Below are positions 1 through 64,000 of a stretch of 64,000 bases of DNA, piece after piece. Numbering within the stretch: position 1 is the first letter of the stretch; the number at the start of each line of letters is the position of its first letter. Below the pieces are notes generated by a model. That model was not told the origin of the DNA and made no database searches. It saw only the letters and a program-made list of their open reading frames with translations. The position numbers were made by a program, and so were the translations under genes. Origin of the DNA: Microlunatus phosphovorus NM-1 (GTDB lineage: Bacteria; Actinomycetota; Actinomycetes; Propionibacteriales; Propionibacteriaceae). The stretch lies in the NCBI RefSeq assembly GCF_000270245.1, contig NC_015635.1, positions 1,364,001-1,428,000 of the forward strand, in the 5' to 3' direction.

Positions 1-1023
1 GATCGTCGACCACTGACCGTCGATGGTCGCGGTCTTGGCGTGCACCATCGCACCTTGGTAGAGGAAGAGCTTCACCCCACTGGCCAGCAGTTGACCGTAG
101 AAGCCCCGCGACAGCCAGTCGGCGACGATGTGGTTCGACTCCTGCGGCACGATGATCTGCACGTCGACGCCGCGCTCGGCGGCGCGCATCAACGCGGCGA
201 GCATGTTGGTGTCGGGAATCAGGTACGCGTGCGTCAGGTAGATGCGATGCGAGGCGCGATCGATCGCGTCGAGATACATGTTGCGGATCGGATAGACCAG
301 CAGTCGGGGCAGATTCCGGTGCACCCGGATGTCGGGCTGCCAGTGCTCGCTTCCATAGTCCGGCAGCGCCGGCTGATGCCGACCGGCGAACAGGTTCCAG
401 TAGTCGATGAAGGCGTTCCGCATGTCCCAGACGATGTCGCCGGTCAGCCGGGCATGCGTGTCGCGCCAGTCGGTCGCATACAGCGACCCGATGTTGTAGC
501 CGCCGACGAACGCCGCGTCGTGGTCGACGACCAGCAGCTTGCGGTGATCGCGGCCGGAGTTGCGGATCATCCGGAACGGACTGGCGATCAGCGGATGACG
601 GCGTACGTTGATGGTCGGCGGCAGGTCGAAGAAGGATCGCGGCACCACCAGGTTGGCGAACACGTCGTAGACCACATAGACCGACACTCCGCGGTCGGCC
701 GCCTCGATCAAAGCCCGCTTGAACGACTGGCCGATCCGATCGTTCTTCCAGATGAAGGTCTCGAAGAAGATCTCGGACTTGGCCTGCCGGATGGCGCCGA
801 GCATGTCGTAGTAGAGGTCCTCGCCATAGGTGTAGAGCGTCACCTCCGAGCCGCCGGCGGTCACCGAGCGGGCCGGCACTCGAGGGAACCTCGCCGGGGC
901 GCGGTGTCGCTTGCGGTGTTGGTCGATCGCCACAAGCGTCAGCAGCGTCACTCCCTGCACAGCAGCCACAGCGAGAGCGACCCGCTTGAGGACGCTCCCG
1001 ACTTTCATCCGACGCCACTGCAT
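1..1023 (-). CDS. phospholipase D / cardiolipin synthase-like protein (3' end cut by window edge)
   Basis: The frame reads from the minus strand and leaves the window at base 1, so the C-terminus is missing. About 341 codons are visible. An N-terminal hydrophobic helix (about residues 11-31) anchors it in the membrane. The first PLD motif reads HRKLLVVD followed by AFVGGYNIGS, and the second reads HAKTATID at the very edge; these HxKx4D motifs are the paired catalytic sites of the cardiolipin synthase/PLD family, which forms a phospho-histidine intermediate. The start could be ATG at 1023 or at 1008 (MKVGSVLKR), five codons later. It resembles the second PLD protein at 61.9-63.4 kb in its motifs but has only one N-terminal helix. 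Exact substrate is not shown by the sequence. Confidence 0.85.
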   Translation of the reverse strand, partial: MQWRRMKVGSVLKRVALAVAAVQGVTLLTLVAIDQHRKRHRAPARFPRVPARSVTAGGSEVTLYTYGEDLYYDMLGAIRQAKSEIFFETFIWKNDRIGQSFKRALIEAADRGVSVYVVYDVFANLVVPRSFFDLPPTINVRRHPLIASPFRMIRNSGRDHRKLLVVDHDAAFVGGYNIGSLYATDWRDTHARLTGDIVWDMRNAFIDYWNLFAGRHQPALPDYGSEHWQPDIRVHRNLPRLLVYPIRNMYLDAIDRASHRIYLTHAYLIPDTNMLAALMRAAERGVDVQIIVPQESNHIVADWLSRGFYGQLLASGVKLFLYQGAMVHAKTATIDGQWSTI

Positions 1024-1069
1024 GCGATCGATCTTAGGTGTCGGTTCTCAATACTAGGGTGGAGCCGAG

Positions 1070-3898
1070 ATGTCAGCCGCACCACATGAATCAGCCCGTA
1101 CGCCGGTCCGCTCTGCCGACGAGTTGGCCTGGGAGGCCCTGTTGAGTCCCGACACCGGCAGCACCGCCGAGTCGCTGCTCGGGGCTGCCGACCCGAAGGT
1201 CGGTGAGTCGGCCGAGCAGCCGCGTCGCAGAGGCCGGCCCAAGGTCGATCTGCTCGCGGGGCTCAATCCAGCCCAACGGGAGGCCGTGCTGCATGCAGGC
1301 TCGCCGGTGCTCGTGGTGGCCGGCGCCGGCTCGGGCAAGACCAGGGTGCTGACCCGACGGATCGCGTACCTGGTGGGCGAGCGCAAGGTGCATCCCGGCT
1401 CGATCCTGGCGATCACCTTCACCAACAAGGCAGCCGCGGAGATGCGGCACCGGGTGGCCGACCTGATCGGCGGGCGCGCGAAGCTGATGTGGATCTCGAC
1501 CTTCCACTCTGCCTGCGTCCGCATCCTGCGCAGCGACATCAACCGGTTCGGGCTGTCCCGCACCTTTTCCATCTACGACGACGCGGATTCCAAGCGGCTG
1601 ATGCAGTTGGTGCTGAACGATCTGGGGCTGGACCCGAAGAAGTATCCGACCCGTGCCCTGCTCAGCTGGGTGTCGAATCAGAAGAACGAGCTGATCGACC
1701 ACGAGACGGCGGCCTCACTGGCGACCTCGGAGCAGGATCGCAACAACGCCGCGGCGTACGCGGAGTATCAGCGGCGGCTGGCGGCGGCCAACGCCCTCGA
1801 CTTCGACGACATCATCATGACCACCGTGCACCTGCTGCAAGCCTTCCCGGAGCTGCGCGAGCAGTATCGCCGCCGGTTCCGGCATGTGCTGGTCGACGAG
1901 TATCAAGACACCAACCATGCGCAGTATGTGCTGATCCGCGAGCTGTGCTCCACCGAGCTCTCCGACGCCGCAGGACACGCGGGGGAGACAGAACGCGACG
2001 GGGAGCTGGGGCGCGACAGCGAGCATGACGTCGAGCCGCCGGAGCTGATGGTGGTCGGCGACTCCGACCAGTCGATCTATGCCTTCCGCGGCGCCACCAT
2101 CCGCAACATCCTCGACTTCGAGTCCGACTTCCCCGGCGCCCGGACCATCCTGCTGGAGCAGAACTACCGCTCCACCCAGACCATCCTGAACGCGGCCAAC
2201 GCGGTGATCGTGCAGAACGAGAACCGCAAGCCCAAACGGTTGTGGTCCGAGGCCGGCGACGGCCCGCTGATCACCGGATATGTGGCCGACAGTGAGCACG
2301 ACGAGGCGCAGTTCGTGGCCCGCGAGATCGACAAGCTTCGTGACGAGAAGCAGCTCACCTACGGTGACGTGGCCGTCTTCTATCGCACCAACGCGCAGTC
2401 ACGTGCCTTCGAGGAGGTGTTCATCCGGGTCGGCATGCCCTACAAGGTGGTCGGCGGGGTGCGCTTCTACGAGCGGCGCGAGATCCGCGACGCTATCGCC
2501 TATCTGCGGGCGATCGCCAACCGAGCCGATGACGTGTCGCTGCGCCGGATCCTCAACGTGCCCAAGCGGGGGATCGGCGACAAGGCCGAGGGGGCGGTCG
2601 CCGACCTGGCCGCGCGCGAACGGATCAGCTTCGGCGATGCGCTGCGCAGAGTCGACGAGATCGACGGGCTGGCCACTCGCTCGGCTCGGCTGCTCACCGA
2701 TTTCGCCGCCTTCATGGACGCTCATGAGGCGATGGTGACGAACGGTGTGCCGGCCGACCAGATCCTGCTCAGTGTGCTGGAGAAGTCCGGCTACTTGGCT
2801 GAGCTGTCGGGTTCGGAGGATCCGCAGGACGAGACTCGGCTGGAGAACCTGCAGGAGCTGATCGGGGTGGCTCGCGAGTTCGTCGCCGAGGCGACGCCGG
2901 TCGCCCCGGGTGACTTCGAGTTGACCGCCGAGGACCTCGCTGGACTGACCGCCGAGGAACTGGCCGAGCTCGCGCTGCTGACCGGAGTGGATCCGCAGAC
3001 CGGTGAGCTGGCAACTGCCGCGACCATGCCGGCTGCGTCGGATCCGGGCGAGTCCGCTTCGGAAGGATCGGATCCGGATGGCGAGCCGGAGGACGGCTCG
3101 CTCAGTCTGGCCGCCGGGGCGCCCGAGCCGGATCCCTCACTGGGCGCTTTCCTCGAACGAGTGGCGCTGGTGGCCGATTCCGATCAGATCCCGGACACCA
3201 ATGAGTCGGCCGGCGTGGTGACCCTGATGACCTTGCACACCGCCAAGGGCCTGGAGTTCGACACCGTCTTCCTGACCGGACTGGAGGATGCGGTATTCCC
3301 CCACCAGCGGTCATTGCAGGCCGTCGGCGACGAAGACCGGGCTGAGTCGTCCAGCCGGGTGGCCGCGTACGGACGGGCCGGGGGAGCGGGCTCGAAGCGC
3401 CGGGACTCCAAGGAGCTGGAGGAGGAACGGCGGTTGGCGTACGTGGGGATCACCCGGGCCCAACAGCGGCTCTATCTGACCCGGGCGGTCGTCCGGACCG
3501 TGTGGGGTACGCCGCAGCACAACCCACCGAGTCGATTCCTGAACGAGATCCCGGAGCGGCTGATCGACTGGCGCCGGCTGCAGTCGGCGACCACGAGCTG
3601 GCGGAACACGTCGGCCACCAGCCGTAGTCAGACGACGTGGCGGGCCAGGCCGGGCGCGGGTTCGTACGGCGGGTCGGGCGGCGCGGACGGTGGCTCGCCG
3701 GCCTTCGGCTCCGGGCGGCGGACCGCCAAGGAGGTGCCCGTCCTCGCAGCTGGAGACAAGGTGTTGCACACCCGCTTCGGGCTGGGGAAGGTGATCGCCA
3801 CCTCCGGCTCGGTCGAGGACCCTCGCGCCGACGTCGACTTCGGCTCGCACGGCATCAAACGCCTCGCCGTCCGCCACGCCCCGATCGAGAAGTTGTAG
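1070..3898 (+). CDS. pcrA: ATP-dependent DNA helicase PcrA/UvrD (superfamily 1A)
   Basis: The 942-residue protein is a 3'-5' DNA helicase of the UvrD/PcrA/Rep family, acting in nucleotide excision repair and replication restart. An N-terminal extension of about 60 residues precedes the Q motif (LNPAQREAV, about 65-73). Walker A is GAGSGKT (85-91), followed by TFTNKAAAEM; motif II is VDEYQDT (275-281), followed by GDSDQSIYAFRGA, QNYRST, TAKGLEFDTV and AYVGITRA. A C-terminal tudor-like domain (VLHTRFGLGKV) ends the protein, as in PcrA. Two acidic low-complexity inserts interrupt conserved regions, one just after the DEYQDT motif and one around residues 645-690. The gene is convergent with the first M23 gene, with a structured repeat between them. 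Confidence 0.96.
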   Translation: MSAAPHESARTPVRSADELAWEALLSPDTGSTAESLLGAADPKVGESAEQPRRRGRPKVDLLAGLNPAQREAVLHAGSPVLVVAGAGSGKTRVLTRRIAYLVGERKVHPGSILAITFTNKAAAEMRHRVADLIGGRAKLMWISTFHSACVRILRSDINRFGLSRTFSIYDDADSKRLMQLVLNDLGLDPKKYPTRALLSWVSNQKNELIDHETAASLATSEQDRNNAAAYAEYQRRLAAANALDFDDIIMTTVHLLQAFPELREQYRRRFRHVLVDEYQDTNHAQYVLIRELCSTELSDAAGHAGETERDGELGRDSEHDVEPPELMVVGDSDQSIYAFRGATIRNILDFESDFPGARTILLEQNYRSTQTILNAANAVIVQNENRKPKRLWSEAGDGPLITGYVADSEHDEAQFVAREIDKLRDEKQLTYGDVAVFYRTNAQSRAFEEVFIRVGMPYKVVGGVRFYERREIRDAIAYLRAIANRADDVSLRRILNVPKRGIGDKAEGAVADLAARERISFGDALRRVDEIDGLATRSARLLTDFAAFMDAHEAMVTNGVPADQILLSVLEKSGYLAELSGSEDPQDETRLENLQELIGVAREFVAEATPVAPGDFELTAEDLAGLTAEELAELALLTGVDPQTGELATAATMPAASDPGESASEGSDPDGEPEDGSLSLAAGAPEPDPSLGAFLERVALVADSDQIPDTNESAGVVTLMTLHTAKGLEFDTVFLTGLEDAVFPHQRSLQAVGDEDRAESSSRVAAYGRAGGAGSKRRDSKELEEERRLAYVGITRAQQRLYLTRAVVRTVWGTPQHNPPSRFLNEIPERLIDWRRLQSATTSWRNTSATSRSQTTWRARPGAGSYGGSGGADGGSPAFGSGRRTAKEVPVLAAGDKVLHTRFGLGKVIATSGSVEDPRADVDFGSHGIKRLAVRHAPIEKL

Positions 3899-3908
3899 GG
3901 AGCAATCG

Positions 3909-4066
3909 GCGCGCAGCGGAGTAGCGAGTGACGACTCCCGTCGCGAGCGGCCGTGAGCGTAGCGCGGCTCTGCCTGGACTGAGGAGTCGAGCAGACATGT
4001 TCTTCCGTCTGCGAGCGACGAGGGAAGGCAGAGTCTGGAGCGCGGAGCGAACAGCGAGTGACGACT
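3909..4066. repeat. structured repeat element, copy 1
   Basis: This fills the gap between convergent pcrA and the M23 gene. Identical 14-mers AGCGAGTGACGACT bound it at 3923-3936 and 4053-4066. Inside are nested inverted repeats: outer arms CTCTGCCT (3968-3975) and AGGCAGAG (4026-4033), inner arms GCAGAC (3991-3996) and GTCTGC (4007-4012) around a GTTCTT-containing loop. A second copy lies at 24.33-24.47 kb with compensatory changes in the stems. The right boundary repeat supplies the stop codon of the M23 gene. Function is unknown; a folded RNA, a bidirectional terminator or a small non-autonomous mobile element are all possible. Confidence 0.75.
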
Positions 4067-4979
4067 AACGCAGCTTGAGGCCGAGCTTGTGCAGCCACGG
4101 CTCGGGGTCGACGGCGGTGTAGACGTCGCCCGGCTCGGCGCCGCGTGGATAGACCTCGAAGTGCAGGTGCGGGCCAAAGGCGCGACCACTCTGGCCGACG
4201 TGGCCGAGGAGCTTGCCGCCGGTGACCTTCTGGCCATCCTGGACCGAGATCGAGGACATGTGCGCGTACAGGGTCTGCGTGCCGTCGGCGTGCTTGAGCA
4301 CCACGTAGCTGCCGGCCCAGCCGCCTGCTTCGCCACCGGAGCCGGCATGCTCGACCACGCCTGCGGTCGGGGCGTGGATGGCGGTGCCGATCGGCGCGGA
4401 GAAGTCGAGCCCGGTGTGATAGCGCGCCCAGGCTCCCACATCGCCGAACCGTGCGACGAGTGTGTAGGACTTCACGGGCAGCGTGGGAGTGCCCAACGCC
4501 TTCTTGACTGCATCGGCCTTCTTCTTCGCCTTCACCAGCTTCTGTTGCAGCTTCGTGGTGGCCTTCGACTCCCGGGCGAGCAGCGCGGTGCGTGCGTCGT
4601 ACGCGTGCAGGTCGACCTGTGCTGAGTCGGCCGGCTCGGACAGTGCGGTGACATCGAGATCGACGGCCTTGCCGGTGTCGGTCAACGCGGCGCGGAAGTT
4701 GGAACGGCTGATGGTGCTGCTGTCCCGCTCGAACTCCGACGGCTGATCGACGCCCGGTACGACGGTGGTGACGATCGCTGACTGGCTGATGTTGTCGGTC
4801 GTCTGGGCCGAGCTGGTGGAAGAGAGTCCGGCAGTGACACCGAGACCCAGCACCGAGACCGCGAGAGCGGCCAGGCCGGCGTTGAGGGCGCCTGGCACGA
4901 GGCGTACGTACTCGGGCCATCGCCGCTCTGGCGGCGCGGCTCGTCGCGCAACGGCGCGCTGGGACTGCATTCTGGGCAC
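4065..4979 (-). CDS. M23 family metallopeptidase (peptidoglycan endopeptidase), 1
   Basis: The 304-residue protein has a basic N-terminus, one hydrophobic segment (about residues 34-56) that can act as signal or anchor, an alanine/lysine-rich linker with coiled-coil character (about 120-165) and a C-terminal LytM/M23 domain. Zinc ligands are visible in HTGLDF (HxxxD) and HLHFEVYP (HxH). M23 enzymes cut peptide cross-links of cell wall. The start is GTG at 4979 or ATG at 4970 (MQSQRAVARR). The stop codon falls inside the direct repeat of the adjacent repeat element. It is a paralogue of the next gene: both share linker-type N-termini, the sequence RYHTGLDF and the tandem GATAAC-like upstream box. 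Confidence 0.9.
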   Translation of the reverse strand: MPRMQSQRAVARRAAPPERRWPEYVRLVPGALNAGLAALAVSVLGLGVTAGLSSTSSAQTTDNISQSAIVTTVVPGVDQPSEFERDSSTISRSNFRAALTDTGKAVDLDVTALSEPADSAQVDLHAYDARTALLARESKATTKLQQKLVKAKKKADAVKKALGTPTLPVKSYTLVARFGDVGAWARYHTGLDFSAPIGTAIHAPTAGVVEHAGSGGEAGGWAGSYVVLKHADGTQTLYAHMSSISVQDGQKVTGGKLLGHVGQSGRAFGPHLHFEVYPRGAEPGDVYTAVDPEPWLHKLGLKLR

Positions 4980-5047
4980 GCAGAACTCCTGGGTCGGACA
5001 ACAGGGGCTGCGTTACTCGTGAGCTCCACGTCAGGGAGTGCCCGATT

Positions 5048-5159
5048 CAGGGAAACATTCACGTCGGGAGTTCCCTGAGGCGGACGTCGCGTCAGCGCGA
5101 CCTCGGATGCAGCCAGTGGGGTATCCGGTGGAGGCCACCGGACGGTTGCTGCCTCTGAC
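5048..5159 (-). other. structured leader region upstream of M23 gene 1
   Basis: Three inverted repeats lie in the presumed 5' leader of the M23 gene: CAGGGAA/TTCCCTG (5048-5077), GTCGCG/CGCGAC around TCAG (about 5086-5101) and CCGGTGG/CCACCGG (5125-5141), the last enclosed by GCAGC/GCTGC. c-di-AMP (ydaO) riboswitches often precede cell-wall hydrolase genes in Actinobacteria, but the conserved ydaO core was not recognised here. It is recorded only as a potentially folded leader. The rest of the gap, 5200-5406, shows nothing but a weak direct repeat around CGAATG.CGTCGA. Confidence 0.35.
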
Positions 5160-5194
5160 GATAACGGATTGGTAACACGGTTTAAACCTCAAAC
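5160..5194 (-). promoter_or_regulatory. tandem GATAAC/GGTAAC box upstream of M23 gene 1
   Basis: On the plus strand GATAAC (5160-5165) and GGTAAC (5171-5176) form a direct repeat with an 11-bp period, followed by AAACCTCAAAC (5184-5194). Read toward the gene this is GTTTGAGGTTT, then GTTACC-N5-GTTATC. The same pair occurs upstream of the second M23 gene (6581-6609). Head-to-tail half-sites one helical turn apart are typical of OmpR-family regulators. MtrA, which controls wall hydrolase genes in Corynebacterium and Mycobacterium, is the natural candidate by inference. Confidence 0.55.
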
Positions 5195-5406
5195 AGACCA
5201 GTCGGTCGGGTGGTCGCGGGTCTGCGAGGGGTTTTGTGAGCAAAGTCTCCTGGTCAGGACGTGATCCGGGTCAGGATGGCGGGCTGCGACGGCGAATGTC
5301 GTCGATTGATGCCAAGCGTTGGCTGGGTGGCTGCGAATGCCGTCGAATGACGGAAGCGTCGCGGTTGGAACGCGTGCGTACGCCGGTGTGGGCGGAGCGG
5401 GCAGGC

Positions 5407-6519
5407 TCAGTTGACGTTGACGCCGATGCTGCGCAGCCAGGGAGAGGGATTGACGGCGCGATAGACGTCACCGTATTTCACGCCGGCCGGATAGAGCTCG
5501 AAGTGCAGGTGTGGCCCGAAGGCACGGCCGGTGCTGCCGACGTAACCGATGACCTGACCGGCCTTGACGGACTGCCCGGCCTGCACCGCCATCGACGACA
5601 TGTGCGAGGACATGGTGGTCAGACCGCCGGCATGCCGGATGGCGACGTGGTTTCCGGACCAGTCGCCGCTATTGCCGACGTAGAGAACCACGCCGTCGGC
5701 GACCGCCTTGATCGGGGTGCCGAAACCCGCCCGGAAGTCGAGTCCGGTGTGATAGCGCGACCACAGTCCATACTGGCCGAAGTGTGCGCCGACCACGGCG
5801 CCGGGCACCGGCGAAGCGCTGCCGCCTCCGGCCGAGACCGTGGGATCGGAGTTCCCGGCGAGCAGGGAGGTGTCGGTGCTGGCGCCCTGCTGATCGGCTT
5901 CGGCGGCGACCCGCTTGCGCACAGCCTCGGCGAGCCGTTGCTGGGCGATCTTGACTGCGGTCTGCCGCGTGGCCTGCTCGGTGGAGGCGAGTTCCTGGCT
6001 GCGTGCCGCGCCGCCGGCATCGCGGGCGGCCTGGCTGAGTTCTTCGGCTGACTTCGCCAGATCCTCGGCGCGCTGCGCGGCCCGCTCCTTGACCACGGCG
6101 GCCTGGAGGTTCGCGCTTCGAGACGTGTTCTCCACCGCTTGTGGGCGCGTGAATGCGGCCAGGCTCTGGTCGGCGGCCGCATTGTCGGCGGACTGGTTGC
6201 CCGGGGCAACCGCAGCCGTGACGGTGCCGGCCACCTGGTCGGTCTGCGCAATGGCGACCGGAGCAGGTGCTGACACAGGCTGGGCGCTGGTGGTCAATGA
6301 CACCGAAGCGGCGACCCCCAGGCCGAGGGCAGAGATGGCGAGAGCTGCGAGACCATGGGACAGCCAACCACGGCGTCCCTCGACCGAGACCTTCCGCGTC
6401 GGCGTACGCCGCTCACGGCACTCGGCCGACTGCGATGCCACCTGGCTGCTCCCATCGTCACGTACCACCGCGAGGGTGGCTGTCCTTGCTCGGCGCCGCC
6501 CACCTTGATGGTGAATCAC
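5407..6519 (-). CDS. M23 family metallopeptidase (peptidoglycan endopeptidase), 2
   Basis: This paralogue of the preceding M23 protein has a hydrophobic signal/anchor near AALAISALGLGVA, a long alanine-rich segment with coiled-coil character (AEDLAKSAEELSQAARDAGG), a short Gly/Ser linker and a C-terminal M23 domain. Zinc ligands are in RYHTGLDFRAG and FGPHLHFELYP. The open frame extends upstream to a TTG at 6600, but that start lies against the tandem GATAAC box at 6581-6597, so it is probably promoter. GTG at 6519 (then IHHQGGRRR) is a more likely start, though its ribosome site is weak. It is probably exported and acts on peptidoglycan. Confidence 0.87.
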   Translation of the reverse strand: MIHHQGGRRRARTATLAVVRDDGSSQVASQSAECRERRTPTRKVSVEGRRGWLSHGLAALAISALGLGVAASVSLTTSAQPVSAPAPVAIAQTDQVAGTVTAAVAPGNQSADNAAADQSLAAFTRPQAVENTSRSANLQAAVVKERAAQRAEDLAKSAEELSQAARDAGGAARSQELASTEQATRQTAVKIAQQRLAEAVRKRVAAEADQQGASTDTSLLAGNSDPTVSAGGGSASPVPGAVVGAHFGQYGLWSRYHTGLDFRAGFGTPIKAVADGVVLYVGNSGDWSGNHVAIRHAGGLTTMSSHMSSMAVQAGQSVKAGQVIGYVGSTGRAFGPHLHFELYPAGVKYGDVYRAVNPSPWLRSIGVNVN

Positions 6520-6580
6520 CAGGGTCGAGTCGTCGCGATTGTCTTTGATACGCCTGACTCGAAGCGGGGGCACAGAAGAA

Positions 6581-6609
6581 GATAACGGACTGATAACCAA
6601 ACCTCAAAC
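6581..6609 (-). promoter_or_regulatory. tandem GATAAC box upstream of M23 gene 2
   Basis: Two exact GATAAC copies (6581-6586 and 6592-6597) stand 11 bp apart and are followed by AAACCTCAAAC at 6599-6609. This matches the arrangement upstream of the first M23 gene, except that the spacing to the AAACCTCAAAC element is 1 bp here and 7 bp there. It argues that one response regulator drives both genes and that the true translation start lies downstream of the box. Confidence 0.55.
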
Positions 6610-6709
6610 CCGTCGTCGCTTCCGCCCCACAACCGCGACGTCACGCAGTCCCCACGATAGCCGCCGCGGCGGCCCCGCGCAGGGGTCGGAGCCAGATTCG
6701 ATCGGCGAC

Positions 6710-7579
6710 TCAGTCGACCAGAGAGCCGGCCACGGTGGCTTCGTGCGGGTCGAACTCCACCTGGTCGTCCAACTGGGCCAGCGCAGCGGCGATCTGGAAC
6801 GCGATGCCCCGGTCATTGGTCAGCGACATGTGTCCGATGCCGTGCACCGGCACATTGCGCACTCGCAGGTCGGGGTGCTCGATCCGGGCATTGCGACTGG
6901 GGACGATCAGCTGGTCCAGGTCGGAGTGGAAGGCGAGGAAGCGGGTGTCGCACGACGGTGCGGGTTCGTTGAGTTCCGCGATCAAGTCGGAGTCCGGACG
7001 CAGTTGGCGTACCAGCGGCAGCATCGAGCCGACCCGTGCCAGCGCGGAGCCTTGATGCGGCGTCCCAAGGGTGACCAGCGTGTGCACCCGCTCGTGGCCG
7101 CCCATCCGTTGCACGTAGTAGCGACTGATCAGCCCACCGAGACTGTGCCCGATGACATGGATCTTCTCGTAGCCGGATTCGGCCACCAGGCGCTCGACAG
7201 CGGTCGCCAGATCGAGTGCGGTGGCCCGCACGTCGGTGGTCAGCAACCCGTAGTCGAAGGAGGACAGATCGGTGAATCCGCGGCGGCGCAGCGCTCGCTC
7301 CAGCGGATCGAAGATCGTGTGGTTGTCGACGATGCCGTGCACCAGCAGGATCGGTGTCGCTGCCGCATCGACCGCGTAATGGACCAGGCTGCGCTGGTGA
7401 AGATTGAGACCGCCCAGACTGTGGCGCTGATCGGGCTTGGCGTTGGAATCGCCGATCAATCCGAACGGGTACGCAATCAGATGGGCAGTCACCCAGCCGG
7501 CCTCCCGAGCCAGTCCAGCCGCCACCCGTGGCGCACGACGCGTCACGCGTGAAATGCCTTCGATGGCGGACTGACCCAC
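6710..7579 (-). CDS. alpha/beta hydrolase, lipase-like
   Basis: The 289-residue protein has the alpha/beta hydrolase core. [10 protein letters not shown] forms the oxyanion-hole region, GHSLGG carries the nucleophilic serine, and a later Asp and a His in VHGIGHMSL complete a plausible Ser-Asp-His triad. It resembles the triacylglycerol lipase/PGAP1-like esterase group common in Actinobacteria. No clear signal peptide is visible; the N-terminus is amphipathic with a hydrophobic stretch near [12 protein letters not shown]. Substrate is unknown. It is divergent from the B12-binding gene, and the two start regions are only about 60 bp apart. Confidence 0.85.
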
Positions 7580-7635
7580 GTAAGAAGATTACCTCCCACG
7601 GGGCTCGGCGTGAGGGAACTCGATATGCTCGCCGA

Positions 7636-8097
7636 GTGGGTATCGATGCCGACGTGACCCCACCCGAGTTCGAGTCCGGCTCTGCCTCGGGCGGTCCGCA
7701 GCGGCCGCTCCGCATCGTGGTGGCCAAACCCGGTTTGGATGGGCACGATCGCGGGGTCAAGATCGTCGCGCGGGCGCTGCGCGACGCCGGCATGGAGGTC
7801 ATCTACACCGGACTCCACCAGACTCCCGAGCAGATCGTGCAGACCGCTCTGGCCGAGGACGCCGACGCGGTCGGGCTGTCGGTGCTCTCCGGTGCCCACC
7901 TGACGCTCTTCCGCCGAGTGGTCGAGTTGCTGGCCGAGAACGACGCAAGAGACATCGTGGTGTTCGGCGGGGGGATCATCCCGGAGGCCGATCGCGAACC
8001 CCTGGCACGGCTGGGTGTCGCGCAGGTATTCACTCCGGGCGCCACGATGGCCGACATCGTCTCCTGGGTACGTGAGAACGTCCGGCCTGCCGGCTGA
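7636..8097 (+). CDS. cobalamin (B12)-binding domain protein, methylmalonyl-CoA mutase C-terminal-like
   Basis: The protein of about 153 residues is essentially a stand-alone B12-binding domain. DGHDRG (35-40) is the DxHxxG motif whose His coordinates cobalt in base-off/His-on enzymes; LSVLSGAH and FGGGIIPE are the other two cofactor contacts. It matches the small subunit/C-terminal domain of acyl-CoA mutases such as isobutyryl-CoA mutase IcmB. No mutase large subunit is in the window, so the partner is elsewhere. GTG at 7636 is preferred over upstream codons: TATGCT at 7623-7628 could be a -10 box that makes the message leaderless. It sits directly before sucC. Confidence 0.85.
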
Positions 8098-8222
8098 CAC
8101 CGCCCACCACCTTGTCGGTGCGCACCGATAGGCTCCGAGGTACGCACGATGCGAGGTGAGGTCTGAGGAAACGAGCCGATTCGGCCGTCGAGGGACTTCA
8201 CAAGTTGGACATGGAGGCCGGT

Positions 8223-9401
8223 GTGGATCTGTACGAGTACCAGGCGAGGGACGTCTTCGAGAAGCATGGCGTCCCAGTCTTGCGAGGCATCACCGCGGTG
8301 ACGCCGGAGGAGGCCGGTGCAGCTGCCGCTGAGCTCGGCACGCCCGTCGTGGTGGTGAAGGCGCAGGTCAAGACCGGTGGTCGAGGCAAGGCTGGTGGGG
8401 TGAAGATCGCCAAGAGCCCCGCCGAAGCGCAGCAGAAGGCGGCCGAGATCCTCGGGCTGGATATCAAGGGACACATCGTCAAGACGGTGATGGTCGCCGA
8501 GGGTGCCGACATCGCCGAGGAGTACTACTTCTCGCTGCTGCTCGACCGGGCCAACCGCAGCTATCTCGCGATGTGCTCCAAAGAGGGCGGCATGGAGATC
8601 GAGCAGCTCGCCGTCGAGCGGCCGGAGGCGCTGGCCCGGATCCCGGTCGACCCCACGGTCGGCATCGATCAGGCCAAGGCTGACGAGATCGTCGCCGCGG
8701 CCGGTTTCGAAGGAGATGATGCCGTCGAGATCGCTCGGGTGCTGCAGCTGCTCGGCAACGTCTACGAGTCCGAGGATGCGACTCTGGTCGAGGTCAACCC
8801 GCTGGTCAAGACCGGGGACGGGAAGATCGTCGCGCTGGACGGCAAGGTCTCTCTCGATGCCAACGCCGACTTCCGGCACCCCGATCACGCCGATCTGGCG
8901 GACAAGTCCGCGGAGGATCCACTGGAGGCGGCGGCCAAGGCGAAGGGCCTCAACTACGTCAAGCTGGACGGCAGCGTCGGCATCATCGGCAACGGCGCGG
9001 GCCTGGTGATGAGCACCTTGGACGTGGTCGCGTACGCCGGTGAGGAGTTCGAGGGCTCGCCGAAACCGGCCAACTTCCTCGACATCGGCGGCGGCGCCAG
9101 CGCGGAGGTGATGGCCAACGGGCTGGAGATCATCATCGGCGACGAGCAGGTGAAGAGCGTCTTCGTCAACGTGTTCGGCGGCATCACTGCCTGCGATGCG
9201 GTCGCCAACGGGATCGTCCAGGCCTTCGAGCTGCTGGCCGCCAAGGACGAGCACGTCGACGTGCCGCTGGTGGTCCGGCTGGACGGCAACAACGCCGATC
9301 TGGGCCGGCAGATCCTGACCGAGGCGAAGCTGCCGGGTCTGGAGCAGGTGGACACGATGGACGGTGCGGCCCGCCGGGCTGCCGAGCTGGCTGCAGGCTG
9401 A
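8223..9401 (+). CDS. sucC: succinate-CoA ligase, beta subunit
   Basis: The 392-residue subunit holds the ATP-grasp domain of succinyl-CoA synthetase, which interconverts succinyl-CoA and succinate with nucleotide formation. It begins with the family signature [18 protein letters not shown] and carries the [15 protein letters not shown] and GGGASAEVM loops. GTG at 8223 is chosen because GGAGG lies at 8213-8217, five bases upstream, and the protein then aligns with the usual N-terminus; six further upstream codons are open. sucD follows 14 bp downstream, so the two are co-transcribed. It acts in the cytoplasm in the TCA cycle and, in propionic acid bacteria, near the methylmalonyl-CoA branch. 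Confidence 0.97.
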
Positions 9402-9415
9402 AGGGACGAACTGAC

Positions 9416-10297
9416 ATGTCGATCTTCCTCAATTCCGACTCCCGCGTCATCGTCCAGGGCATGACCGGCTCCGAGGGCCGCAAGCACACCCAGCGGATGC
9501 TCACCTCCGGCACCAACATCGTCGGCGGCGTGACGCCCCGCAAGGGTGGCCAGCAGGTCGAGTTCGAGCAGAAGTCCGTTCCGGTGTTCAACTCCGTGGC
9601 GGAGGCCGTCGAGGCCACCGGCGCGAACGTGACGGTCATCTTCGTCCCGGCCAAGTTCACCAAGGGTGCGGTGGTCGAGGCCATCGAGGCAGGGATCCCG
9701 CTCGCGGTGGTGATCACCGAGGGCGTGCCGGTCAAGGACTCGGCCGAGTTCTACACGCTGGCGGCGGGGTCGAAGACCCGGCTGATCGGGCCGAACTGCC
9801 CAGGGCTGATCTCGCCCGGGCAGTCCAACGCCGGCATCATTCCGGCCGACATCACCAAGGCCGGTCGGATCGGGCTGGTGAGCAAGTCGGGCACGCTGAC
9901 GTACCAGATGATGTACGAGCTGCGTGACATCGGCTTCTCGTCCGCGGTCGGCATCGGCGGTGACCCGGTGATCGGCACCACCCACATCGACTGCCTGCAG
10001 GCGTTCCAGGACGACCCGGACACCGACGCGATCGTGATGATCGGTGAGATCGGCGGCGACGCGGAGGAGCGGGCGGCCGAGTTCATCAAGGCCAACGTGA
10101 CCAAGCCGGTGGTCGGCTATGTGGCCGGCTTCACCGCCCCCGAGGGCAAGACGATGGGCCACGCGGGCGCCATTGTGTCCGGCTCCTCCGGCACCGCGGC
10201 GGCCAAGAAGGAAGCCCTCGAGGCGGCCGGAGTGAAGGTGGGCAAGACGCCGAGCGAGACCGCCGAGCTGATGCGGGAGATCATGACCCAAGGCTGA
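9416..10297 (+). CDS. sucD: succinate-CoA ligase, alpha subunit
   Basis: The 293-residue alpha subunit binds CoA and carries the phosphorylated histidine. The N-terminal Rossmann-like CoA domain contains [17 protein letters not shown]; the active histidine lies in [10 protein letters not shown] near the C-terminus, and [12 protein letters not shown] is also conserved. It begins [13 protein letters not shown], normal for the family. The next gene starts 6 bp after its stop, so the NUDIX gene is probably in the same transcript. Confidence 0.97.
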
Positions 10298-10303
10298 GCG
10301 GCC

Positions 10304-10843
10304 ATGGGTTGGCAGAGACTCCGGTCACGGGTGGCGTACGAGAACGCCTGGATCCGGGTCCGCGAGGACGCCGTCCTGAGACCGGATGGATCGCCCGGGG
10401 TGTACGGCGTGGTCGAGGTCCGCTCGCCGGCGGTGTTTGTGGTGCCGGTGACCGAGGCGGGCGAGATCGTGCTGGTCGAGGTTGACCGCTACACCATCGG
10501 TGGGCTGTCGCTGGAGGTGCCGGCCGGCGGTACGGACGGCGAGGACCCGTTGGTGGCGGCCGGACGCGAGTTGCGTGAGGAGACCGGCCTGGCCGCCGAG
10601 TCGCTGGTCGATCTCGGGCCGGTCTACTCATTGAACGGGGTGTCCGATGCGCCTGGTCGGGTGGTCGTGGCCCGTGGGCTCCGACCGGTCGGTGGCGCGG
10701 ATCAGGAGGCGGAGGGGATCTCTGGCGTCCGTTTGGTGGCGGTGCCCGACCTGCTGGCCATGATCAAGGCCGGCGAGATCACCGACAACGAGTCCCTCGG
10801 CGCCCTGCTGGTGGCACTGGTGCACCTGGATCGCGTGCACTGA
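10304..10843 (+). CDS. NUDIX hydrolase, ADP-ribose pyrophosphatase-like
   Basis: The 179-residue protein has a NUDIX fold with the core motif GRELREETGL (REUxEExGU), metal-binding glutamates included. The upstream part of the box (VPAGGTDGEDP) is one residue shorter than the strict consensus between the Gly and the first Glu. The N-terminal strand YENAWIRVREDAVLRPDGSPG is typical of ADP-ribose/nucleoside-diphosphate-sugar pyrophosphatases. It starts 6 bp after sucD. Its role with sucCD is not evident; housekeeping of nucleotide sugars is likely. Confidence 0.88.
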   Translation: MGWQRLRSRVAYENAWIRVREDAVLRPDGSPGVYGVVEVRSPAVFVVPVTEAGEIVLVEVDRYTIGGLSLEVPAGGTDGEDPLVAAGRELREETGLAAESLVDLGPVYSLNGVSDAPGRVVVARGLRPVGGADQEAEGISGVRLVAVPDLLAMIKAGEITDNESLGALLVALVHLDRVH

Positions 10844-10866
10844 CCTGTCGGAGATTCCGAGGTGTC

Positions 10867-12834
10867 CTACCCACGGCGGCGAACCGGTGGAGCGCCGTGC
10901 ACGGACTCGAAGGAGTCAAAACGTGACTCCAGCACCCCTTCGCCTCCGGTGAGGTCGGGCAGTTGCAGCTGGAGCTCGTGCAGCCGGGTGGACACCAGGC
11001 GTACCTCGAGCTGGCTGAGGTCGGAGCCCGTGGTCTGCGCCGTCACCTCCGCACCCCAGCGGGTGACCAGCCGCTGGACCGCGGTGATGGCGTCCCGGGG
11101 AATCTCGAGCGAGACCCGCAGCACCGGCTCGCAGACGATGGTGCCGGCCCGCTCCAGGGCCTGACGGACCACGATCGGGGTCAGCTGGCGATAGTCGTAC
11201 GCCGTGCTGGTCGGCCCTCGCCGTGACGGCGGGCCGTCGGCGACGCTGTAGCCGCAGTGATCCAGGGTGACCACGCAATCGGTGACGCGCCAACCGTACA
11301 GACCCGCCGCCAGTGCATCGCTGACATGCCGCTCGATCGCTGCCTGGAAGGCTGTCGCATTCTTGAACAGGTACAGCGGCATGTCGCGGGCCGAGACGGT
11401 GGACCGGAAGGTCAGACCGGACCCAGGCGAACCTGGCGCGATGGTCAGCCCGATCGTCGCATGGTAGGGATTCGAGTCCGTGTTCAGCCGCTCGACAGCC
11501 GCGCCGGCGGCCCGCGGGCGTTCGACGTGCAGCACGCTGGCATCGGTGAACCGCACCGCGATCCCGTACTCCTCGGCAAGCGTGCTGGCGATCACCTCCT
11601 GCTGGACCCTCCCATACAGGGACACGGTCGCCTGGCCGTCGTCGTCGGCACGGGCCGCGATCAGCGGATCGGAGTCGGACAGCTCGGCCAAGGCGGCCCG
11701 GAGTGCCGGACCTTGGCTTTCGTCGATCGCCACGACCGACGCCTCCAGCGTCGGCGGCGCAAAGTGGTGCTCGTCGGTCTTGGCACCGCCGAAGCCGTCC
11801 CCGACTCGTCCGGTCGACAGGCCGGTCACGCGCCCGATCTGCCCGGGTCCGATGCTGCTGGTGCGCAGCCAGCGTCCTTGGTCGAACAGCTGCAGACTCG
11901 TCACTTTGCCGACGCGACCATCTGGCAGGTCGAGCCGGCTGCGGGGGCGTAGAGATCCGGAGAACAGCCGTACGTAGGCGACCTTCTCGCCCGCCCCGCC
12001 GCGTTCGATCTTGAACACTCGGCCTGACGGCTGGTCGGAGCACGGCGGACCATCGACGGAGTCCGGGGTGGCCGTTGGCAGGACGGGCGGCAGCAGGGTG
12101 GCGATCCCGTCCATCAGCTCCGAAACACCGGATCCGGTCACCGCCGATCCCGCATAGGTGGGATACAGCATGCAGGCCCTGGTCTGCGCCGCGAGCTCCG
12201 AGCGCAGTTGTTCGCCGGATCCGAGCCGGCCCTCGACGAAGCCCGCCAGCAGCGCATCATCGTGTTCGGCGAGCGCCGCGGTCTCTCGGTCCCGGAAGGC
12301 TCGGTCGTCGCTGCGGTAGGCGCTGAAGGTCGCCGCCTTGCTGCCCACCCGCTCGAGGTGACCCATCGGCAGCACATTGCGGACCAGCCGACGCCTGATC
12401 GCAGCCACGGTGGCGTCGACGTCAGCCCCACGCCGGTCGATCTTGTTGATGAACACCAGCGTCGGCACCCGGAGCCGCTGGAGCGCACGCATCAAGATCC
12501 TGGTCTGCGGCTGCACGCCCTCGACGGCCGACAGCACGAGCACCGCGCCGTCCAGCACGCCGAGGACCCGCTCGACCTCGGCGATGAAGTCCGGGTGACC
12601 CGGGGTGTCGAGGACATTGACGCGCATCCCGTCGAGCGGGAACGAGACGACCGCCGCCTTGATGGTGATGCCGCGGCGGCGTTCGAGGGCGAGCGTGTCG
12701 GTCGCGGTGGTGCCGGCATCGACCGATCCGGGCTGGTCGATGACTCCGGAATGGTGCAGCAGTCGTTCGGTGAGTGTGGTCTTACCGGCGTCGACGTGGG
12801 CGAGAATGCCGAGGTTGAGCGTACGCGCGAGCAA
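10867..12834 (-). CDS. Tet(M)/OtrA-like ribosomal protection GTPase (EF-G-like)
   Basis: The 655-residue translational GTPase has G1 AHVDAGKT (12-19), G3 DTPGH (76-80) and G4 NKID (130-133), followed by EF-G-type domains II to V. Its N-terminus (LNLGILAHVDAGKTTLTERLLHHSG...) closely resembles OtrA/Tet(M), proteins that remove tetracycline from the ribosome, rather than housekeeping EF-G. Chromosomal copies are common in Actinobacteria, and whether this one confers resistance cannot be judged. The only start consistent with the G1 domain is TTG at 12834, because an in-frame TGA lies just upstream; AAGGGA lies about nine bases before it. A 35-codon leader ORF overlaps the start. Confidence 0.88.
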   Translation of the reverse strand: MLARTLNLGILAHVDAGKTTLTERLLHHSGVIDQPGSVDAGTTATDTLALERRRGITIKAAVVSFPLDGMRVNVLDTPGHPDFIAEVERVLGVLDGAVLVLSAVEGVQPQTRILMRALQRLRVPTLVFINKIDRRGADVDATVAAIRRRLVRNVLPMGHLERVGSKAATFSAYRSDDRAFRDRETAALAEHDDALLAGFVEGRLGSGEQLRSELAAQTRACMLYPTYAGSAVTGSGVSELMDGIATLLPPVLPTATPDSVDGPPCSDQPSGRVFKIERGGAGEKVAYVRLFSGSLRPRSRLDLPDGRVGKVTSLQLFDQGRWLRTSSIGPGQIGRVTGLSTGRVGDGFGGAKTDEHHFAPPTLEASVVAIDESQGPALRAALAELSDSDPLIAARADDDGQATVSLYGRVQQEVIASTLAEEYGIAVRFTDASVLHVERPRAAGAAVERLNTDSNPYHATIGLTIAPGSPGSGLTFRSTVSARDMPLYLFKNATAFQAAIERHVSDALAAGLYGWRVTDCVVTLDHCGYSVADGPPSRRGPTSTAYDYRQLTPIVVRQALERAGTIVCEPVLRVSLEIPRDAITAVQRLVTRWGAEVTAQTTGSDLSQLEVRLVSTRLHELQLQLPDLTGGEGVLESRFDSFESVHGAPPVRRRG

Positions 12835-12889
12835 AGGTGGATCCCTTCAGAAGTGGGCAGCAGGACAGGGACACACGTGTTCCTCGCAT
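12782..12889 (-). CDS. 35-residue leader ORF overlapping the Tet(M)-like gene start
   Basis: An AAGGAGG sequence (plus-strand 12897-12903) stands seven bases before ATG at 12889, the best ribosome site in this neighbourhood. The ORF encodes MRGTRVSLSCCPLLKGST followed by an Arg-rich end and stops with TAA about 50 bases inside the GTPase gene, in another frame. The main gene has only a TTG start with a modest site. This layout fits translational coupling or drug-sensing attenuation, as in other ribosome-targeting resistance genes. A TAGGGT hexamer at 12947-12952 (minus) could be the -10 box. That the peptide is made is inference. Confidence 0.45.
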   Translation of the reverse strand: MRGTRVSLSCCPLLKGSTFARAYAQPRHSRPRRRR

Positions 12890-13044
12890 CTGCTGGCCTC
12901 CTTCCAGGGCTCCACGACCGGTCACTCCGGTCGGCTCGTTCGCTCCACCCTACGACGGACTCTGTCCGGTTGCACCTCCAATTTCGACTCGGTGATCCGG
13001 TGCCGGGCCCGGGTATCCCGGCTACCCGATGACCAGAGCAACAA

Positions 13045-13110
13045 GAGCCGTACGGCGGGAGACTGTCACGTACGGATCGGTAGGAGCCCGGAGGTGCAAT
13101 CCCTCCGGGC
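13045..13110 (+). ncRNA. group II intron domain V-like hairpin (with adjacent domain VI-like hairpin), relic
   Basis: Bases 13045-13078 fold exactly as group II intron domain V: a 9-bp lower stem (GAGCCGTAC with GTACGGATC, one mismatch), a two-base AC bulge, a 5-bp upper stem (GGCGG with CTGTC), and a GAGA tetraloop, 34 nt in all. The catalytic AGC triad is present. Directly 3' is a hairpin of 9 bp, GCCCGGAGG (13086-13094) with CCTCCGGGC (13102-13110), in the domain VI position. No reverse transcriptase or upstream intron domain is present, and the GTPase gene begins only about 200 bp to the left, so this is a truncated remnant. Confidence 0.65.
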
Positions 13111-13213
13111 CACCCGACCCTTTCGGCCGTGAAAAGGTGCCTTGCCTCCTTCTCGATCAGCGATTCCACCTGACAGAGCCAGGAGTCGCCGCTCCTGCGC
13201 TCATCTGTGGCGG

Positions 13214-13369
13214 AGCGAGGTGTACCCCGTGTGCGCCCGGTCGGCGGTCGTTCGTGGCCCGGTGGCGCGAGGTGTACGCCGTGTACGCCCGGTTGACGAT
13301 CGTTCGTGGCCCCGCGGCGCAAGACGTACCCCGTGCACCCGCAACTGGTGGTCGTCGGTGGCCCGGCGG
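13214..13369. repeat. three tandem 52-bp imperfect repeats, locus 1
   Basis: Three consecutive units of exactly 52 bp occupy 13214-13265, 13266-13317 and 13318-13369. Each has the pattern CGCRAGRYGTAC near its start and GTGGCCCSGCGG near its end. The same unit, also 52 bp, occurs at 37914-37965 with partial copies on both sides. Translation of the region gives no recognisable protein in any frame. Confidence 0.7.
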
Positions 13370-13413
13370 CGCCAGCCGGACCGGCGACCGCAGGTCACAC
13401 CACCCCAATCCCC

Positions 13414-13555
13414 ACTTAGCACCAACTGATGCAACTTCGCACCCCGCGTGCTTGGTGCGGAGTAGCCGGAAATGGTGCGAAGTCGATCAGGGGCGCTCGA
13501 TCAGGGGATGCGCCACTAGGGGACGCGCGTCAGGGGCCGCGCATATGGTGCGAGT
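13414..13555. repeat. inverted pair of GGTGCGAAGT doublets plus TCAGGGG repeats
   Basis: ACTTAGCACC (13414-13423) and ACTTCGCACC (13434-13443) face GGTGCGGAGT (13454-13463) and GGTGCGAAGT (13474-13483). Within each arm the copies are exactly 20 bp apart, so the whole forms a large palindrome around 13448. TCAGGGG or CTAGGGG then recurs at 13487, 13501, 13516 and 13530, and a further GGTGCGAGT lies at 13547. The block ends just before the stop of the membrane sensor gene. Meaning unknown; a cooperative binding site or a DNA repeat element would fit. Confidence 0.55.
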
Positions 13556-13567
13556 CGCCGAGTCGGC

Positions 13568-15421
13568 TCAGTTGACCTGAGTGGTTCGCTGGCCGGCGCG
13601 TACGGCGACGGTGTCGAACTGATCGCTGGTGAGGTCGAGGGTGTCCTGCGGGTTGAGGAACAAGAAGACCACCTTGGTGCCGGCGGTGACGATGCCGACG
13701 CGGTACTTCGTGGTGGCGTCGTCGCTGCTCTTCTGGGTGACCTCGGTCGTCCAACCCTTGACGTCCATGCTCTTGGCGCCGGGGCCGGAGACTTCTCGGA
13801 TCGGCGTGATGGTGGCCGTCAGCTTGCGATCGTGGCAGCTTGTCCAGCCGTCCTTGACCTTGGTCGCCAGTGCGGTGGCGGTCTGCTCGTCCTTGTTGGT
13901 GATGATCACCTGGTCGAGTCCGAATCGGCTGGCGCTATCGGCCAACAGGTACGTCCGGTGGCTGCGGTCCTCGGCCGGCACCTTCGTCCAGTTGACGATC
14001 TCGCAGCCGCTGCCGAGCAGCACGTTGCTGTCGGGCTCGCCGGGCGTCGTGCCGGCCCAGCGGGTCAGGTCCGCGCCCATCGGCGGCAGATCTCCCGAAG
14101 CCAGAAAGCCCGGTTTGTCTCCACCCAACGGGGGCGGTCCGTCCTGGGCCTCTGGTTCATCGGAGCAGGCGCCGCCAGCGGCTTGGCACTGGGTGTCGAC
14201 GATGGCGCCGGCCACCTTGGCCACCCGCGTGGCGGAGACTGCCTCGTCGGGCTTGGCGACGTCGACCACGTCCACGACGAGACCGGTGCGGGTCAGCACC
14301 ACGGTGCGGTACTCGGGGGCGTCGCCGCCCAGCACCTGGATCGTGACCGCGGTGGCCTGATCGCCCACTCCGCCGATCAAATGCCCGGCGGTCACCCAGG
14401 CTCCGGTCATCGCGCAGTCGCCGAGAGCGCGGGAGGCGTACGCGTACGCCTGGGCGGCTTCCTCAGGTGTGCCGTACGCGGTTGCCTGGTGCAGAACTGC
14501 CGGTGAGTTCGAGCCGTTGCTGCTGAGCAGTCGGAGCACGGATTGCTGCGGGGTCGGCGCCCCCTTGGTGACATCGACGGACAGGCAGGCGGGATGGTGC
14601 GGCGAGTCCGGTGAGCTGCCACGCTGGGTGAGCGCGACCTTCCAGGTGCGTTTGCTGTCCAGCGTCGCGGCATCGGTGTCGGTGAGCAGCATCTGGTCGG
14701 TGATCAGAGCCGTGTTGGCCGAACTCGTGGTGTCCCCGGTCGGCGGCGCATCGGGGTCCGGCGGTGCGCTGGTGGCTGAACCGGGAGCCGCGACGGGCTG
14801 AGACGTGGTCTTGATGATGGCGTACCCGGCCAGTAGGCCGAGGATCGCCACTACCGCCACGGCGCCGATCATCAGCAGCAACCGGCGACGGTCCGCCTTC
14901 GGGTCGGCCTCGATGTCATCGTCGTAGTCGTTATCGCTGTCGTCTCGTCGGCGGACCCTGCTTCCGCCCGCGGTGCGGGGGAGCAAGGTGGTCTCGTCGG
15001 GGTCGCGTTCGATCTGGCTGCGCTTGTGCGCTCGGGCGCGGCTCAAGATCGTGGTCTCGTCGGAGAGCTCGGAACGCGGCCGCGAATCGGACGGGGTCGA
15101 CTCCGCGGTCGTCTCGATCAGCTCGGAACTCTCATCTCCCGGTCCGTCCTCGTCATCGTCGGAGGAAGCTGAATCCGAGGAGGGCGCAGCGCCGGCCGGT
15201 GTGGCCTCGTCCCGATAGAGCGGCCGGGTGAGCTCCTGATCGTTGTCGTCGCCGGTGTCGGCAGTGTCGCCGGTGTCGCCGGTGTCGGCAACTGCGTCGA
15301 CAGCTGGGTCGGTGGCCGACGTCGCGGGTTGCTGATCAGCCGTCGACGAGTCCGTGGCCGTCTCCGGCTCCTCACCCCGGGCGTCTTCTGGCCGGGGCGT
15401 CTCGGGATCGTCTGCGGACAT
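13568..15421 (-). CDS. single-pass membrane protein with PknH-like extracellular sensor domain
   Basis: The 617-residue protein starts at ATG 15421 (MSADDPETPRPEDARG), preceded by AGGAGA; the open frame continues upstream but is less plausible. The N-terminal third is acidic, disordered and cytoplasmic, with two DETT[IL]L[SP]R motifs (DNA 15040-15063 and 14977-15000). One transmembrane helix follows (LLLMIGAVAVVAILGLLAGYAII). The outer part has a Thr/Pro-rich linker and a cysteine-containing region that appears duplicated, resembling the PknH-type sensor fold that occurs on Ser/Thr kinases and on stand-alone proteins; that assignment is tentative. It is divergent from DUF6350. Confidence 0.72.
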   Translation of the reverse strand: MSADDPETPRPEDARGEEPETATDSSTADQQPATSATDPAVDAVADTGDTGDTADTGDDNDQELTRPLYRDEATPAGAAPSSDSASSDDDEDGPGDESSELIETTAESTPSDSRPRSELSDETTILSRARAHKRSQIERDPDETTLLPRTAGGSRVRRRDDSDNDYDDDIEADPKADRRRLLLMIGAVAVVAILGLLAGYAIIKTTSQPVAAPGSATSAPPDPDAPPTGDTTSSANTALITDQMLLTDTDAATLDSKRTWKVALTQRGSSPDSPHHPACLSVDVTKGAPTPQQSVLRLLSSNGSNSPAVLHQATAYGTPEEAAQAYAYASRALGDCAMTGAWVTAGHLIGGVGDQATAVTIQVLGGDAPEYRTVVLTRTGLVVDVVDVAKPDEAVSATRVAKVAGAIVDTQCQAAGGACSDEPEAQDGPPPLGGDKPGFLASGDLPPMGADLTRWAGTTPGEPDSNVLLGSGCEIVNWTKVPAEDRSHRTYLLADSASRFGLDQVIITNKDEQTATALATKVKDGWTSCHDRKLTATITPIREVSGPGAKSMDVKGWTTEVTQKSSDDATTKYRVGIVTAGTKVVFLFLNPQDTLDLTSDQFDTVAVRAGQRTTQVN

Positions 15422-15575
15422 GCTGAGGTTGTCTCCTGCTCGGTGGTCGCCGATCGCCTTGGGTGCCGACTGAGCCCGACACGCCGTACGCGACGGCACA
15501 AACACGATGACTTTACCTGCCGTGGGCGTGTCCGGAGGGGCCGAAGCACAGGCCTGGGCGAGCATGGGAGGCGCT

Positions 15576-17045
15576 ATGGCTTCCTTGCTGTCTCCGCGTC
15601 GGAACCGCGGCGAGTCCGCGACGCACCGGCTCCGCGGTGACATCGATCTCGCCGCGACCGAGCCGACCGTCGTGATCGGGTCCGCCGGCCCGACCGAGTT
15701 GCCCACCCTGGCCTGGATGACCCTGGCCGCCGGTGCCGGTCTGATCAGTGTGCTCTCGGGGTGGGTCCTGGTGACCGGCCTGGTGGTGGTCGGCTGGCTG
15801 GCTGCCGAGCCCGGGACACTCGGGCAGGCGCTGAGCGCCGGCACCCAGCTTTGGCTGTTGGCCAATGGCGGTGGCGCGACTCTCGGTTCCGCGTCGGTGA
15901 CGCTGATCCCCTGGGGTATCACCGGTTTGGTGGCGTGGTTGGTGGCTCGGACCGCCGGCTATGCGGCCAGACAAGGGCCGGCTGGCTCTCCGACGGTGAC
16001 GCCGATGGTCTGCATCATCGCGACTCTCAGTTATCTGGTGCCCCTGCTCGGGGTGGCACTGCTTGCCGGTGGCCCCTGGCCGGCGCTGCGGTCCGGCATG
16101 GTGATGCTCGTCGTCGTTCCGGTGGCCGCAGCCTGGGGCTGCTGTCACGCCCGGCAGACTTGGCCGACCGGTGCCTGGCCGGCTTGGTCCCGAGCCGTGC
16201 CGCGGGCGGTGATCGCGGCCTTGCTGGTGATGTTCGCGGGTGGTGCGGCGGTGCTGGCCATCGGCCTGGTGGTCAACCTCGATCGGGTGACGGCGCTGTT
16301 GACCGCGCTCGATGCGGGGATCGTCGGCAATGTGGCGTTGCTGGTCGGCCAACTCGCGTACGCACCCAACGCGGTCGTCTGGGCCGCCTGCTATGCGCTC
16401 GGTCCGGGGTTCACCCTGGGCAATGGCTCCATCGTCTCGCCGGCTGCTACCGAGCTGGGCGCCCTGCCGTCCATCCCGATGCTGGCGGCGGTGCCAGACG
16501 TCGGACCGGGCAGCGTCTCGCATCTGTGGTGGCTCGCTCTCGGCGTGGCGGCCGGAGCGGTCGCGGCGACGCTGGTGGTGCTGGCCCGGCCGTCGGCGCG
16601 CTATGACGAGACAGCCCTGGTCGGTGGACTGTCCGGCGTGCTCGCCGGTGGCGCCTTCAGCGTGGTCGCCTGGGCGACCAGCGGCGATCTGGGCTCCGAT
16701 CTGCTGAGCGGGGTGGGCCCCGAGCTGGTGCCGGTGCTGGTGATGGCGACCTCGACCATGGGTCTGTCCGGGGCACTGTGTGGCCTGGTGCTCGGTCTGT
16801 GGCGCCGCCGGACCGCCCGGGTCACGGCTGCCCCTGTCGCCGCCAAGGGATCGGGCGAATCGAAGAAGGTCGCTGACCCGTCAGGTGTCGAGAGGCCGAA
16901 GCGCTCCGAGAACGAGCCGGAGCACACCGACGAGGAGACGGTGGCACTAACCCATCGGAGTCGACCCCCGATCAACGCTGCCACCGCGGATTCGGCCGAC
17001 GATGATGACGAAGGCGCCGACGAACCGACCCAGCAGATCGGCTGA
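15576..17045 (+). CDS. DUF6350 integral membrane protein
   Basis: The protein of about 489 residues has many hydrophobic helices (roughly ten) from about residue 50 to 420 and a charged C-terminal tail. It matches the actinobacterial DUF6350 family, found next to purN in many genomes; its function is not established, though some annotations call it a cell division-linked membrane protein (PerM). ATG at 15576 is chosen because GGGAGG precedes it; 23 upstream codons are also open. The tail carries DEETVALTHR and ends in acidic DDDDEGADEPTQQIG, echoing the DETT motifs of the divergent neighbour. It is followed after 38 bp by purN. Confidence 0.82.
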   Translation: MASLLSPRRNRGESATHRLRGDIDLAATEPTVVIGSAGPTELPTLAWMTLAAGAGLISVLSGWVLVTGLVVVGWLAAEPGTLGQALSAGTQLWLLANGGGATLGSASVTLIPWGITGLVAWLVARTAGYAARQGPAGSPTVTPMVCIIATLSYLVPLLGVALLAGGPWPALRSGMVMLVVVPVAAAWGCCHARQTWPTGAWPAWSRAVPRAVIAALLVMFAGGAAVLAIGLVVNLDRVTALLTALDAGIVGNVALLVGQLAYAPNAVVWAACYALGPGFTLGNGSIVSPAATELGALPSIPMLAAVPDVGPGSVSHLWWLALGVAAGAVAATLVVLARPSARYDETALVGGLSGVLAGGAFSVVAWATSGDLGSDLLSGVGPELVPVLVMATSTMGLSGALCGLVLGLWRRRTARVTAAPVAAKGSGESKKVADPSGVERPKRSENEPEHTDEETVALTHRSRPPINAATADSADDDDEGADEPTQQIG

Positions 17046-17070
17046 CTGGGTCGAACTCGCTCCGGATCGG

Positions 17071-17086
17071 TAGGGTGTTCGGCGTG
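17071..17086 (+). promoter_or_regulatory. -10 box of a probable leaderless purN promoter
   Basis: TAGGGT (17071-17076) fits the actinobacterial -10 consensus TANNNT and lies seven bases before GTG at 17084, so transcription probably begins at the start codon. No convincing -35 is visible. It decides the purN start in favour of 17084 rather than the upstream in-frame GTG at 17075, which would overlap the box. Confidence 0.45.
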
Positions 17087-17728
17087 CCTTCTTCGCCCGC
17101 TCGGCTGGTCGTCCTGATCTCCGGCTCCGGCACCTTGCTGCAGGCACTGCTGGAGGCCTGCGCCGATCCGGCGTACGGGGCGCAGGTCGTCGCGGTGGGT
17201 TCCGACCGCGTGGGGATCGCGGGTCTGGAGCGGGCTGCCGCGTACGACGTGCCGAGCTTTGTCCACCCCTATCGGAAGGGCAGCGACCGGGTCGCCTGGG
17301 ACGCCGAGTTGACCGAACTGGTGGCGGCCTACCAACCGGACCTGGTGATCAGCGCCGGTTTCATGAAGCTGGTCGGGGAAGCGTTCCTGGAGCGTTTCGA
17401 CGGCCGCATCATCAACACCCATCCGGCGCTGCTGCCGTCCTTCCCCGGCATGCACGGGCCGCGGGATGCGCTGGCGTACGGGGTGAAGGTCAGCGGCGCG
17501 ACGGTGTTCCTCATAGACTCCGGGGTGGACACCGGCGTGATCTTGGATCAGGCCGCTGTCGAGGTGGTCGACGATGACACCGTCGAGACGCTGCACGAGC
17601 GGATCAAGGTCGCCGAGCGCCGACTGCTCGTGGAGACCACCCGTCGACTGGCTACCGGCGAGTGGCGGCTGGAGGGTCGACGGGTGCAGTGGAGCGATTC
17701 CCGGGCACCGACAGTCACCACGCGATGA
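17084..17728 (+). CDS. purN: phosphoribosylglycinamide formyltransferase
   Basis: The protein of 214 residues transfers the formyl group of 10-formyltetrahydrofolate to GAR, the third step of purine synthesis. The N-terminal [17 protein letters not shown] is the phosphate-binding loop; the catalytic Asn-His-Asp set is visible as [14 protein letters not shown] and [14 protein letters not shown]. Start choice follows the -10 box; the frame allows three more codons upstream. purH follows after about 40 bp, so two steps using the same cofactor are encoded side by side. Confidence 0.95.
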
Positions 17729-17768
17729 ACCTCAAAGCGATCAACCCAAGAGCGACAGACAGGACCTC

Positions 17769-19367
17769 ATGAGCACGACCGAGCACGACCGTCATGCGGA
17801 GCAGGCAGCAGCTGATCGGAGGCCGATCAAGCGCGCCTTGGTCTCGGTCTACGACAAGACCGGGCTGGTCGAGGTGGGCTTGGCCCTGGCTGGGACCGGG
17901 GTAGAGATCGTGTCCACCGGGACGACCGCGCGGACGCTGGCCGAGGCGGGCATCCCGGTCACGCAGGTGGAACAGCTGACCGGGTTCCCGGAGTGCCTGG
18001 ACGGCCGGGTGAAGACCCTGCACCCGAAGGTGCACGCGGGTCTGCTGGCGGACACCCGGCTCGAGTCGCACAATGCCCAGCTCGCCGAGCTCGGTGTCGC
18101 GCCGTTCGACCTGCTGGTCTCCAATCTCTATCCGTTCGTCGACACCGTCGCCGCCGGGGCGAGCCAGGAGGAGACGATCGAGCAGATCGACATCGGCGGG
18201 CCGTCGATGGTGCGCGGTGCAGCCAAGAACCATGCCTCGGTGGCCGTGATCACCTCGCCCGAGCAGTACGGGCAGCTGCAGGCCGCCCTCGCGCACGGTG
18301 GCTTCACCCTGGCCGAGCGACAGGCGCTGGCCGCCGCCGCCTTCGTGCACACCGCCAGCTATGACGTCGCCGTCGCCTCCTGGATGGGCAATGTGGTCAC
18401 CGACACCAGCGGCGGGACGGGTTTCCCCGCCTGGGTCGGCGCGACCTGGAACAAGTCCGCGGTGCTGCGGTACGGGGAGAACCCTCACCAGCGGGCGGCC
18501 CTCTACGTCGACGGGGCCTTCCCCGGCGGACTGGCCACGGCGAAGCAGCTGCATGGCAAGGAGATGTCGTACAACAATTACGTCGACACCGACGCCGCCA
18601 GACGAGCCGCGTACGACTTCGACGCGCCCGCGGTCGCGATCATCAAACACGCCAATCCGTGCGGCATCGCGATCGGGAACGACATCGCCGAGGCACATGC
18701 CCGGGCACACGCCTGCGATCCGGTCTCGGCGTTCGGCGGGGTGATCGCGACCAACCGGCCGGTCAGCGTGGCCATGGCGCGGCAGGTCGCCGAGGTGTTC
18801 ACCGAGGTGATCGCGGCGCCGGCGTACGACGACGGTGCGGCGGAAGTGCTGCAGGCCAAGAAGAACATCCGAATCCTGGTGGTCGAGCCGCTGCGCCGCG
18901 GCGGCGTCGAGACCCGTCGGATCTCGGGCGGGCTGTTGATGCAGACCGTCGACGCGGTCCACGACGACCATGACGCGAGCGTCAATTGGGAGTTGGTGTC
19001 CGGCGAGCCCGTCTCCGAGGCGGTGCTCGCCGACCTGGAGTTCGCCTGGCGGGCCTGCCGGTCGGTCAAGTCCAACGCCATCCTGCTCGCCAAGGACGGG
19101 GCGTCGGTGGGCGTCGGCATGGGCCAGGTCAACCGGGTCGACTCGTGTCGGCTCGCGGTCGAGCGGGCCGGTGATCGGGCGGCCGGCTCGGTGGCTGCTT
19201 CGGACGCGTTCTTCCCGTTTGCCGACGGGCCCCAGATCCTGATCGATGCCGGGATCAGCGCCATCGTCCAGCCGGGCGGCTCGGTGCGCGACGCCGAAGT
19301 GGTCGAGGCAGCCAAGGCGGCCGGGGTGACCATGTACCTCACCGGTGCCCGGCACTTCTTTCACTGA
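17769..19367 (+). CDS. purH: bifunctional AICAR formyltransferase / IMP cyclohydrolase
   Basis: The 532-residue enzyme performs the last two steps of IMP synthesis. The N-terminal IMP cyclohydrolase domain (MGS-like fold) includes [19 protein letters not shown] and [15 protein letters not shown]. The C-terminal AICAR transformylase half has [27 protein letters not shown] and HANPCG, and ends with [16 protein letters not shown] at 17769 has AGGA upstream and gives the normal N-terminus; the frame is open much further upstream inside purN, where it is only a shadow. Confidence 0.97.
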
Positions 19368-19400
19368 ATCTCGACGACTGACCCCGAAGGAAGCAGCACC

Positions 19401-20288
19401 ATGACGACTCAGGCCACTGCTCAGACAACACACGCCACTGCGCAGGTCCTGGACGGCAAGGCACTTGCTGCCACCATCAAAGCTGATCTGACGAAGCGGG
19501 TGGCGGCCCTGGCCGCGCGAGGCATCACCCCTGGACTGGGTACGGTGCTGGTCGGCGATGACCCCGGCAGCAAGGCGTACGTGGCCGGCAAACACCGTGA
19601 CTGCGCGCAGGTCGGGATCGCCTCGATCCGGGTAGACCTGCCGGCCTCGGTGAGCCAGGCAGAACTCGATGCCGAGATCGAGCAGCTGAACGCCGATCCG
19701 GCCTGCACCGGCTACATCGTGCAGCTGCCGCTGCCCGGTGGGCTGGACGAGAACCGGGCGCTGGGCCTGATCGACCCGGACAAGGACGCCGACGGATTGC
19801 ACCCGGTCAACCTCGGCAAGCTGGTGCTGGGGGAGTCGGCGCCGCTGCCGTGTACGCCGCGGGGCATCGTCGAGTTGCTGCGGCACTACGGCATCCCGCT
19901 GGCGGGTGCCGACGTCTGCATCATCGGTCGGGGCACCACGGTCGGCCGGCCGCTCGGCTTGTTGCTGTCCCGCAAGAGCGAGAACGCCACGGTGACCTTG
20001 TGCCACACGGGAACGGTCGATCTGGACGCGCACACTCGGATCGCGGACATCGTCGTGGCTGCGGCCGGGCGGCCCGGTCTGGTCACCGGCGAGATGGTCA
20101 AGCCTGGTGCGGTGTGTGTCGATGTCGCGATCACGCGTACCGATTCCGGGCTGGTCGGTGACCTTGATCCCTCGGTACGCGAGGTGGCTTCCTGGATCGC
20201 GCCGATGCCGGGCGGGGTCGGGCCGATGACCCGGGCCATGCTGCTGACCAACGTGGTCGAGCGGGCCGAGGCCCTCCTGCAGGGCTGA
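19401..20288 (+). CDS. folD: methylenetetrahydrofolate dehydrogenase / cyclohydrolase
   Basis: The 295-residue enzyme makes 10-formyltetrahydrofolate for purN and purH. Visible are [17 protein letters not shown] with the SKAYV tyrosine, the catalytic lysine in GKHRDC (usually KxKxC in the family), [28 protein letters not shown] and the NADP-binding [24 protein letters not shown] closes the family signature. Preceded by a strong AAGGAAG site. The adjacency with purN and purH makes functional sense: cofactor supply beside its users. Confidence 0.97.
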
Positions 20289-20300
20289 AGGACTACCGAC

Positions 20301-20600
20301 ATGGCCCGCGTTCGACACCCGGTGAGCCGCAGTCTGCGTCTGTGGCCGCTGCTGGGGGTGCTGCTCGGTGTCGCGGCGGGTCTGGTGGTCGCGGTGATCG
20401 GCGAGCAGACCTGGCGTCTCGGTTGCCTCATCATCGGCGTCTCGTTGCTGGTCGGAGGCGTCGTACGCGGTGCACTGCCCAGCCGGGATGCTGGCCTGCT
20501 GCACGTGCGCAGCAAGCTGTTCGACGTGGCGTTGCTCGGTCTGGGCGGGGCCGCCATCATCGCCTTGTCGATCGTGGTTCCTCCGGGACGGCTCGGCTGA
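20301..20600 (+). CDS. DUF3017 small membrane protein
   Basis: This 99-residue protein has three predicted transmembrane helices (LLGVLLGVAAGLVVAVIG, LGCLIIGVSLLVGGVV, VALLGLGGAAIIALSIVV) and a short positively charged loop between helices 2 and 3. DUF3017 proteins follow folD in many Actinobacteria; no function is known. It begins 12 bp after folD, so it is probably co-transcribed. Confidence 0.82.
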   Translation: MARVRHPVSRSLRLWPLLGVLLGVAAGLVVAVIGEQTWRLGCLIIGVSLLVGGVVRGALPSRDAGLLHVRSKLFDVALLGLGGAAIIALSIVVPPGRLG

Positions 20601-20701
20601 CCGCTCGGGTAGTGCGAGGAGGGTTGTCGGGAAGCTCTTCCCTGGTGCCCGGGATGTCGTCAGCGGGACTCTGGTGCTCCACAGTGATCGAAGGAGGACC
20701 G

Positions 20702-21082
20702 ATGACTCACCTCACACTACGTCAGAAGATCGGCGCCGGCCTGTGCGGGCTGATGCTGTTGCTACAGGTGATCGACATCCCCACACCACCATCGCCCGAT
20801 GAGATTGGTGCCCCGTACGCGGTACTGATCGCCGACTTCGTGCTCGGCGTGATCGGGTCGGCGGCGTTGATCCTAGGGCTGGTACGACGCTCGCGAGCCG
20901 CGCTCCGTGTCGCCGCGGGTGCCCTGATCTTGATCCTGCTGACGGCATTGCCGGCGTTCTTCGCTCCGGTGCCGGCTGCGGTTCGGCTCCTGGTCGCGGC
21001 GGGCATCTTGGTGTCACTGCTGGCGATCGGGCTGATGCTGACGCCGACCAACAGGGCGCTGCAGAGTGATAGCGCAGAATGA
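20702..21082 (+). CDS. small integral membrane protein, unknown
   Basis: The 126-residue protein is nearly all hydrophobic, with four predicted helices and a short charged end (NRALQSDSAE). The ATG at 20702 is supported by AAGGAGGA immediately upstream; the longer open frame to its left overlaps the DUF3017 gene and is rejected. No family was recognised. It is the first of five genes in one direction ending with a lipoprotein and including a response regulator and kinase, so it may belong to that sensory unit. Confidence 0.72.
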   Translation: MTHLTLRQKIGAGLCGLMLLLQVIDIPTPPSPDEIGAPYAVLIADFVLGVIGSAALILGLVRRSRAALRVAAGALILILLTALPAFFAPVPAAVRLLVAAGILVSLLAIGLMLTPTNRALQSDSAE

Positions 21083-21094
21083 GGCGAGCTTCGG

Positions 21095-21397
21095 ATGATC
21101 GCCATCGTCACGCTGCTCCTCGCGTTGCCGCTCGGCTATGTCGTCCGGTCGAGGACCGCGGCATTCGTGATCTATGCCGTCGGCTATCTATGGGCGTTCA
21201 CCTTCCAGACCCTCTATCTGCTGCTGGCCTCGCTCGGGCCGGGTGAGTTCGCCGCGTTCCGTCCAGGCGAGTTCCCACTCTCGTACGGCCTGGTCACGGT
21301 GTCGATATTGCTCATGGGCTCTGCTCTGGTCTGCTTGGGACACTGGCTGCGATCGCGTCGGGCAGTGCGCAACACGATCCTCACCGAAGTCACATGA
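21095..21397 (+). CDS. small integral membrane protein, unknown
   Basis: The 100-residue protein has three predicted helices (IAIVTLLLALPLGYVV, FVIYAVGYLWAFTFQTLYLLLA, YGLVTVSILLMGSALVCLG) and a basic tail. It starts 12 bp after the previous small membrane protein and ends 22 bp before the response regulator, which argues for one transcript. No family was recognised. Confidence 0.7.
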   Translation: MIAIVTLLLALPLGYVVRSRTAAFVIYAVGYLWAFTFQTLYLLLASLGPGEFAAFRPGEFPLSYGLVTVSILLMGSALVCLGHWLRSRRAVRNTILTEVT

Positions 21398-21419
21398 CGG
21401 CTCGCGAGAGGCTTGCACC

Positions 21420-22055
21420 ATGCGCCCGCCTACCCGCGTCCTCGTAGTCGACGACCACCCGGTGGTTCGCAGTGGCCTGCGACTGTTGCTCGGGACGATC
21501 GACGGGCTGGAGGTGGTCGGTGAGGCTGCCGACGGGGAGACTGCCGTACGGGAGTGTCGGTTGCTCGGACCGGACGTCGTGCTGATGGATCTGGCGATGC
21601 CCGGGACCGGCGGGGTGGAGGCCACCCGTCGGATCCGGGCGGCCCAGCCCGAGGTCGCGGTGCTGGTCTTGACCATGTCGGACGACGATGACGCGCTCCG
21701 CCGCGCGTTGCGGGCGGGAGCTCGGGGCTACTTGCTCAAGGAGGCGGGCCAGGAGGACATCGTTGCTGCCATCGCCTCGGTGTCGAACGGCCAGACGGTG
21801 CTGAGTCCGGGCATGGCCGAGCGAATGTTGGAGCCGATCGCGGACAGTGCGTCGTTTCCCGCTCTCACGACAAGGGAACGGGAGATCCTCGCTCTGGTGG
21901 CGGATGGCTTGCGCACGGCCACCATCGCCGAGCGCCTCTATCTGAGCCCGAAGACGGTCAGCAACAACCTCACGGCGATCTTCGCCAAGCTGGGTGTGGC
22001 TGATCGGGCCCAAGCGATGATCATGGCCCGGCAACACGGACTCGGTCGGTCGTGA
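21420..22055 (+). CDS. NarL/LuxR-family response regulator
   Basis: The 211-residue regulator has an N-terminal receiver domain with acidic pair DD (11-12), phospho-acceptor D57 in VVLMDLAMPG and lysine 107 in YLLKEAG. The C-terminal LuxR-type helix-turn-helix reads LTTREREILALVADGLRTATIAERLYLSPKTVSNNLTAIFAKLGV. ATG at 21420 gives the canonical N-terminus RVLVVDDHPVVRSGL; upstream frame overlaps the preceding gene. The stop overlaps the GTG start of the histidine kinase (GTGA), a sign of coupled translation and a cognate pair. Confidence 0.92.
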   Translation: MRPPTRVLVVDDHPVVRSGLRLLLGTIDGLEVVGEAADGETAVRECRLLGPDVVLMDLAMPGTGGVEATRRIRAAQPEVAVLVLTMSDDDDALRRALRAGARGYLLKEAGQEDIVAAIASVSNGQTVLSPGMAERMLEPIADSASFPALTTREREILALVADGLRTATIAERLYLSPKTVSNNLTAIFAKLGVADRAQAMIMARQHGLGRS

Positions 22056-23791
22056 TCGGCGCGATCACGCTGTCAATGCTGCTGGCTGGGCTGGGTCTGC
22101 TCGGTCTCGGTGGCTGGCTGGCGCGTGGTTCCCGCTGGGCCGGCGTCGGCCAGTTCCTCGCCGGTGCAGCCATGATCGCCGCCGCATTCTCAGCCGGTCG
22201 GCAGACCATGCTGATCCTCGCGGCCGCGCTGCTGGCGGGCTCGGTCGTCCTGTTCCCACGGTGCGAGTCGACCCGGCACACAGCGACGTACCGGTCGCGG
22301 TGGGTCCAGGTGGCGCTGCTTGCGGTGATCGCGACGAGCGGGGTGCTCGCCTGGGTGAAGGGGCCCTCGGCCGTCGTTGCCGCCGGCTGGATCATCCCGG
22401 GTGCGGTGGTGGTGTGGGTCTGGTGGGTGATCGACCGTCGCCCGGGGGCCGACCGACGCACAATGATCTGGGTGGCGGTCGGCCTGGGCATCCTGGCGCT
22501 CGGCTGGGCTGTGGCCGAGATGATCGTGCTCGGCCCGATGGCAAGGGCAGCGGCGATGCTCAGTGTGCTTGCGGTGCCGGCCAGCATGATCATCGCCCGG
22601 TCGCGGCTGGGTGCCGACCCTCGGCGGGTGTTGGTGCACGTCGTGGTTCTGGTAGTGGCAGCGATCGCGTACCTGGCGGCCTTTGCCGGTCTCGGCGCAC
22701 TGGCCGAGCTGACCTCTGGTCCGCCTTCGGTCACGTACACGACCGTGACCGCCATGGCGCTGGCTCTTACCATGCCCTTGCTGGTCCGACGGCTCCGTGC
22801 CGGGCTGACCGTGCTGGTGCTGGGACATCGCGCCAACCCGTGGGCCATGGCATCCGGCATCCTCGACCGCATCGATCGCGGGACCCAGGCTGGCCTGGCG
22901 GTGGTCGCCACGACCGCGAACCTGCCGTACCTACGACTCGAGGTCGACGGGCAGCCCACCGCCGTCGTAGGCGTTCCGGCCGAGCCGGCGGTGGCCATCG
23001 ATCTCGGAGTGGACGGGCACCGGGCGCGGTTGGTGGTCGGGCTTCGAGACGGGGATGACGCGTTGAGTCCCGATGATGGCCGCCTGCTGCAGGCGATCGC
23101 GCCGCTGCTGTCGGAGATGATCCGATCCGAGCTGTTGGCCGTTGACCTGCAGGCCGCGCGGGAGCAGAGCGCGACGGCCCGGGCGGAGGAGCGTCGGCAG
23201 TTGCGGCGTGACCTGCATGACGGGCTCGGACCGCGGTTGTCGAGTCTGGTGTATGCCGTTGATGCCAGCCGCAATCTGGTGCGGGACAACCCCACCGAGG
23301 CGGATCAGGTCTTGCTGGCACTCCGCACTGACATCGTGCGTGCCGTCGAGGAGGTACGTCGGCTCTCGTACGGGATGCGCCCTGCTGCACTCGACGACCT
23401 CGGCCTGGCCGAGGCGCTGCGGCGGCAAGCCGACACACTGATCGGTGCGGCGGACCGCCCGCTCGTGGTGGAGTTCGTCGTCCGAGAGCTGCCGGCTGAG
23501 ATCCCGGCAGCTGTCGAGATCGCGGCCTACCGGATCGGGGTCGAGGCCATCGCCAACGTGGTACGGCACAGCCTTGCCAACCGCGCGACCGTGCTGCTGG
23601 ACGCCGAGGCCGATGGTTTGGTGGTCGAGGTGATCGATGACGGGGATGGGGCGGCGTTCGCGGGGGTGTGGCAGCCCGGCGTCGGGCTGGAGTCGATGCG
23701 GACCCGGGCAGAGGAGCTCGGCGGTTCACTGGTCGCCCGACCAACGGCCGGCGGTGGCCGGGTCCGTGCTGTCCTACCCTGGGGCCGTTGA
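22052..23791 (+). CDS. membrane histidine kinase (HisKA_3/NarX-type)
   Basis: The 579-residue kinase starts with GTG overlapping the regulator stop. About eight transmembrane helices occupy residues 1-250, without a large outer domain, so it may sense a membrane signal. A GAF-like segment follows, then the dimerisation domain EERRQLRRDLHDGLGPRLSSL with phospho-acceptor His near residue 388. The ATPase domain shows the N-box in EAIANVVRHSLANRA and the G-box in VIDDGDG and GVGLESMRTRAEELGG. It phosphorylates the regulator encoded just before it. Confidence 0.92.
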   Translation: MIGAITLSMLLAGLGLLGLGGWLARGSRWAGVGQFLAGAAMIAAAFSAGRQTMLILAAALLAGSVVLFPRCESTRHTATYRSRWVQVALLAVIATSGVLAWVKGPSAVVAAGWIIPGAVVVWVWWVIDRRPGADRRTMIWVAVGLGILALGWAVAEMIVLGPMARAAAMLSVLAVPASMIIARSRLGADPRRVLVHVVVLVVAAIAYLAAFAGLGALAELTSGPPSVTYTTVTAMALALTMPLLVRRLRAGLTVLVLGHRANPWAMASGILDRIDRGTQAGLAVVATTANLPYLRLEVDGQPTAVVGVPAEPAVAIDLGVDGHRARLVVGLRDGDDALSPDDGRLLQAIAPLLSEMIRSELLAVDLQAAREQSATARAEERRQLRRDLHDGLGPRLSSLVYAVDASRNLVRDNPTEADQVLLALRTDIVRAVEEVRRLSYGMRPAALDDLGLAEALRRQADTLIGAADRPLVVEFVVRELPAEIPAAVEIAAYRIGVEAIANVVRHSLANRATVLLDAEADGLVVEVIDDGDGAAFAGVWQPGVGLESMRTRAEELGGSLVARPTAGGGRVRAVLPWGR

Positions 23792-23816
23792 CCCCATCGG
23801 GCCATATCGTCCGCAG

Positions 23817-24278
23817 GTGAGCATTCGACCGCTTCGGTTCGTAGTTCTCGCTGTGCTGTTGGTGCCGCTCTTGGCGGGCGCCTGTGCGGAGGCCGATCGA
23901 GCTTGCCATGGACCTGTGGTCGGTTCAGTCAGCTATTACGGCAGTTCGGTGCCGCCGCCCTATCACGTCGAGTGGACGATCACGCTCGACGGTGACCGTG
24001 GGCGCTTCGAGGTCACCCCCGGCTATGGGGCGTCGCAGCGGTGGTCAGCGGACTTCGTCGCCGATCCGGCACTGGCGACGGCGGCCTGCACCTCGTTGGC
24101 GGCGGCGGATCAGGTGGACGAGCCGCCGCCTGGCTCAGCCGTGGTCACCGCCGAGCTCGCCGGCAGCGACGGCCACACCCTGCGGCGGCGTACCACGGTG
24201 GTCACGAACGGTGACGTGTACGGCGCACTGCGAGCCCTGGTGCCCGCTGCGACCTGGGAACAGGTGTACGGCTCCTAG
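23817..24278 (+). CDS. small lipoprotein, unknown
   Basis: GTG at 23817 (MSIRPLRFVVLAVLLVPLLAGAC) gives a lipoprotein signal with lipobox LAGAC; the cysteine is expected to be lipidated outside the membrane. The mature part of about 130 residues is a small beta-rich domain (YHVEWTITLDGDRGRFEVTPG) with no recognised family. It lies 25 bp after the kinase gene, so it could act as an accessory or output protein of the two-component system. The frame is open upstream inside the kinase gene but is a shadow there. Confidence 0.7.
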   Translation: MSIRPLRFVVLAVLLVPLLAGACAEADRACHGPVVGSVSYYGSSVPPPYHVEWTITLDGDRGRFEVTPGYGASQRWSADFVADPALATAACTSLAAADQVDEPPPGSAVVTAELAGSDGHTLRRRTTVVTNGDVYGALRALVPAATWEQVYGS

Positions 24279-24326
24279 GACGAGTGGAGCCGGGGCCAAT
24301 AGCCCCGTCCCGGGTGATGACCTGTC

Positions 24327-24472
24327 ACAGCGAGTGATGACCCGTCGCGAGCGACCGTGAGGCGGAGCGAGGGCTCCGTCTGGACTGACGAGGGAGCAAG
24401 ACACGTTCTTCGTCTTGCGAGCGAGGAGGGAAGACGGAGTCCTAGGGAGCGCAGCCTCACAGCGAGTGACGA
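24327..24472. repeat. structured repeat element, copy 2
   Basis: This copy matches the element at 3.92-4.07 kb over its full length. It is bounded by AGCGAGTGATGA (24329-24340) and AGCGAGTGACGA (24461-24472), 132 bp apart against 130 bp in copy 1. Outer arms are CTCCGTCT (24374-24381) and AGACGGAG (24432-24439); inner arms are GCAAGAC (24396-24402) and GTCTTGC (24412-24418) around a GTTCTT loop. Two outer base pairs differ from copy 1 and both are compensated, and the inner stem gains one paired position. It lies between two genes that point the same way, so it is not limited to convergent gene ends. Confidence 0.75.
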
Positions 24473-24506
24473 AGACACTGTCAGTGGCGGGTGTCAGGAT
24501 CCTCGT

Positions 24507-24878
24507 ATGATCGATCACTTCGGTATTCAGTGCGCCGACCTCGCGGCCAGCGCCAGCTTCTACGACAGCGTGCTCGGCACGCTCGGCGCCTCCCGGCAGA
24601 TGGACTTCGGGGTGGCGATCGGCTACGGAAAGCCTGGTCACCCGGACTTCTGGATCGGGGAGTTCGACTCCGGTGAGGGGTTCCGGGAGTCTCACCTCGC
24701 CTTCAGCGCACCCGATCGGGCCAGCGTGCGGGCGTTCTTCGAGGCCGCCACCGCGCTCGGCGCGGAGGTGCTGCACGAGCCGCGGCTGTGGCCGGAATAC
24801 CACGACACCTACTACGGCGCGTTCGTCCGCGACCCGGACGGCAACAACGTCGAAGCGGTCTGTCACCTGCCCGAGTGA
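24507..24878 (+). CDS. VOC (glyoxalase/bleomycin resistance) family protein
   Basis: The 123-residue protein has the paired beta-alpha-beta-beta-beta modules of the VOC fold: MIDHFGIQCADLAASASFYDSVLG at the start and YYGAFVRDPDGNNVEAVCH at the end, with metal-ligand candidates His4 and the Glu in NNVEAV. Members include lactoylglutathione lyases and dioxygenase-like enzymes; the substrate cannot be assigned. ATG at 24507 gives the standard N-terminus. It is convergent with the M20 gene. Confidence 0.85.
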   Translation: MIDHFGIQCADLAASASFYDSVLGTLGASRQMDFGVAIGYGKPGHPDFWIGEFDSGEGFRESHLAFSAPDRASVRAFFEAATALGAEVLHEPRLWPEYHDTYYGAFVRDPDGNNVEAVCHLPE

Positions 24879-24891
24879 GGTGGGCGGGCAG
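24867..24891. terminator. hairpin between convergent VOC and M20 genes
   Basis: CTGCCCG (24867-24873) pairs with CGGGCAG (24885-24891) around an 11-nt loop that contains the VOC stop codon. There is no T-tract, so it is at best a weak bidirectional terminator. Confidence 0.3.
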
Positions 24892-24895
24892 CAGG

Positions 24896-26074
24896 TCAGC
24901 CGGCCGCCAGCTCGCGGACCGCCAGCTCCGCGAGCAGCCGTGCACAGTCGCCGAGCACAGCATCGTCGAACCGAGCGCCGGGTGCGTGGTTCCCCGGCGC
25001 AGTCATCGGATCGGTGGGGCAAGCGCCGACGAACAGGTAGCAGCCGGGCACCTCGGCCAGCACCCGGCTGAAGTCCTCCGACCCCAGCTCTGGGAACTCG
25101 AGTAGCTCGACCCGGTCTGCGCCGACCAGGTCGGCGGCGACCTCCAGTGCGAAAGCAGTCTTGGCGGCGTCGTTCACGGTCAGCGGATACTCCGGCTCGA
25201 ACCTGACCTCGGCACGGCAGCCGTGGGCAGCGGCGATCTGCTCGCAGAGTCGCACGGTCGCCTTCTCCATGGTGGCGACATGAGACTCCGACAGCGTCCG
25301 GATCGTCGCTTCGAAGGTGGCCGTCTCGGGGATGATGTTGCGTCGAGTGCCGGCGTGGAAGGTGCCGACCGTGACCACCACTGGGTCGAACAGATCGAAC
25401 TGCCGGGTCGCCATCGTCTGCAGTGCGGTGACCATCTCGGCCGCCACGACGATCGGGTCGGCTGCCGCGTGCGGTCGCGAGCCGTGACCGCCGGCACCGT
25501 GCACGGTGACATAGAGTCCCGACGAGGCCGCCATCAATGTTCCGGGCCGGGTGGTGACGACGCCGTGCGGAATGGCGTTGGCGATGACGTGCAGCCCGTA
25601 CGCCGCGTCGGCCCGCCGTCCGGCCGCGGTCAGCACGCCCTCGGCGATCATTGCGCCGGCTCCGTCCCAGCCCTCCTCGCCCGGCTGGAACATGAAGACC
25701 ACATCGCCGCGTAGCTCTGCGCGCCGTTCGACCAGCAGCCGGGCCACGCCGACCAGACCGGCAGTGTGCAGGTCGTGGCCACAGGCGTGCATGGTCTCGC
25801 CGAGCGCGGCGAACGGCTCGCCGGAGTTCTCCACCACCGGGAGGCCATCCATGTCGCCGCGGAGGAGGACAACGCGATCGGTACGGTCGGTGGCGGTGCC
25901 GCGCAACACCGCCACGACCGACGAGAGCGCTATTCCGGTGGAGATCTCCAGGTCCAGTCCGGCGAGCGCCTCCAGCACCGTCGCCTGAGTCTCGGGCAGG
26001 AGGAGACCCACCTCCGGGATCTGGTGGAGGCGCCGTCGCAGCGAGATCAGGTCATCGTCGAAGGTAGTCGTCAT
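24896..26074 (-). CDS. M20 family amidohydrolase (peptidase D/aminoacylase-like), 1
   Basis: The 392-residue cytoplasmic metalloenzyme belongs to the M20D amidohydrolases (hippurate hydrolase, N-acyl amino acid and IAA-conjugate hydrolases). Metal ligands and catalytic residues appear in MHACGHDLHTA, FQPGEEGWDGAGAM and GGHGSRPHAAADP, with the dimerisation domain in the middle and a C-terminal HAPGARFDD. ATG at 26074 (MTTTFDDDL) is chosen; the frame continues upstream without support. A second member lies at 60.7 kb. Exact substrate is not known. Confidence 0.9.
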   Translation of the reverse strand: MTTTFDDDLISLRRRLHQIPEVGLLLPETQATVLEALAGLDLEISTGIALSSVVAVLRGTATDRTDRVVLLRGDMDGLPVVENSGEPFAALGETMHACGHDLHTAGLVGVARLLVERRAELRGDVVFMFQPGEEGWDGAGAMIAEGVLTAAGRRADAAYGLHVIANAIPHGVVTTRPGTLMAASSGLYVTVHGAGGHGSRPHAAADPIVVAAEMVTALQTMATRQFDLFDPVVVTVGTFHAGTRRNIIPETATFEATIRTLSESHVATMEKATVRLCEQIAAAHGCRAEVRFEPEYPLTVNDAAKTAFALEVAADLVGADRVELLEFPELGSEDFSRVLAEVPGCYLFVGACPTDPMTAPGNHAPGARFDDAVLGDCARLLAELAVRELAAG

Positions 26075-26142
26075 GGTGGGCGCGTGGTCCTTTCTCAAGG
26101 CGCTTGCCTGCTGCGGTGACTGCTTGTCCCGGCTCTGTCGAA

Positions 26143-26538
26143 TCAGTTGTTGGCCAGGTCGAAGATGCCGAAGCCCGCCACCATGATGATCATGAAGATG
26201 ATCGTCAGCGCGATGCCGACGAGCGTCAGGATGCTCAAGACCATCCCCATGATCTTGCCGATGCTGATGCTCTGCTCGTTGGAGTAGTGCTGACCGCTGG
26301 TCGCGATCTCCTTCTGGACCTTGCTGCCCAGATACCACGCGATCGGCGCACAGATCGGGGCGAGGAACCCGGCGATGCCGAGTACCAGGATCACGTTGCC
26401 CTGTGGGTGCTCGGGCAGGTAAGCGTACGGTTGGACGTAGCCGCCGCCCTGGGGCACGGGAGGGTAGGGCTGCTGCTGGTAGCCAGGCTGAGGCCCGGGT
26501 GCGGAGTCGTAGGAGTGCGGCTGGTTGGGCTCGGTCAT
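26143..26538 (-). CDS. DUF4190-like small membrane protein
   Basis: The 131-residue protein has a Pro/Gln/Tyr-rich cytoplasmic N-terminus (GYQQQPYPPVPQGGGYVQPYA), then two hydrophobic helices (NVILVLGIAGFLAPICAPIAWYLG; MGMVLSILTLVGIALTIIFMIIMVAG) separated by a polar loop with SKVQKEIATSG. This resembles DUF4190 proteins, often found in tandem in Actinobacteria and of unknown function. The neighbour at 26561 is a longer relative in the same direction, 22 bp upstream. Confidence 0.75.
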   Translation of the reverse strand: MTEPNQPHSYDSAPGPQPGYQQQPYPPVPQGGGYVQPYAYLPEHPQGNVILVLGIAGFLAPICAPIAWYLGSKVQKEIATSGQHYSNEQSISIGKIMGMVLSILTLVGIALTIIFMIIMVAGFGIFDLANN

Positions 26539-26560
26539 GGCGGGTCTTCCTAAGAGAGTG

Positions 26561-27376
26561 TCAGGAGTCTAGATAGCCGCCGGCGGCGAGCACGATCAGG
26601 AGCACGACGAACAGTACGAAGGCGACGACGGCGATGATGCCCATCACCCAGCCGGCTGTGGCCTGGGAGCGACCGCTCCAATAGCCGGGCGAGGCGTCGA
26701 TCTCCCGACGGGCCTTTCCGCCGAGCACGATGGCGACGATGCCCAACAGCGAACCTATGCAGGTGGTCGGCAGGGCGACCAGACCGACGATCCCGAAGAT
26801 CATCGCGGTGTTAGCCTGCGGGTGGCTGGGCGGCACGGCTCCCGATGGACCGTAGGCCGGCTGTTGGTAGGGGTTGACCCCGTACGCCGGCGGCTGCCCA
26901 TAGGGTTGCTGCCCGTATGCCGATTGCTGCCCATACCCCGGTTGCTGCTCGTAGCCCGGGGGCGGTTGCTGGCCATAGCCAGGCTGACCGTACGGCGGCT
27001 GAGACGGGGCCGTTGGTTGACCGTAGGGATCACTCGCTGAGCCGTAGCTGCCTGCCGAGCCGTAACTTCCCGCAGATCCATAGCCGCTCGCAGACCCGTA
27101 GCTGCCCGCTGAGCCTTGGCCGGTCGGCGAGCCGTAGCCACCAGCCGAACCGTAGCTGCCAGCGGAGCCGTATCCCTGTGGTTGATCCTGGCTGGGATAT
27201 GTCGGCCACGATCCCTCGGCCGGACCGCTCTCGTACGGTTTGGTGTTGTCCCAGGTGTTGCCGCGGCTGGTCTCCCAGGAGGCAGAGGGACGGTAGTCGT
27301 CGCCATCTGGTGCTTGACCAGGTTGGTCCGGTACTTGGCCCTGGTCGTCGCGCTGTCCTGATCCGCTCTCGGTCAT
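26561..27376 (-). CDS. DUF4190-type membrane protein with Gly-Tyr-Ser repeats
   Basis: ATG at 27376 gives a 271-residue protein. The cytoplasmic N-terminal part is low complexity, with about ten YGSAGS/YGSASG-type repeats followed by a Gln/Pro/Gly/Tyr-rich stretch (PYGQPGYGQQ). Two helices follow (MIFGIVGLVALPTTCIGSLL; WVMGIIAVVAFVLFVVLL) with the GKARREID loop typical of DUF4190. The disordered Tyr-rich tail could mediate self-association. The frame extends upstream past 27376 without a better start. Confidence 0.78.
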   Translation of the reverse strand: MTESGSGQRDDQGQVPDQPGQAPDGDDYRPSASWETSRGNTWDNTKPYESGPAEGSWPTYPSQDQPQGYGSAGSYGSAGGYGSPTGQGSAGSYGSASGYGSAGSYGSAGSYGSASDPYGQPTAPSQPPYGQPGYGQQPPPGYEQQPGYGQQSAYGQQPYGQPPAYGVNPYQQPAYGPSGAVPPSHPQANTAMIFGIVGLVALPTTCIGSLLGIVAIVLGGKARREIDASPGYWSGRSQATAGWVMGIIAVVAFVLFVVLLIVLAAGGYLDS

Positions 27377-27464
27377 GACTCCTAGTCTCCCGGACCGGTG
27401 GGGGCGATCCTGCTGGTCGTGTCCGCTTGTCCGAGCGGTGGGATCGGGACGGCTCGGCCGAAGG

Positions 27465-28454
27465 TCACTCGACCAGGCCGAGGGCCTGCACGGCCTCCCG
27501 CTCGCCTTGCAGCTCGGCGACACTGGCGTCGATCTTGGCGCGAGAGAACTCGTTGAGCTCCAACCCCTGAACGATGTTGTAGGCGCCGCCGGCCGTGGTG
27601 CAGGGGAAGCTGGTGATGATCCCTTCCGCGATCCCGTACGAGCCGTCGGACGGCACCGCCATCGACACCCAGTCGCCCTCGGGGGTGCCCAGCACCCAGT
27701 CACGCATGTGGTCGACGGTGGCGTTCGCCGCGCTGGCCGCAGAGCTGGCGCCGCGAGCCGCGATGATTGCGGCGCCACGCTGCTGCACGGTCGGGATGAA
27801 GGTCGACTCCAGCCAGTCCTGATCGTCGATCAGTTCCGCGGCGTTCCGGCCGTTCACCTCGGAGTGGAAGACGTCCGGGTACTGCGTGGCCGAATGGTTG
27901 CCCCAGATCGTCATCTTGGTGATGTCGTTGACGGTGCTGCCGGTCTTGGCAGCCAGTTGGGCAAGGGCCCGGTTGTGGTCCAATCGGGTGAGCGCGTTGA
28001 ACCGTTCCGCGGGGATGTCGGGTGCATTGCTCTTGGCGATCAGGGCGTTGGTGTTGGCCGGATTGCCGGTGACCAGCACCTTGATGTCGTCGGCGGCATG
28101 CGCGTTCAGCGCGGCGCCCTGCGGCTTGAAGATCGCGCCGTTGGCCTCCAGCAGATCGCCCCGCTCCATGCCCTTGGTCCGTGGTCGGGCGCCGACCAGC
28201 AGCGCGATGTTGGCGCCGTCGAAGACCACATTGGGATCGTCGCCGGTCTCCACCCCTGCGAGCAATGGGAAGGCACAGTCGTCGAGCTCCATTACGACAC
28301 CTTCGAGTGCCTTCAGGGCCGGGGTGATCTCCAGCAGCCGCAGCTGCACCGGGGTGTCAGGACCCAGCAGCGATCCGCTGGCGATGCGGAACAGCAGGCT
28401 GTAGCCGATCTGACCGGCTGCTCCGGTGACGGCGACCTTGACGGGTGTGCTCAC
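27465..28454 (-). CDS. mdh: malate dehydrogenase (NAD-dependent)
   Basis: The 329-residue enzyme interconverts malate and oxaloacetate in the TCA cycle. The NAD-binding loop is GAAGQIGY (11-18), the mobile loop is [12 protein letters not shown] (about 89-100, substrate arginines), and the catalytic pair is D160 in RLDHNRAL and H187 in [11 protein letters not shown]. It belongs to the LDH-like MDH type 2 group of Actinobacteria. No regulatory palindrome like the one before icd was seen upstream. Confidence 0.96.
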
Positions 28455-28608
28455 GACTCTCCCTCAATGATGTACGGATTCGCCCTGTGGCCGGATCCGC
28501 TGACGGATCCGCCCAGTGACTGTTTCGCCGATGATCGGCTCTCGTAGTCTGACGCTAGCAAGGCCGACAACCGTTCGGCACGGTGAGGTCGGCAGGTGAG
28601 GTCAGTCA

Positions 28609-29169
28609 ATGCCTGAGCAGCACGATCCGGTAGCGGCGGTCGTCGCCGCCTTGGCTGCGGCACCGACCCCGGCGACAGGGTCCGGCACCCGTTGGGTAGG
28701 GGTCGACGGACTGGGCGGTTCCGGCAAGTCGACGCTGGCGGCCCGGATCGCTGCCGCCTTGCCGGGTGCGGTGGTCATCCACAACGACGACTTCGCTCGG
28801 CCCGGTCTGTCGGGCTGGGATCGGGACCGTTTCGTACGCCAGGTCGTCGAACCACTGCTGGCCGGCCGGCCGGGTCGCTATCAACGCTGGGACTTCGATG
28901 CCGATGCCGGTGCTGAATGGCACTCGGTCCCGGTGGGCGTGCCAGTGATCGTCGAGGGAGTGTCAGCGACCGATGTCCGCCTGCCGGTGCCCTGGGACTT
29001 CACCATCTGGATCGAGGTGCCCACCGAAGTCCGCCGAGCGCGCATCATCGGACGCGACGGGCCTGCCCGCCAGGAACGCTGGCTGACCGACTGGATTCCC
29101 AGCGAGAACGCCTACGTCGCCGATCAGCGGCCTCGGGACCGAGCCGATCTGGTCTGGTCTCCCGGCTGA
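28609..29169 (+). CDS. P-loop kinase, uridine kinase-like
   Basis: The 186-residue protein has Walker A VDGLGGSGKSTLAARI (about 36-51) and an Asp pair in VVIHNDDFARP that resembles the nucleoside-kinase DD site, followed by YQRWDFDADAGAEWHSV and VIVEGVSA. This is the uridine kinase/phosphoribulokinase-like fold, shorter than Udk; the substrate is unsure. It is divergent from mdh and ends before a strong hairpin. Confidence 0.75.
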   Translation: MPEQHDPVAAVVAALAAAPTPATGSGTRWVGVDGLGGSGKSTLAARIAAALPGAVVIHNDDFARPGLSGWDRDRFVRQVVEPLLAGRPGRYQRWDFDADAGAEWHSVPVGVPVIVEGVSATDVRLPVPWDFTIWIEVPTEVRRARIIGRDGPARQERWLTDWIPSENAYVADQRPRDRADLVWSPG

Positions 29170-29192
29170 CTGGCCCGATCCGTCGATAAGCA

Positions 29193-29228
29193 GTGCGATC
29201 TTGCCGGGAACACCCGGCAAGATCGCAC
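29193..29228 (+). terminator. perfect 16-bp hairpin after the P-loop kinase gene
   Basis: A 16-bp stem of perfect complementarity (29193-29208 with 29213-29228) is closed by an AACA loop, starting 23 bp after the kinase stop. It has no following T-tract, as is usual for stem-only actinobacterial terminators. It also insulates the icd promoter region downstream. Confidence 0.75.
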
Positions 29229-29375
29229 ACCTTGTCTGCTGGTTGGGGATTCTGGGCGAGTTGACCGGTGTGAGTCGAGTCCATGGCGACTGGGGATCCG
29301 GGATGGACCGCTTCGAGAACGCAGGGCAGACTGAGGCGAGGTCAGGGTGGGTGGCCAAGCCAGGCTTGGCTTTGA

Positions 29376-31682
<2,307 letters not shown>

Positions 31683-31955
31683 GTTGGTGAGAGCGCAGCC
31701 GAACCGGCTGCTCCCGATGTTGGTGGTCGGGCTCGTGTTGGAGACATCGGCGAGGAACGCGCTCGCCAGGTCTTCGCCGACGCCACGGACGAGTTCGATT
31801 TGAAGCAGTCAGAGGATCCGGCCGATGAAGGCGGACTCTATGGTTTTGGACGGTGGCGCGGGTTCAAGATCGAGAGCTACCTGATCCAGTCAGAGGGAGA
31901 AGAAACCTACACCCTCGGGTTCTCCTTCGAACCGCGCCTGTGTTTGCCTGCGTAG
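31683..31955 (+). pseudogene. orphan coding-like fragment downstream of icd
   Basis: Directly after the icd TGA, in the same frame, 90 codons are open up to TAG at 31953. The last half reads like protein (DEFDLKQSEDPADEGG, LYGFGRWRGFKIESYLIQS, EGEETYTLGFSF) and has lower GC than its surroundings, but no ATG, GTG or suitable start is found at its front. It may be the C-terminal remnant of a gene lost to deletion, perhaps part of a transferred segment with the adjacent vapBC. Readthrough of icd would append it, but nothing supports that. The remainder of the gap to 32055 holds nothing recognisable. Confidence 0.45.
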
Positions 31956-32055
31956 GCGAGTTCAACTGATCCGACTACGCGCGGAGCGTTCGTGCCTGGC
32001 TCGATCAATCTGGATCCGACCTATCCCTGGCTTGGCGATGGTCAGGCCGGTCGCG

Positions 32056-32478
32056 CTATGCGTCGAAGGGAAGCAGGCGGAAGCTGTCTCCGCCCCAAAG
32101 TGGTTGGATGGCTCGGAAATGACGCTGGTCCACGGTGAACAGTTCCAGCGTTCGGTAATCCTGCGCGTGTATGACGAGAGTCGCGTCGGTCAAGCCGAGT
32201 GGGAAGCCCGTGTAGATCCCAGCCACGCTCGCCGCACGGACGGCGGCGCTGTGGTCGAAGGGGATGACGGCCGTGGTGTCCAAGACGTCGGCGACCACCG
32301 TGGCGCGCGCCTGCTCGCCAAGGCGTGCGTCGACCAGATGATCCAACTCGGCCAGCACTAGAGCAGGCACCCACAGTTTCTCATCGAGTTTGCTGAGGAA
32401 CGCAGTTGTGGCCGTGTGGTGTTGGTCGGCGCGGTCGTAGCAGGCGTAGATCGCGCCCGTGTCGGCGATGATGGTCAC
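32056..32478 (-). CDS. vapC: VapC-type PIN domain toxin
   Basis: The 140-residue PIN nuclease has the four acidic metal-binding positions D6 (IADTGAI), E44 (VLAELDHL), D98 (GLTDAT) and D117 (TVDQRHF). VapC toxins cleave tRNA or rRNA when released from the antitoxin. Its ATG overlaps the antitoxin stop (ATGA), the usual antitoxin-first operon. Confidence 0.9.
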   Translation of the reverse strand: MTIIADTGAIYACYDRADQHHTATTAFLSKLDEKLWVPALVLAELDHLVDARLGEQARATVVADVLDTTAVIPFDHSAAVRAASVAGIYTGFPLGLTDATLVIHAQDYRTLELFTVDQRHFRAIQPLWGGDSFRLLPFDA

Positions 32479-32708
32479 GCGTCTCCGAACCCGGTTGCAG
32501 TAAGGATGTCGTCGACGTCGGTCGATGTGGTAGCGGTTCCGCTGTCGTAAAGCCCGAATCGCATTTGGCTGGCCGTCTTGCCGGAGCCGCGCAGCTTCTC
32601 GGCCAAGGCTTCGCGAATGATGTCGGACTCGGTGCGACCGTCGGCCTGGGCCCGCGCTTCGAGCGCGGCCTTCAGGTCATCGGGGAGGTAGATCGTTGTT
32701 CGTACCAT
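32475..32708 (-). CDS. vapB: VapB-type ribbon-helix-helix antitoxin
   Basis: The 77-residue protein has an N-terminal ribbon-helix-helix (MVRTTIYLPDDLKAALEARAQADGRTESDIIREAL) that binds DNA and a flexible C-terminal tail that would wrap the toxin. ATG at 32708 is preferred; it lies inside the perfect palindrome at 32700-32723, so the operator overlaps the start codon and repression would be direct. Confidence 0.85.
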   Translation of the reverse strand: MVRTTIYLPDDLKAALEARAQADGRTESDIIREALAEKLRGSGKTASQMRFGLYDSGTATTSTDVDDILTATGFGDA

Positions 32709-32723
32709 GTGTCCATGGTACGA
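32700..32723 (-). promoter_or_regulatory. vapBC operator palindrome overlapping the vapB start
   Basis: TCGTACCATG (32700-32709) and CATGGTACGA (32714-32723) form a perfect 10-bp inverted repeat with a TGTC spacer. The vapB ATG (32706-32708) is in the left arm. Ribbon-helix-helix antitoxins commonly autorepress through such sites. Confidence 0.7.
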
Positions 32724-32884
32724 CATACACGTATGGCGTTGGGTGGGCGGCGGTCTTGAGGAGGCTTCGTCCATGCGGGGAAAGATCGCGTATGGCGCCA
32801 CCGCGGAACTTCGTCCCTGGTGGACCGCTGGGGCGGCGGCCGGTGTCGGTGGGTGTGGCTCGAGACCGGCTACATGCTTGAGGC

Positions 32885-33802
32885 CTAATCGCGGCGGGCG
32901 AAGAGTCTGGTGACGAGGGCTCTCAGCCAGCGGTTGCCGGGTTCGTCGTGGAAGCGGGCATGCCAGTGTTGGGCGACGACGAAGCCTTCGATCGGGATCG
33001 GGCAGGGAAACAGACCCAGTCCGTTCGTGCGGGCCAAAGTTGTGCCGATGTGGCGGGGGAGAGTGGCCAGTAGGTCAGTGCTCTGAATGATGGCGCCGAG
33101 CCCGAGAATCCCGGGTAGCTCGAGCACCACGCGGCGCTCCACTCGGTGCTGAGCGAGGCCGCGATCGAGCAGCTGGGTGCCGGTTCCGGCGGTGATGATC
33201 ACATGGTCTTCAGCCCGATATCGGTGCGCGTCCAGCCTGTCGCGTACCCGTGGGTGTTGGGGATTGGCCAGACACACCCAGTCCTGGTCATATAGCTTCT
33301 CTTGCCGGATCCCGCCCGCGAGCCCGGGCAGATAGCCGATCGCCAGATCGGACTCGCCCGATTCCAGTGCTCGTTCGGTGTTGCCGTCGATGCCGACCGC
33401 GTCCAGCCGGGCCCGCGGCGCCTTGGCTCGAAGCTCCGCCAGAAGCCGTGGGAGCAGGGTGACGTGACTTGCGTCGGTCATGGAGATCCGGAACCGTCGC
33501 TGCGCGGTCGCAGGGTCGAAGGTCGCTTCCCAAGCGGTGAGCCGACGGAGTGATTCCAGCACCTCGCGACAGGGCCCGATCAGTGTCGTGGCCCGTGGGG
33601 TCGGCACCATGCCGCCGGGAGTGCGCACGAACAGCGGATCGCGGAGTTCCCGACGCAGTTGCCCCAACCAGATGCTCGCCGTCGGCTGGCTCAGGCGGAG
33701 CTGGTCGGCCGCCTTGGTCACACTCCGGGTGTCGTACAGCACGTCGAAGAGCTGCAGCAGCTTGAAGTCCACTAGCTCGGTCACTCGATCATTGTGAAGC
33801 AC
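32885..33802 (-). CDS. LysR-family transcriptional regulator
   Basis: The 305-residue regulator has the N-terminal winged helix (LLQLFDVLYDTRSVTKAADQLRLSQPTASIWLGQLRREL) and a two-lobed effector domain with ITAGTGTQLLDRG. The start is uncertain: GTG at 33802 lies inside the intergenic palindrome, and GTG at 33784 (MTELVDFKLLQLF) gives a more usual N-terminus. It is divergent from the ketopantoate reductase-like gene and is very likely its activator, sensing an intermediate of the pathway encoded at 33.9-37.9 kb. Confidence 0.9.
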   Translation of the reverse strand: MLHNDRVTELVDFKLLQLFDVLYDTRSVTKAADQLRLSQPTASIWLGQLRRELRDPLFVRTPGGMVPTPRATTLIGPCREVLESLRRLTAWEATFDPATAQRRFRISMTDASHVTLLPRLLAELRAKAPRARLDAVGIDGNTERALESGESDLAIGYLPGLAGGIRQEKLYDQDWVCLANPQHPRVRDRLDAHRYRAEDHVIITAGTGTQLLDRGLAQHRVERRVVLELPGILGLGAIIQSTDLLATLPRHIGTTLARTNGLGLFPCPIPIEGFVVAQHWHARFHDEPGNRWLRALVTRLFARRD

Positions 33803-33807
33803 AATGA
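33789..33807. promoter_or_regulatory. LysR-type palindrome in the divergent intergenic region
   Basis: TCATTGTG (33789-33796), AAG, CACAATGA (33800-33807) is a perfect 8-bp inverted repeat with the T-N11-A form of LysR-type boxes, sited between the regulator and the first catabolic gene. Confidence 0.6.
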
Positions 33808-33872
33808 AGACATTGCTGACATTGCCTCTAGCGAAGATAGACCGCTATCGTCCGGCAGATGGAGCTGCACGG

Positions 33873-34823
33873 ATGAGGGTCGCGATCGTGGGAGCGGGTG
33901 CGCTGGGTTGCGCGATCGGCGCGACCTTGACCGAGGGCGGTCTGGAGACGTGGCTGGTACGCCGGTCGACCGAGCAGGTGGCGCAGCTGCAGCAGCACGG
34001 TTTGCGGGTCGATGACGCGGCGGGCTCGCGGATCGTCGACGTCCATGCCACCACTCAACCGGCCGACGTGGGCCCCGTCGATCTGGTCATCGTCGTGGTG
34101 AAGTCCTTCCATACTGAGGCGGCCGTCCGCAGCAGCGAGCCACTGATCGGTCCGGAGACAGTCGTCGTCTCGATGCAGAACGGGCTCGGTCAAGAGGACG
34201 TGATCGCCGGCATCGTCGGCCGGGAGCGGGTGCTCGCCGGGCGGACGTACGTCGGCGGTGTCCTGGTCGGCCCAGGCCACATCCGGTCCGGAGTGGCTGG
34301 TCGGCTCAGCCACCTCGGCGAACTCGCCGAGCCAGTGACCCCGCGCGTACGCGCCCTCGCGGAGACCTTGACCGCAGCGGGACTCACCACGATCGCCTGC
34401 GACGACATGATCGCCACCTGCTGGGACAAGCTCTTGGTGAACGTGGCCACCGGCGCGCTCGCCGGCATCACCGGACTCACCTACGGCCAGTTCTACGACG
34501 AGCCGCGAATGGTCGCCACGGCGTCGGCCGCGGTGGCCGAGGCGATCGCGGTGGCGCAGGCGACGGGCGTACGGCTGTCGATGACCGACCCGGCCGCCGT
34601 GCTGCGACTGGCCGCCGAAGGATTGGGCCCGGACTTCAAGACCTCGATGCTGCAGAGCCTGGAACGCGGCACGAAGACCGAGATCGATGCGGTCAACGAC
34701 GCGGTCGTCAGGGCGGGCAGAGCGGCGAACATCCCGACGCCGGTCAACGACACGCTGGTGGCTTGTGTCACCGGCATCGAACGCGCCATGGCGGATCGAC
34801 TGGATAGGGAGGGCACACCATGA
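33873..34823 (+). CDS. 2-dehydropantoate 2-reductase (ApbA/PanE)-family oxidoreductase
   Basis: ATG at 33873 gives 316 residues beginning MRVAIVGAGALGCAIG, the NADP-binding GxGxxG fold of ketopantoate reductases. The conserved catalytic lysine lies in the region CWDKLLVNVATGALAGITG, and KTEIDAVNDAVVRAG is the family C-terminal signature with Glu/Asn. It sits in a CoA-transferase/hydratase/dehydroquinase cluster and not beside panB or panC, so it may reduce a different 2-oxo acid. The stop overlaps the next start (ATGA). The frame allows 23 more codons upstream, without support. Confidence 0.85.
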   Translation: MRVAIVGAGALGCAIGATLTEGGLETWLVRRSTEQVAQLQQHGLRVDDAAGSRIVDVHATTQPADVGPVDLVIVVVKSFHTEAAVRSSEPLIGPETVVVSMQNGLGQEDVIAGIVGRERVLAGRTYVGGVLVGPGHIRSGVAGRLSHLGELAEPVTPRVRALAETLTAAGLTTIACDDMIATCWDKLLVNVATGALAGITGLTYGQFYDEPRMVATASAAVAEAIAVAQATGVRLSMTDPAAVLRLAAEGLGPDFKTSMLQSLERGTKTEIDAVNDAVVRAGRAANIPTPVNDTLVACVTGIERAMADRLDREGTP

Positions 34824-35278
34824 CCGTGATCGAACGCTACTGGGACGACGCGTGCGTCGGCGATGAGGGGACCGGGCCGACATACACGGTCACCAAGGAA
34901 GCCATCCTCGCCTTCGCCGATCTCAGCGGTGATCACACGCCGGTGCACGTCGACGAGGAGTACGCGACTGCCAGTCACTTCGGCGGTCTCGTCGCGCACG
35001 GTCTGTTCGGGCTGGCGATCGCCGACGGACTCAAGACGCAGAGCGACTATCGCTTCCTGCCCGGCATGTCACTGGGCTGGACGTGGGACTTCGTCGCGCC
35101 GATCCTGGTCGGCGACGAGTTGCGGGTCCGGTTCCGGGTCGCGAGCATGCGGGCGAGCAACAGCCGCCCGGACTGGGGCATCGTGGTGCTCGCCACGGAG
35201 CTGATCAAGACCGACGGGACCGTGGTGCAGCGAGGCGAGCACCGGCTGATGGTGCCGCGGCGACCGGGGGAGCGCTGA
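34820..35278 (+). CDS. MaoC-like hydratase/dehydratase
   Basis: The 152-residue hot-dog fold protein carries the catalytic hydratase motif: DLSGDHTPVHVDEEYA (Asp and His of the MaoC/enoyl-CoA hydratase 2 site) and FGGLVAHGLFGLAI. It is expected to hydrate or dehydrate an acyl-CoA. It overlaps its neighbours by a few bases on both sides, so it is translated with the reductase and CoA-transferase. Together with a CaiB/BaiF protein this recalls mesaconyl-CoA or 2-methylfumaryl-CoA chemistry. Confidence 0.88.
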   Translation: MTVIERYWDDACVGDEGTGPTYTVTKEAILAFADLSGDHTPVHVDEEYATASHFGGLVAHGLFGLAIADGLKTQSDYRFLPGMSLGWTWDFVAPILVGDELRVRFRVASMRASNSRPDWGIVVLATELIKTDGTVVQRGEHRLMVPRRPGER

Positions 35279-36528
35279 TGCAGGACCGTCCGCTGACCGG
35301 CCTGCGAGTCGTCGACTACAGCCATTTCCTCGCCGGGCCGTATGTCGGCCGTTGCCTCGCCGCCCTCGGCGCCGAGGTGATCAAGGTCGAGCGGCCCGGC
35401 ACCGGCGATCCCGGCCGCCAGCACGCGACCGTGCTCGACGACCAGTCGAGCGGCTATTTCCTGCAGCTCAACATGGGCAAGCGCGGCGTCAGCGTGAACC
35501 TGAAAGACCCGCGCGGACGGGCGTTCATGGAGCGGCTGTGCGACTCGGCCGATGTCTTCGTCGAGAACTATCGACCCGGCGTGCTGGACCGGCTCGGCCT
35601 GGGCTATGCCGACCTGTCGGCTCGCAATCCGGGCTTGGTCTACTGCTCGATCTCCGCGTACGGGCACACCGGTCCCGACGCCCACCGGGCCGGGTTCGGG
35701 CTGATCGCCGAGGCGAAGAGCGGCATCATGGCGATGGTCGGCACGCCGGGCGAGCCGCCGCCGCTGCTTCGGATCGCGCTGGGCGACATGTACACCGCCT
35801 CGCATGCCGTCTCGGGCATCCTCGCCGCCCTCCTCGGCCGGGTGACCAGCGGCCGGGGCCAGCACCTCGACCTGGCCCTCTACGACACGCTGGTCTCCAT
35901 GCACGAGTATGCGGTGCAGTGCTACACGCTCGCCGGCGAGCTGCCCGCGCAGACCGGCCACGATGTACCCACCTCGACCCTCTACGGCGTCTTCCGCGCC
36001 GCCGATGCTGACGTGGTGATCGCCGCCCAGATCGATCCGGCCTGGCGGCGGTTCGCGACCTTGATCGAGCAGACCGGTGGGCCGGCCGGCTTCGCCGAGG
36101 ACGAGCGCTTCCACAACACCGACGGCCGGAACCGGCATCGCGGCGAGATCCTCGCCGTTGTCCGTCCGTGGGTAGCGGCCCGGCCGGTCGCCGACATCCT
36201 GGCTCAGTTGGATGCCATCAACATTCCCAGCGCGAAGGTGCAGCGGATCGACGACGTGCTCGCGGATCCGCAACTCCAAGCCCGCGGCATGTTCGTGGAG
36301 CAGAAACATCCCCGGTACGGCACGCTGCGGCTGCCGAATCTGCCGTTCCGATTCTCCGACTGTGAGACGGACATCGACCTGGCGGCGCCCGGCCTGGGCC
36401 AGCACAACGTGGAGGTCGCTCGCGAACTGGGATTCGGCGCGGACGAGATCGCGGCCATGCAGGCCGATGGGGTGCTCTATGCCGTACCCGAGGAGGCAGA
36501 AAGTGTTGTCGGCGGTGGCCATGACTGA
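35278..36528 (+). CDS. CaiB/BaiF family CoA-transferase
   Basis: The 416-residue type III CoA-transferase starts at ATG 35278 (MQDRPLTGLRVVDYSHFLAGPYVGRCLAALGAEVIKVERPG), the canonical family N-terminus. The active-site aspartate lies in RIALGDMYTASHAVSGILAALLGR. It swaps CoA between an acyl-CoA and a free acid, so in this cluster it would activate the substrate. ATG overlaps the MaoC stop, and its own 3' end overlaps the next gene by about 26 bp, with AGGAGG inside its last codons serving that gene. Confidence 0.9.
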   Translation: MQDRPLTGLRVVDYSHFLAGPYVGRCLAALGAEVIKVERPGTGDPGRQHATVLDDQSSGYFLQLNMGKRGVSVNLKDPRGRAFMERLCDSADVFVENYRPGVLDRLGLGYADLSARNPGLVYCSISAYGHTGPDAHRAGFGLIAEAKSGIMAMVGTPGEPPPLLRIALGDMYTASHAVSGILAALLGRVTSGRGQHLDLALYDTLVSMHEYAVQCYTLAGELPAQTGHDVPTSTLYGVFRAADADVVIAAQIDPAWRRFATLIEQTGGPAGFAEDERFHNTDGRNRHRGEILAVVRPWVAARPVADILAQLDAINIPSAKVQRIDDVLADPQLQARGMFVEQKHPRYGTLRLPNLPFRFSDCETDIDLAAPGLGQHNVEVARELGFGADEIAAMQADGVLYAVPEEAESVVGGGHD

Positions 36529-37366
36529 CGGGATCGATCGCTACGCCGTGATCGGGCGTCCGATCCGGCACACGGTGTCACCGCTCGTCCACGGCCTGTT
36601 CGCCGAGCAGACCGGACAGGCGATGACGTATGAGGTCATCGAGGGGCCGAGCTCGTCGAGTGAGTTCGCCGCCGTCGTCCGCGCGTTCATCGTCGACGGT
36701 GGCAAAGGCATGAACGTCACCGCGCCGTTCAAGGCCGACGCCTTCTCCCTGGCCGACGAGGTCAGCGAGCGCGCGTGGCTGTCCGGGGCCGCGAACACGC
36801 TGACCTTCACCGCTGACGGTCGTATCCACGCGGACACCTATGACGGCCTCGCGCTGTGCCGCGATATCGAGGTCAACCTGGGGCAGTCTCTGGCCGGTCG
36901 ACGACTGCTTCTCCTCGGGGCGGGTGGTGCTGCACGGGCTGCCATCGCCCCGTTCGTCGCCGCCGGACCCGCGGAGTTCGTGGTCGCGAACCGTACGCTG
37001 TCGAAGGCAGCCGAGCTCGCCGAACTGGGTGGTCGGCTCGGCGGGACCGTGCGAGCTTGTGGCTACGACTCATTCGATGGGCTTGGATCGTTCGATGTGG
37101 TGGTGAATGCCACCTCCGCCAGTCTCACCGGTGAGCTGCCGCCGGTCCCGATGAGGAGCTTTGATCCCGCTGGGCTGGCCTACGACCTGGCGTACGGGCG
37201 GGGGCTGACGCCCTTCTTGCACCACGCCCAGGCCGCCGGTGTCGCGCACCTCGCGGATGGCGCGGGAATGCTGGTCGAACAAGCTGCCGATGCCTTCGCA
37301 CGCTGGCGCGGGTTGCGACCGCGTACCGAGACCGTCATCGCGGAGCTGGCCGCCCACAGCAACTGA
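36503..37366 (+). CDS. aroE: shikimate dehydrogenase-like oxidoreductase
   Basis: GTG at 36503 has AGGAGG six bases upstream and is preferred; the protein (287 residues) reads DGIDRYAVIGRPIRHTVSP, the AroE N-terminal signature. The catalytic lysine is in NVTAPFKADAF; the partner aspartate falls in ADTYDGLAL where NTDG is usual. A Rossmann loop LLLLGAGGAARAAIAP follows, then NATSASLTGELPPVP. This fits a catabolic quinate/shikimate dehydrogenase or an AroE paralogue. Substrate preference is not shown. Confidence 0.85.
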   Translation: MLSAVAMTDGIDRYAVIGRPIRHTVSPLVHGLFAEQTGQAMTYEVIEGPSSSSEFAAVVRAFIVDGGKGMNVTAPFKADAFSLADEVSERAWLSGAANTLTFTADGRIHADTYDGLALCRDIEVNLGQSLAGRRLLLLGAGGAARAAIAPFVAAGPAEFVVANRTLSKAAELAELGGRLGGTVRACGYDSFDGLGSFDVVVNATSASLTGELPPVPMRSFDPAGLAYDLAYGRGLTPFLHHAQAAGVAHLADGAGMLVEQAADAFARWRGLRPRTETVIAELAAHSN

Positions 37367-37431
37367 AGTCCCGCCGGGAAGCGCGCCCGTGCGTCGCCGC
37401 CATCAAACCCTATTAAACCGATCGGAGAACC

Positions 37432-37872
37432 ATGACGCAGATCCTGATGCTGCATGGCATCAACCACAACATGTTCGGCAAGCGCGATCCCGCGCAGTAC
37501 GGCACCCTCACACTGGCCGACATCGACGCTCGGCTCCAGAATCTGGCAGCCGAGCTGGACGTCACCGTCGAGGCGTTCCAGACCAACAGCGAACGGGAGA
37601 TGTGCGAGCGCATCCACCAGGCCGTCCTCGACAACACCGACGCGGTGCTCATCAACGCCGGCGCCTGGACGCACTACAGCTATGGCATCCGGGATGCGCT
37701 CGCCATCCTCAGCTGCCCGGTCGTCGAACTCCACATGTCGAACATCCATGCCCGTGAGACCTTCCGGCATCACTCGGTCTTCGCCGAGATCGTGACCGGT
37801 CAGATCTGCGGCTTCGGGGTCGACAGCTACCTGCTGGGCCTCCGCGCCGCTGTCTCCCAGCTCGCCGGTTAG
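37432..37872 (+). CDS. aroQ: type II 3-dehydroquinate dehydratase-like protein
   Basis: The 146-residue protein has the flavodoxin-like type II dehydroquinase fold. Aligned to the family, the active-site Arg and Tyr are in KRDPAQYG, Asn in LINAGAWTHYSYG, His in the same stretch, and His-Arg in ELHMSNIHARETFRHHS. The normally invariant NGPNLN loop is HGINHNMFG, and QSNHEGEL is QTNSEREM. Catalytic residues are kept, but the substrate lid differs, so it may act on a related acid. It lies 65 bp after the AroE-like gene. Confidence 0.83.
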   Translation: MTQILMLHGINHNMFGKRDPAQYGTLTLADIDARLQNLAAELDVTVEAFQTNSEREMCERIHQAVLDNTDAVLINAGAWTHYSYGIRDALAILSCPVVELHMSNIHARETFRHHSVFAEIVTGQICGFGVDSYLLGLRAAVSQLAG

Positions 37873-37881
37873 CCTGTTCCG

Positions 37882-37999
37882 GTCGCGGGTCCCGACCGTA
37901 TGTGGCCCCTGGGCACAAGACGTACACGGGTCGCGCTCGGTTCTCGGTCGTCTGTGGCCCGGCGACGCAAGACGTACGTGGCGCCGGTCGAGCGCTGGC
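37882..37999. repeat. 52-bp tandem repeats, locus 2
   Basis: One full 52-bp unit (37914-37965, CACAAGACGTAC...GTGGCCCGGCGA) is preceded by the end of another (37882-37913) and followed by the start of a third (37966 onward, running into the 3' end of the UDP-glucose dehydrogenase gene). It belongs to the same family as 13214-13369. The repeat sits at the convergent junction of the dehydroquinase and UDP-glucose dehydrogenase genes. Confidence 0.65.
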
Positions 38000-39316
38000 T
38001 CACAAGGTCGAGGCACGGCCGATCTGGACGACCTTCCAGCCGGCGTCACGCCAGGACGGGGCATGCAGCTTCAGCCGGCCGTCGATGATGATCTTGTTCT
38101 TGGCCAGCTCGCCGAGGGCGTGCGGATCGAGGTAGCGGAACTCGGGCCATTCGGTCAGGTGCAGGACGATCTCGGCGCCGGCGACGGCCTCCTCGACGCT
38201 GCCGACCTGGACGAAGTTGTCCCGCGGCGGCAGCTTGGCCTGTGGATCATAGATCAGCACCTCGGCACCGGCGGCGTGCAACCGTTCGGCCACGGTCAGT
38301 GCCGGGGAGTTGCGGGTGTCGTCGGTGCCTGGCTTGAACGCGGCACCGAGCACGGCGATCCGTACGCCGGTGACCTCGCCGCCGAGCTGCTCGATGGCGA
38401 GTTCGGCGAGCTCATTGCGCTGGCCGTCGTTGATCGCCTCCACCGCCTCGACCAGCTGGCTGAGTACGCCGACCTCCAACTCGTCGGCGCGGACGGCCAG
38501 GGCTCGGATGTCCTTGGGCAGGCAGCCGCCGCCGAAACCCAGGCCGGCGTTGAGGAAGTCCCGCCCGATCCGCTTGTCATAGCCCAATGCATCAGCCAGC
38601 AGCACGACGTCGCCACCGGCGGCCTGGCACATCTGCGCCATCGCGTTGATGAAGCTGATCTTGGTCGCCAGGAAGGCGTTGGCCGCGGTCTTGATCAGCT
38701 CGGCGGTCGCCAGGTCACAGCGGACCACCGGAGTCGCCTCAGTGAGCGGGATGGCGTACACCTGCTCCAAGATCTCCAGCGCCCGCGCACTCTGGGTGCC
38801 GAACACCAGCCGGTCGGGGCGCAGCGTGTCCTCCACCGCAAAGCCCTCGCGCAGGAACTCCGGGTTCCACGCCACCTCGACGCCGTCACCGATGGGGGCC
38901 TGGACTCGCAGCCGCTCCTGCAATGCCAGGGCGGTGCCGACTGGCACGGTCGACTTCCCGACCACCAGGGTCGGCCGGGTCAGCAGCGGCGCCAGCGCGT
39001 CGACCGCCGAGTGCAGCTGACTCAGATCCGCGGAACCGTCCGGAGCTGACGGCGTGCCGAGGCCGAGGAAATGCACATCGGCCCAATCGGCGATCTCGGC
39101 ATAGTCGGTGGTGAACCGGAGTCGGCCGGATCGAGTGTGCCGAGCCAGCAGCGGCTCCAGTCCGACCTCATAGATGTGGGACCGGCCGGCGGCCAAGGTG
39201 GCCACTCGGGCCGGATCGATGTCAACGCCGACCACTTGGTGCCCGAACTCGGCCATCCCGGCTGCGTGAGTGGCACCCAGATAGTTGGTGCCGATGACAC
39301 TGATCCGCAAAGTCAC
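38000..39316 (-). CDS. UDP-glucose/GDP-mannose 6-dehydrogenase family protein
   Basis: The 438-residue enzyme oxidises a nucleotide sugar to its uronate in two steps. The NAD-binding loop reads IGTNYLGATHA, with Asn where Gly is usual; D32-D34 follow (VDIDPARV). The catalytic cysteine is C265 in NAGLGFGGGCLPKD, with lysine K210 (TAELIKTAANAFLATKISFIN) and NPEFLREG conserved. It probably supplies UDP-glucuronate or a similar sugar for the envelope. The inositol phosphatase-like gene upstream on the same strand is 30 bp away. Confidence 0.92.
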   Translation of the reverse strand: MTLRISVIGTNYLGATHAAGMAEFGHQVVGVDIDPARVATLAAGRSHIYEVGLEPLLARHTRSGRLRFTTDYAEIADWADVHFLGLGTPSAPDGSADLSQLHSAVDALAPLLTRPTLVVGKSTVPVGTALALQERLRVQAPIGDGVEVAWNPEFLREGFAVEDTLRPDRLVFGTQSARALEILEQVYAIPLTEATPVVRCDLATAELIKTAANAFLATKISFINAMAQMCQAAGGDVVLLADALGYDKRIGRDFLNAGLGFGGGCLPKDIRALAVRADELEVGVLSQLVEAVEAINDGQRNELAELAIEQLGGEVTGVRIAVLGAAFKPGTDDTRNSPALTVAERLHAAGAEVLIYDPQAKLPPRDNFVQVGSVEEAVAGAEIVLHLTEWPEFRYLDPHALGELAKNKIIIDGRLKLHAPSWRDAGWKVVQIGRASTL

Positions 39317-39346
39317 GCGGACGAGTGTGTCACGGTCGCCGCCAGG

Positions 39347-40123
39347 TCAGCTTTCTTCGGCGGCTGCGGCGGCCAGATCGCTCGCTAGCTCGACGAGTTC
39401 GGGGTGAACGCCGGGCGCCGCGGCGAGGGTCCCGGCGGAGGCGAGGGTGAGCGGGCTGCCGTCGTAGTCGGTGCAGATCGCACCGGCTGCCCGTGCGATG
39501 GCGTGACCGGCGACGACGTCGTACGGGTTGTTGTGGGCCAAGAACATGCCCTGGAGCTGTCCGGAGACGAGCCAGGTCCACAGCACCGAGGCCGCCCCGA
39601 CGCAGCGGAAACGGAAGGCCTGCTTGTGGACGGTCGCGGTCAGGTTGACGTAGGCGTCCAGCCGCGGGCCGCCGCGGTGGAAGGCGTCACCCATCCCGAC
39701 GATTCCCTCGGCGAGGGACCCGACGTCGGCCACCGAGCCGGAGTCGACCCGCACGCCGAGGAAGGGCAGGTCGATCACGCCCAGCGTGGGTACGCCGTCC
39801 TCCAGCAGACCGAGCATCACCCCGCACAACGGAGAGCCAGTGGCGTAGTTGATGGTGCCGTCCAGCGGATCAGCCACCCAGACCCGCCCGGTGTGCAGGT
39901 CGGCGCCGCCGCTCTCCTCGCCGTAGAAGCCGATGTCCGGGGTGGAGACGGCCAGCGCCTCGCGAATGGCGGTCTCGCTGGCGATATCGACCTCGGTGAG
40001 ATAGTCCTTCGTCGCCTTGTCGATCCGCTGATGGGGCCGCGAACGGTTGGCTCTCAGGATGGCGACGGCTTCATCCACCGCGGCATGCGCTGCCGCCAGC
40101 TCAACGGCTAGGTCATCGGTCAC
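39347..40123 (-). CDS. inositol monophosphatase family protein
   Basis: The 258-residue phosphatase has metal-binding motifs GEESGG, WVADPLDGTINY (DPxDGTxN) and the C-terminal NPYDVVAGHAIARAAGA. The family includes inositol monophosphatase, histidinol phosphatase and 3',5'-bisphosphate nucleotidases; the substrate is uncertain. Its start overlaps the end of the acetyltransferase gene upstream (ATGA), so the two are coupled. Confidence 0.9.
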   Translation of the reverse strand: MTDDLAVELAAAHAAVDEAVAILRANRSRPHQRIDKATKDYLTEVDIASETAIREALAVSTPDIGFYGEESGGADLHTGRVWVADPLDGTINYATGSPLCGVMLGLLEDGVPTLGVIDLPFLGVRVDSGSVADVGSLAEGIVGMGDAFHRGGPRLDAYVNLTATVHKQAFRFRCVGAASVLWTWLVSGQLQGMFLAHNNPYDVVAGHAIARAAGAICTDYDGSPLTLASAGTLAAAPGVHPELVELASDLAAAAAEES

Positions 40124-41253
40124 CGCTGCATCGTATGGGAGTAGCTGACCAGATCGTCCAGCGTGCCGTCCCCGAGTGGTTCACAGGCCTCCTGGACTCC
40201 GCACTGCAGATAACCGGCGGCTTCGGCCACCCTGCGCGACGCGGTGTTCTCCGCCGCGCAGCGGATGATCACCGAGTCGGCCAGTCGCTGCTGCTCGACG
40301 TGCTCGGTCACCAGCCGGACCGCTTCGGCGACGAAACCGTGGCCACGAGCGTCAGGATGCGCCCAATAGCCGATCTCCAGCCGGCGGGCATAGCCGCCGA
40401 ACCCTTCCAAACCGAGCGATCCGAGGCACCGATCGGTGTCGTCGGCGATGCACCAGGTCCAGCCCGAGCGCGTGGCCGCCTGCTCGCGCGTGGACTCGAC
40501 ATAGGCGGCGGCGTCCGCCGAACTGTATGAGGTTGACAGCGCAACGAGCCAGCGGCAGGTGGTCGCGTCCGAGCAGGCTTCGACGATCCGGTCCAGGTCA
40601 CGATCACCGAACGGCCGCAGCCGTACGCGGGTGCCGACCAACTCCGGCGAATGCGGCCAGCTCAGATCCTCTCGAGAGTCATCGGCGGTGATGGTCGCCA
40701 GCCAGCCGTCCAGCAGTTCGCCACGATGGTTGAGCAACAGCCGGACAGTGCCGTCGAACCTGAACCCGGCCGCGGTCGCAGTGCGGCGCGAGGCCCAGTT
40801 CCCGACCGCCGCCCGCCAGCGGATGACGCGCAGACCCAGCACGTCGAACCCGTAGTCACGAACCAGTCGCAGCGCAGCCGTCATCGCCCGGCGTCCCCGA
40901 GCGGCGGGATGCAACCCGAAGCCAACCTCGGCGACCCCAGCCTCCTCGGGTCGCAGGTCGATGCTGCCGGCAAAGGGCACACCGGCCAGCTCGATCGCCC
41001 AGCCATACCCGCCGGACTCTTCCCAGCCCTGCCGGACCAAGGCCAGAAAGGCGCGAGCGTCAGCGTCGCTGTAGCCACCCTCCGGCGTGGGAACCGTCGT
41101 CCACCGAATCATCTCCGGGTCACGGCACTGTTCGACGATGGCGTCGATGTCGGTCTCGGCAGGGGCACGCAGCGTGACGCCGGCTGCCGGGTCGATCAGC
41201 GTCGGTACGCAGTCGGGGAACATGCGGGCTGCTGTCACGGTGGGTTCCGGCAC
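40120..41253 (-). CDS. tandem GNAT acetyltransferase (two domains)
   Basis: Two GNAT domains of the RimJ/RimL type are fused: the first ends near residue 190 (RWRAAVGNWASRRTATAAGFRFDGTVRLL), the second at the C-terminus (IGYWAHPDARGHGFVAEAVRLV, then NTASRRVAEAAGY). The second has the pyrophosphate-binding loop DARGHGFVAEA, the first HPAARGRRAMTAA. GTG at 41253 is chosen over ATG at 41223 because a purine-rich stretch precedes it; either gives about 367-377 residues. Substrate unknown, perhaps protein N-termini or small amines. Confidence 0.8.
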   Translation of the reverse strand: MPEPTVTAARMFPDCVPTLIDPAAGVTLRAPAETDIDAIVEQCRDPEMIRWTTVPTPEGGYSDADARAFLALVRQGWEESGGYGWAIELAGVPFAGSIDLRPEEAGVAEVGFGLHPAARGRRAMTAALRLVRDYGFDVLGLRVIRWRAAVGNWASRRTATAAGFRFDGTVRLLLNHRGELLDGWLATITADDSREDLSWPHSPELVGTRVRLRPFGDRDLDRIVEACSDATTCRWLVALSTSYSSADAAAYVESTREQAATRSGWTWCIADDTDRCLGSLGLEGFGGYARRLEIGYWAHPDARGHGFVAEAVRLVTEHVEQQRLADSVIIRCAAENTASRRVAEAAGYLQCGVQEACEPLGDGTLDDLVSYSHTMQR

Positions 41254-41314
41254 GAGTCCATCCAACCGGACCGGGGCGGAGAGTTCACTAGGATTACGTG
41301 GTGACCGCCACCCG

Positions 41315-42700
41315 ATGGACTTGCCGATGACCTCCGAAGTCGTCATCAGCATTGTCGTCGTCTTCGTGCTGATCTGCCTGGGTGGTGTGTTCGCCGCCGC
41401 CGAGATGGCGCTGGTGTCGTTGCGTGACAGCCAGGTCAGACAGCTCGCCCACACCAGCCCGCGGGGCCGGACCGTCGCCCGGCTGAACGAGAACCCCAAC
41501 CGCTTCCTGTCGGCGGTGCAGATCGGCGTCACCCTGGCCGGGTTCCTGTCCGCCGCGGTCGGTGGTCGCACCCTGAGCGATCCGCTCAGCGAGGGTCTGC
41601 GAGCGCTGGCGCCGAGCCTGCCGGAATCGGTGGCCGACAACATCGCGCTGGTCGTGGTGACCGCGCTCATCTCCTATGTCTCCATCGTGCTCGGCGAGCT
41701 CACGGCCAAGCGGCTGGCACTGCAGCGCTCGGAGGCGTTCGCGCTCGCGCTTGCGCCGTTGGTCGATTTCATCGCCAAGCTGGCCCGGCCGGTGATCTGG
41801 CTCCTCGGTGTCTCCACCGATGCCGTCGTCCGGGTGCTGGGCGGCGATCCGAAGGCCGGCCGCGAAGAGGTCACAGACGAGGAGATCCGGGCCATGGTCA
41901 GCGGCTCCTCCACCCTCGGCGACGAGGAGCGGCGGATCGTCGACGACGTGTTCGATGCCGGCGCCCGCGGTTTGCGCGAGGTGATGCTGCCGCGGACCGA
42001 GGTGGACTTCTTGCCCGGCGATCTGCCGGCATACAAGGCCGTTCGCGAGGTGCTGCAGGCGCCGCACTCCCGCTATCCGGTGATGGGCGACTCCGCCGAC
42101 GACATCATCGGCTTCGTGCACGTCCGCGACCTGCTGGATCCCGAGGTCAGCGACCGCTCGACACCGGTATCCGAGCTGGTCCGGCCCGTGATCAGTCTGC
42201 CCGACACGGTCCGGGTGCTGTACGCGCTCTCGGAGATGCGACGGGCATCCGCGCACCTGGCGATCGTGCTCGACGAGTACGGCGGCACGGCCGGCATCGT
42301 CACCATGGAGGACCTGGTCGAGGAACTGGTCGGCGACATCACCGACGAGTACGACGTGGTGGTCGAGCCGCGGCCGCGGCATCTCGGGTCGACCGAGGTC
42401 GACGGTCTCAGCACGTTGGACGACTTCGCCGACGAGACCGGTTTCACCCTGGCCGAGGGCCCGTACGACACCGTGGCCGGCTTCTTCATGGCCGCTCGCG
42501 GCCAGCTTCCCACGCTCAACGCAACGGTCGAGGTCGAGGCAGTCCGCCCGGGTGAGGACGGCGACGAGATCGTCCGGCTGGAGCTCAAGGTGATCGAGCT
42601 GGACGGTCGTCGAGCATCGCGGCTGGAAGTCAAGCAGCTGCCGAACGAGCCGGTCGCAGAGCCGCACGCCGAATCGGCATCGTCGCGGGGTGATTCGTGA
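41315..42700 (+). CDS. hemolysin/CorC-like CNNM transporter
   Basis: The protein of about 461 residues has an N-terminal membrane domain (DUF21/CNNM) with an initial helix (VVISIVVVFVLICLGGVFAAAEMAL) and further helices to about residue 160, then a paired CBS module (LPRTEVDFLPGD, ALSEMRRASAHLAIVLDEYGGTAGIVTMEDLVEELVGDI) and a C-terminal CorC/HlyC domain. The family is linked to Mg2+/Co2+ export or Mg homeostasis. ATG at 41315 is preferred, ATG 41327 also possible. It overlaps the next gene by a few bases. Confidence 0.88.
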   Translation: MDLPMTSEVVISIVVVFVLICLGGVFAAAEMALVSLRDSQVRQLAHTSPRGRTVARLNENPNRFLSAVQIGVTLAGFLSAAVGGRTLSDPLSEGLRALAPSLPESVADNIALVVVTALISYVSIVLGELTAKRLALQRSEAFALALAPLVDFIAKLARPVIWLLGVSTDAVVRVLGGDPKAGREEVTDEEIRAMVSGSSTLGDEERRIVDDVFDAGARGLREVMLPRTEVDFLPGDLPAYKAVREVLQAPHSRYPVMGDSADDIIGFVHVRDLLDPEVSDRSTPVSELVRPVISLPDTVRVLYALSEMRRASAHLAIVLDEYGGTAGIVTMEDLVEELVGDITDEYDVVVEPRPRHLGSTEVDGLSTLDDFADETGFTLAEGPYDTVAGFFMAARGQLPTLNATVEVEAVRPGEDGDEIVRLELKVIELDGRRASRLEVKQLPNEPVAEPHAESASSRGDS

Positions 42701-43641
42701 CCTCGGGAGGTTCGCGAGGTTTCCTGCTGGTGGCGATGGGTGCAGCCTTGTGGGGGACGAGCGGTATCGCGGGTGCCTTCGCGGCCAGGTACAGCTCTCT
42801 GTCCTGGCCGGCCATCTCGTCGGTGCGGCTGCTGCTCGGTGGGCTGCTGATGCTGGTCTTGACGGCGGTCACCGGCGAGCTCCGTCGGGTGGGGCGCACG
42901 CCTGAATCGGCGCGCCGCATCCTCGCGACGGGGGTGACGACGGCGATCTATGGCACGGCCTACTTCCAGGCGGTGCCGCTGGTCGGCGTCGCGGTCGCGA
43001 CCGTGGTCTGTCTCGGTTCGGCACCGGTCGCGGTGGCGGTCTACACGGCCATTCGGGGGCGCCGACTGCCGGGCCGATCGACAGTGTTCGCGTTGCTGGC
43101 GGCGCTCGCCGGACTGGTGCTGGTGAGCAACCCGAGCACGCCGGTCGGTGACGGTCGATGGTTCGCCGTCGGACTGGCGTTGGCGCTGCTCTCCGGCCTG
43201 GCGTTCGCGGCCACCACCGTCGTCAACCAGCGCACCGTCCCGGGTCTGAGCCCGCGCACATTGATCGCCACCTCCCTCACCCTGGCCGGTCTGCTGTCGG
43301 CGCCGCTGGGCCTGCTGGGCGGAGCCGACTTCGCCACGCTGACCGCGCCGGCCTGGGCGGCGATCGCGTTCCTGGTGATCTTCCAGACCGTCATTGCCTA
43401 CCTCGCCTACTACGGTGGCTTGCAGGCCGGTCTGCCCGCGACCACGGCGGTGATCGTCTTGCTGATCGAGCCATTGACCGCAACGGTGCTCGCCGTGCTG
43501 GTCCTGGACGAGCAGCTCACCCTGCCGGTGTTGCTCGGGATCGTGCTGCTGATGCTCGCGGTCGTACTCGTCCGACCTGTCCGCAAGATCCAACCGGTAC
43601 GCAAGACAGCGGCACCGACCGCGGGCGAGAAATCCGGCTGA
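42697..43641 (+). CDS. EamA/DMT superfamily metabolite exporter
   Basis: The 314-residue protein has ten predicted transmembrane helices in two EamA repeats, beginning [31 protein letters not shown], with a Glu in the last helix pair ([23 protein letters not shown]) typical of the family. It starts at GTG 42697, overlapping the CorC-like stop (GTGA). Substrate is unknown; amino-acid or drug export is common. Confidence 0.9.
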
Positions 43642-43673
43642 GCGGTCTGCCGCTGCGTGGAAGAATGACCGCC

Positions 43674-44690
43674 ATGTCCTCCGATACCCATCGACCTCGC
43701 GCGCTCTCCCTCGCCCAGTCGACCTCCGACTCGCTGCATCTGGGCAACTATCTGGGGGCGCTGCGGCAGTGGGTGCCGATGCAGGACGACTTCGAGGCGT
43801 TCTACGGCGTCGCCGACCTGCATGCCTTGACCGTGGACCAGGATCCGGCGCAGCGGCGGGAGCAGGCGCTGCTGGTCGCCGCTCAGATGCTGGCGGCCGG
43901 CATCGACCCGCAGCGGTCGGTGGTGTTCCTCCAGTCGCAGGTGCCCGAGCACACCCAGCTGGCCTGGGTGTTGACCTGCTTGACCGGGTTCGGTCAGGCC
44001 AGCCGGATGACCCAGTTCAAGGACAAGGCGGCCAAGGCAGGCGCCGATGCTGCCAACGTCGGGCTGTTCACGTACCCGATCCTGATGGCCGCCGACATCC
44101 TGCTCTATCAGGCCGACAAGGTGCCGGTGGGTGAGGACCAGCGGCAGCACTTGGAGCTGACCCGGGACCTGGCGGTCCGGTTCAACGCGCGCTACGGCGA
44201 GACCTTCGTCGTCCCGGAGCCGTACATCATTCGCGCGGTCGGCAAGATCCAGGACCTCGCCGACCCGACCGCGAAGATGAGCAAGTCGAGCGTGTCGCCG
44301 GCCGGGCTGATCAACCTGCTGGACGAGCCGAAGGCCAACATCAAGAAGATCAAGTCCGCGGTCACCGACTCGGAGCGCACGATCGTCTTCGACGAGGTCA
44401 ACAAGCCGGGGGTGAGCAACTTGTTGACCATCCTCAGCGCACTGTCGGACAGTTCGGTGGACGACGTGGTCGCCGACTTCGAGGGCAAGGGATATGGCGA
44501 TTTGAAGGGTGCGGTGGCTGACGCCGTGACCGCGTTCGCTGCGCCGTTCCGGGAGCGCACCCTGCAGTTGATGGGGGAGCGCAGCGAGCTGATGGGGATC
44601 CTGGCCGATGGTGCCGAGCGGGCCCGGGATGTCGCCTCGAAGACCGTTGCAGACGTCTATGCCAAGGTCGGGTTGTTGCCGGCGCGCTGA
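43674..44690 (+). CDS. trpS: tryptophan-tRNA ligase
   Basis: The 338-residue class I synthetase carries HLGN (the HIGH motif, in [13 protein letters not shown]) and AKMSKS for tRNA/ATP handling, plus [28 protein letters not shown], the tryptophan pocket signature. ATG at 43674 is preferred; ATG 43665 would add three residues. A clear intrinsic terminator follows. It charges tRNA-Trp. Confidence 0.96.
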
Positions 44691-44697
44691 TCACGCC

Positions 44698-44745
44698 CCG
44701 TCGCCGAGCGCTCGAGTTCCCAGACCCCGGCGACGGACTTTTTCT
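44698..44745 (+). terminator. intrinsic terminator after trpS
   Basis: CCGTCGCCG (44698-44706) pairs with CGGCGACGG (44728-44736), a 9-bp G/C-rich stem followed by ACTTTTTCT. Confidence 0.8.
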
Positions 44746-44815
44746 CTGTGTTGATAATATTCCTCGCCATTGCATGATGCGCCCACATCGGGCCGATTCG
44801 ACGGCAGGAGAACGT

Positions 44816-45397
44816 ATGAGCGACGCCTCGACGAGGTTTCGGAAGCTCGAGCCCTGGCTGGTCGTGATCGACCCGCAGAACATCTTCGCCGCGCCTGACT
44901 CGGACTGGGCGTCACCGTTCTTCGCCGACGCGATCGTCAACATCCGGCGCCTCGCCGCCGACTTCGGCGACCGGGTGCTGGTCACCCGCTGGCTGCCGAC
45001 CGCCGATCGTGACACCTCGTGGGGCGACTACTTCCTCGCCTGGCCGTTTGCCGACGAGCCGCCCACCGATCCGCTGTTCGATCTGGTGCCGGAGGCCTGT
45101 GACCTCTCCCCGCATCCGACGCTCGACCGGCCGACGTTCGGGAAATGGGGTCCGGAGATGGAAGCGGTCGTCGGCCACGCTCCGCGCGTCGTGCTGACCG
45201 GAGTGTCGACGGACTGCTGCGTGATCTCCACGGCATTGGCCGCTGCGGACGCCGGGGCGTACGCGATCATCGCAGCAGATGCCTGCGCCGGCTCGACGGC
45301 GGAGAACCATGCCGCGGCGCTGCAGGTGATGGGTCTCTACCCGCCGCAACTGACGGTCTCCGACACCGCATCCATCCTGGCCGCGCACGGCGGCTGA
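44816..45397 (+). CDS. cysteine hydrolase, isochorismatase-like
   Basis: The 193-residue protein has the isochorismatase-like cysteine hydrolase fold with catalytic triad D19 (VVIDPQNIF), K110 (FGKWGPE) and C135 (GVSTDCCVIS). Relatives include nicotinamidase, N-carbamoylsarcosine amidase and phenazine synthesis enzymes; the particular substrate cannot be told. AGGAG precedes ATG at 44816, and an AT-rich stretch (TTGATAATATTCC, about 44751) after the trpS terminator probably holds its promoter. Confidence 0.85.
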   Translation: MSDASTRFRKLEPWLVVIDPQNIFAAPDSDWASPFFADAIVNIRRLAADFGDRVLVTRWLPTADRDTSWGDYFLAWPFADEPPTDPLFDLVPEACDLSPHPTLDRPTFGKWGPEMEAVVGHAPRVVLTGVSTDCCVISTALAAADAGAYAIIAADACAGSTAENHAAALQVMGLYPPQLTVSDTASILAAHGG

Positions 45398-45429
45398 CGC
45401 AGGCGTCGCCTCGGATCCGCGGGCTCGAC

Positions 45430-45825
45430 TCAGAGGAACAGGCAGAATGGGTGCCCGCTCGGGTCGAACAGCACCCGTACGTCGTCTTGCGGCTGTGACT
45501 CCGCGAGCACTGCGCCGCAGGCGATGGCCCAGTCGGTCGCCTCGGCGAGGTCGTCGACCCAGATGTCCAGGTGCTGAGTTGCGTTCTGCTCGCCTGAGAC
45601 AGCCGGCCAGACCGGTCGCCGGAACTGGCGTTCGCCCTCGAAATTGAGAGTGGGGAATCCCACTCCGTCGGGTGGTCTGAGCTGCGCCCAGCCCGGGTCA
45701 TCGCCGGTCGCCGGATCGTCGGCGGTCATCCGGTAGCCCAGCAGTTCGCGATAGAAGCTCGCCAAGCTGTGCGGATCGTCGGCGCCGATGGTGACGGAGG
45801 TCACCTGGAGTCGTGGTCGGTCCAT
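45430..45825 (-). CDS. VOC family protein
   Basis: The 131-residue VOC-fold protein has the DPHSLASFYRELLGY signature and C-terminal VLFDPSGHPFCLFL (the family's metal-site Glu is not obvious). ATG at 45825 has GGAGGATC upstream. It is convergent with the cysteine hydrolase gene. Function unknown. Confidence 0.8.
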   Translation of the reverse strand: MDRPRLQVTSVTIGADDPHSLASFYRELLGYRMTADDPATGDDPGWAQLRPPDGVGFPTLNFEGERQFRRPVWPAVSGEQNATQHLDIWVDDLAEATDWAIACGAVLAESQPQDDVRVLFDPSGHPFCLFL

Positions 45826-46044
45826 GTTGATCCTCCGATCCTGGGCCGGCTGCGGCCCGGCCAATCCACGCCATTTCCTCGTCACCACCGTACGTTCAGT
45901 GAGCGAGTCGGACGTCGCGTCGCTGCCGCCTCATGCACCTCAAATTGCACACTGACCACACGCGCAACTTCTCGACCGAGAAGGCGGACGCCACGCTGTC
46001 GATGGCCGCGAGAGTGTCAGTGGCGGCGCCTACCGTGTTGTCCC

Positions 46045-49000
46045 ATGAGCGCCGTGACCACTCTCAGCCCGCCGGTGCAGGCCTGGCTTCGCAGCCTGGA
46101 CGACGGTGTGCTGCGCGACGAGTTCGACCCGGGGACGTTTCAGCGCGCCGTGGGGTACGCGCAGGGCAACCGCGTGGTGCTCACCGGGACAGCCGGCAAT
46201 CCCTCGGTCCTGGAGGCCCGGGTGATCGGCAGCCGGTCTCGGCTCTACACCTCGACCGTCGAGCCGCACTTCGACCGCAGCTCAGGCTTCCTGGACTACT
46301 GGTCCACCGAGTGCAGCTGCCCGATGGGCGGCGACTGCAAGCACGTGGTGGCCCTGATCATGGTCGCCCGCCGTCAGCTGGATGGCGGGGCGGTGCCTGC
46401 TCTGTCGCCGACTGCCGGCCGGCGATCCGGAGACACCGAGTGGGAGCGACTGCTGCAGCCGTTGGCCACCGTGTTGCCCGCGGCCGAGCCGCGACCGCTC
46501 GCCCTGCAGCTGGAGCTCGACCACCGGGAGACCCGCTGGTCGGCTCCGACGACCAGGGTGCTGCTGCGGCCGATGACTCATGGCAAGCGGAACAACTGGA
46601 TCAAGACCGGGGTCTCCTGGGAGCAGTTGCTGGGCAATCGGCAGACGGTGCCCGTGGTGGAGGAACAGCGTCGGCTGCTGCGCCGGATCCGGGTGATCGC
46701 CGACGCCAACGGCCCGGGCTACCGCTATGGCGCGGCGGGCGAGTTGGACATCGCCGAGGTCGGACCAGAACTCTGGGCGTTGCTGATCGAGGCTCATCAG
46801 GTCGGGGTGGAGTTCCTGCTCGGACCAGGATTGGCCTCGGTGGATGTACGCACCAAGCCGGCAGAGCTCGAACTCCGCGCCATCGACACCGCGACAGGAG
46901 TTCGACTGGTGCCCGAACTGCGCCTCGACGGCGAGGTGCAGGACCCGGCGCGGGTGCAGCTGCTCGGCTTGCCGGCTTTCGGCTGCCTCGTGCTCGACCG
47001 GTCGGCCCTCGGCTGGGACGTGCGGCTGGCTCGCTTCGAGGAGGTGCTGGACTCGGCGGTCGCGAATCTGTTCCGCGCCGGCGGGATCGAGGTGCCCCTC
47101 GATCAGGTGCCGCGGTTGACGACGGACTTCCTGCCCGGCGTGCGGCAGCGGCTGTCGATCAGCGGTGACCTGGACGCGCTCCGGGAGCCGACAGTGACCG
47201 GTCCGCAGCTCGCGATCACCGTCGGCACCGGGCCCGGGCACCGTCTGGCGCTCACCCACAGCTTCCGCTACCAAGTCAACGACCGCCCGCTGGACGTGCG
47301 CAGTGACACGGTGACGCCGACCTACCCTGGCCTGCCTCGGCGCGCGGTCGCCGAGGAACAGGAACTGCTGCGCGATTTGGACTACCTCGCCACCGTGCCC
47401 GGTCTGATCTCCTCCGGGGCTGATCGCAGTCTCAGACTGGCGACCAGTGCGCTGCTCGCCGGCGCGGACACCGCCCGGTATGTCGAACTGGTGCTTCCTC
47501 GACTGCTCGAGGACGATCGGGTCCTCCTCACGCTGCCCGTCGATCTGCCGACGTACACCCACGTCACCGAGGCGCCGCTGATCACGGTGTCGGCGACCGA
47601 TCCGGAGGAGGAGGGCAGCGGCACCGACTGGTTCGACCTCGGGGTGACGGTCACGGTGGCCGGAGAGGACGTGCCGTTCCAGCCACTGTTCACCGCGCTG
47701 GCGGCAGGGGACGATCACCTGTTCCTCGACTCCGGGACCTGGTTCAGCCTGGACCGACCGGAGCTGGCCCAGCTGCGGGCCCTGATCGAGGAGGCGCGCG
47801 AGCTCAGCGATCCCGACAGTCCCGGACTGCGACTCAACCGGCTGCATGCCGGTCTCTGGGAGGAACTCGTCCAGCTCGGTGTCGTCGGGGAGCAGTCTGC
47901 GCGTTGGCAGCGCAGTGTGGGATCGCTGATCGGGCTGACCGAGATCCCCGAGCCGGCCCCGCCGGACCGGTTGAAGGCGGAGCTGCGGCCCTACCAGCAG
48001 CGCGGCTACGCCTGGCTCAGTCTGCTGTGGGATCACGACCTCGGCGGCATCCTGGCCGATGACATGGGACTCGGCAAGACGGTCCAGACGCTGGCGCTCG
48101 CGCAGCGGGCCAAGGAGAGCGGACAGCTGCAGCAGCCGCTGCTGGTGGTCTGCCCGACCTCGGTGATCGGCACCTGGGCGGAGCAGGCGGAGACGTTCTG
48201 CCCGGATCTTCGGGTCGCGACGGTCACCACCACCGCGCGGCGGCGCGAGACCGAGATCGCCGAGCTGGCCAAGGACTGCGACATCCTCGTCACCTCCTAC
48301 ACCCTGCTCCGGCTGGAGGCCGAGGACTATCACCAGCTCAGCTGGGCCGGGATGATCCTGGACGAGGCCCAGGCGGTGAAGAACTACCGCGGCAAGACCT
48401 ACCAGGCCGTACGCCGGGTGCCCGCATCATTCCGGCTGGCCATCACCGGCACCCCGCTGGAGAACTCGTTGATGGATCTGTGGGCGTTGCTGTCACTGAC
48501 CGCGCCCGGTCTCTACCCGAATCCGGACACCTTCGCCGACGACTACCGACGGCCGATCGAGCAGGGCGGCGACGCCGAGCGGCTGGCCCGACTGCGGCGC
48601 CGGATCCGGCCGCTGATGCTGCGCCGCCGCAAGGAGGAGGTGGCACCCGAGCTGCCGCCCAAAGTCGAGCAGGTGCTGGCGGTGGAGCTGTCCGCGGCGC
48701 ACCGACGGGTCTACGGCCGGCAGCTGCAGCGCGAGCGGCAGCGGGTGCTCGGGATGTTGGACGATGTGCAGCGCAACCGGATCGCGATCTTCCGCGCACT
48801 GACCAAGCTGCGCCAGCTCGCCCTCGCGCCGGAGCTGGTCGATGCCGAGCATGCCTCGGTCGGCTCGTCGAAGCTCGATGCGGTGATGGAGCACATCGGT
48901 GAAGTGGTGGCCGAGGGCCACCGGGCGCTGGTCTTCAGCCAGTTCACCGGGTTCTTGAGCCTGCTCCGGCGCCGACTCGACGCGGCCGGCATCGCGTACG

Positions 49001-49371
49001 AATATCTCGACGGCCGGACGCGCAAGCGGGCCGAGCGGATCGCCGCCTTCCGGACCGGGGACGCTCCGCTGTTCTTGATCAGTCTGAAGGCCGGCGGATT
49101 CGGGCTGACCCTGACCGAGGCCGACTACGTCTTCGTCCTCGACCCCTGGTGGAACCCTGCCGCGGAGGAGCAGGCGATCGACCGGACGCATCGGATCGGT
49201 CAGCAGCAGACCGTGATGGTCTATCGGCTGGTGGCCACCGACACCATCGAGGAGAAGGTCGTGGCCCTCCAGGAGCGGAAGCGTCGGCTGTTCGGCGACG
49301 TCATCGAAGGAGAAGGCGGCGGTTCGGCGCCGCTCACCGCCGACGACATCCGTGAATTGTTGAGGGGATGA
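46045..49371 (+). CDS. SNF2-family DNA/RNA helicase with SWIM zinc finger
   Basis: The 1108-residue protein joins a SWIM zinc finger (ECSCPMGGDCKHVVAL, about residues 88-105), a long middle region of unknown fold and a SNF2 motor. Walker A is DDMGLGKT (about 670), DEAQ is near 773, and the second RecA lobe shows FSQFTGFLSLL, KAGGFGLTLTEADYVFVLDPWWNPA and DRTHRIGQQQTVMVYRL. It is an ATP-driven translocase on DNA or nucleoprotein, related to bacterial HepA/RapA. TACCGT nine bases before ATG at 46045 suggests a leaderless promoter. Upstream frame is a shadow. Confidence 0.9.
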   Translation: MSAVTTLSPPVQAWLRSLDDGVLRDEFDPGTFQRAVGYAQGNRVVLTGTAGNPSVLEARVIGSRSRLYTSTVEPHFDRSSGFLDYWSTECSCPMGGDCKHVVALIMVARRQLDGGAVPALSPTAGRRSGDTEWERLLQPLATVLPAAEPRPLALQLELDHRETRWSAPTTRVLLRPMTHGKRNNWIKTGVSWEQLLGNRQTVPVVEEQRRLLRRIRVIADANGPGYRYGAAGELDIAEVGPELWALLIEAHQVGVEFLLGPGLASVDVRTKPAELELRAIDTATGVRLVPELRLDGEVQDPARVQLLGLPAFGCLVLDRSALGWDVRLARFEEVLDSAVANLFRAGGIEVPLDQVPRLTTDFLPGVRQRLSISGDLDALREPTVTGPQLAITVGTGPGHRLALTHSFRYQVNDRPLDVRSDTVTPTYPGLPRRAVAEEQELLRDLDYLATVPGLISSGADRSLRLATSALLAGADTARYVELVLPRLLEDDRVLLTLPVDLPTYTHVTEAPLITVSATDPEEEGSGTDWFDLGVTVTVAGEDVPFQPLFTALAAGDDHLFLDSGTWFSLDRPELAQLRALIEEARELSDPDSPGLRLNRLHAGLWEELVQLGVVGEQSARWQRSVGSLIGLTEIPEPAPPDRLKAELRPYQQRGYAWLSLLWDHDLGGILADDMGLGKTVQTLALAQRAKESGQLQQPLLVVCPTSVIGTWAEQAETFCPDLRVATVTTTARRRETEIAELAKDCDILVTSYTLLRLEAEDYHQLSWAGMILDEAQAVKNYRGKTYQAVRRVPASFRLAITGTPLENSLMDLWALLSLTAPGLYPNPDTFADDYRRPIEQGGDAERLARLRRRIRPLMLRRRKEEVAPELPPKVEQVLAVELSAAHRRVYGRQLQRERQRVLGMLDDVQRNRIAIFRALTKLRQLALAPELVDAEHASVGSSKLDAVMEHIGEVVAEGHRALVFSQFTGFLSLLRRRLDAAGIAYEYLDGRTRKRAERIAAFRTGDAPLFLISLKAGGFGLTLTEADYVFVLDPWWNPAAEEQAIDRTHRIGQQQTVMVYRLVATDTIEEKVVALQERKRRLFGDVIEGEGGGSAPLTADDIRELLRG

Positions 49372-49378
49372 GTGGGGG

Positions 49379-49891
49379 TCACAGCTCGATAGTGGGACTG
49401 ATGACGATGTGCGGGTCGCCGGCATCATCCTGTGCGTGGATGGCGAACTTCGCCAGCTCGGCGGGCAGGCCGTCCAGCACGAAGCGGCCGTCGGCGTCGG
49501 TGTGGGTGCTGCGCGTCGCGCCGCTCAGCAGCACTTCCACCAACAGCCCGTCTCCTGGCGCGATCCAGCCGTCCACCCGTACAGTGCCGTCCGGCTCCTG
49601 GGTGATCGTGACCATCGCGGTCAGCGACTCGGCGCTGAACGTGACGGTCCGGACCGCCTCGGTGGATGCCGATCGAGCGCCACTGGCCGCCAGGTCCAGC
49701 TGAGTCAAGGTAGCGACCTCGGCGTGCAGGGCATCCAAGGTGAGTTCGAACTGGATCCGCTCGATCAAGCCCCCGGGGACCGGGTCGGCGGCCGCCCACA
49801 GGGCAGCCAAGTCCTCGAGCAGGGCGATGTCGTGGTCATCGAGCGGTTCTGCCGCCAGGCGGAGCTCGACGGCGTCGTCATTGGTGTTCAT
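49379..49891 (-). CDS. sigma-factor partner protein with Cna_B-like C-terminus, unknown
   Basis: The 170-residue protein has an acidic helical N-terminus (LLEDLAALWAAADPVPGGLIERIQFELTLDALHAEVATL) and a C-terminal beta-sandwich-like segment (DGWIAPGDGLLVEVLLSGATRSTHTDADGRFVLDGLPAE) of carboxypeptidase-regulatory type. No zinc-binding anti-sigma motif or membrane helix is visible. It starts at ATG 49891, overlapping the ECF sigma stop (ATGA), so it is made with the sigma factor and probably binds or modulates it. That role is inference. Confidence 0.6.
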   Translation of the reverse strand: MNTNDDAVELRLAAEPLDDHDIALLEDLAALWAAADPVPGGLIERIQFELTLDALHAEVATLTQLDLAASGARSASTEAVRTVTFSAESLTAMVTITQEPDGTVRVDGWIAPGDGLLVEVLLSGATRSTHTDADGRFVLDGLPAELAKFAIHAQDDAGDPHIVISPTIEL

Positions 49892-50478
49892 CGGCCCTCC
49901 CAGGCAGGATCGGCGGCCAGGGCAAGCCGGAGCTTGGCCAGACAGCGGCCGCGGGTCGGCCCGATGCTGCCTTGCGGCATCCCCAGTGTCCGGGCGATCT
50001 CGGCATAGTCCGGGCGATCCGCGAAGGCGATCACCCGGAGCAGTGCCTGGCAGCGCTGCGGCAGCTTCTGGACCTGGGCCCACAACCGCGCCCGGGTGTC
50101 CCCGGCGATGATGTCGTCCTCGACCGAGTCCGGGCTCGCCTGCTGGTCCTGTCCGACGGCGCTGTCGAAGTCCTCCACCTTGACCCGTCTGGCGACCTTG
50201 GCCGCGCGCCAGGCCTCGCGCCGGGTCGTGACGACCATCCATTGCAGGACTGCCTGCGGCTCCGTGATGGTGTCGGCCTTGCGAACCAGGGTCAGCCAGA
50301 CGGTCTGGAGCACGTCCTCGGCGGTGGCGACGTCGAGCCGCACGCTGCGCACGGTGTGCCACAGGATCGGAGTCAAGATCGCGACCAGGTCGGCCATCTT
50401 CGCCTCATCGCCATCGCGGTAGGCACTGAAGAGCCGGCCGGCCCGGCTGGCCAGGCCATCCTCGGTCTTCTCGCGCAC
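49888..50478 (-). CDS. ECF RNA polymerase sigma factor
   Basis: The 196-residue protein has a region 2 with SVRLDVATAEDVLQTVWLTLVRKAD (core binding and -10 recognition) and a C-terminal region 4 HTH (DYAEIARTLGMPQGSIGPTRGRCLAKLR). GTG at 50478 follows GGAGC. It forms an operon with the partner protein; no standard membrane anti-sigma factor is adjacent. It is divergent from the phosphotransferase at 50.6 kb. Confidence 0.88.
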   Translation of the reverse strand: MREKTEDGLASRAGRLFSAYRDGDEAKMADLVAILTPILWHTVRSVRLDVATAEDVLQTVWLTLVRKADTITEPQAVLQWMVVTTRREAWRAAKVARRVKVEDFDSAVGQDQQASPDSVEDDIIAGDTRARLWAQVQKLPQRCQALLRVIAFADRPDYAEIARTLGMPQGSIGPTRGRCLAKLRLALAADPAWEGR

Positions 50479-50646
50479 GGGAGCTCCGTTCCTCGGGCTT
50501 GCCGATCGTTTCTATGCTCCTCATTGAGGAACGGGTCACGCTGCTGATACACCCGCGGCATGCGAGGATCGTCGTCCGCGGCCACTTGCCCTGGCAGGTG
50601 CGCCCACCCGAATGTCACCCGAACCTGGATCCAGAGGAGCCAGCCT

Positions 50647-51870
50647 GTGAACGCCGATCCGGACGGATCCCAGCTGCTGACCTCACCCGAGGTCGAGGAT
50701 CTGCTGCGCGCTGCCGTCGACCACGGTGGCGGCAGCCTGGTGTCGTGGCAGCTCGACCATGTCGACGCGCACCCGCAGCGATCGACGACGGCGACCTACA
50801 CGGCCGTCGTCAACTGGCCGTTCGGCCGGCGCAGCGAGCTGCTGGGCGCCAGCGTGCGAGTCGGCGGCCGGACCGAGACCGACGAGCGTGCGGTGATCTT
50901 CGCCAACGGGGTACGCGAGGTCGCGGTCTGGCTCTATCCGCGCGACCCGGATCTGCCCGGCCTGATCCGCGCGGCCTATCCCGAGCAGGTGGCGGCCCTG
51001 CTGCATGCGTACGAGATCACGCCCGAGCTGCTGGACGGCAGCCAGATCGAGCTGGAGATGGTCGGCTACCGCCCGCGCCGACGTGCCGTGCTGCGCGCGA
51101 CGGTCCCGATCGCCGGGGTGCGCACGGTGTTCTACCTCAAGGTCTTGCGGCAGAAGCTGTTCGAGCCGACGCTGCGCCGCCATCAGCTGCTGCTGGGTGC
51201 CGGGCTGCCCGCTCCCCAGGTTGCGGCGGCGACCGAGGACTTTCTGCTGGTGCTGCCCGAACTGCCGGGCCGGCCGCTCGCCCATGCCATCTTCGACCCG
51301 GTGGCCCCGTGCTCGGCCGAGCAGCTGGTAGGGCTGCTGGATGCCATGCCCCGCGAGGTCGCCACGCTGTCTCGGCGCAGTCCGTGGACCGACGCGATCG
51401 ACCAGTACGCCGCCATGGTGGCGGCGGCGCTGCCCCCGATGGAGCCGCGGCTCCGGTGGCTGGTCGATCAGGTCCGTGGCGGGTTGGCTGGCATCGAGCC
51501 CGGGAACGAGGCCACCCATGGCGACTTCCACGAGGGTCAGCTGTTCGTCGCCGACGGACGGGTGACCGGTCTGCTCGACATCGACACCGTCGGGCCCGGC
51601 CGGCGTGCCGACGACTTGGCCTGCCTGGTCGCGCATCTCTCGACCGTGCAGCGGATGAGCAGTGTGCAGGCGGCACGGGTGAGCCAGCTGCTGCGTACCT
51701 GGATCCCGGTGTTCGACGCCCGGGTCGACCCGGTCGAGTTGAGGCTGCGGGCGGCCGGTGTCGTGGTGTCGCTGGCGACTGGTCCGTACCGGGGTCAGGA
51801 GCCGCATTGGGAGGCCGAGACCGACCAGATCGTCTCCGCGGCCGAGCGGCTGGTGCGCAGCGCCGGCTGA
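50647..51870 (+). CDS. aminoglycoside phosphotransferase-fold kinase
   Basis: The 407-residue protein contains the APH catalytic core THGDFHEGQL (HxDx4N, with Gln in place of Asn) and the metal-binding aspartate LLDIDTVG. The N-terminal third (AVDHGGGSLVSWQLDHVDAHPQRSTTATYTAVV) is unlike antibiotic resistance enzymes, so its natural substrate is more likely a metabolite. GTG at 50647 has AGAGGAG upstream. It is divergent from the sigma factor gene. Confidence 0.82.
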   Translation: MNADPDGSQLLTSPEVEDLLRAAVDHGGGSLVSWQLDHVDAHPQRSTTATYTAVVNWPFGRRSELLGASVRVGGRTETDERAVIFANGVREVAVWLYPRDPDLPGLIRAAYPEQVAALLHAYEITPELLDGSQIELEMVGYRPRRRAVLRATVPIAGVRTVFYLKVLRQKLFEPTLRRHQLLLGAGLPAPQVAAATEDFLLVLPELPGRPLAHAIFDPVAPCSAEQLVGLLDAMPREVATLSRRSPWTDAIDQYAAMVAAALPPMEPRLRWLVDQVRGGLAGIEPGNEATHGDFHEGQLFVADGRVTGLLDIDTVGPGRRADDLACLVAHLSTVQRMSSVQAARVSQLLRTWIPVFDARVDPVELRLRAAGVVVSLATGPYRGQEPHWEAETDQIVSAAERLVRSAG

Positions 51871-51886
51871 TCCGTCCGCGCCGAGG

Positions 51887-51910
51887 CAAGATGAGAGACT
51901 TCTCATCTTG
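51887..51910. promoter_or_regulatory. inverted repeat TGAGA-N4-TCTCA upstream of the small secreted protein gene
   Basis: CAAGATGAGA (51887-51896), GACT, TCTCATCTTG (51901-51910) is a perfect 10-bp palindrome. A close match, GGTGAGA-ATGC-TCTCATCC (54581-54599), lies upstream of the histidine kinase gene. Both are 40-50 bp before the genes at opposite ends of the kinase-regulator region, so this is a likely operator of that regulator. It could also act as a weak terminator for the phosphotransferase gene. Confidence 0.55.
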
Positions 51911-51951
51911 ATCTCTCGTCGGTCTCATCGAGCGGAGGTTGGCTGAGTCGC

Positions 51952-52263
51952 ATGCGGACGCGTACCAAGTGGTTCATCGCCGGGGGAGCGGCGGCGTTCG
52001 TGCTCACCCCGGTGGCGGCGGTGTCCGGGTCGACCACCTTGGACGACGACCTGCCACAGCGTGGGCTGGTGGTCGAAGCTCGGGCCGCGAGCACTGCCCA
52101 GCCCAGCGCGCAGCCTGCCGCTGAGAAGAACGCCAAGAAGGACGAATCCAAGAAGGCGAAGAAGGAGCCGACGGGCAAGAAGACGGTGTCAGCCGCCAGC
52201 CCGGTCAGCCCGCACACCTCCCCCTCGCCGAAGACGCCGGCCTCGCCCAATTCCCCGGACTGA
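51952..52263 (+). CDS. small secreted Lys/Pro/Ser-rich protein, unknown
   Basis: The 103-residue protein has an N-terminal signal peptide (RTKWFIAGGAAAFVLTPVAAVSG) followed by a lysine-rich stretch (KNAKKDESKKAKKEPTGKK) and a Ser/Pro-rich tail, so the mature part is disordered and basic, probably cell-wall associated. No family is recognised. The TGAGA-N4-TCTCA repeat lies just upstream, which suggests it is an output of the adjacent two-component system. Confidence 0.65.
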   Translation: MRTRTKWFIAGGAAAFVLTPVAAVSGSTTLDDDLPQRGLVVEARAASTAQPSAQPAAEKNAKKDESKKAKKEPTGKKTVSAASPVSPHTSPSPKTPASPNSPD

Positions 52264-52266
52264 TCC

Positions 52267-52319
52267 GGTGGACTGGGCTGATCGGATGGACTGGGCTGAT
52301 CGGATGGACTGGGCTGATC
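52267..52319. repeat. three tandem 17-18-bp repeats
   Basis: GGATGGACTGGGCTGATC recurs three times (52267-52283 with one base fewer, 52284-52301 and 52302-52319) between the convergent small secreted protein and response regulator genes. It may act as a spacer or be a slippage product. Confidence 0.8.
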
Positions 52320-52323
52320 CCGC

Positions 52324-52983
52324 TCAGACCGACAGCCGGTAGCCGGCGCCGCGGACCGTGACGATCCGGTCGCTGCCGATCTTGTTGCGCAGATAGCGCA
52401 CGTAGACGTCGACCACGTTCGAGCCGGGGTCGAAGTCGTAGCCCCAGACCCGGGACAGCAGCTGTTCGCGGCTGAGCACTTGGTTGGGATGGCGCAGGAA
52501 GGTCTCCAGCAGCGTGAACTCCCGGGCGGAGAGCTCGACCGGCTTGCCGCTGACCGAGACGATTCGGGTACGCAGGTCCAAGCTGAGATCGCCCTGCGTG
52601 ACGACCACCGCCTGCGCCTGCGGCTGGTCCCGCAGCCGGATCCGTACCCTCGCCAGCAGCTCTTCGAAACGGAACGGCTTGGCCATGTAGTCGTCCGCGC
52701 CGCCCTCCAGCCCAGCGACGGTATCGGTGACGGAGTCTCGTGCGGTCAAGATGATGACCGGCAGGGTCGATCCCTGTCCGCGCAACGCCTCCAGCACCGC
52801 GAAGCCGTCCAGCTGGGGGAGACCGATGTCCAGCACCATCAGATCGAACTCGCCGCTGCAGGCATAGTCCAGAGCCTCCGGTCCGGTTCGCGCAATGGTG
52901 GTGGACAGACCGGCCGCCCGGAGCCCTTTCTGGACGAAGGCGGCGATCCGCGGTTCGTCCTCGGCGATCAAGATGGCAGCCAT
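52324..52983 (-). CDS. OmpR-family response regulator
   Basis: ATG at 52983 (MAAILIAEDEPRIAAFV) gives 219 residues. The receiver domain has D52 in MVLDIGLPQLDG, T80 and K102; the C-terminal winged helix reads LSAREFTLLETFLRHPNQVLSREQLLSRVWGYDFDPGSNVVDVYVRYLRNKIG. It follows the kinase gene and overlaps its stop (ATGA), so the order is kinase first, the opposite of the usual arrangement. Confidence 0.93.
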   Translation of the reverse strand: MAAILIAEDEPRIAAFVQKGLRAAGLSTTIARTGPEALDYACSGEFDLMVLDIGLPQLDGFAVLEALRGQGSTLPVIILTARDSVTDTVAGLEGGADDYMAKPFRFEELLARVRIRLRDQPQAQAVVVTQGDLSLDLRTRIVSVSGKPVELSAREFTLLETFLRHPNQVLSREQLLSRVWGYDFDPGSNVVDVYVRYLRNKIGSDRIVTVRGAGYRLSV

Positions 52984-54536
52984 CAGGCGGTCTCCTTCGG
53001 TAGGCCCAAGGTCGGCGAGCCCGGTGTGGGTGAGCCCAGGGTTGCTGAGCCCAGAGTCGGTAGGCACAGGGTGAACGTCGAGCCCGCCCCGACCTGAGAG
53101 GCCAGGGTCACCCGACCGTGATGGGCGACCGCGATCGCCTCGACGATGGCCAGTCCGAGACCTGCGCCGTCGTCGGAGCGGTTCGGCTCGGTGCCGGATG
53201 GATTGGGGCCACGTCCGAACCGCTCGAAGATCCGCCGCTGATCCTCCGGTGCGATGCCGACGCCTTCATCGCGCACCCACAGCCGTACTTCGGGCCCGTA
53301 CACCCGACCGCCGACGGCGATCACCGCGCCAGTATCGGTGAACCGCAGGGCGTTGGCCACCAATTGGATCAGCGCCTGAGTGATCCGTTGCGGATCGAGA
53401 TGGACGACCTCGTCGGCGCTGGCCTCGACCAGCCAGTGCCGGTCGCCCAGGGTGGCCACCTTGTCCACGACCCCAGCCAGCAGGTCGGCGACCACGACGG
53501 GCTCGGGCCGGACGAAATCCGGCCGTCGGGCCTTGGCCAGCATCAAGATCTCGTCGACCAGCCGCTGCATCCGGTCGAGTTCCTCGATGGCCAGATCACG
53601 TGTCTCGACCACGTCGCTCGGGTCGGTCGGGTCGACCAGTTCGAGATGTCCGCGCACGATGGTGATCGGGGTCTTGAGCTCGTGGCCGGCGTCATCGAGC
53701 ATCTGACGCTGGTTGTCGAAGGAGGCCGACAGCCGGTCGAGCATCGCGTTCATCGTGCGGCCGAGATCGGCGACCTCGTCCCGACTGGCCAGCTGGTCCT
53801 CGGGGATGCGATCGGAGAGATCGGTCTCGGTGATGCGCTGCGCGGTCTGGCGCAGGGAACGCAGTGGCGACAACAGACGTCCGGCGACCTGGTGACCGAC
53901 GATGCCGATCGCGAGCAACGCCACGAGGCAGACGGCGGCGTACGTCAGGTGGGTCCGGACGACGGGTTCGAAGGCGAGCCGGACATCGACGGCAGCAACA
54001 TAGTGCCCGAGGTCGGGGGAGCCTTTGACCTGGACGGGAACCGAGATGAAGGCGATGTCCGGGTGGCCGGCGGTCGAGATGCGTTGCAGCCGGATTGGCT
54101 CATCGGGCTTGACGGCGGCCGCGGCGGCGACCAGCTCGAGATCGTCCTCCAGCGACTTCTGGCTCGGCTCGTCCGAACTCGGAACCCACTCGATCTGACC
54201 ATTGACCAAGCCGAAGATCGCCTCATTGGGATCGGGCACCGAGCTCTTGATGGCGGCCCAGAGCAGGTCGCCAGGGCCTTTGATCGTCCGGCCGGTCTCA
54301 CCGCGTCCGGCCAGTACGGCGACGGTATTGATCTCTTCGTTCTCCTGCAACAGCGAACTGCGGATGCTGTCGAGCGTCTGATCGCGGGCGATCAGGTAGG
54401 AAGCGCCGCCGGCCCCGATCATGCCCAGCGCCGTGGTCACCAGGACTGCGGTGAGGATCCGGGCGCGTACCGACAGCGGTCGCCGAGACCTGCGCCGCCA
54501 GGGCACGCGTCGCCGGGGCTTGCGGTCGGCGGGCAC
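52983..54536 (-). CDS. sensor histidine kinase (HAMP type)
   Basis: The 517-residue kinase has two transmembrane helices flanking an outer domain of about 150 residues (from LTAVLVTTALGMIGAGGASYLIA to AVCLVALLAIGIVGHQVAGRLL), a HAMP domain (LLSPLRSLRQTAQRITETDLSDRIP), a DHp helix with DAGHELKTPITIVRGHLEL (His near residue 284) and an ATPase domain with DDGAGLGLAIVEAIAVAHHG. The C-terminus carries about four imperfect pentapeptide repeats (TLGSA TLGSP TPGSP TLGLP), encoded by 15-bp DNA repeats. Confidence 0.92.
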   Translation of the reverse strand: MPADRKPRRRVPWRRRSRRPLSVRARILTAVLVTTALGMIGAGGASYLIARDQTLDSIRSSLLQENEEINTVAVLAGRGETGRTIKGPGDLLWAAIKSSVPDPNEAIFGLVNGQIEWVPSSDEPSQKSLEDDLELVAAAAAVKPDEPIRLQRISTAGHPDIAFISVPVQVKGSPDLGHYVAAVDVRLAFEPVVRTHLTYAAVCLVALLAIGIVGHQVAGRLLSPLRSLRQTAQRITETDLSDRIPEDQLASRDEVADLGRTMNAMLDRLSASFDNQRQMLDDAGHELKTPITIVRGHLELVDPTDPSDVVETRDLAIEELDRMQRLVDEILMLAKARRPDFVRPEPVVVADLLAGVVDKVATLGDRHWLVEASADEVVHLDPQRITQALIQLVANALRFTDTGAVIAVGGRVYGPEVRLWVRDEGVGIAPEDQRRIFERFGRGPNPSGTEPNRSDDGAGLGLAIVEAIAVAHHGRVTLASQVGAGSTFTLCLPTLGSATLGSPTPGSPTLGLPKETA

Positions 54537-54580
54537 CCAGCAATCCTGCCAAAGTCGGCTGTGGGTCGCGATGAATCGCC

Positions 54581-54599
54581 GGTGAGAATGCTCTCATCC
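54581..54599 (-). promoter_or_regulatory. inverted repeat upstream of the histidine kinase gene
   Basis: GGTGAGA-ATGC-TCTCATCC lies 45 bp before the kinase start and matches the inverted repeat at 51887-51910 (TGAGA-N4-TCTCA). It is a probable autoregulatory site for the kinase-regulator operon. Confidence 0.5.
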
Positions 54600-54620
54600 A
54601 CCTCGTCTCCTGCGTGATCG

Positions 54621-54698
54621 CGGGACAAACGCGGGTCTCAACTGCTCGATAGCCCGCGACACGCCGCGGCTGACCAGTTGAGCCGCGGTTTTGTCCCG
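54621..54698. repeat. 80-bp imperfect palindromic element with terminator-like stem
   Basis: The left arm (54621-54644, CGGGACAAACGCGGG then TCTCAACTG) and right arm (54675-54698, CAGTTGAGCCGCGG then TTTTGTCCCG) are inverted copies over about 24 bp with small gaps. Inside, CCGCGGCT (54664-54671) pairs with AGCCGCGG (54681-54688), followed by TTTT, a classic plus-strand terminator form. The element resembles extragenic palindromic repeats and may be one of many genomic copies, though no second copy is in the window. Confidence 0.55.
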
Positions 54699-54808
54699 TC
54701 ACCGATTCTCGTCGAGGAGCAACCGCTTCCGAGTCATCAGCAGCAGGATCGTCGCCACATCCGCGGGGTCCTTGGCTGGGCCACGTGCCCGGCTGGCGGA
54801 TCGCCCAT

Positions 54809-54862
54809 CGAGAAGTAGCTTGTGGTTCTGAAAACGGCGATGAAACCACGTGCTACTTCTCG
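54809..54862. repeat. large hairpin in the gap before the GNAT gene
   Basis: CGAGAAGTAGC (54809-54819) pairs with GCTACTTCTCG (54852-54862), and inner GTGGTT pairs with AACCAC, with a 2-by-2 internal loop and a 16-nt loop. The stem is 11 + 6 bp. The bases left of it (54699-54808) resemble a coding remnant on the minus strand ending at the TGA near 54699 (VATILLLMTRKRLLLDENR), but no start or family is seen. Confidence 0.6.
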
Positions 54863-54929
54863 CGGCCGCTTGCGGGTCTACGGTCGACCGTGGCGATTGC
54901 TGACGAGAGCTTGTTGGGAGGATCGGGTC

Positions 54930-55496
54930 ATGCCCTTGCTGGTCGACCCAGTCATCGCACCGGAACAGTTCTCCAACACCACGCAGCCGACGTTGCGTAC
55001 CGACGTGATCGTGTTGCGACCATGGACCGAGCGCGATGCCGCTGCGATTGTCGCCGCCTACCAGGAGCCGGCGATCCAGCGCTGGCATGTGCGCGCGATG
55101 ACGTCCGCCGAGGCTTTGCACTGGATCCTCGACGCACACACGTCGTGGTCGGAAGGTACGGCTGCGAGCTGGGCGGTCGAGGTCGACGGAGCGATGGCCG
55201 GCCGGATGACGCTCAAGCTCCAACCCGCCTTCGGCGGCGCAGTCGCGTCGTACTGGACCTGTCGCTGGGCTAGTGGACGGGGGATTGCTCCGCGGGGGTT
55301 GATCGCCGCGACGAGCTGGGCCTTCGAGGCAGGGTTTCATCGGATCGAGTTGGAGCATTCGACCGCGAACCCGGCATCGTGCCGAGTCGCCGCCAAGGCC
55401 GGATTCGAGGCAGAGGGCACGAGGCGCAGCGCCATGTTGCACGCCGACGGCTGGCACGACATGCACGTCCACGCGCGAATCGCCGGGGGTCGTTGA
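54930..55496 (+). CDS. GNAT family N-acetyltransferase
   Basis: ATG at 54930 has GGGAGG eight bases upstream and gives 188 residues (MPLLVDPVIAPEQFS). The GNAT domain of RimJ/RimL type runs to the end, with an acetyl-CoA loop near WASGRGIAPRGLIAATSWAFEAG and a C-terminal NPASCRVAAKAGFEAEG. Substrate unknown. The next gene begins three bases after its stop. Confidence 0.85.
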   Translation: MPLLVDPVIAPEQFSNTTQPTLRTDVIVLRPWTERDAAAIVAAYQEPAIQRWHVRAMTSAEALHWILDAHTSWSEGTAASWAVEVDGAMAGRMTLKLQPAFGGAVASYWTCRWASGRGIAPRGLIAATSWAFEAGFHRIELEHSTANPASCRVAAKAGFEAEGTRRSAMLHADGWHDMHVHARIAGGR

Positions 55497-55499
55497 CGC

Positions 55500-55943
55500 A
55501 TGGGTCTCTGGCACGACGAGACCGAAGGCCTGGTGATCTTGCCCGATGGCCGTCGGGTACGTGGTCGCGGGTTGCGGAACGGGCCGCCGGCAACCGACGA
55601 GCTACCTGATTTCGGTCTCTATCTGATCGGGAAACCGTACGCGGACGCCAGGTGGATCAGTCGCTGGGTTCGTTGGCCCGACTTCCGGCTCCCGCATGAC
55701 AGATCGGACGCGATAGACGCAATCCTCGAAGCGCACGATCGAGCCGCTACCCACCGAGTCGAGCTCGCCTGCGATGGTGGCATCGGGCGCACCGGAACGG
55801 CGATCGCCCTGTTGGCTCGCCTGTCCGGAGTCCCCGCCGTCGACGCCGTGGCCTGGACTCGGAGCCACTATCGCGCCGGTGCCGTCGAGACCCCCTGGCA
55901 GCGAAGATTCGTGGCCACCGTGCAACTCCCTCGGGGAGCTTGA
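55500..55943 (+). CDS. protein tyrosine/dual-specificity phosphatase-like protein
   Basis: The 147-residue protein has the CX5R phosphatase loop CDGGIGRTG (C91 to R97) and the WPD-like loop WPDFRLPHD (Asp about 61, the general acid). The usual His before the catalytic Cys is Ala (LACDGG). The Cys-Arg-Asp set predicts phosphatase activity on a phosphotyrosine or other phosphoester. It follows the GNAT gene by three bases, so both are on one transcript. Confidence 0.78.
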   Translation: MGLWHDETEGLVILPDGRRVRGRGLRNGPPATDELPDFGLYLIGKPYADARWISRWVRWPDFRLPHDRSDAIDAILEAHDRAATHRVELACDGGIGRTGTAIALLARLSGVPAVDAVAWTRSHYRAGAVETPWQRRFVATVQLPRGA

Positions 55944-56020
55944 CTGCATCGAAAAGGAGTTTCGACACCTGATCTGGCGGGGATCGGGTGCCAAACATCC
56001 TTCTCGCGGCCGGCCGAGCG

Positions 56021-56779
56021 TTATACCGGGATCCGGCCGGCGGGGAATCCACCGTTGCAATAGAGCAGCTGCCCGTTGGTCCAAGCACCCTCGTCGGAGA
56101 GGAGGAATCGGACCAGGTTAGCGATGTCCTCGGGTGTGCCGATCCGCCCGGTCGGTTGCTGGGCAAGGCATGCGGCGCGGATCTCGTCCGTCATCCAGCC
56201 CGTGTCGATCGGCCCCGGATTGATGACATTGGCGCGCAGGCCTCGACCGGCCAACTCGTGAGCGGACGCGAGGACCAGTCGATCCAGCCCGCCCTTGGTC
56301 ACGCCGTACGGCAGGTTTCCGACAGTGTGGTCGCTGGTCAGCGCGATCATCGATCCGCCACTGGCCGGCAGTTGCCGGGCAAACGCGGCGATCAGCAGCC
56401 AGGTGGCCCTGATGTTGACCGCGTAGTGTCGATCGAAGCTCTCCACCGTGGTGTCGAGGACGCCGGAATCGACAGACTCGGTGTGCGACATCACCAACGC
56501 GTCCAGCGGACCGAGTGCTTCGACGGCTCGAGCAACCACCTGGGCGGGCACCTCCGGATCCTCGAGATCACCGGGCGCCAAAACCACCCGTACGCCCGCA
56601 CGCCCAAGCTCGTCGGCCAGCCGCTTCGGATCGTCGGCGTCACCATCCAGACCCAGCCGCTCGTCGTACGGCTGCCAGTAGGACAGCGCCAGATCCCACC
56701 CATCCCTGGCCAGGCCGGCGGCGATTCCGGCCGCGATCCCGCGCCGGCGACCGACACCGGTGAGTAGAGCATTGGGCAT
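56021..56779 (-). CDS. SDR family oxidoreductase
   Basis: The 252-residue short-chain dehydrogenase has an NAD-binding glycine loop (LTGVGRRRGIAAGIAAGLA), a later NIRATW region, active Ser in ALTSDHT, and YGVTKGGLD (YxxxK). ATG at 56779 has GGAGG at the proper distance; TTG 56782 is rejected. Substrate unknown. Confidence 0.88.
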   Translation of the reverse strand: MPNALLTGVGRRRGIAAGIAAGLARDGWDLALSYWQPYDERLGLDGDADDPKRLADELGRAGVRVVLAPGDLEDPEVPAQVVARAVEALGPLDALVMSHTESVDSGVLDTTVESFDRHYAVNIRATWLLIAAFARQLPASGGSMIALTSDHTVGNLPYGVTKGGLDRLVLASAHELAGRGLRANVINPGPIDTGWMTDEIRAACLAQQPTGRIGTPEDIANLVRFLLSDEGAWTNGQLLYCNGGFPAGRIPV

Positions 56780-56943
56780 CAAAGACCTCCTGGGCTTGGC
56801 CGGCAGGTTGCGACCTACCGAGGAACCACGGACCGTAGCTGGTCGGGTGAGGGAACTACCACCGGTTTAGTGGATCGGCCTCGTGTCCGCGGCCCGCTCC
56901 GTCGGAATCGGGTGATGCTGGATTGGCTGACTTCACGCCACTG

Positions 56944-58332
56944 CTACTCCGTACGTAGGTTGCCCGCGGCGGTGGCCGTTCGGAGCCAGGGGCGGACGAG
57001 CTTGGTCGCGATGGTGACAGCGAGCCGGGTGAGGGCAAGGCCGGCGATGACGGCGACGGGCATGGAGAGCAAGCCGGCCGCCAGCAGGCTCCGGCCCTCT
57101 CCGTACTCCCATTCAGCCTCGCTGAAATCCGGGAGCAGGGTCATGGCGAGAAGCGGGAGACAACCGAGCAGGACACCGACGAGGACACTCGGCAGGGCGA
57201 CGATCGATGCCTCGGTGATCAACGACCGCTCGATTTCGGCTTCGGGCGTTCCGGCGGCCGCGAGCGCGGCGATCGGCCGTCGGTGCTCGGTGAGGGTCTC
57301 GACGCTGCGCACGGCGATAGCGAAGGCGGTGAAGATCAAAGCTGTGAGAAGCAACACGGCGACGAGCAGGATCGACACGACATAGAACGCCTCGAAGTAT
57401 CGATAGACCACGAGCTGCGCGATGATCAACGAGGTGCCGCCGACCACGAGTCCGACCAGCGCGATCGGAGCTGCGGCGCGGCCCGCGGTCCGAGGGTCGG
57501 CGACGACTCGGCTGCTGCCGAGCAGCGTGCTGGTCGTGGTGGCTCGGCGAGCAACGGCAGTGCCGACTCGGTAGGCGATCCACGGTGCCAGCATCAGCAG
57601 GCCGATCGCGCCGATACCGACCAGCACGAGCATGGTGGCCGTGCTGTCGGTGCCAACGGCAACCGCCAGCCACAGCCCGCCGAGTCCGACCGTGATAGGC
57701 ACCCAGCCCCACGGTCGGGGCGGTCGCCGGGGAGTCCTGCGTACGCGCGAGTAGGCCACGGCCGGGTCGGCGGACCGAGACACCGCCCAGCCCATCAGCC
57801 CGATCGTCCCAGTGACCACCAGGACGACCGCCGCGATCAGCCACGGCGCGGGAGTAACGCTGGTGGGGATCAGATGGAGCGAGGGAAACACTGTCTCGTC
57901 GGCAAAGGTCGTGCTATCCAGCCGGAGGCCGCCGATCACGGCCCGGAGGACGAAGAAGCCGAGTACGCCGACAACGGCCCCGGCGGCGGCCGGAACGGCG
58001 GTCAGGGCGGCGCCCACAGATCGCAGTTGCCGGGGCGTGGCGCCGGCGATCTGGAGCACGGCGAGCCGACGGGCGCGGGTGGACGAGCCGAGCAGCGCGA
58101 CCTGGTAGGCCAGCCCCAGGACTGGGACGAGCAGCAGCACCAAGGCCAGGACCGCGCCGCCCCGGGTGCTGGGGTCATAGACGATCGCGAACAGGAACTC
58201 AGCCGGCTGCTCGGGCAGCATCAGCAGCGAGACCATGATCAGCAGCGCGATGGTGGCCGCGGAGCTGCTGGCGGCGATCAACAGCAGCCGTCGCCAGGAC
58301 TGGGCCCGGATCAGCTGCCAGGTGAGGGCCAT
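56944..58332 (-). CDS. FtsX/MacB-like ABC transporter permease
   Basis: The protein of about 462 residues has around eight to ten predicted helices in two FtsX-type blocks and a large loop after the first helix (LDSTTFADETVFPSLHL). It lacks an obvious signal peptide. ATG 58332 overlaps the ATPase stop (TGATG); GTG 58335 is possible. With the ATPase and PadR regulator it forms a small export unit, often involved in antimicrobial peptide or lipid traffic; substrate unknown. Confidence 0.85.
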   Translation of the reverse strand: MALTWQLIRAQSWRRLLLIAASSSAATIALLIMVSLLMLPEQPAEFLFAIVYDPSTRGGAVLALVLLLVPVLGLAYQVALLGSSTRARRLAVLQIAGATPRQLRSVGAALTAVPAAAGAVVGVLGFFVLRAVIGGLRLDSTTFADETVFPSLHLIPTSVTPAPWLIAAVVLVVTGTIGLMGWAVSRSADPAVAYSRVRRTPRRPPRPWGWVPITVGLGGLWLAVAVGTDSTATMLVLVGIGAIGLLMLAPWIAYRVGTAVARRATTTSTLLGSSRVVADPRTAGRAAAPIALVGLVVGGTSLIIAQLVVYRYFEAFYVVSILLVAVLLLTALIFTAFAIAVRSVETLTEHRRPIAALAAAGTPEAEIERSLITEASIVALPSVLVGVLLGCLPLLAMTLLPDFSEAEWEYGEGRSLLAAGLLSMPVAVIAGLALTRLAVTIATKLVRPWLRTATAAGNLRTE

Positions 58333-59012
58333 CACCGCTGCCGCCCCTGCGTCACGGCACGGCCGTCGCGGATCACGATCTCCCGATCGGCGTGGGCGGC
58401 GACGATGTTGTCGTGGGTGATCACCACCATCGTCGCCTTGGTGTCCCGAGCCACCGCGACCAGGCCCGACATCACCTCCGCGGCACTCACGCTGTCGAGT
58501 GCGCCGGTCGGCTCATCGGCGAGGATCACCCGTGGTCCGGCGACCAGGGCGCGGGCGATCGCGACGCGCTGTGCCTGGCCGGCGGAGAGCTCGCCGGGCA
58601 GCGCGTGGGCGAAATCGGCAGCACCGAGCCGCGCCAACCACTCCTCAGCCAGCCGCCGAGCCTCAGGTCGGCCGCGGCCGTCCAACAGCAGCGGCACGGT
58701 CACGTTGTCGATGGCCGTGAGCTCGGGCAGCAGTTGGCCGAACTGCAGCACGAGCCCGAACTCACGCCGTCGTAGCGTTGCTCGGTCGGTCGCCGTGAGG
58801 TTGTTGAGGACGCGGCCGGCGTAGCCGATCGTGCCGGACTCGGGCACCAGAACCCCGGCGAGGCAGAGCATTAGTGTCGATTTCCCGCTGCCGGACGGGC
58901 CGGTCACGGCGACGATCTCGCCCGGATCGATCGACATGGTGGCGCCTTGGAGGGCAACCGTACGCGCGAACGTCTTGGTGACGGCATCGGCCGTGAGCAA
59001 GGGCACGGTCAT
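58332..59012 (-). CDS. ABC transporter ATP-binding protein (MacB/LolD type)
   Basis: The 226-residue ATPase has Walker A GPSGSGKST, Q-loop in FGLVLQFGQLLPELTAIDNV, the signature as LSAGQAQRVAIARAL (LSGGQ variant), Walker B VILADEPTGALDS and H-loop ITHD. It overlaps PadR upstream by four bases and the permease downstream, so the three are one operon. Confidence 0.93.
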   Translation of the reverse strand: MTVPLLTADAVTKTFARTVALQGATMSIDPGEIVAVTGPSGSGKSTLMLCLAGVLVPESGTIGYAGRVLNNLTATDRATLRRREFGLVLQFGQLLPELTAIDNVTVPLLLDGRGRPEARRLAEEWLARLGAADFAHALPGELSAGQAQRVAIARALVAGPRVILADEPTGALDSVSAAEVMSGLVAVARDTKATMVVITHDNIVAAHADREIVIRDGRAVTQGRQR

Positions 59013-59530
59013 GGTGTGCTCCCGGATTCGGTCAACCGCTGGCTGGCTGTCTCCAGCCAGCGCAGGTCGGCGTCAAGGTGATAGATGACGTGATCGAGCG
59101 CGATCCGGGCACCGGTCTCGGCCGTCTCGGCCTGGAGTTGAAGCAGGTCGTGCATCAGCGTCAGGTGGGCGGTCCGTTGCCGATCCAGGAAGCCTGCGGC
59201 GTCGGCTCCCAGATACAGCGCCGACAGTGTCTTGCGGACCAGCTCATCGGCGGGGTAGGGACCCGGGGACTCGGTCTTGCCCAGCCAGTCCTGCAGAGCC
59301 GTCCGGCCCGCACCGGTGATCGCGTACACGGTTCGTTCAGGGCCCGCTTCCTGGGCGACCTTGACGATCTGGACCATGCCATCGCGTTGGAGCCGGGCCA
59401 GTGCCGCATAGACCTGGCCGTACGCCAACGGTCGCGAGCCGGCGAACCGCTCGTCATAGAGACGCTTCAGGTCGTAGCCATGGCGAGGCTCGGACGCCAT
59501 GATCGCCAGTAGGGCGTCCGAGAAGGACAT
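59009..59530 (-). CDS. PadR-family transcriptional regulator
   Basis: The 173-residue protein has the PadR winged helix (ALLAIMASEPRHGYDLKRLYDERFAGSRPLAYGQVYAALARLQRDGMVQ) and a C-terminal dimer helix region. It most likely represses its own ABC operon and responds to a substrate of the exporter. TAGAGT (59538-59543, minus) seven bases before the ATG suggests leaderless initiation, and the palindrome 59543-59559 abuts it. Confidence 0.92.
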   Translation of the reverse strand: MSFSDALLAIMASEPRHGYDLKRLYDERFAGSRPLAYGQVYAALARLQRDGMVQIVKVAQEAGPERTVYAITGAGRTALQDWLGKTESPGPYPADELVRKTLSALYLGADAAGFLDRQRTAHLTLMHDLLQLQAETAETGARIALDHVIYHLDADLRWLETASQRLTESGSTP

Positions 59531-59542
59531 GCGAGCGACTCT

Positions 59543-59559
59543 ACATCAGATGTATACAT
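59543..59559 (-). promoter_or_regulatory. PadR-type operator upstream of the PadR-ABC operon
   Basis: ACATCAGATGT (59543-59553) and ATGTATACAT (59550-59559) are overlapping perfect palindromes with the ATGT...ACAT form of PadR sites. They sit between the putative -10 (TAGAGT) and -35 regions, so binding would block RNA polymerase. Confidence 0.6.
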
Positions 59560-59673
59560 GGAGTGAGTAGATGGCCATGACCAGCCATTTTTCGAGAATC
59601 GTGCCTCACTGAGAGCCCTCCCCGCCTCAGCCACGCGCGCATCGCGCCACTGTGTGGCAGATTATCGAAATTC

Positions 59674-60561
59674 TCAGAGGCCGGCCTTCTCCAGCGCGTC
59701 CTCGTAGACGTCCAGGGCGTCGCCTTCGGAGAGGCCACTGGCCACGGCGTCGGTATAGACCTTCTCGAGGGTCTCGCCGATCGACTCGTAGCGCGCCATC
59801 CAGCGCTCCTGGTCCATCCTCCAGTAGCCGATGATCGTGAACCGATCGGTGGTCCAGCCGAGTTCGCGACGTACGTATTTGCGGACTGCGCGCGACTCCG
59901 ACGCCTCGCCGGCGAACCAGATATAGCCCGGCCCGGCAGGAAACTCGAACCGTTTCAGCACCTCCAGCAGCCGACTCGGCCCATGGCCGTTCCCGGCGAC
60001 CAGCCACTGCGACGAGACCTCGGCAGCACTGGTGAACCTCTGTCGATCCGCGTCGGTCGCCACCTCGGCCACGGTGATCGCGCGCATGTCGGCGGGCAAC
60101 TCATCGAGAATGCGGCCCAGCGCGGGCAGGCCGGTCAGATCTGCGAGCAGCAGTTGCCAAGTGGCGTCGGCAGGTGGGGAATACCAGCCCTTGGCCGGGC
60201 TCAGATAGACCACATCGCCAACCCGTGCCTGGATCGCCCAGGCGGCGGCCGCGCCTCCGACGTGGCGGACGAAGTCGATCACCATCTCGGGCGCCTCGGG
60301 ATCGAACCTGCGTACCGTGTAGCTGCGGATTTCGGGCTCGTCGTCGGCCGGATAGTCCAGCGTTCCATCGGCTTGGCGTACCGGATCGGGAGTGTGGCGC
60401 TCACCCGGCCGGGGCAGCACCACCACCAGTCGCTCGTCGGGATCACCGCTGCTGACGAACCGTCGCAGATCCTCGCCGCCGAAGACGATCCGGATCATCG
60501 TCGGCGTCAGCGCCTCCACCGCGCGTACCTCTGCCCGGTAGTAGTCGTCGTAGTACCCCAT
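59674..60561 (-). CDS. siderophore-interacting protein (FAD/NAD(P)H ferric reductase family)
   Basis: The 295-residue protein resembles ViuB-type SIP reductases, which release iron from ferric siderophores in the cytoplasm. RSYTVRRFDPEAPEMVIDFVRHVG includes the FAD-binding RxYTxR motif; VYLSPAKGWYSPPA and YIWFAGEASESRAVRKYVRRELG make up the second domain. A DtxR/IdeR-type palindrome (60561-60579) overlaps the start codon, indicating iron repression. Confidence 0.9.
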   Translation of the reverse strand: MGYYDDYYRAEVRAVEALTPTMIRIVFGGEDLRRFVSSGDPDERLVVVLPRPGERHTPDPVRQADGTLDYPADDEPEIRSYTVRRFDPEAPEMVIDFVRHVGGAAAAWAIQARVGDVVYLSPAKGWYSPPADATWQLLLADLTGLPALGRILDELPADMRAITVAEVATDADRQRFTSAAEVSSQWLVAGNGHGPSRLLEVLKRFEFPAGPGYIWFAGEASESRAVRKYVRRELGWTTDRFTIIGYWRMDQERWMARYESIGETLEKVYTDAVASGLSEGDALDVYEDALEKAGL

Positions 60562-60579
60562 AAGGAGAGCCTAGCCTTA
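60561..60579 (-). promoter_or_regulatory. DtxR/IdeR-like iron box at the SIP start
   Basis: TAAGGAGAGCCTAGCCTTA matches the 19-bp DtxR/IdeR consensus at about 14 of 19 positions on its complement, with outer arms TAAGG/CCTTA exact. It overlaps the SIP start codon, consistent with repression by an iron-loaded DtxR-family protein. Confidence 0.6.
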
Positions 60580-60658
60580 TCGCTAGCTCGCGAGCTGACC
60601 CGACGATGAACGCTGACACATTTACGCACTCGGCGATGGCAGATGAGAAACTGGCGCG

Positions 60659-61933
60659 GTGCAGGTCCAGACGTCCACGAGCTCACGGCTCCAGCTGATC
60701 ACCGAGGAAACCAACCGTCTGTACGAGGATCTCGTCGCGCTCCGACGAGACATCCATGCGCATCCGGAGGTGGGTCACGAGGAGTACCGCACCACCCAGC
60801 TCGTGGTCGACACCCTGGCCAGAGCCGGTTTGCACGCCGAGGTGCTCAGTGTCGGCACCGGTGCGATCTGCGACATCCTGCCCTCCGGCTCAGGCTCTGG
60901 CTCTGACGCCGACGCGGACTCCGCCGGCGGCCCGCGCCAGGACCTTGTCGGGCTCCGGGCCGACCTGGACGCACTGCCGATCACCGACGGCAAGAACGTT
61001 CCCTACCGCTCGCGTACCGACGGGATCTGTCACGCCTGCGGCCACGACGTCCACACCACGATCGTGCTCGGCACCGGCCTCGTGTTGGCTCGGCTGCGGG
61101 ATCAGGGCCTGCTGCACCGTGGCGTCCGGCTGATCTTCCAGCCGGCGGAGGAGACCAGCCCCGGCGGCGCCCTCGATGCCATCGCGTCGGGCGCCCTGGA
61201 GGGGGTGAGCGAGGTGTACGCGCTGCACTGCGATCCGCGCACCGAGGTGGGCAAGATCGCGCACCGCGTGGGTCCGATCACCTCAGCGGTCGATCAGGTC
61301 GTCGTCACCGTGACCGGGAGCGGCGGGCATACGTCTCGTCCGCACCTGACCGCCGACGTGATCGGTGCCCTCGGCGCCGTGGCGACCGAGACGCAACTGC
61401 TGCTGTCGCGCCGGGTCGACCCGCGCAGCGGACTGTCGCTCATGTGGGGCCGGATCCATGCCGGCTCCGCGCCCAACGCCATTCCGCAGGTCGGCGTGAT
61501 CGAAGGCACGCTCCGGGCGCTCGACGAGGACGGCTGGCGCAAGGCGCAGGCGCTGCTGGGTGAGCTGGTGAGCCAGATCGTCGCCCCTTTCGGCGCCGGC
61601 GTCGAGGTCTCGTTGACCGCTGGAGTCCCGCCGGCGGTGAACCATCAGCTGGGTGTCGAGCGGCTCAGCGAGGCCGCCCGGTCCGTGCTGGGACCGGAGG
61701 GCGTGGCGGTGACCGATCAGTCGCTGGGCGGGGAGGACTTCGCCTGGATGCTGCAGCAGGTACCGGGAGCGATGGCTCGCCTGGGCGTCCGGCCGCAGGA
61801 TCAGGACTTGATCCCCGACATCCACCAACCGGCCTTCGACGTCGACGAGCGCTGCATCCGGGTCGGGGTGGCGACCCTCGCGGCCGTGGCCAGTCGGCCG
61901 GCGGACGATCGGGACTCCGGAGTGCGTGGCTGA
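60659..61933 (+). CDS. M20 family amidohydrolase (peptidase D/aminoacylase-like), 2
   Basis: The 424-residue paralogue of the M20 enzyme at 24.9 kb has metal and catalytic motifs CHACGHDVHTT, FQPAEETSPGGALDA and SGGHTSRPHLTADV. It contains a Gly/Ser/Asp-rich insert (SGSGSGSDADADSAGG) after the first strand pair. GTG 60659 is the first start. Its stop overlaps the cardiolipin synthase ATG (TGATG), so the two may be co-transcribed. Substrate is not known. Confidence 0.9.
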   Translation: MQVQTSTSSRLQLITEETNRLYEDLVALRRDIHAHPEVGHEEYRTTQLVVDTLARAGLHAEVLSVGTGAICDILPSGSGSGSDADADSAGGPRQDLVGLRADLDALPITDGKNVPYRSRTDGICHACGHDVHTTIVLGTGLVLARLRDQGLLHRGVRLIFQPAEETSPGGALDAIASGALEGVSEVYALHCDPRTEVGKIAHRVGPITSAVDQVVVTVTGSGGHTSRPHLTADVIGALGAVATETQLLLSRRVDPRSGLSLMWGRIHAGSAPNAIPQVGVIEGTLRALDEDGWRKAQALLGELVSQIVAPFGAGVEVSLTAGVPPAVNHQLGVERLSEAARSVLGPEGVAVTDQSLGGEDFAWMLQQVPGAMARLGVRPQDQDLIPDIHQPAFDVDERCIRVGVATLAAVASRPADDRDSGVRG

Positions 61934-63414
61934 TGTGGGACAGCCTCACCGGTGACACGGCGTCGCTGATCACCACGTTGCTCACCATCGCGCTGGTGCT
62001 CAACGTGTCGCTGGGCATCATCCCCATGTTCCGCGAGCGGCGTGAGCCCAACTCGCTGTGGGCGTGGATCCTGGTGATGTTCTTCGTCCCCGTGCTGGGC
62101 TTCCTGCTTTGGGTGTTCGTCGGCCGCCGGCTCACCAAGGCCAAGATCTTCGCCAAGCTGGAGGGAGCGGGGATCGACTACGAGGGGCTGGTCAGTGAGC
62201 AGAACCAGGCTCTCGCCACCGGCACGCTGGTCTTGAGCAATGAGGTCGCCCGCCGCAACGCCCACGTGGTCGAGCTGCTGCTCACCGACGATGGGGCCGC
62301 GATCACCGAGGACAACGCCGTCGAGGTGTTCCATGACGGCGACGCGAAGTTCGAGCGGCTGATCGCCGACATCTTCGCCGCCACGAAGCACGTACACATC
62401 TACTACTACATCTTCCGCGCCGACCGGCTGGGCAGCAGGATCCTGGCAGCGCTCACCGATCGCGCCAAGGCCGGCGTCGAGGTGCTGATCTTCTGGGACG
62501 ACCTCGGTGGTCGCGACGTGCACAAGCAGGACATCGCCCCGCTGCTGGCCGCCGGTGGCAAGGTCGCCGTCTTCTTCAAGAACAAGGTTCCGCTGGTCAA
62601 CTTCCGGGTCAACAACCGCACTCACCGCAAGCTGGTGGTGATCGACGGGACGATCGGCTACATCGGCGGCTTCAACGTCGGCGATGAGTATCTGGGGAAG
62701 AATCCGAAGTTCGGCTATTGGCGCGACACCCACTTCCGGGTACGCGGCAGCGCGGTCGGCGCCATTCAGCGCCGGTTGTTGATGGACTGGAACGCGGCTG
62801 CGGCCCCGGAGGATCGGGTGACCTGGCGGGACGACTATTTCGTGTTGCCCGCGGAGCCGCCAGGCCGGATCGCGTTGCAGATCGCCTCCAGCGGGCCGGA
62901 CTCGGAGTGGGAACGGATCAAATTCGGCTATCTCAAGATGATCGATACGGCCCGTCGCTCGGTATGGATCCAGACGCCCTATTTCATGCCCGACTTCACG
63001 GTGCTCGACGCGCTCAAGATGGCCGCCCGGTCGGGGTTGGACGTCCGGCTGATGATCCCCGACAAGCCTGATCATCTGCTGGTCTATCCGGCGACGCTGA
63101 GCTATGCCGACGAGCTGGCCCAGGCGGGCGCGCGAGTGTTCATCTATCGCAACGGGTTCGTGCACGCCAAGACGGTGCTGATCGACCACGAGATGGGCTC
63201 GGTCGGCACCGCGAACATGGACTACCGCAGCTTTCGGCTCAACTTCGAGGTCTGCGCCTTCTTCTACGACGCCGAGCTGGGTGCCCGCCTGCGCGACATC
63301 TATCTCGACGATCTGACGTTGTGCACGCCGTTCGATCGGGACGCCGCCTTCGGCAACCGGCGCGTGTGGGCGGTCAAGGAAGGCATCTCCCGGCTTGTCT
63401 CACCGTTGCTCTGA
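61933..63414 (+). CDS. cls: cardiolipin synthase (bacterial Cls type)
   Basis: The 493-residue membrane protein has two N-terminal helices (TTLLTIALVLNVSLGIIPMF; WAWILVMFFVPVLGFLLWVFVG), then two PLD domains: the first with HRKLVVIDGTIGYIGGFNVGDEYLG and the second with HAKTVLIDHEMGSVGTANMDYRSF. These HxKx4D motifs catalyse phosphatidyl transfer to form cardiolipin. ATG overlaps the preceding stop. The truncated PLD gene at the left edge is a second member. Confidence 0.93.
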   Translation: MWDSLTGDTASLITTLLTIALVLNVSLGIIPMFRERREPNSLWAWILVMFFVPVLGFLLWVFVGRRLTKAKIFAKLEGAGIDYEGLVSEQNQALATGTLVLSNEVARRNAHVVELLLTDDGAAITEDNAVEVFHDGDAKFERLIADIFAATKHVHIYYYIFRADRLGSRILAALTDRAKAGVEVLIFWDDLGGRDVHKQDIAPLLAAGGKVAVFFKNKVPLVNFRVNNRTHRKLVVIDGTIGYIGGFNVGDEYLGKNPKFGYWRDTHFRVRGSAVGAIQRRLLMDWNAAAAPEDRVTWRDDYFVLPAEPPGRIALQIASSGPDSEWERIKFGYLKMIDTARRSVWIQTPYFMPDFTVLDALKMAARSGLDVRLMIPDKPDHLLVYPATLSYADELAQAGARVFIYRNGFVHAKTVLIDHEMGSVGTANMDYRSFRLNFEVCAFFYDAELGARLRDIYLDDLTLCTPFDRDAAFGNRRVWAVKEGISRLVSPLL

Positions 63415-63442
63415 GTCGGCTCGGTGGTTCTAGAGTCGAGGC

Positions 63443-64000
63443 GTGGACGAGTACCTCGAGTTGAACCGGGCCATGTGGGACGAGCGGGCGCCGGCGCATG
63501 CGGCGTCGCCGGACTATCAGGTCGAACGGTTCCTCACTGATCGGGAGCACATCTCCCAGGTGGTGGCGTTCGACCTGCCGCGGCTGGGCGATGTCCGCGG
63601 GCTCCGCGGGGTGCATCTGCAGTGCCACATCGGCACCGACACTCTGTCGCTCGCCCGGCTTGGTGCCACCATGACCGGCCTCGACTTCTCGGAGGCCTCG
63701 ATCACCCAGGCGCGGGCCCTCGCCGAGCGGACCAGCACGTCGATCGACTTCCATGTCAGCGATGTCTACGCGGCCGTGGAGGTGCTGGGCGCGGAGGCGT
63801 ACGACCTGGTCTTCACCGGTATCGGCGCGCTGGGCTGGCTGCCCGATGTCAATCGTTGGGCACGGGTCGTCGCCGGGCTGCTGCGACCCGGCGGCAGGCT
63901 GTTCATCCGCGAGGGCCATCCGATCCTCTGGGCGGCCGACCAGGACCGGCTGGACGGCTCCCTGGTGATCGACTTTCCCTACTTCGAGCGTTCCGAGCCG
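63443..64000 (+). CDS. class I SAM-dependent methyltransferase (3' end cut by window edge)
   Basis: GTG at 63443 opens a frame that leaves the window at base 64000 (186 codons visible). The protein has a methyltransferase core: QCHIGTDTLSLARLGATMTGLDFSEASI (motif I-like), then VYDLVFTGIGALGWLPDVNRW and LLRPGGRLFIREG (motif III-like). TAGAGT (63431-63436) six bases before GTG suggests leaderless initiation. Substrate is not known. Confidence 0.8.
   Translation, partial: MDEYLELNRAMWDERAPAHAASPDYQVERFLTDREHISQVVAFDLPRLGDVRGLRGVHLQCHIGTDTLSLARLGATMTGLDFSEASITQARALAERTSTSIDFHVSDVYAAVEVLGAEAYDLVFTGIGALGWLPDVNRWARVVAGLLRPGGRLFIREGHPILWAADQDRLDGSLVIDFPYFERSEP

Follow-up and report, generated by a model that had tools for sequence, protein, structure and literature searches.

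A family of ~130-nt hairpin-forming intergenic repeats, probably mobile, in Microlunatus phosphovorus and related genomes

Two copies and the family to which they belong

The stretch of DNA analysed here, referred to as the window, is 64,000 nt long and corresponds to positions 1,364,001-1,428,000 of the single 5,683,123-base contig of Microlunatus phosphovorus NM-1. It contains two copies of a structured element. Copy 1 lies in the 166 nt that separate the UvrD/PcrA helicase gene (pcrA) from a convergent M23 peptidase gene, whose stop codon falls in the 3′ tail of the element, and copy 2 is located between an ORF and a glyoxalase family gene. The features are given below, where R1 is a covariance model built from 42 distinct copies of this genome, R2 is a model of the core trained on the own genus only and A1 is an alignment of own-genome copies.

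1070..3898, + strand: UvrD/PcrA helicase gene, ending upstream of copy 1 (ORF; PF00580, PF13361, PF21196)
3899..3934, + strand: probable remnant of a truncated preceding unit, of which the 3′ end is left (similar in sequence to the same end of other copies)
3937..4064, + strand: copy 1, a complete unit forming one long imperfect hairpin (R1, 132.3 bits, E 9.8e-25, copy in the training set; alignment A1; fold)
3962..4039, + strand: conserved core of copy 1 (R2, 78 bits, E 4.9e-19, in the training set)
4065..4073, + strand: 3′ tail of copy 1, CTAACGCAG (identical tail at another copy, genome position 123530; ORF)
4065..4979, − strand: convergent M23 peptidase gene flanking copy 1 (ORF; PF01551)
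23637..24278, + strand: ORF preceding copy 2 (Pfam search without a match at E ≤ 0.001)
24329..24340, + strand: possible remnant of the end of a preceding unit, AGCGAGTGATGA, one mismatch (R1, 10.4 bits, E 3, not significant)
24341..24472, + strand: copy 2, a complete unit (R1, 150.8 bits, E 1.9e-28, in the training set)
24368..24445, + strand: conserved core of copy 2 (R2, 87 bits, E 1.7e-21, in the training set)
24473..24480, + strand: 3′ tail of copy 2, AGACACTG (comparison of the tails of 49 sites)
24507..24878, + strand: glyoxalase family gene downstream of copy 2 (PF00903; ORF start shortened to the ATG at 24507)

The core of copy 1 is composed of a variable stem, the internal loops CTGGAC..GAG / ..GGGAAG and an apical stem-loop. 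The remnant upstream of it gave a weak R1 match (3870-3934, 21.1 bits, E 0.021), and the short tails of both copies are less conserved than the unit proper. An earlier note on this DNA had described a twice-occurring element whose outer arms, CTCTGCCT/AGGCAGAG in copy 1 and CTCCGTCT/AGACGGAG in copy 2, differ in two pairs with both partners changed; the sequence confirms this, and the inner stem (GCAGAC/GTCTGC versus GCAAGAC/GTCTTGC) and the GTTCTT loop are present as claimed. The nested double stem also stands, but the fold is not confined to those two stems and reaches the unit ends (P1, CGUCGC/GUGACG). The sequence AGCGAGTGACGA is indeed shared by the two copies, but it belongs to the element itself as the 3′ end of each unit and is not a boundary repeat beside it; its upstream occurrences resemble the end of a truncated preceding unit. 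The observation was thus real and extends further than noted, as the element is far from occurring only twice: searching the 5.68-Mb genome with R1 produced 90 matches at E ≤ 0.01 among the best 150 of 6243 candidates, 85 of them at E ≤ 1.5e-5, and BLAST with copy 1 found at least 73 matches (best 40 of 95 candidates).

Grouping of 81 matches defined 55 sites, of which 39 are single, eight hold two units, six hold three and two hold four, so that direct tandem arrays of 2-4 units are present at 16 of the 55 sites; this count leaves out four short matches (51-67 nt), three of them internal-deletion remnants, and five marginal ones (E 0.005-0.0074). The unit begins with CCCGTCGCGAGCG and finishes with CAGCGAGTGACGA (71 copies), and its length is 108-135 nt, with all but three of these copies measuring 126-134 nt. 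The sequence upstream of single copies is mostly unrelated, and at the junctions of the arrays GACGA is directly followed by CCCCGTCGCGAG or, in some, GACGACAACACA by GCGAGCGG; it is from these two facts that the supposed boundary repeat was recognised as the unit's own 3′ end. The tail that follows the unit is partly conserved, roughly CNAACACAG in a comparison of 49 sites. The 12-mer of this supposed boundary repeat occurs exactly 55 times in the genome, versus twice for the reversed pattern; within the window only, and with up to two mismatches, it shows no enrichment (10 versus 10.62 in shuffles). Eighteen of the 55 exact occurrences stand more than 20 nt away from the 81 copies, and several of these outlying 12-mers are internal-deletion products that retain just both unit ends. 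A second interspersed repeat, roughly GATCGAGCAAGACCGACAAGAYCGAGCAGATC, was seen just upstream of several orphan family ends (L035, L042, L051 and L055; genome positions ~309,080, 1,362,420, 2,316,330 and 3,950,690). Between ~2.81 and 3.99 Mb of the genome there is one short remnant and no full copy among the matches listed, and most of the remaining chromosome has copies.

Flanking sequence was available for 49 of the 55 sites, with genes called by a home-made codon score that gives approximate starts. None of these sites is fully contained in a predicted gene and 40 have no contact with one, with flanks that are 85% coding; eight overlap a gene end by 1-30 nt, and at site 5463760 the 3′ part of a gene covers 117 of 127 nt. 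This predicted gene (5462971-5463886, L064) crosses most of a copy, and the element may encode its last ~39 codons. The upstream gene is on the strand of the element at 34 of the 49 sites (p 0.009; 35 with inclusion of the gene that overlaps site 5463760). The orientations of upstream and downstream genes relative to the element were same/same at 19 sites, same/opposite at 15, opposite/same at eight and opposite/opposite at seven. A convergent downstream gene is found at 22 sites, and in 18 of them its end overlaps the element or lies within 15 nt of it. A given neighbour family is found at two of the 49 sites at most, which led to the rejection of a cognate gene beside the copies. A promoter shared by the 3′ flanks (CTGTCA..TANNNT-like) is not claimed: the pattern was chosen post hoc and fits 6 of the 49 flanks.

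Conserved fold and strand

On the given strand, each unit is predicted to form a single long hairpin, imperfect and interrupted by internal loops rich in G.A. The predicted folding energies of the two window copies on the + strand, -59.7 kcal/mol for copy 1 and -64.3 kcal/mol for copy 2, are only moderately low (z -2.19 and -3.46, equalled by 7 and 1 of 200 shuffles, respectively), and the opposite strand folds in a less remarkable way (z -0.61 and -2.23).

The comparison of copies was more informative. Alignment A1 contains 42 own-genome rows and 26 pairs, with near-duplicates and one truncated copy excluded. Standard pairs occupy 97.0% of its pair cells versus 90.0% after shuffling, two-sided changes affect 13 pairs (6.3 when shuffled) and compensatory cells number 77 versus 22.8, a value that none of 500 shuffles attained, all three comparisons being inflated to some extent by the relatedness of the rows. 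Slid controls were 27-41% paired, a test in which the structure is favoured because it was derived from the same sequences. A genus-wide alignment of the core (A3) combined 15 own rows with 16 rows from six other genomes of the genus. The latter are 16 of 21 candidates, after one chance match, two sequences with long inserts and two repeats of one locus were dropped. Own rows were required to contain CTGGA..GRAAG, a pattern that 16 of 71 copies fail, so the constancy of CTGGA and GRAAG in A3 is partly a matter of choice; CTGGA and AAG are also invariant in A1, where rows were not chosen by motif. In A3, two-sided changes occurred in 16 of 19 pairs and compensatory cells reached 116 versus 34.0 after shuffling (0 of 500 as high). 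A third alignment, A4, comprises 24 copies from two genomes of a second family (f2; G155 and G195), namely 23 of 24 R2 matches and one further copy, the truncated L221:1256 being left out; in it, 13 of 34 pairs have two-sided changes, a count made without shuffles. Selection on structure, which the earlier note had proposed from the two copies, is supported by the compensatory cells of A1 and A3, and the counts of the second family agree with it. The covariance-model search of the genome and its relatives that the same note had suggested likewise found a family in which pairing is kept across copies.

Two features of the alignments concern the loops and the strand. Within the core, tandem GA faces GA in 39 of 42 rows of A1, 26 of 31 of A3 and 23-24 of 24 of A4. 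In addition, G-U cells outnumber A-C cells, 90:11 in A1, 28:4 in A3 and 32:6 in A4, and the ratios become 29:11, 16:4 and 9:6 when mostly-wobble columns are removed. The excess of G-U over A-C points to an element that acts through one strand, although the slight asymmetry of A4 (9:6) does so only weakly.

Distribution among genomes and gain or loss of copies

With R1, matches were found in 9 of 147 genomes of the own family, all belonging to the own genus (up to 23 best candidates per genome). The core model R2 extended this distribution to 13 of the 20 genomes of the genus, with 2-85 matches each (best 150 candidates), and to 43 of 391 genomes of the order, which belong to three families: 13 in the own genus, 15 in genus g30 of f2, and 13 and two in genera g33 and g36 of a third family (f3). 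Hence 30 of these genomes lie in two families outside that of the genus on which R2 was trained. In a phylum-wide sample only 1 of 396 genomes, the own genome, had the core (R2, E ≤ 1e-4); the large R2 searches used stricter filters and the best 12 candidates per genome, which makes their absences soft.

The copies of f2 in A4 share CTGGAC.GAGGAG and CGAGGGAAG within a covarying outer stem that exists as GGTCAT/ATGACC, GGTCGT/ACGACC or GGTTTT/AAAACC. The outer stem is followed by a small second hairpin and a tail that mostly ends in CACAG. In G155, copies lie between genes read, from their translations and not from a family scan, as argJ, argB, argD and the next gene, and are antisense to them; the 5′ end of the element falls on an ATGACC start, with GGGAGG immediately before. 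At two of the loci of this genome (L176 and L370) the arm of the element appears to provide the next gene with its start codon and with this ribosome-binding-like GGGAGG site, and the hairpin would mask them. In f3, the cores occur as inverted pairs within ~350-nt composites (G273 and G301).

The place of copy 1 was compared among relatives. In a Microlunatus MAG, which is the best named relative by flanking protein (a comparison from which the own genome may be omitted), the stop codons of pcrA and the M23 gene are 8 nt apart, and R2 found no core in the pcrA locus. The pcrA gene was detected in all 20 genomes of the genus. Among the 19 others, the end of pcrA could be read in 11, was not located in seven and coincided with the end of a contig in one. 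In all 11 the 420 nt behind pcrA are free of a core, and nine of them have the M23 neighbour there. The MAG is probably one of these 11, as G149 reads identically. Across all 21 pcrA loci, R2 matched the place of copy 1 in the own genome only, the sole other match, in G074, being on the opposite side of the gene. The earlier note had called for this syntenic comparison, and the absence of copy 1 from 11 of 19 relatives, those with a readable junction, suggests that the copy was probably gained in this lineage; in principle, repeated loss could produce the same pattern.

Differences at matching places were also observed in the other two families. G155 has ~120 bp at argB/argD where G195 has the uninterrupted sequence GTCATGACGGG. 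GTCAT is present on either side of this insertion and at a few other sites, and other copies are without it. In f3, of six matching sites of G273 and G301, one is rearranged and two are distinguished by the presence or absence of an entire hairpin (84 and 164 nt), with 98-99% identity in their flanks. At the 164-nt site a small hairpin persists in G301. The corresponding loci of 11 relatives, drawn from the 145 of 147 genomes with a match, contain no R2 core; by eye, G323 and G305 retain element-like pieces and the others none. These pieces argue against a polarised insertion at this site (L216/L230), which was rejected, and make the loss of the hairpin in G301 likelier, so that precise hairpin loss seems to occur in this genus of f3. 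In one relative (L236), tandem GGGGTMGTCGGGGTCGTCC-like repeats occupy the gap at the f3 site.

Interpretation and comparison with known systems

A family of copies with a common fold, a wobble bias towards one strand, an intergenic location, tandem arrays and presence or absence at matching places is best read as a new, non-autonomous and structure-selected family of ~130-nt repeats. Specifically, we assign a probability of about 0.7 to a mobile, hairpin-forming interspersed repeat of the REP/ERIC/BOX-like kind in which the fold of one strand is selected. Of the three options that the earlier note had left side by side (mobile palindromic element, transcription terminator and folded RNA), the mobile element fits best with the dispersal, the tandem arrays and the absence of copy 1 in relatives, and the folded RNA is the less probable reading. 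One defined strand of the unit folds into a single long hairpin whose stems may vary freely provided that pairing holds, and conservation falls on the internal loops, CTGGA.. (where tandem GA faces GA) and ..GAAG, and less strictly on the 3′ tail. According to the mechanism envisaged, these kept parts would form the site at which a protein recognises and binds the folded strand. The bound form would most likely be single-stranded DNA, which is favoured because the behaviour of the units is that of hairpins able to move or be excised, and because both orientations occur. The binding protein would insert copies beside gene ends, tandem arrays could then enlarge through recombination or replication slippage, and hairpins could disappear by precise deletion. 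A much bolder extension, which is offered tentatively and is more doubtful than probable, is that of a new order-wide mobility system: a non-RAYT protein would recognise the single-stranded hairpin by its ladder of tandem G.A mismatches and the ..CACAG tail and would place copies beside stop or start codons, with the G.A-ladder core persisting in at least three families.

Several candidate carriers or movers were discarded, and neither a transposase nor a product of excision nor a fresh insertion was seen. RAYT is rejected as the mover in the genus, given that no PF01797 (Y1_Tnp profile) match was found in its 20 genomes and that the same profile was found in 5 of 14 control genomes. A reverse transcriptase (PF00078) occurs in 12 of the 20 genomes but does not track the element, being present in the element-free G120, G107, G059, G147 and G125 and absent from the element-bearing G041, G135, G144, G148, G140 and G150. 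As for carriage by plasmids or phages, plasmid and phage records gave no match to the window unit; a copy from f2 had two partial plasmid matches of marginal significance (E 0.01), and of 19 viral contigs that fit a loose pattern only L358 matches the model at E ≤ 0.01, the others being taken as chance.

The orientation bias towards the upstream gene makes RNA a serious rival to single-stranded DNA. The copies would then be transcribed 3′-UTR or intercistronic elements in which the hairpin protects or processes mRNA ends, or binds an RNA-binding protein, and their spread would be a by-product. Sharing of the strand of the upstream gene, proximity of the 3′ end to convergent gene ends and retention of G-U pairs with rarer A-C pairs are all compatible with this reading, but the 15 of 49 sites in the opposite orientation, the antisense copies between the genes read as arg and the mostly unrelated neighbours are not easily accommodated by it, and we consider it unlikely, if deserving of real weight. 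A lower probability is given to the copies being defective end fragments (MITEs) of an ordinary insertion sequence still residing in these genomes. The partly conserved 3′ tail and the inverted core pairs of the ~350-nt composites would fit such an origin; against it, no insertion sequence with these ends was seen among the flanking loci, which were the loci inspected, and the window unit is without a plasmid or phage match. As regards terminal inverted repeats, the unit ends pair as P1.

Strong hairpins at gene ends, including 15 of 49 sites between convergent genes, could also be intrinsic transcription terminators that are alike through composition and descent. Termination, however, does not need conserved internal loops, which the element keeps. 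No terminator-like site with a T run was detected at 3700-4300 or 24100-24700, eight of the 49 sites lie between divergent genes and just 13 of the 20 genus genomes have the element, all of which makes terminators a very improbable explanation. Even less credit is given to a cis-regulatory RNA, such as a riboswitch or a leader, serving a set of genes: its conserved loops and covarying stems would be expected, and several G155 copies adjoin apparent start codons of their neighbours, but these neighbours are diverse, copies occur at convergent gene ends and no Rfam family corresponds to the element. Covariation of a defined fold is a trait shared with the structured RNAs of Rfam; in the window and 11 element-bearing loci no family reached its gathering score, and around copy 1 there was no match at E ≤ 1.

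If the family is regarded as a mobile repeat, the nearest in kind are ERIC, BOX and RUP. BOX repeats are modular, whereas in the present family the entire unit repeats. The pneumococcal BOX, RUP and SPRITE are presented in PMC3049150 as structured interspersed repeats that are patchy among related species and thought to be parasitic. The present family resembles them. For RUP, an IS630 mover and a TA target have been proposed (PMC2229807, in part), and no such mover or target was found here. The 127-bp ERIC/IRU/RU-1 is similar in length and is also a small mobile intergenic repeat with an unproven mover (PMC2229807, in part). It was described from enterobacteria and is compared with the present family by description; the conserved tandem G.A loops with compensatory stems are a feature of the present family.

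REP, BIME and REPIN repeats, which are mobilised by RAYT (TnpA-REP), are high-copy intergenic palindromes located mostly downstream of genes and often in inverted pairs (PMC3733652; on the same subject, PMC3116915 and PMC8266576). Many intergenic, non-coding palindromic copies are likewise found here. The differences are that the present unit is ~130 nt instead of the 20-40 nt of REP, that complete units form direct tandem arrays, that RAYT is missing from the genus genomes and that no conserved unpaired GTAG/CGTC foot exists across the three families: CGTC is paired within P1 in the own genome, f2 copies begin GGTC.. or GGTT.. and f3 copies carry CTCGGCGCCC... The main text of PMC3733652 does not mention Actinobact-, Microlunatus, Nocardioides or Kribbella, and among the papers listed by literature searches no title or abstract describes such a repeat for these genera, a weak negative because several lists were capped.

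How short, gene-less bacterial repeats spread outside the RAYT/REP system is an open question for which this family provides a test case. It is compact, strongly covarying and lineage-restricted, its genus is devoid of RAYT and relatives show identifiable empty places; these properties allow a direct search for the structure that is recognised, for the target and for the mover. The covariance model, moreover, offers a quick annotation that would clarify the intergenic sequence of these genomes.

Other repeated sequences were noticed in the window. Positions 4354-4459 and 5687-5792 are 71% identical and lie within the neighbouring minus-strand ORFs 4065-4979 (the M23 peptidase) and 5407-6600, the second of which resembles, as judged by eye, a paralogue of the first. 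A diverged ~52-bp tandem repeat (CGTTCGTGGCCCGGTGGCGCGAGGTGTAC..) occupies positions 13197-13381, and a related copy is found 24 kb off, at 37897-37977.
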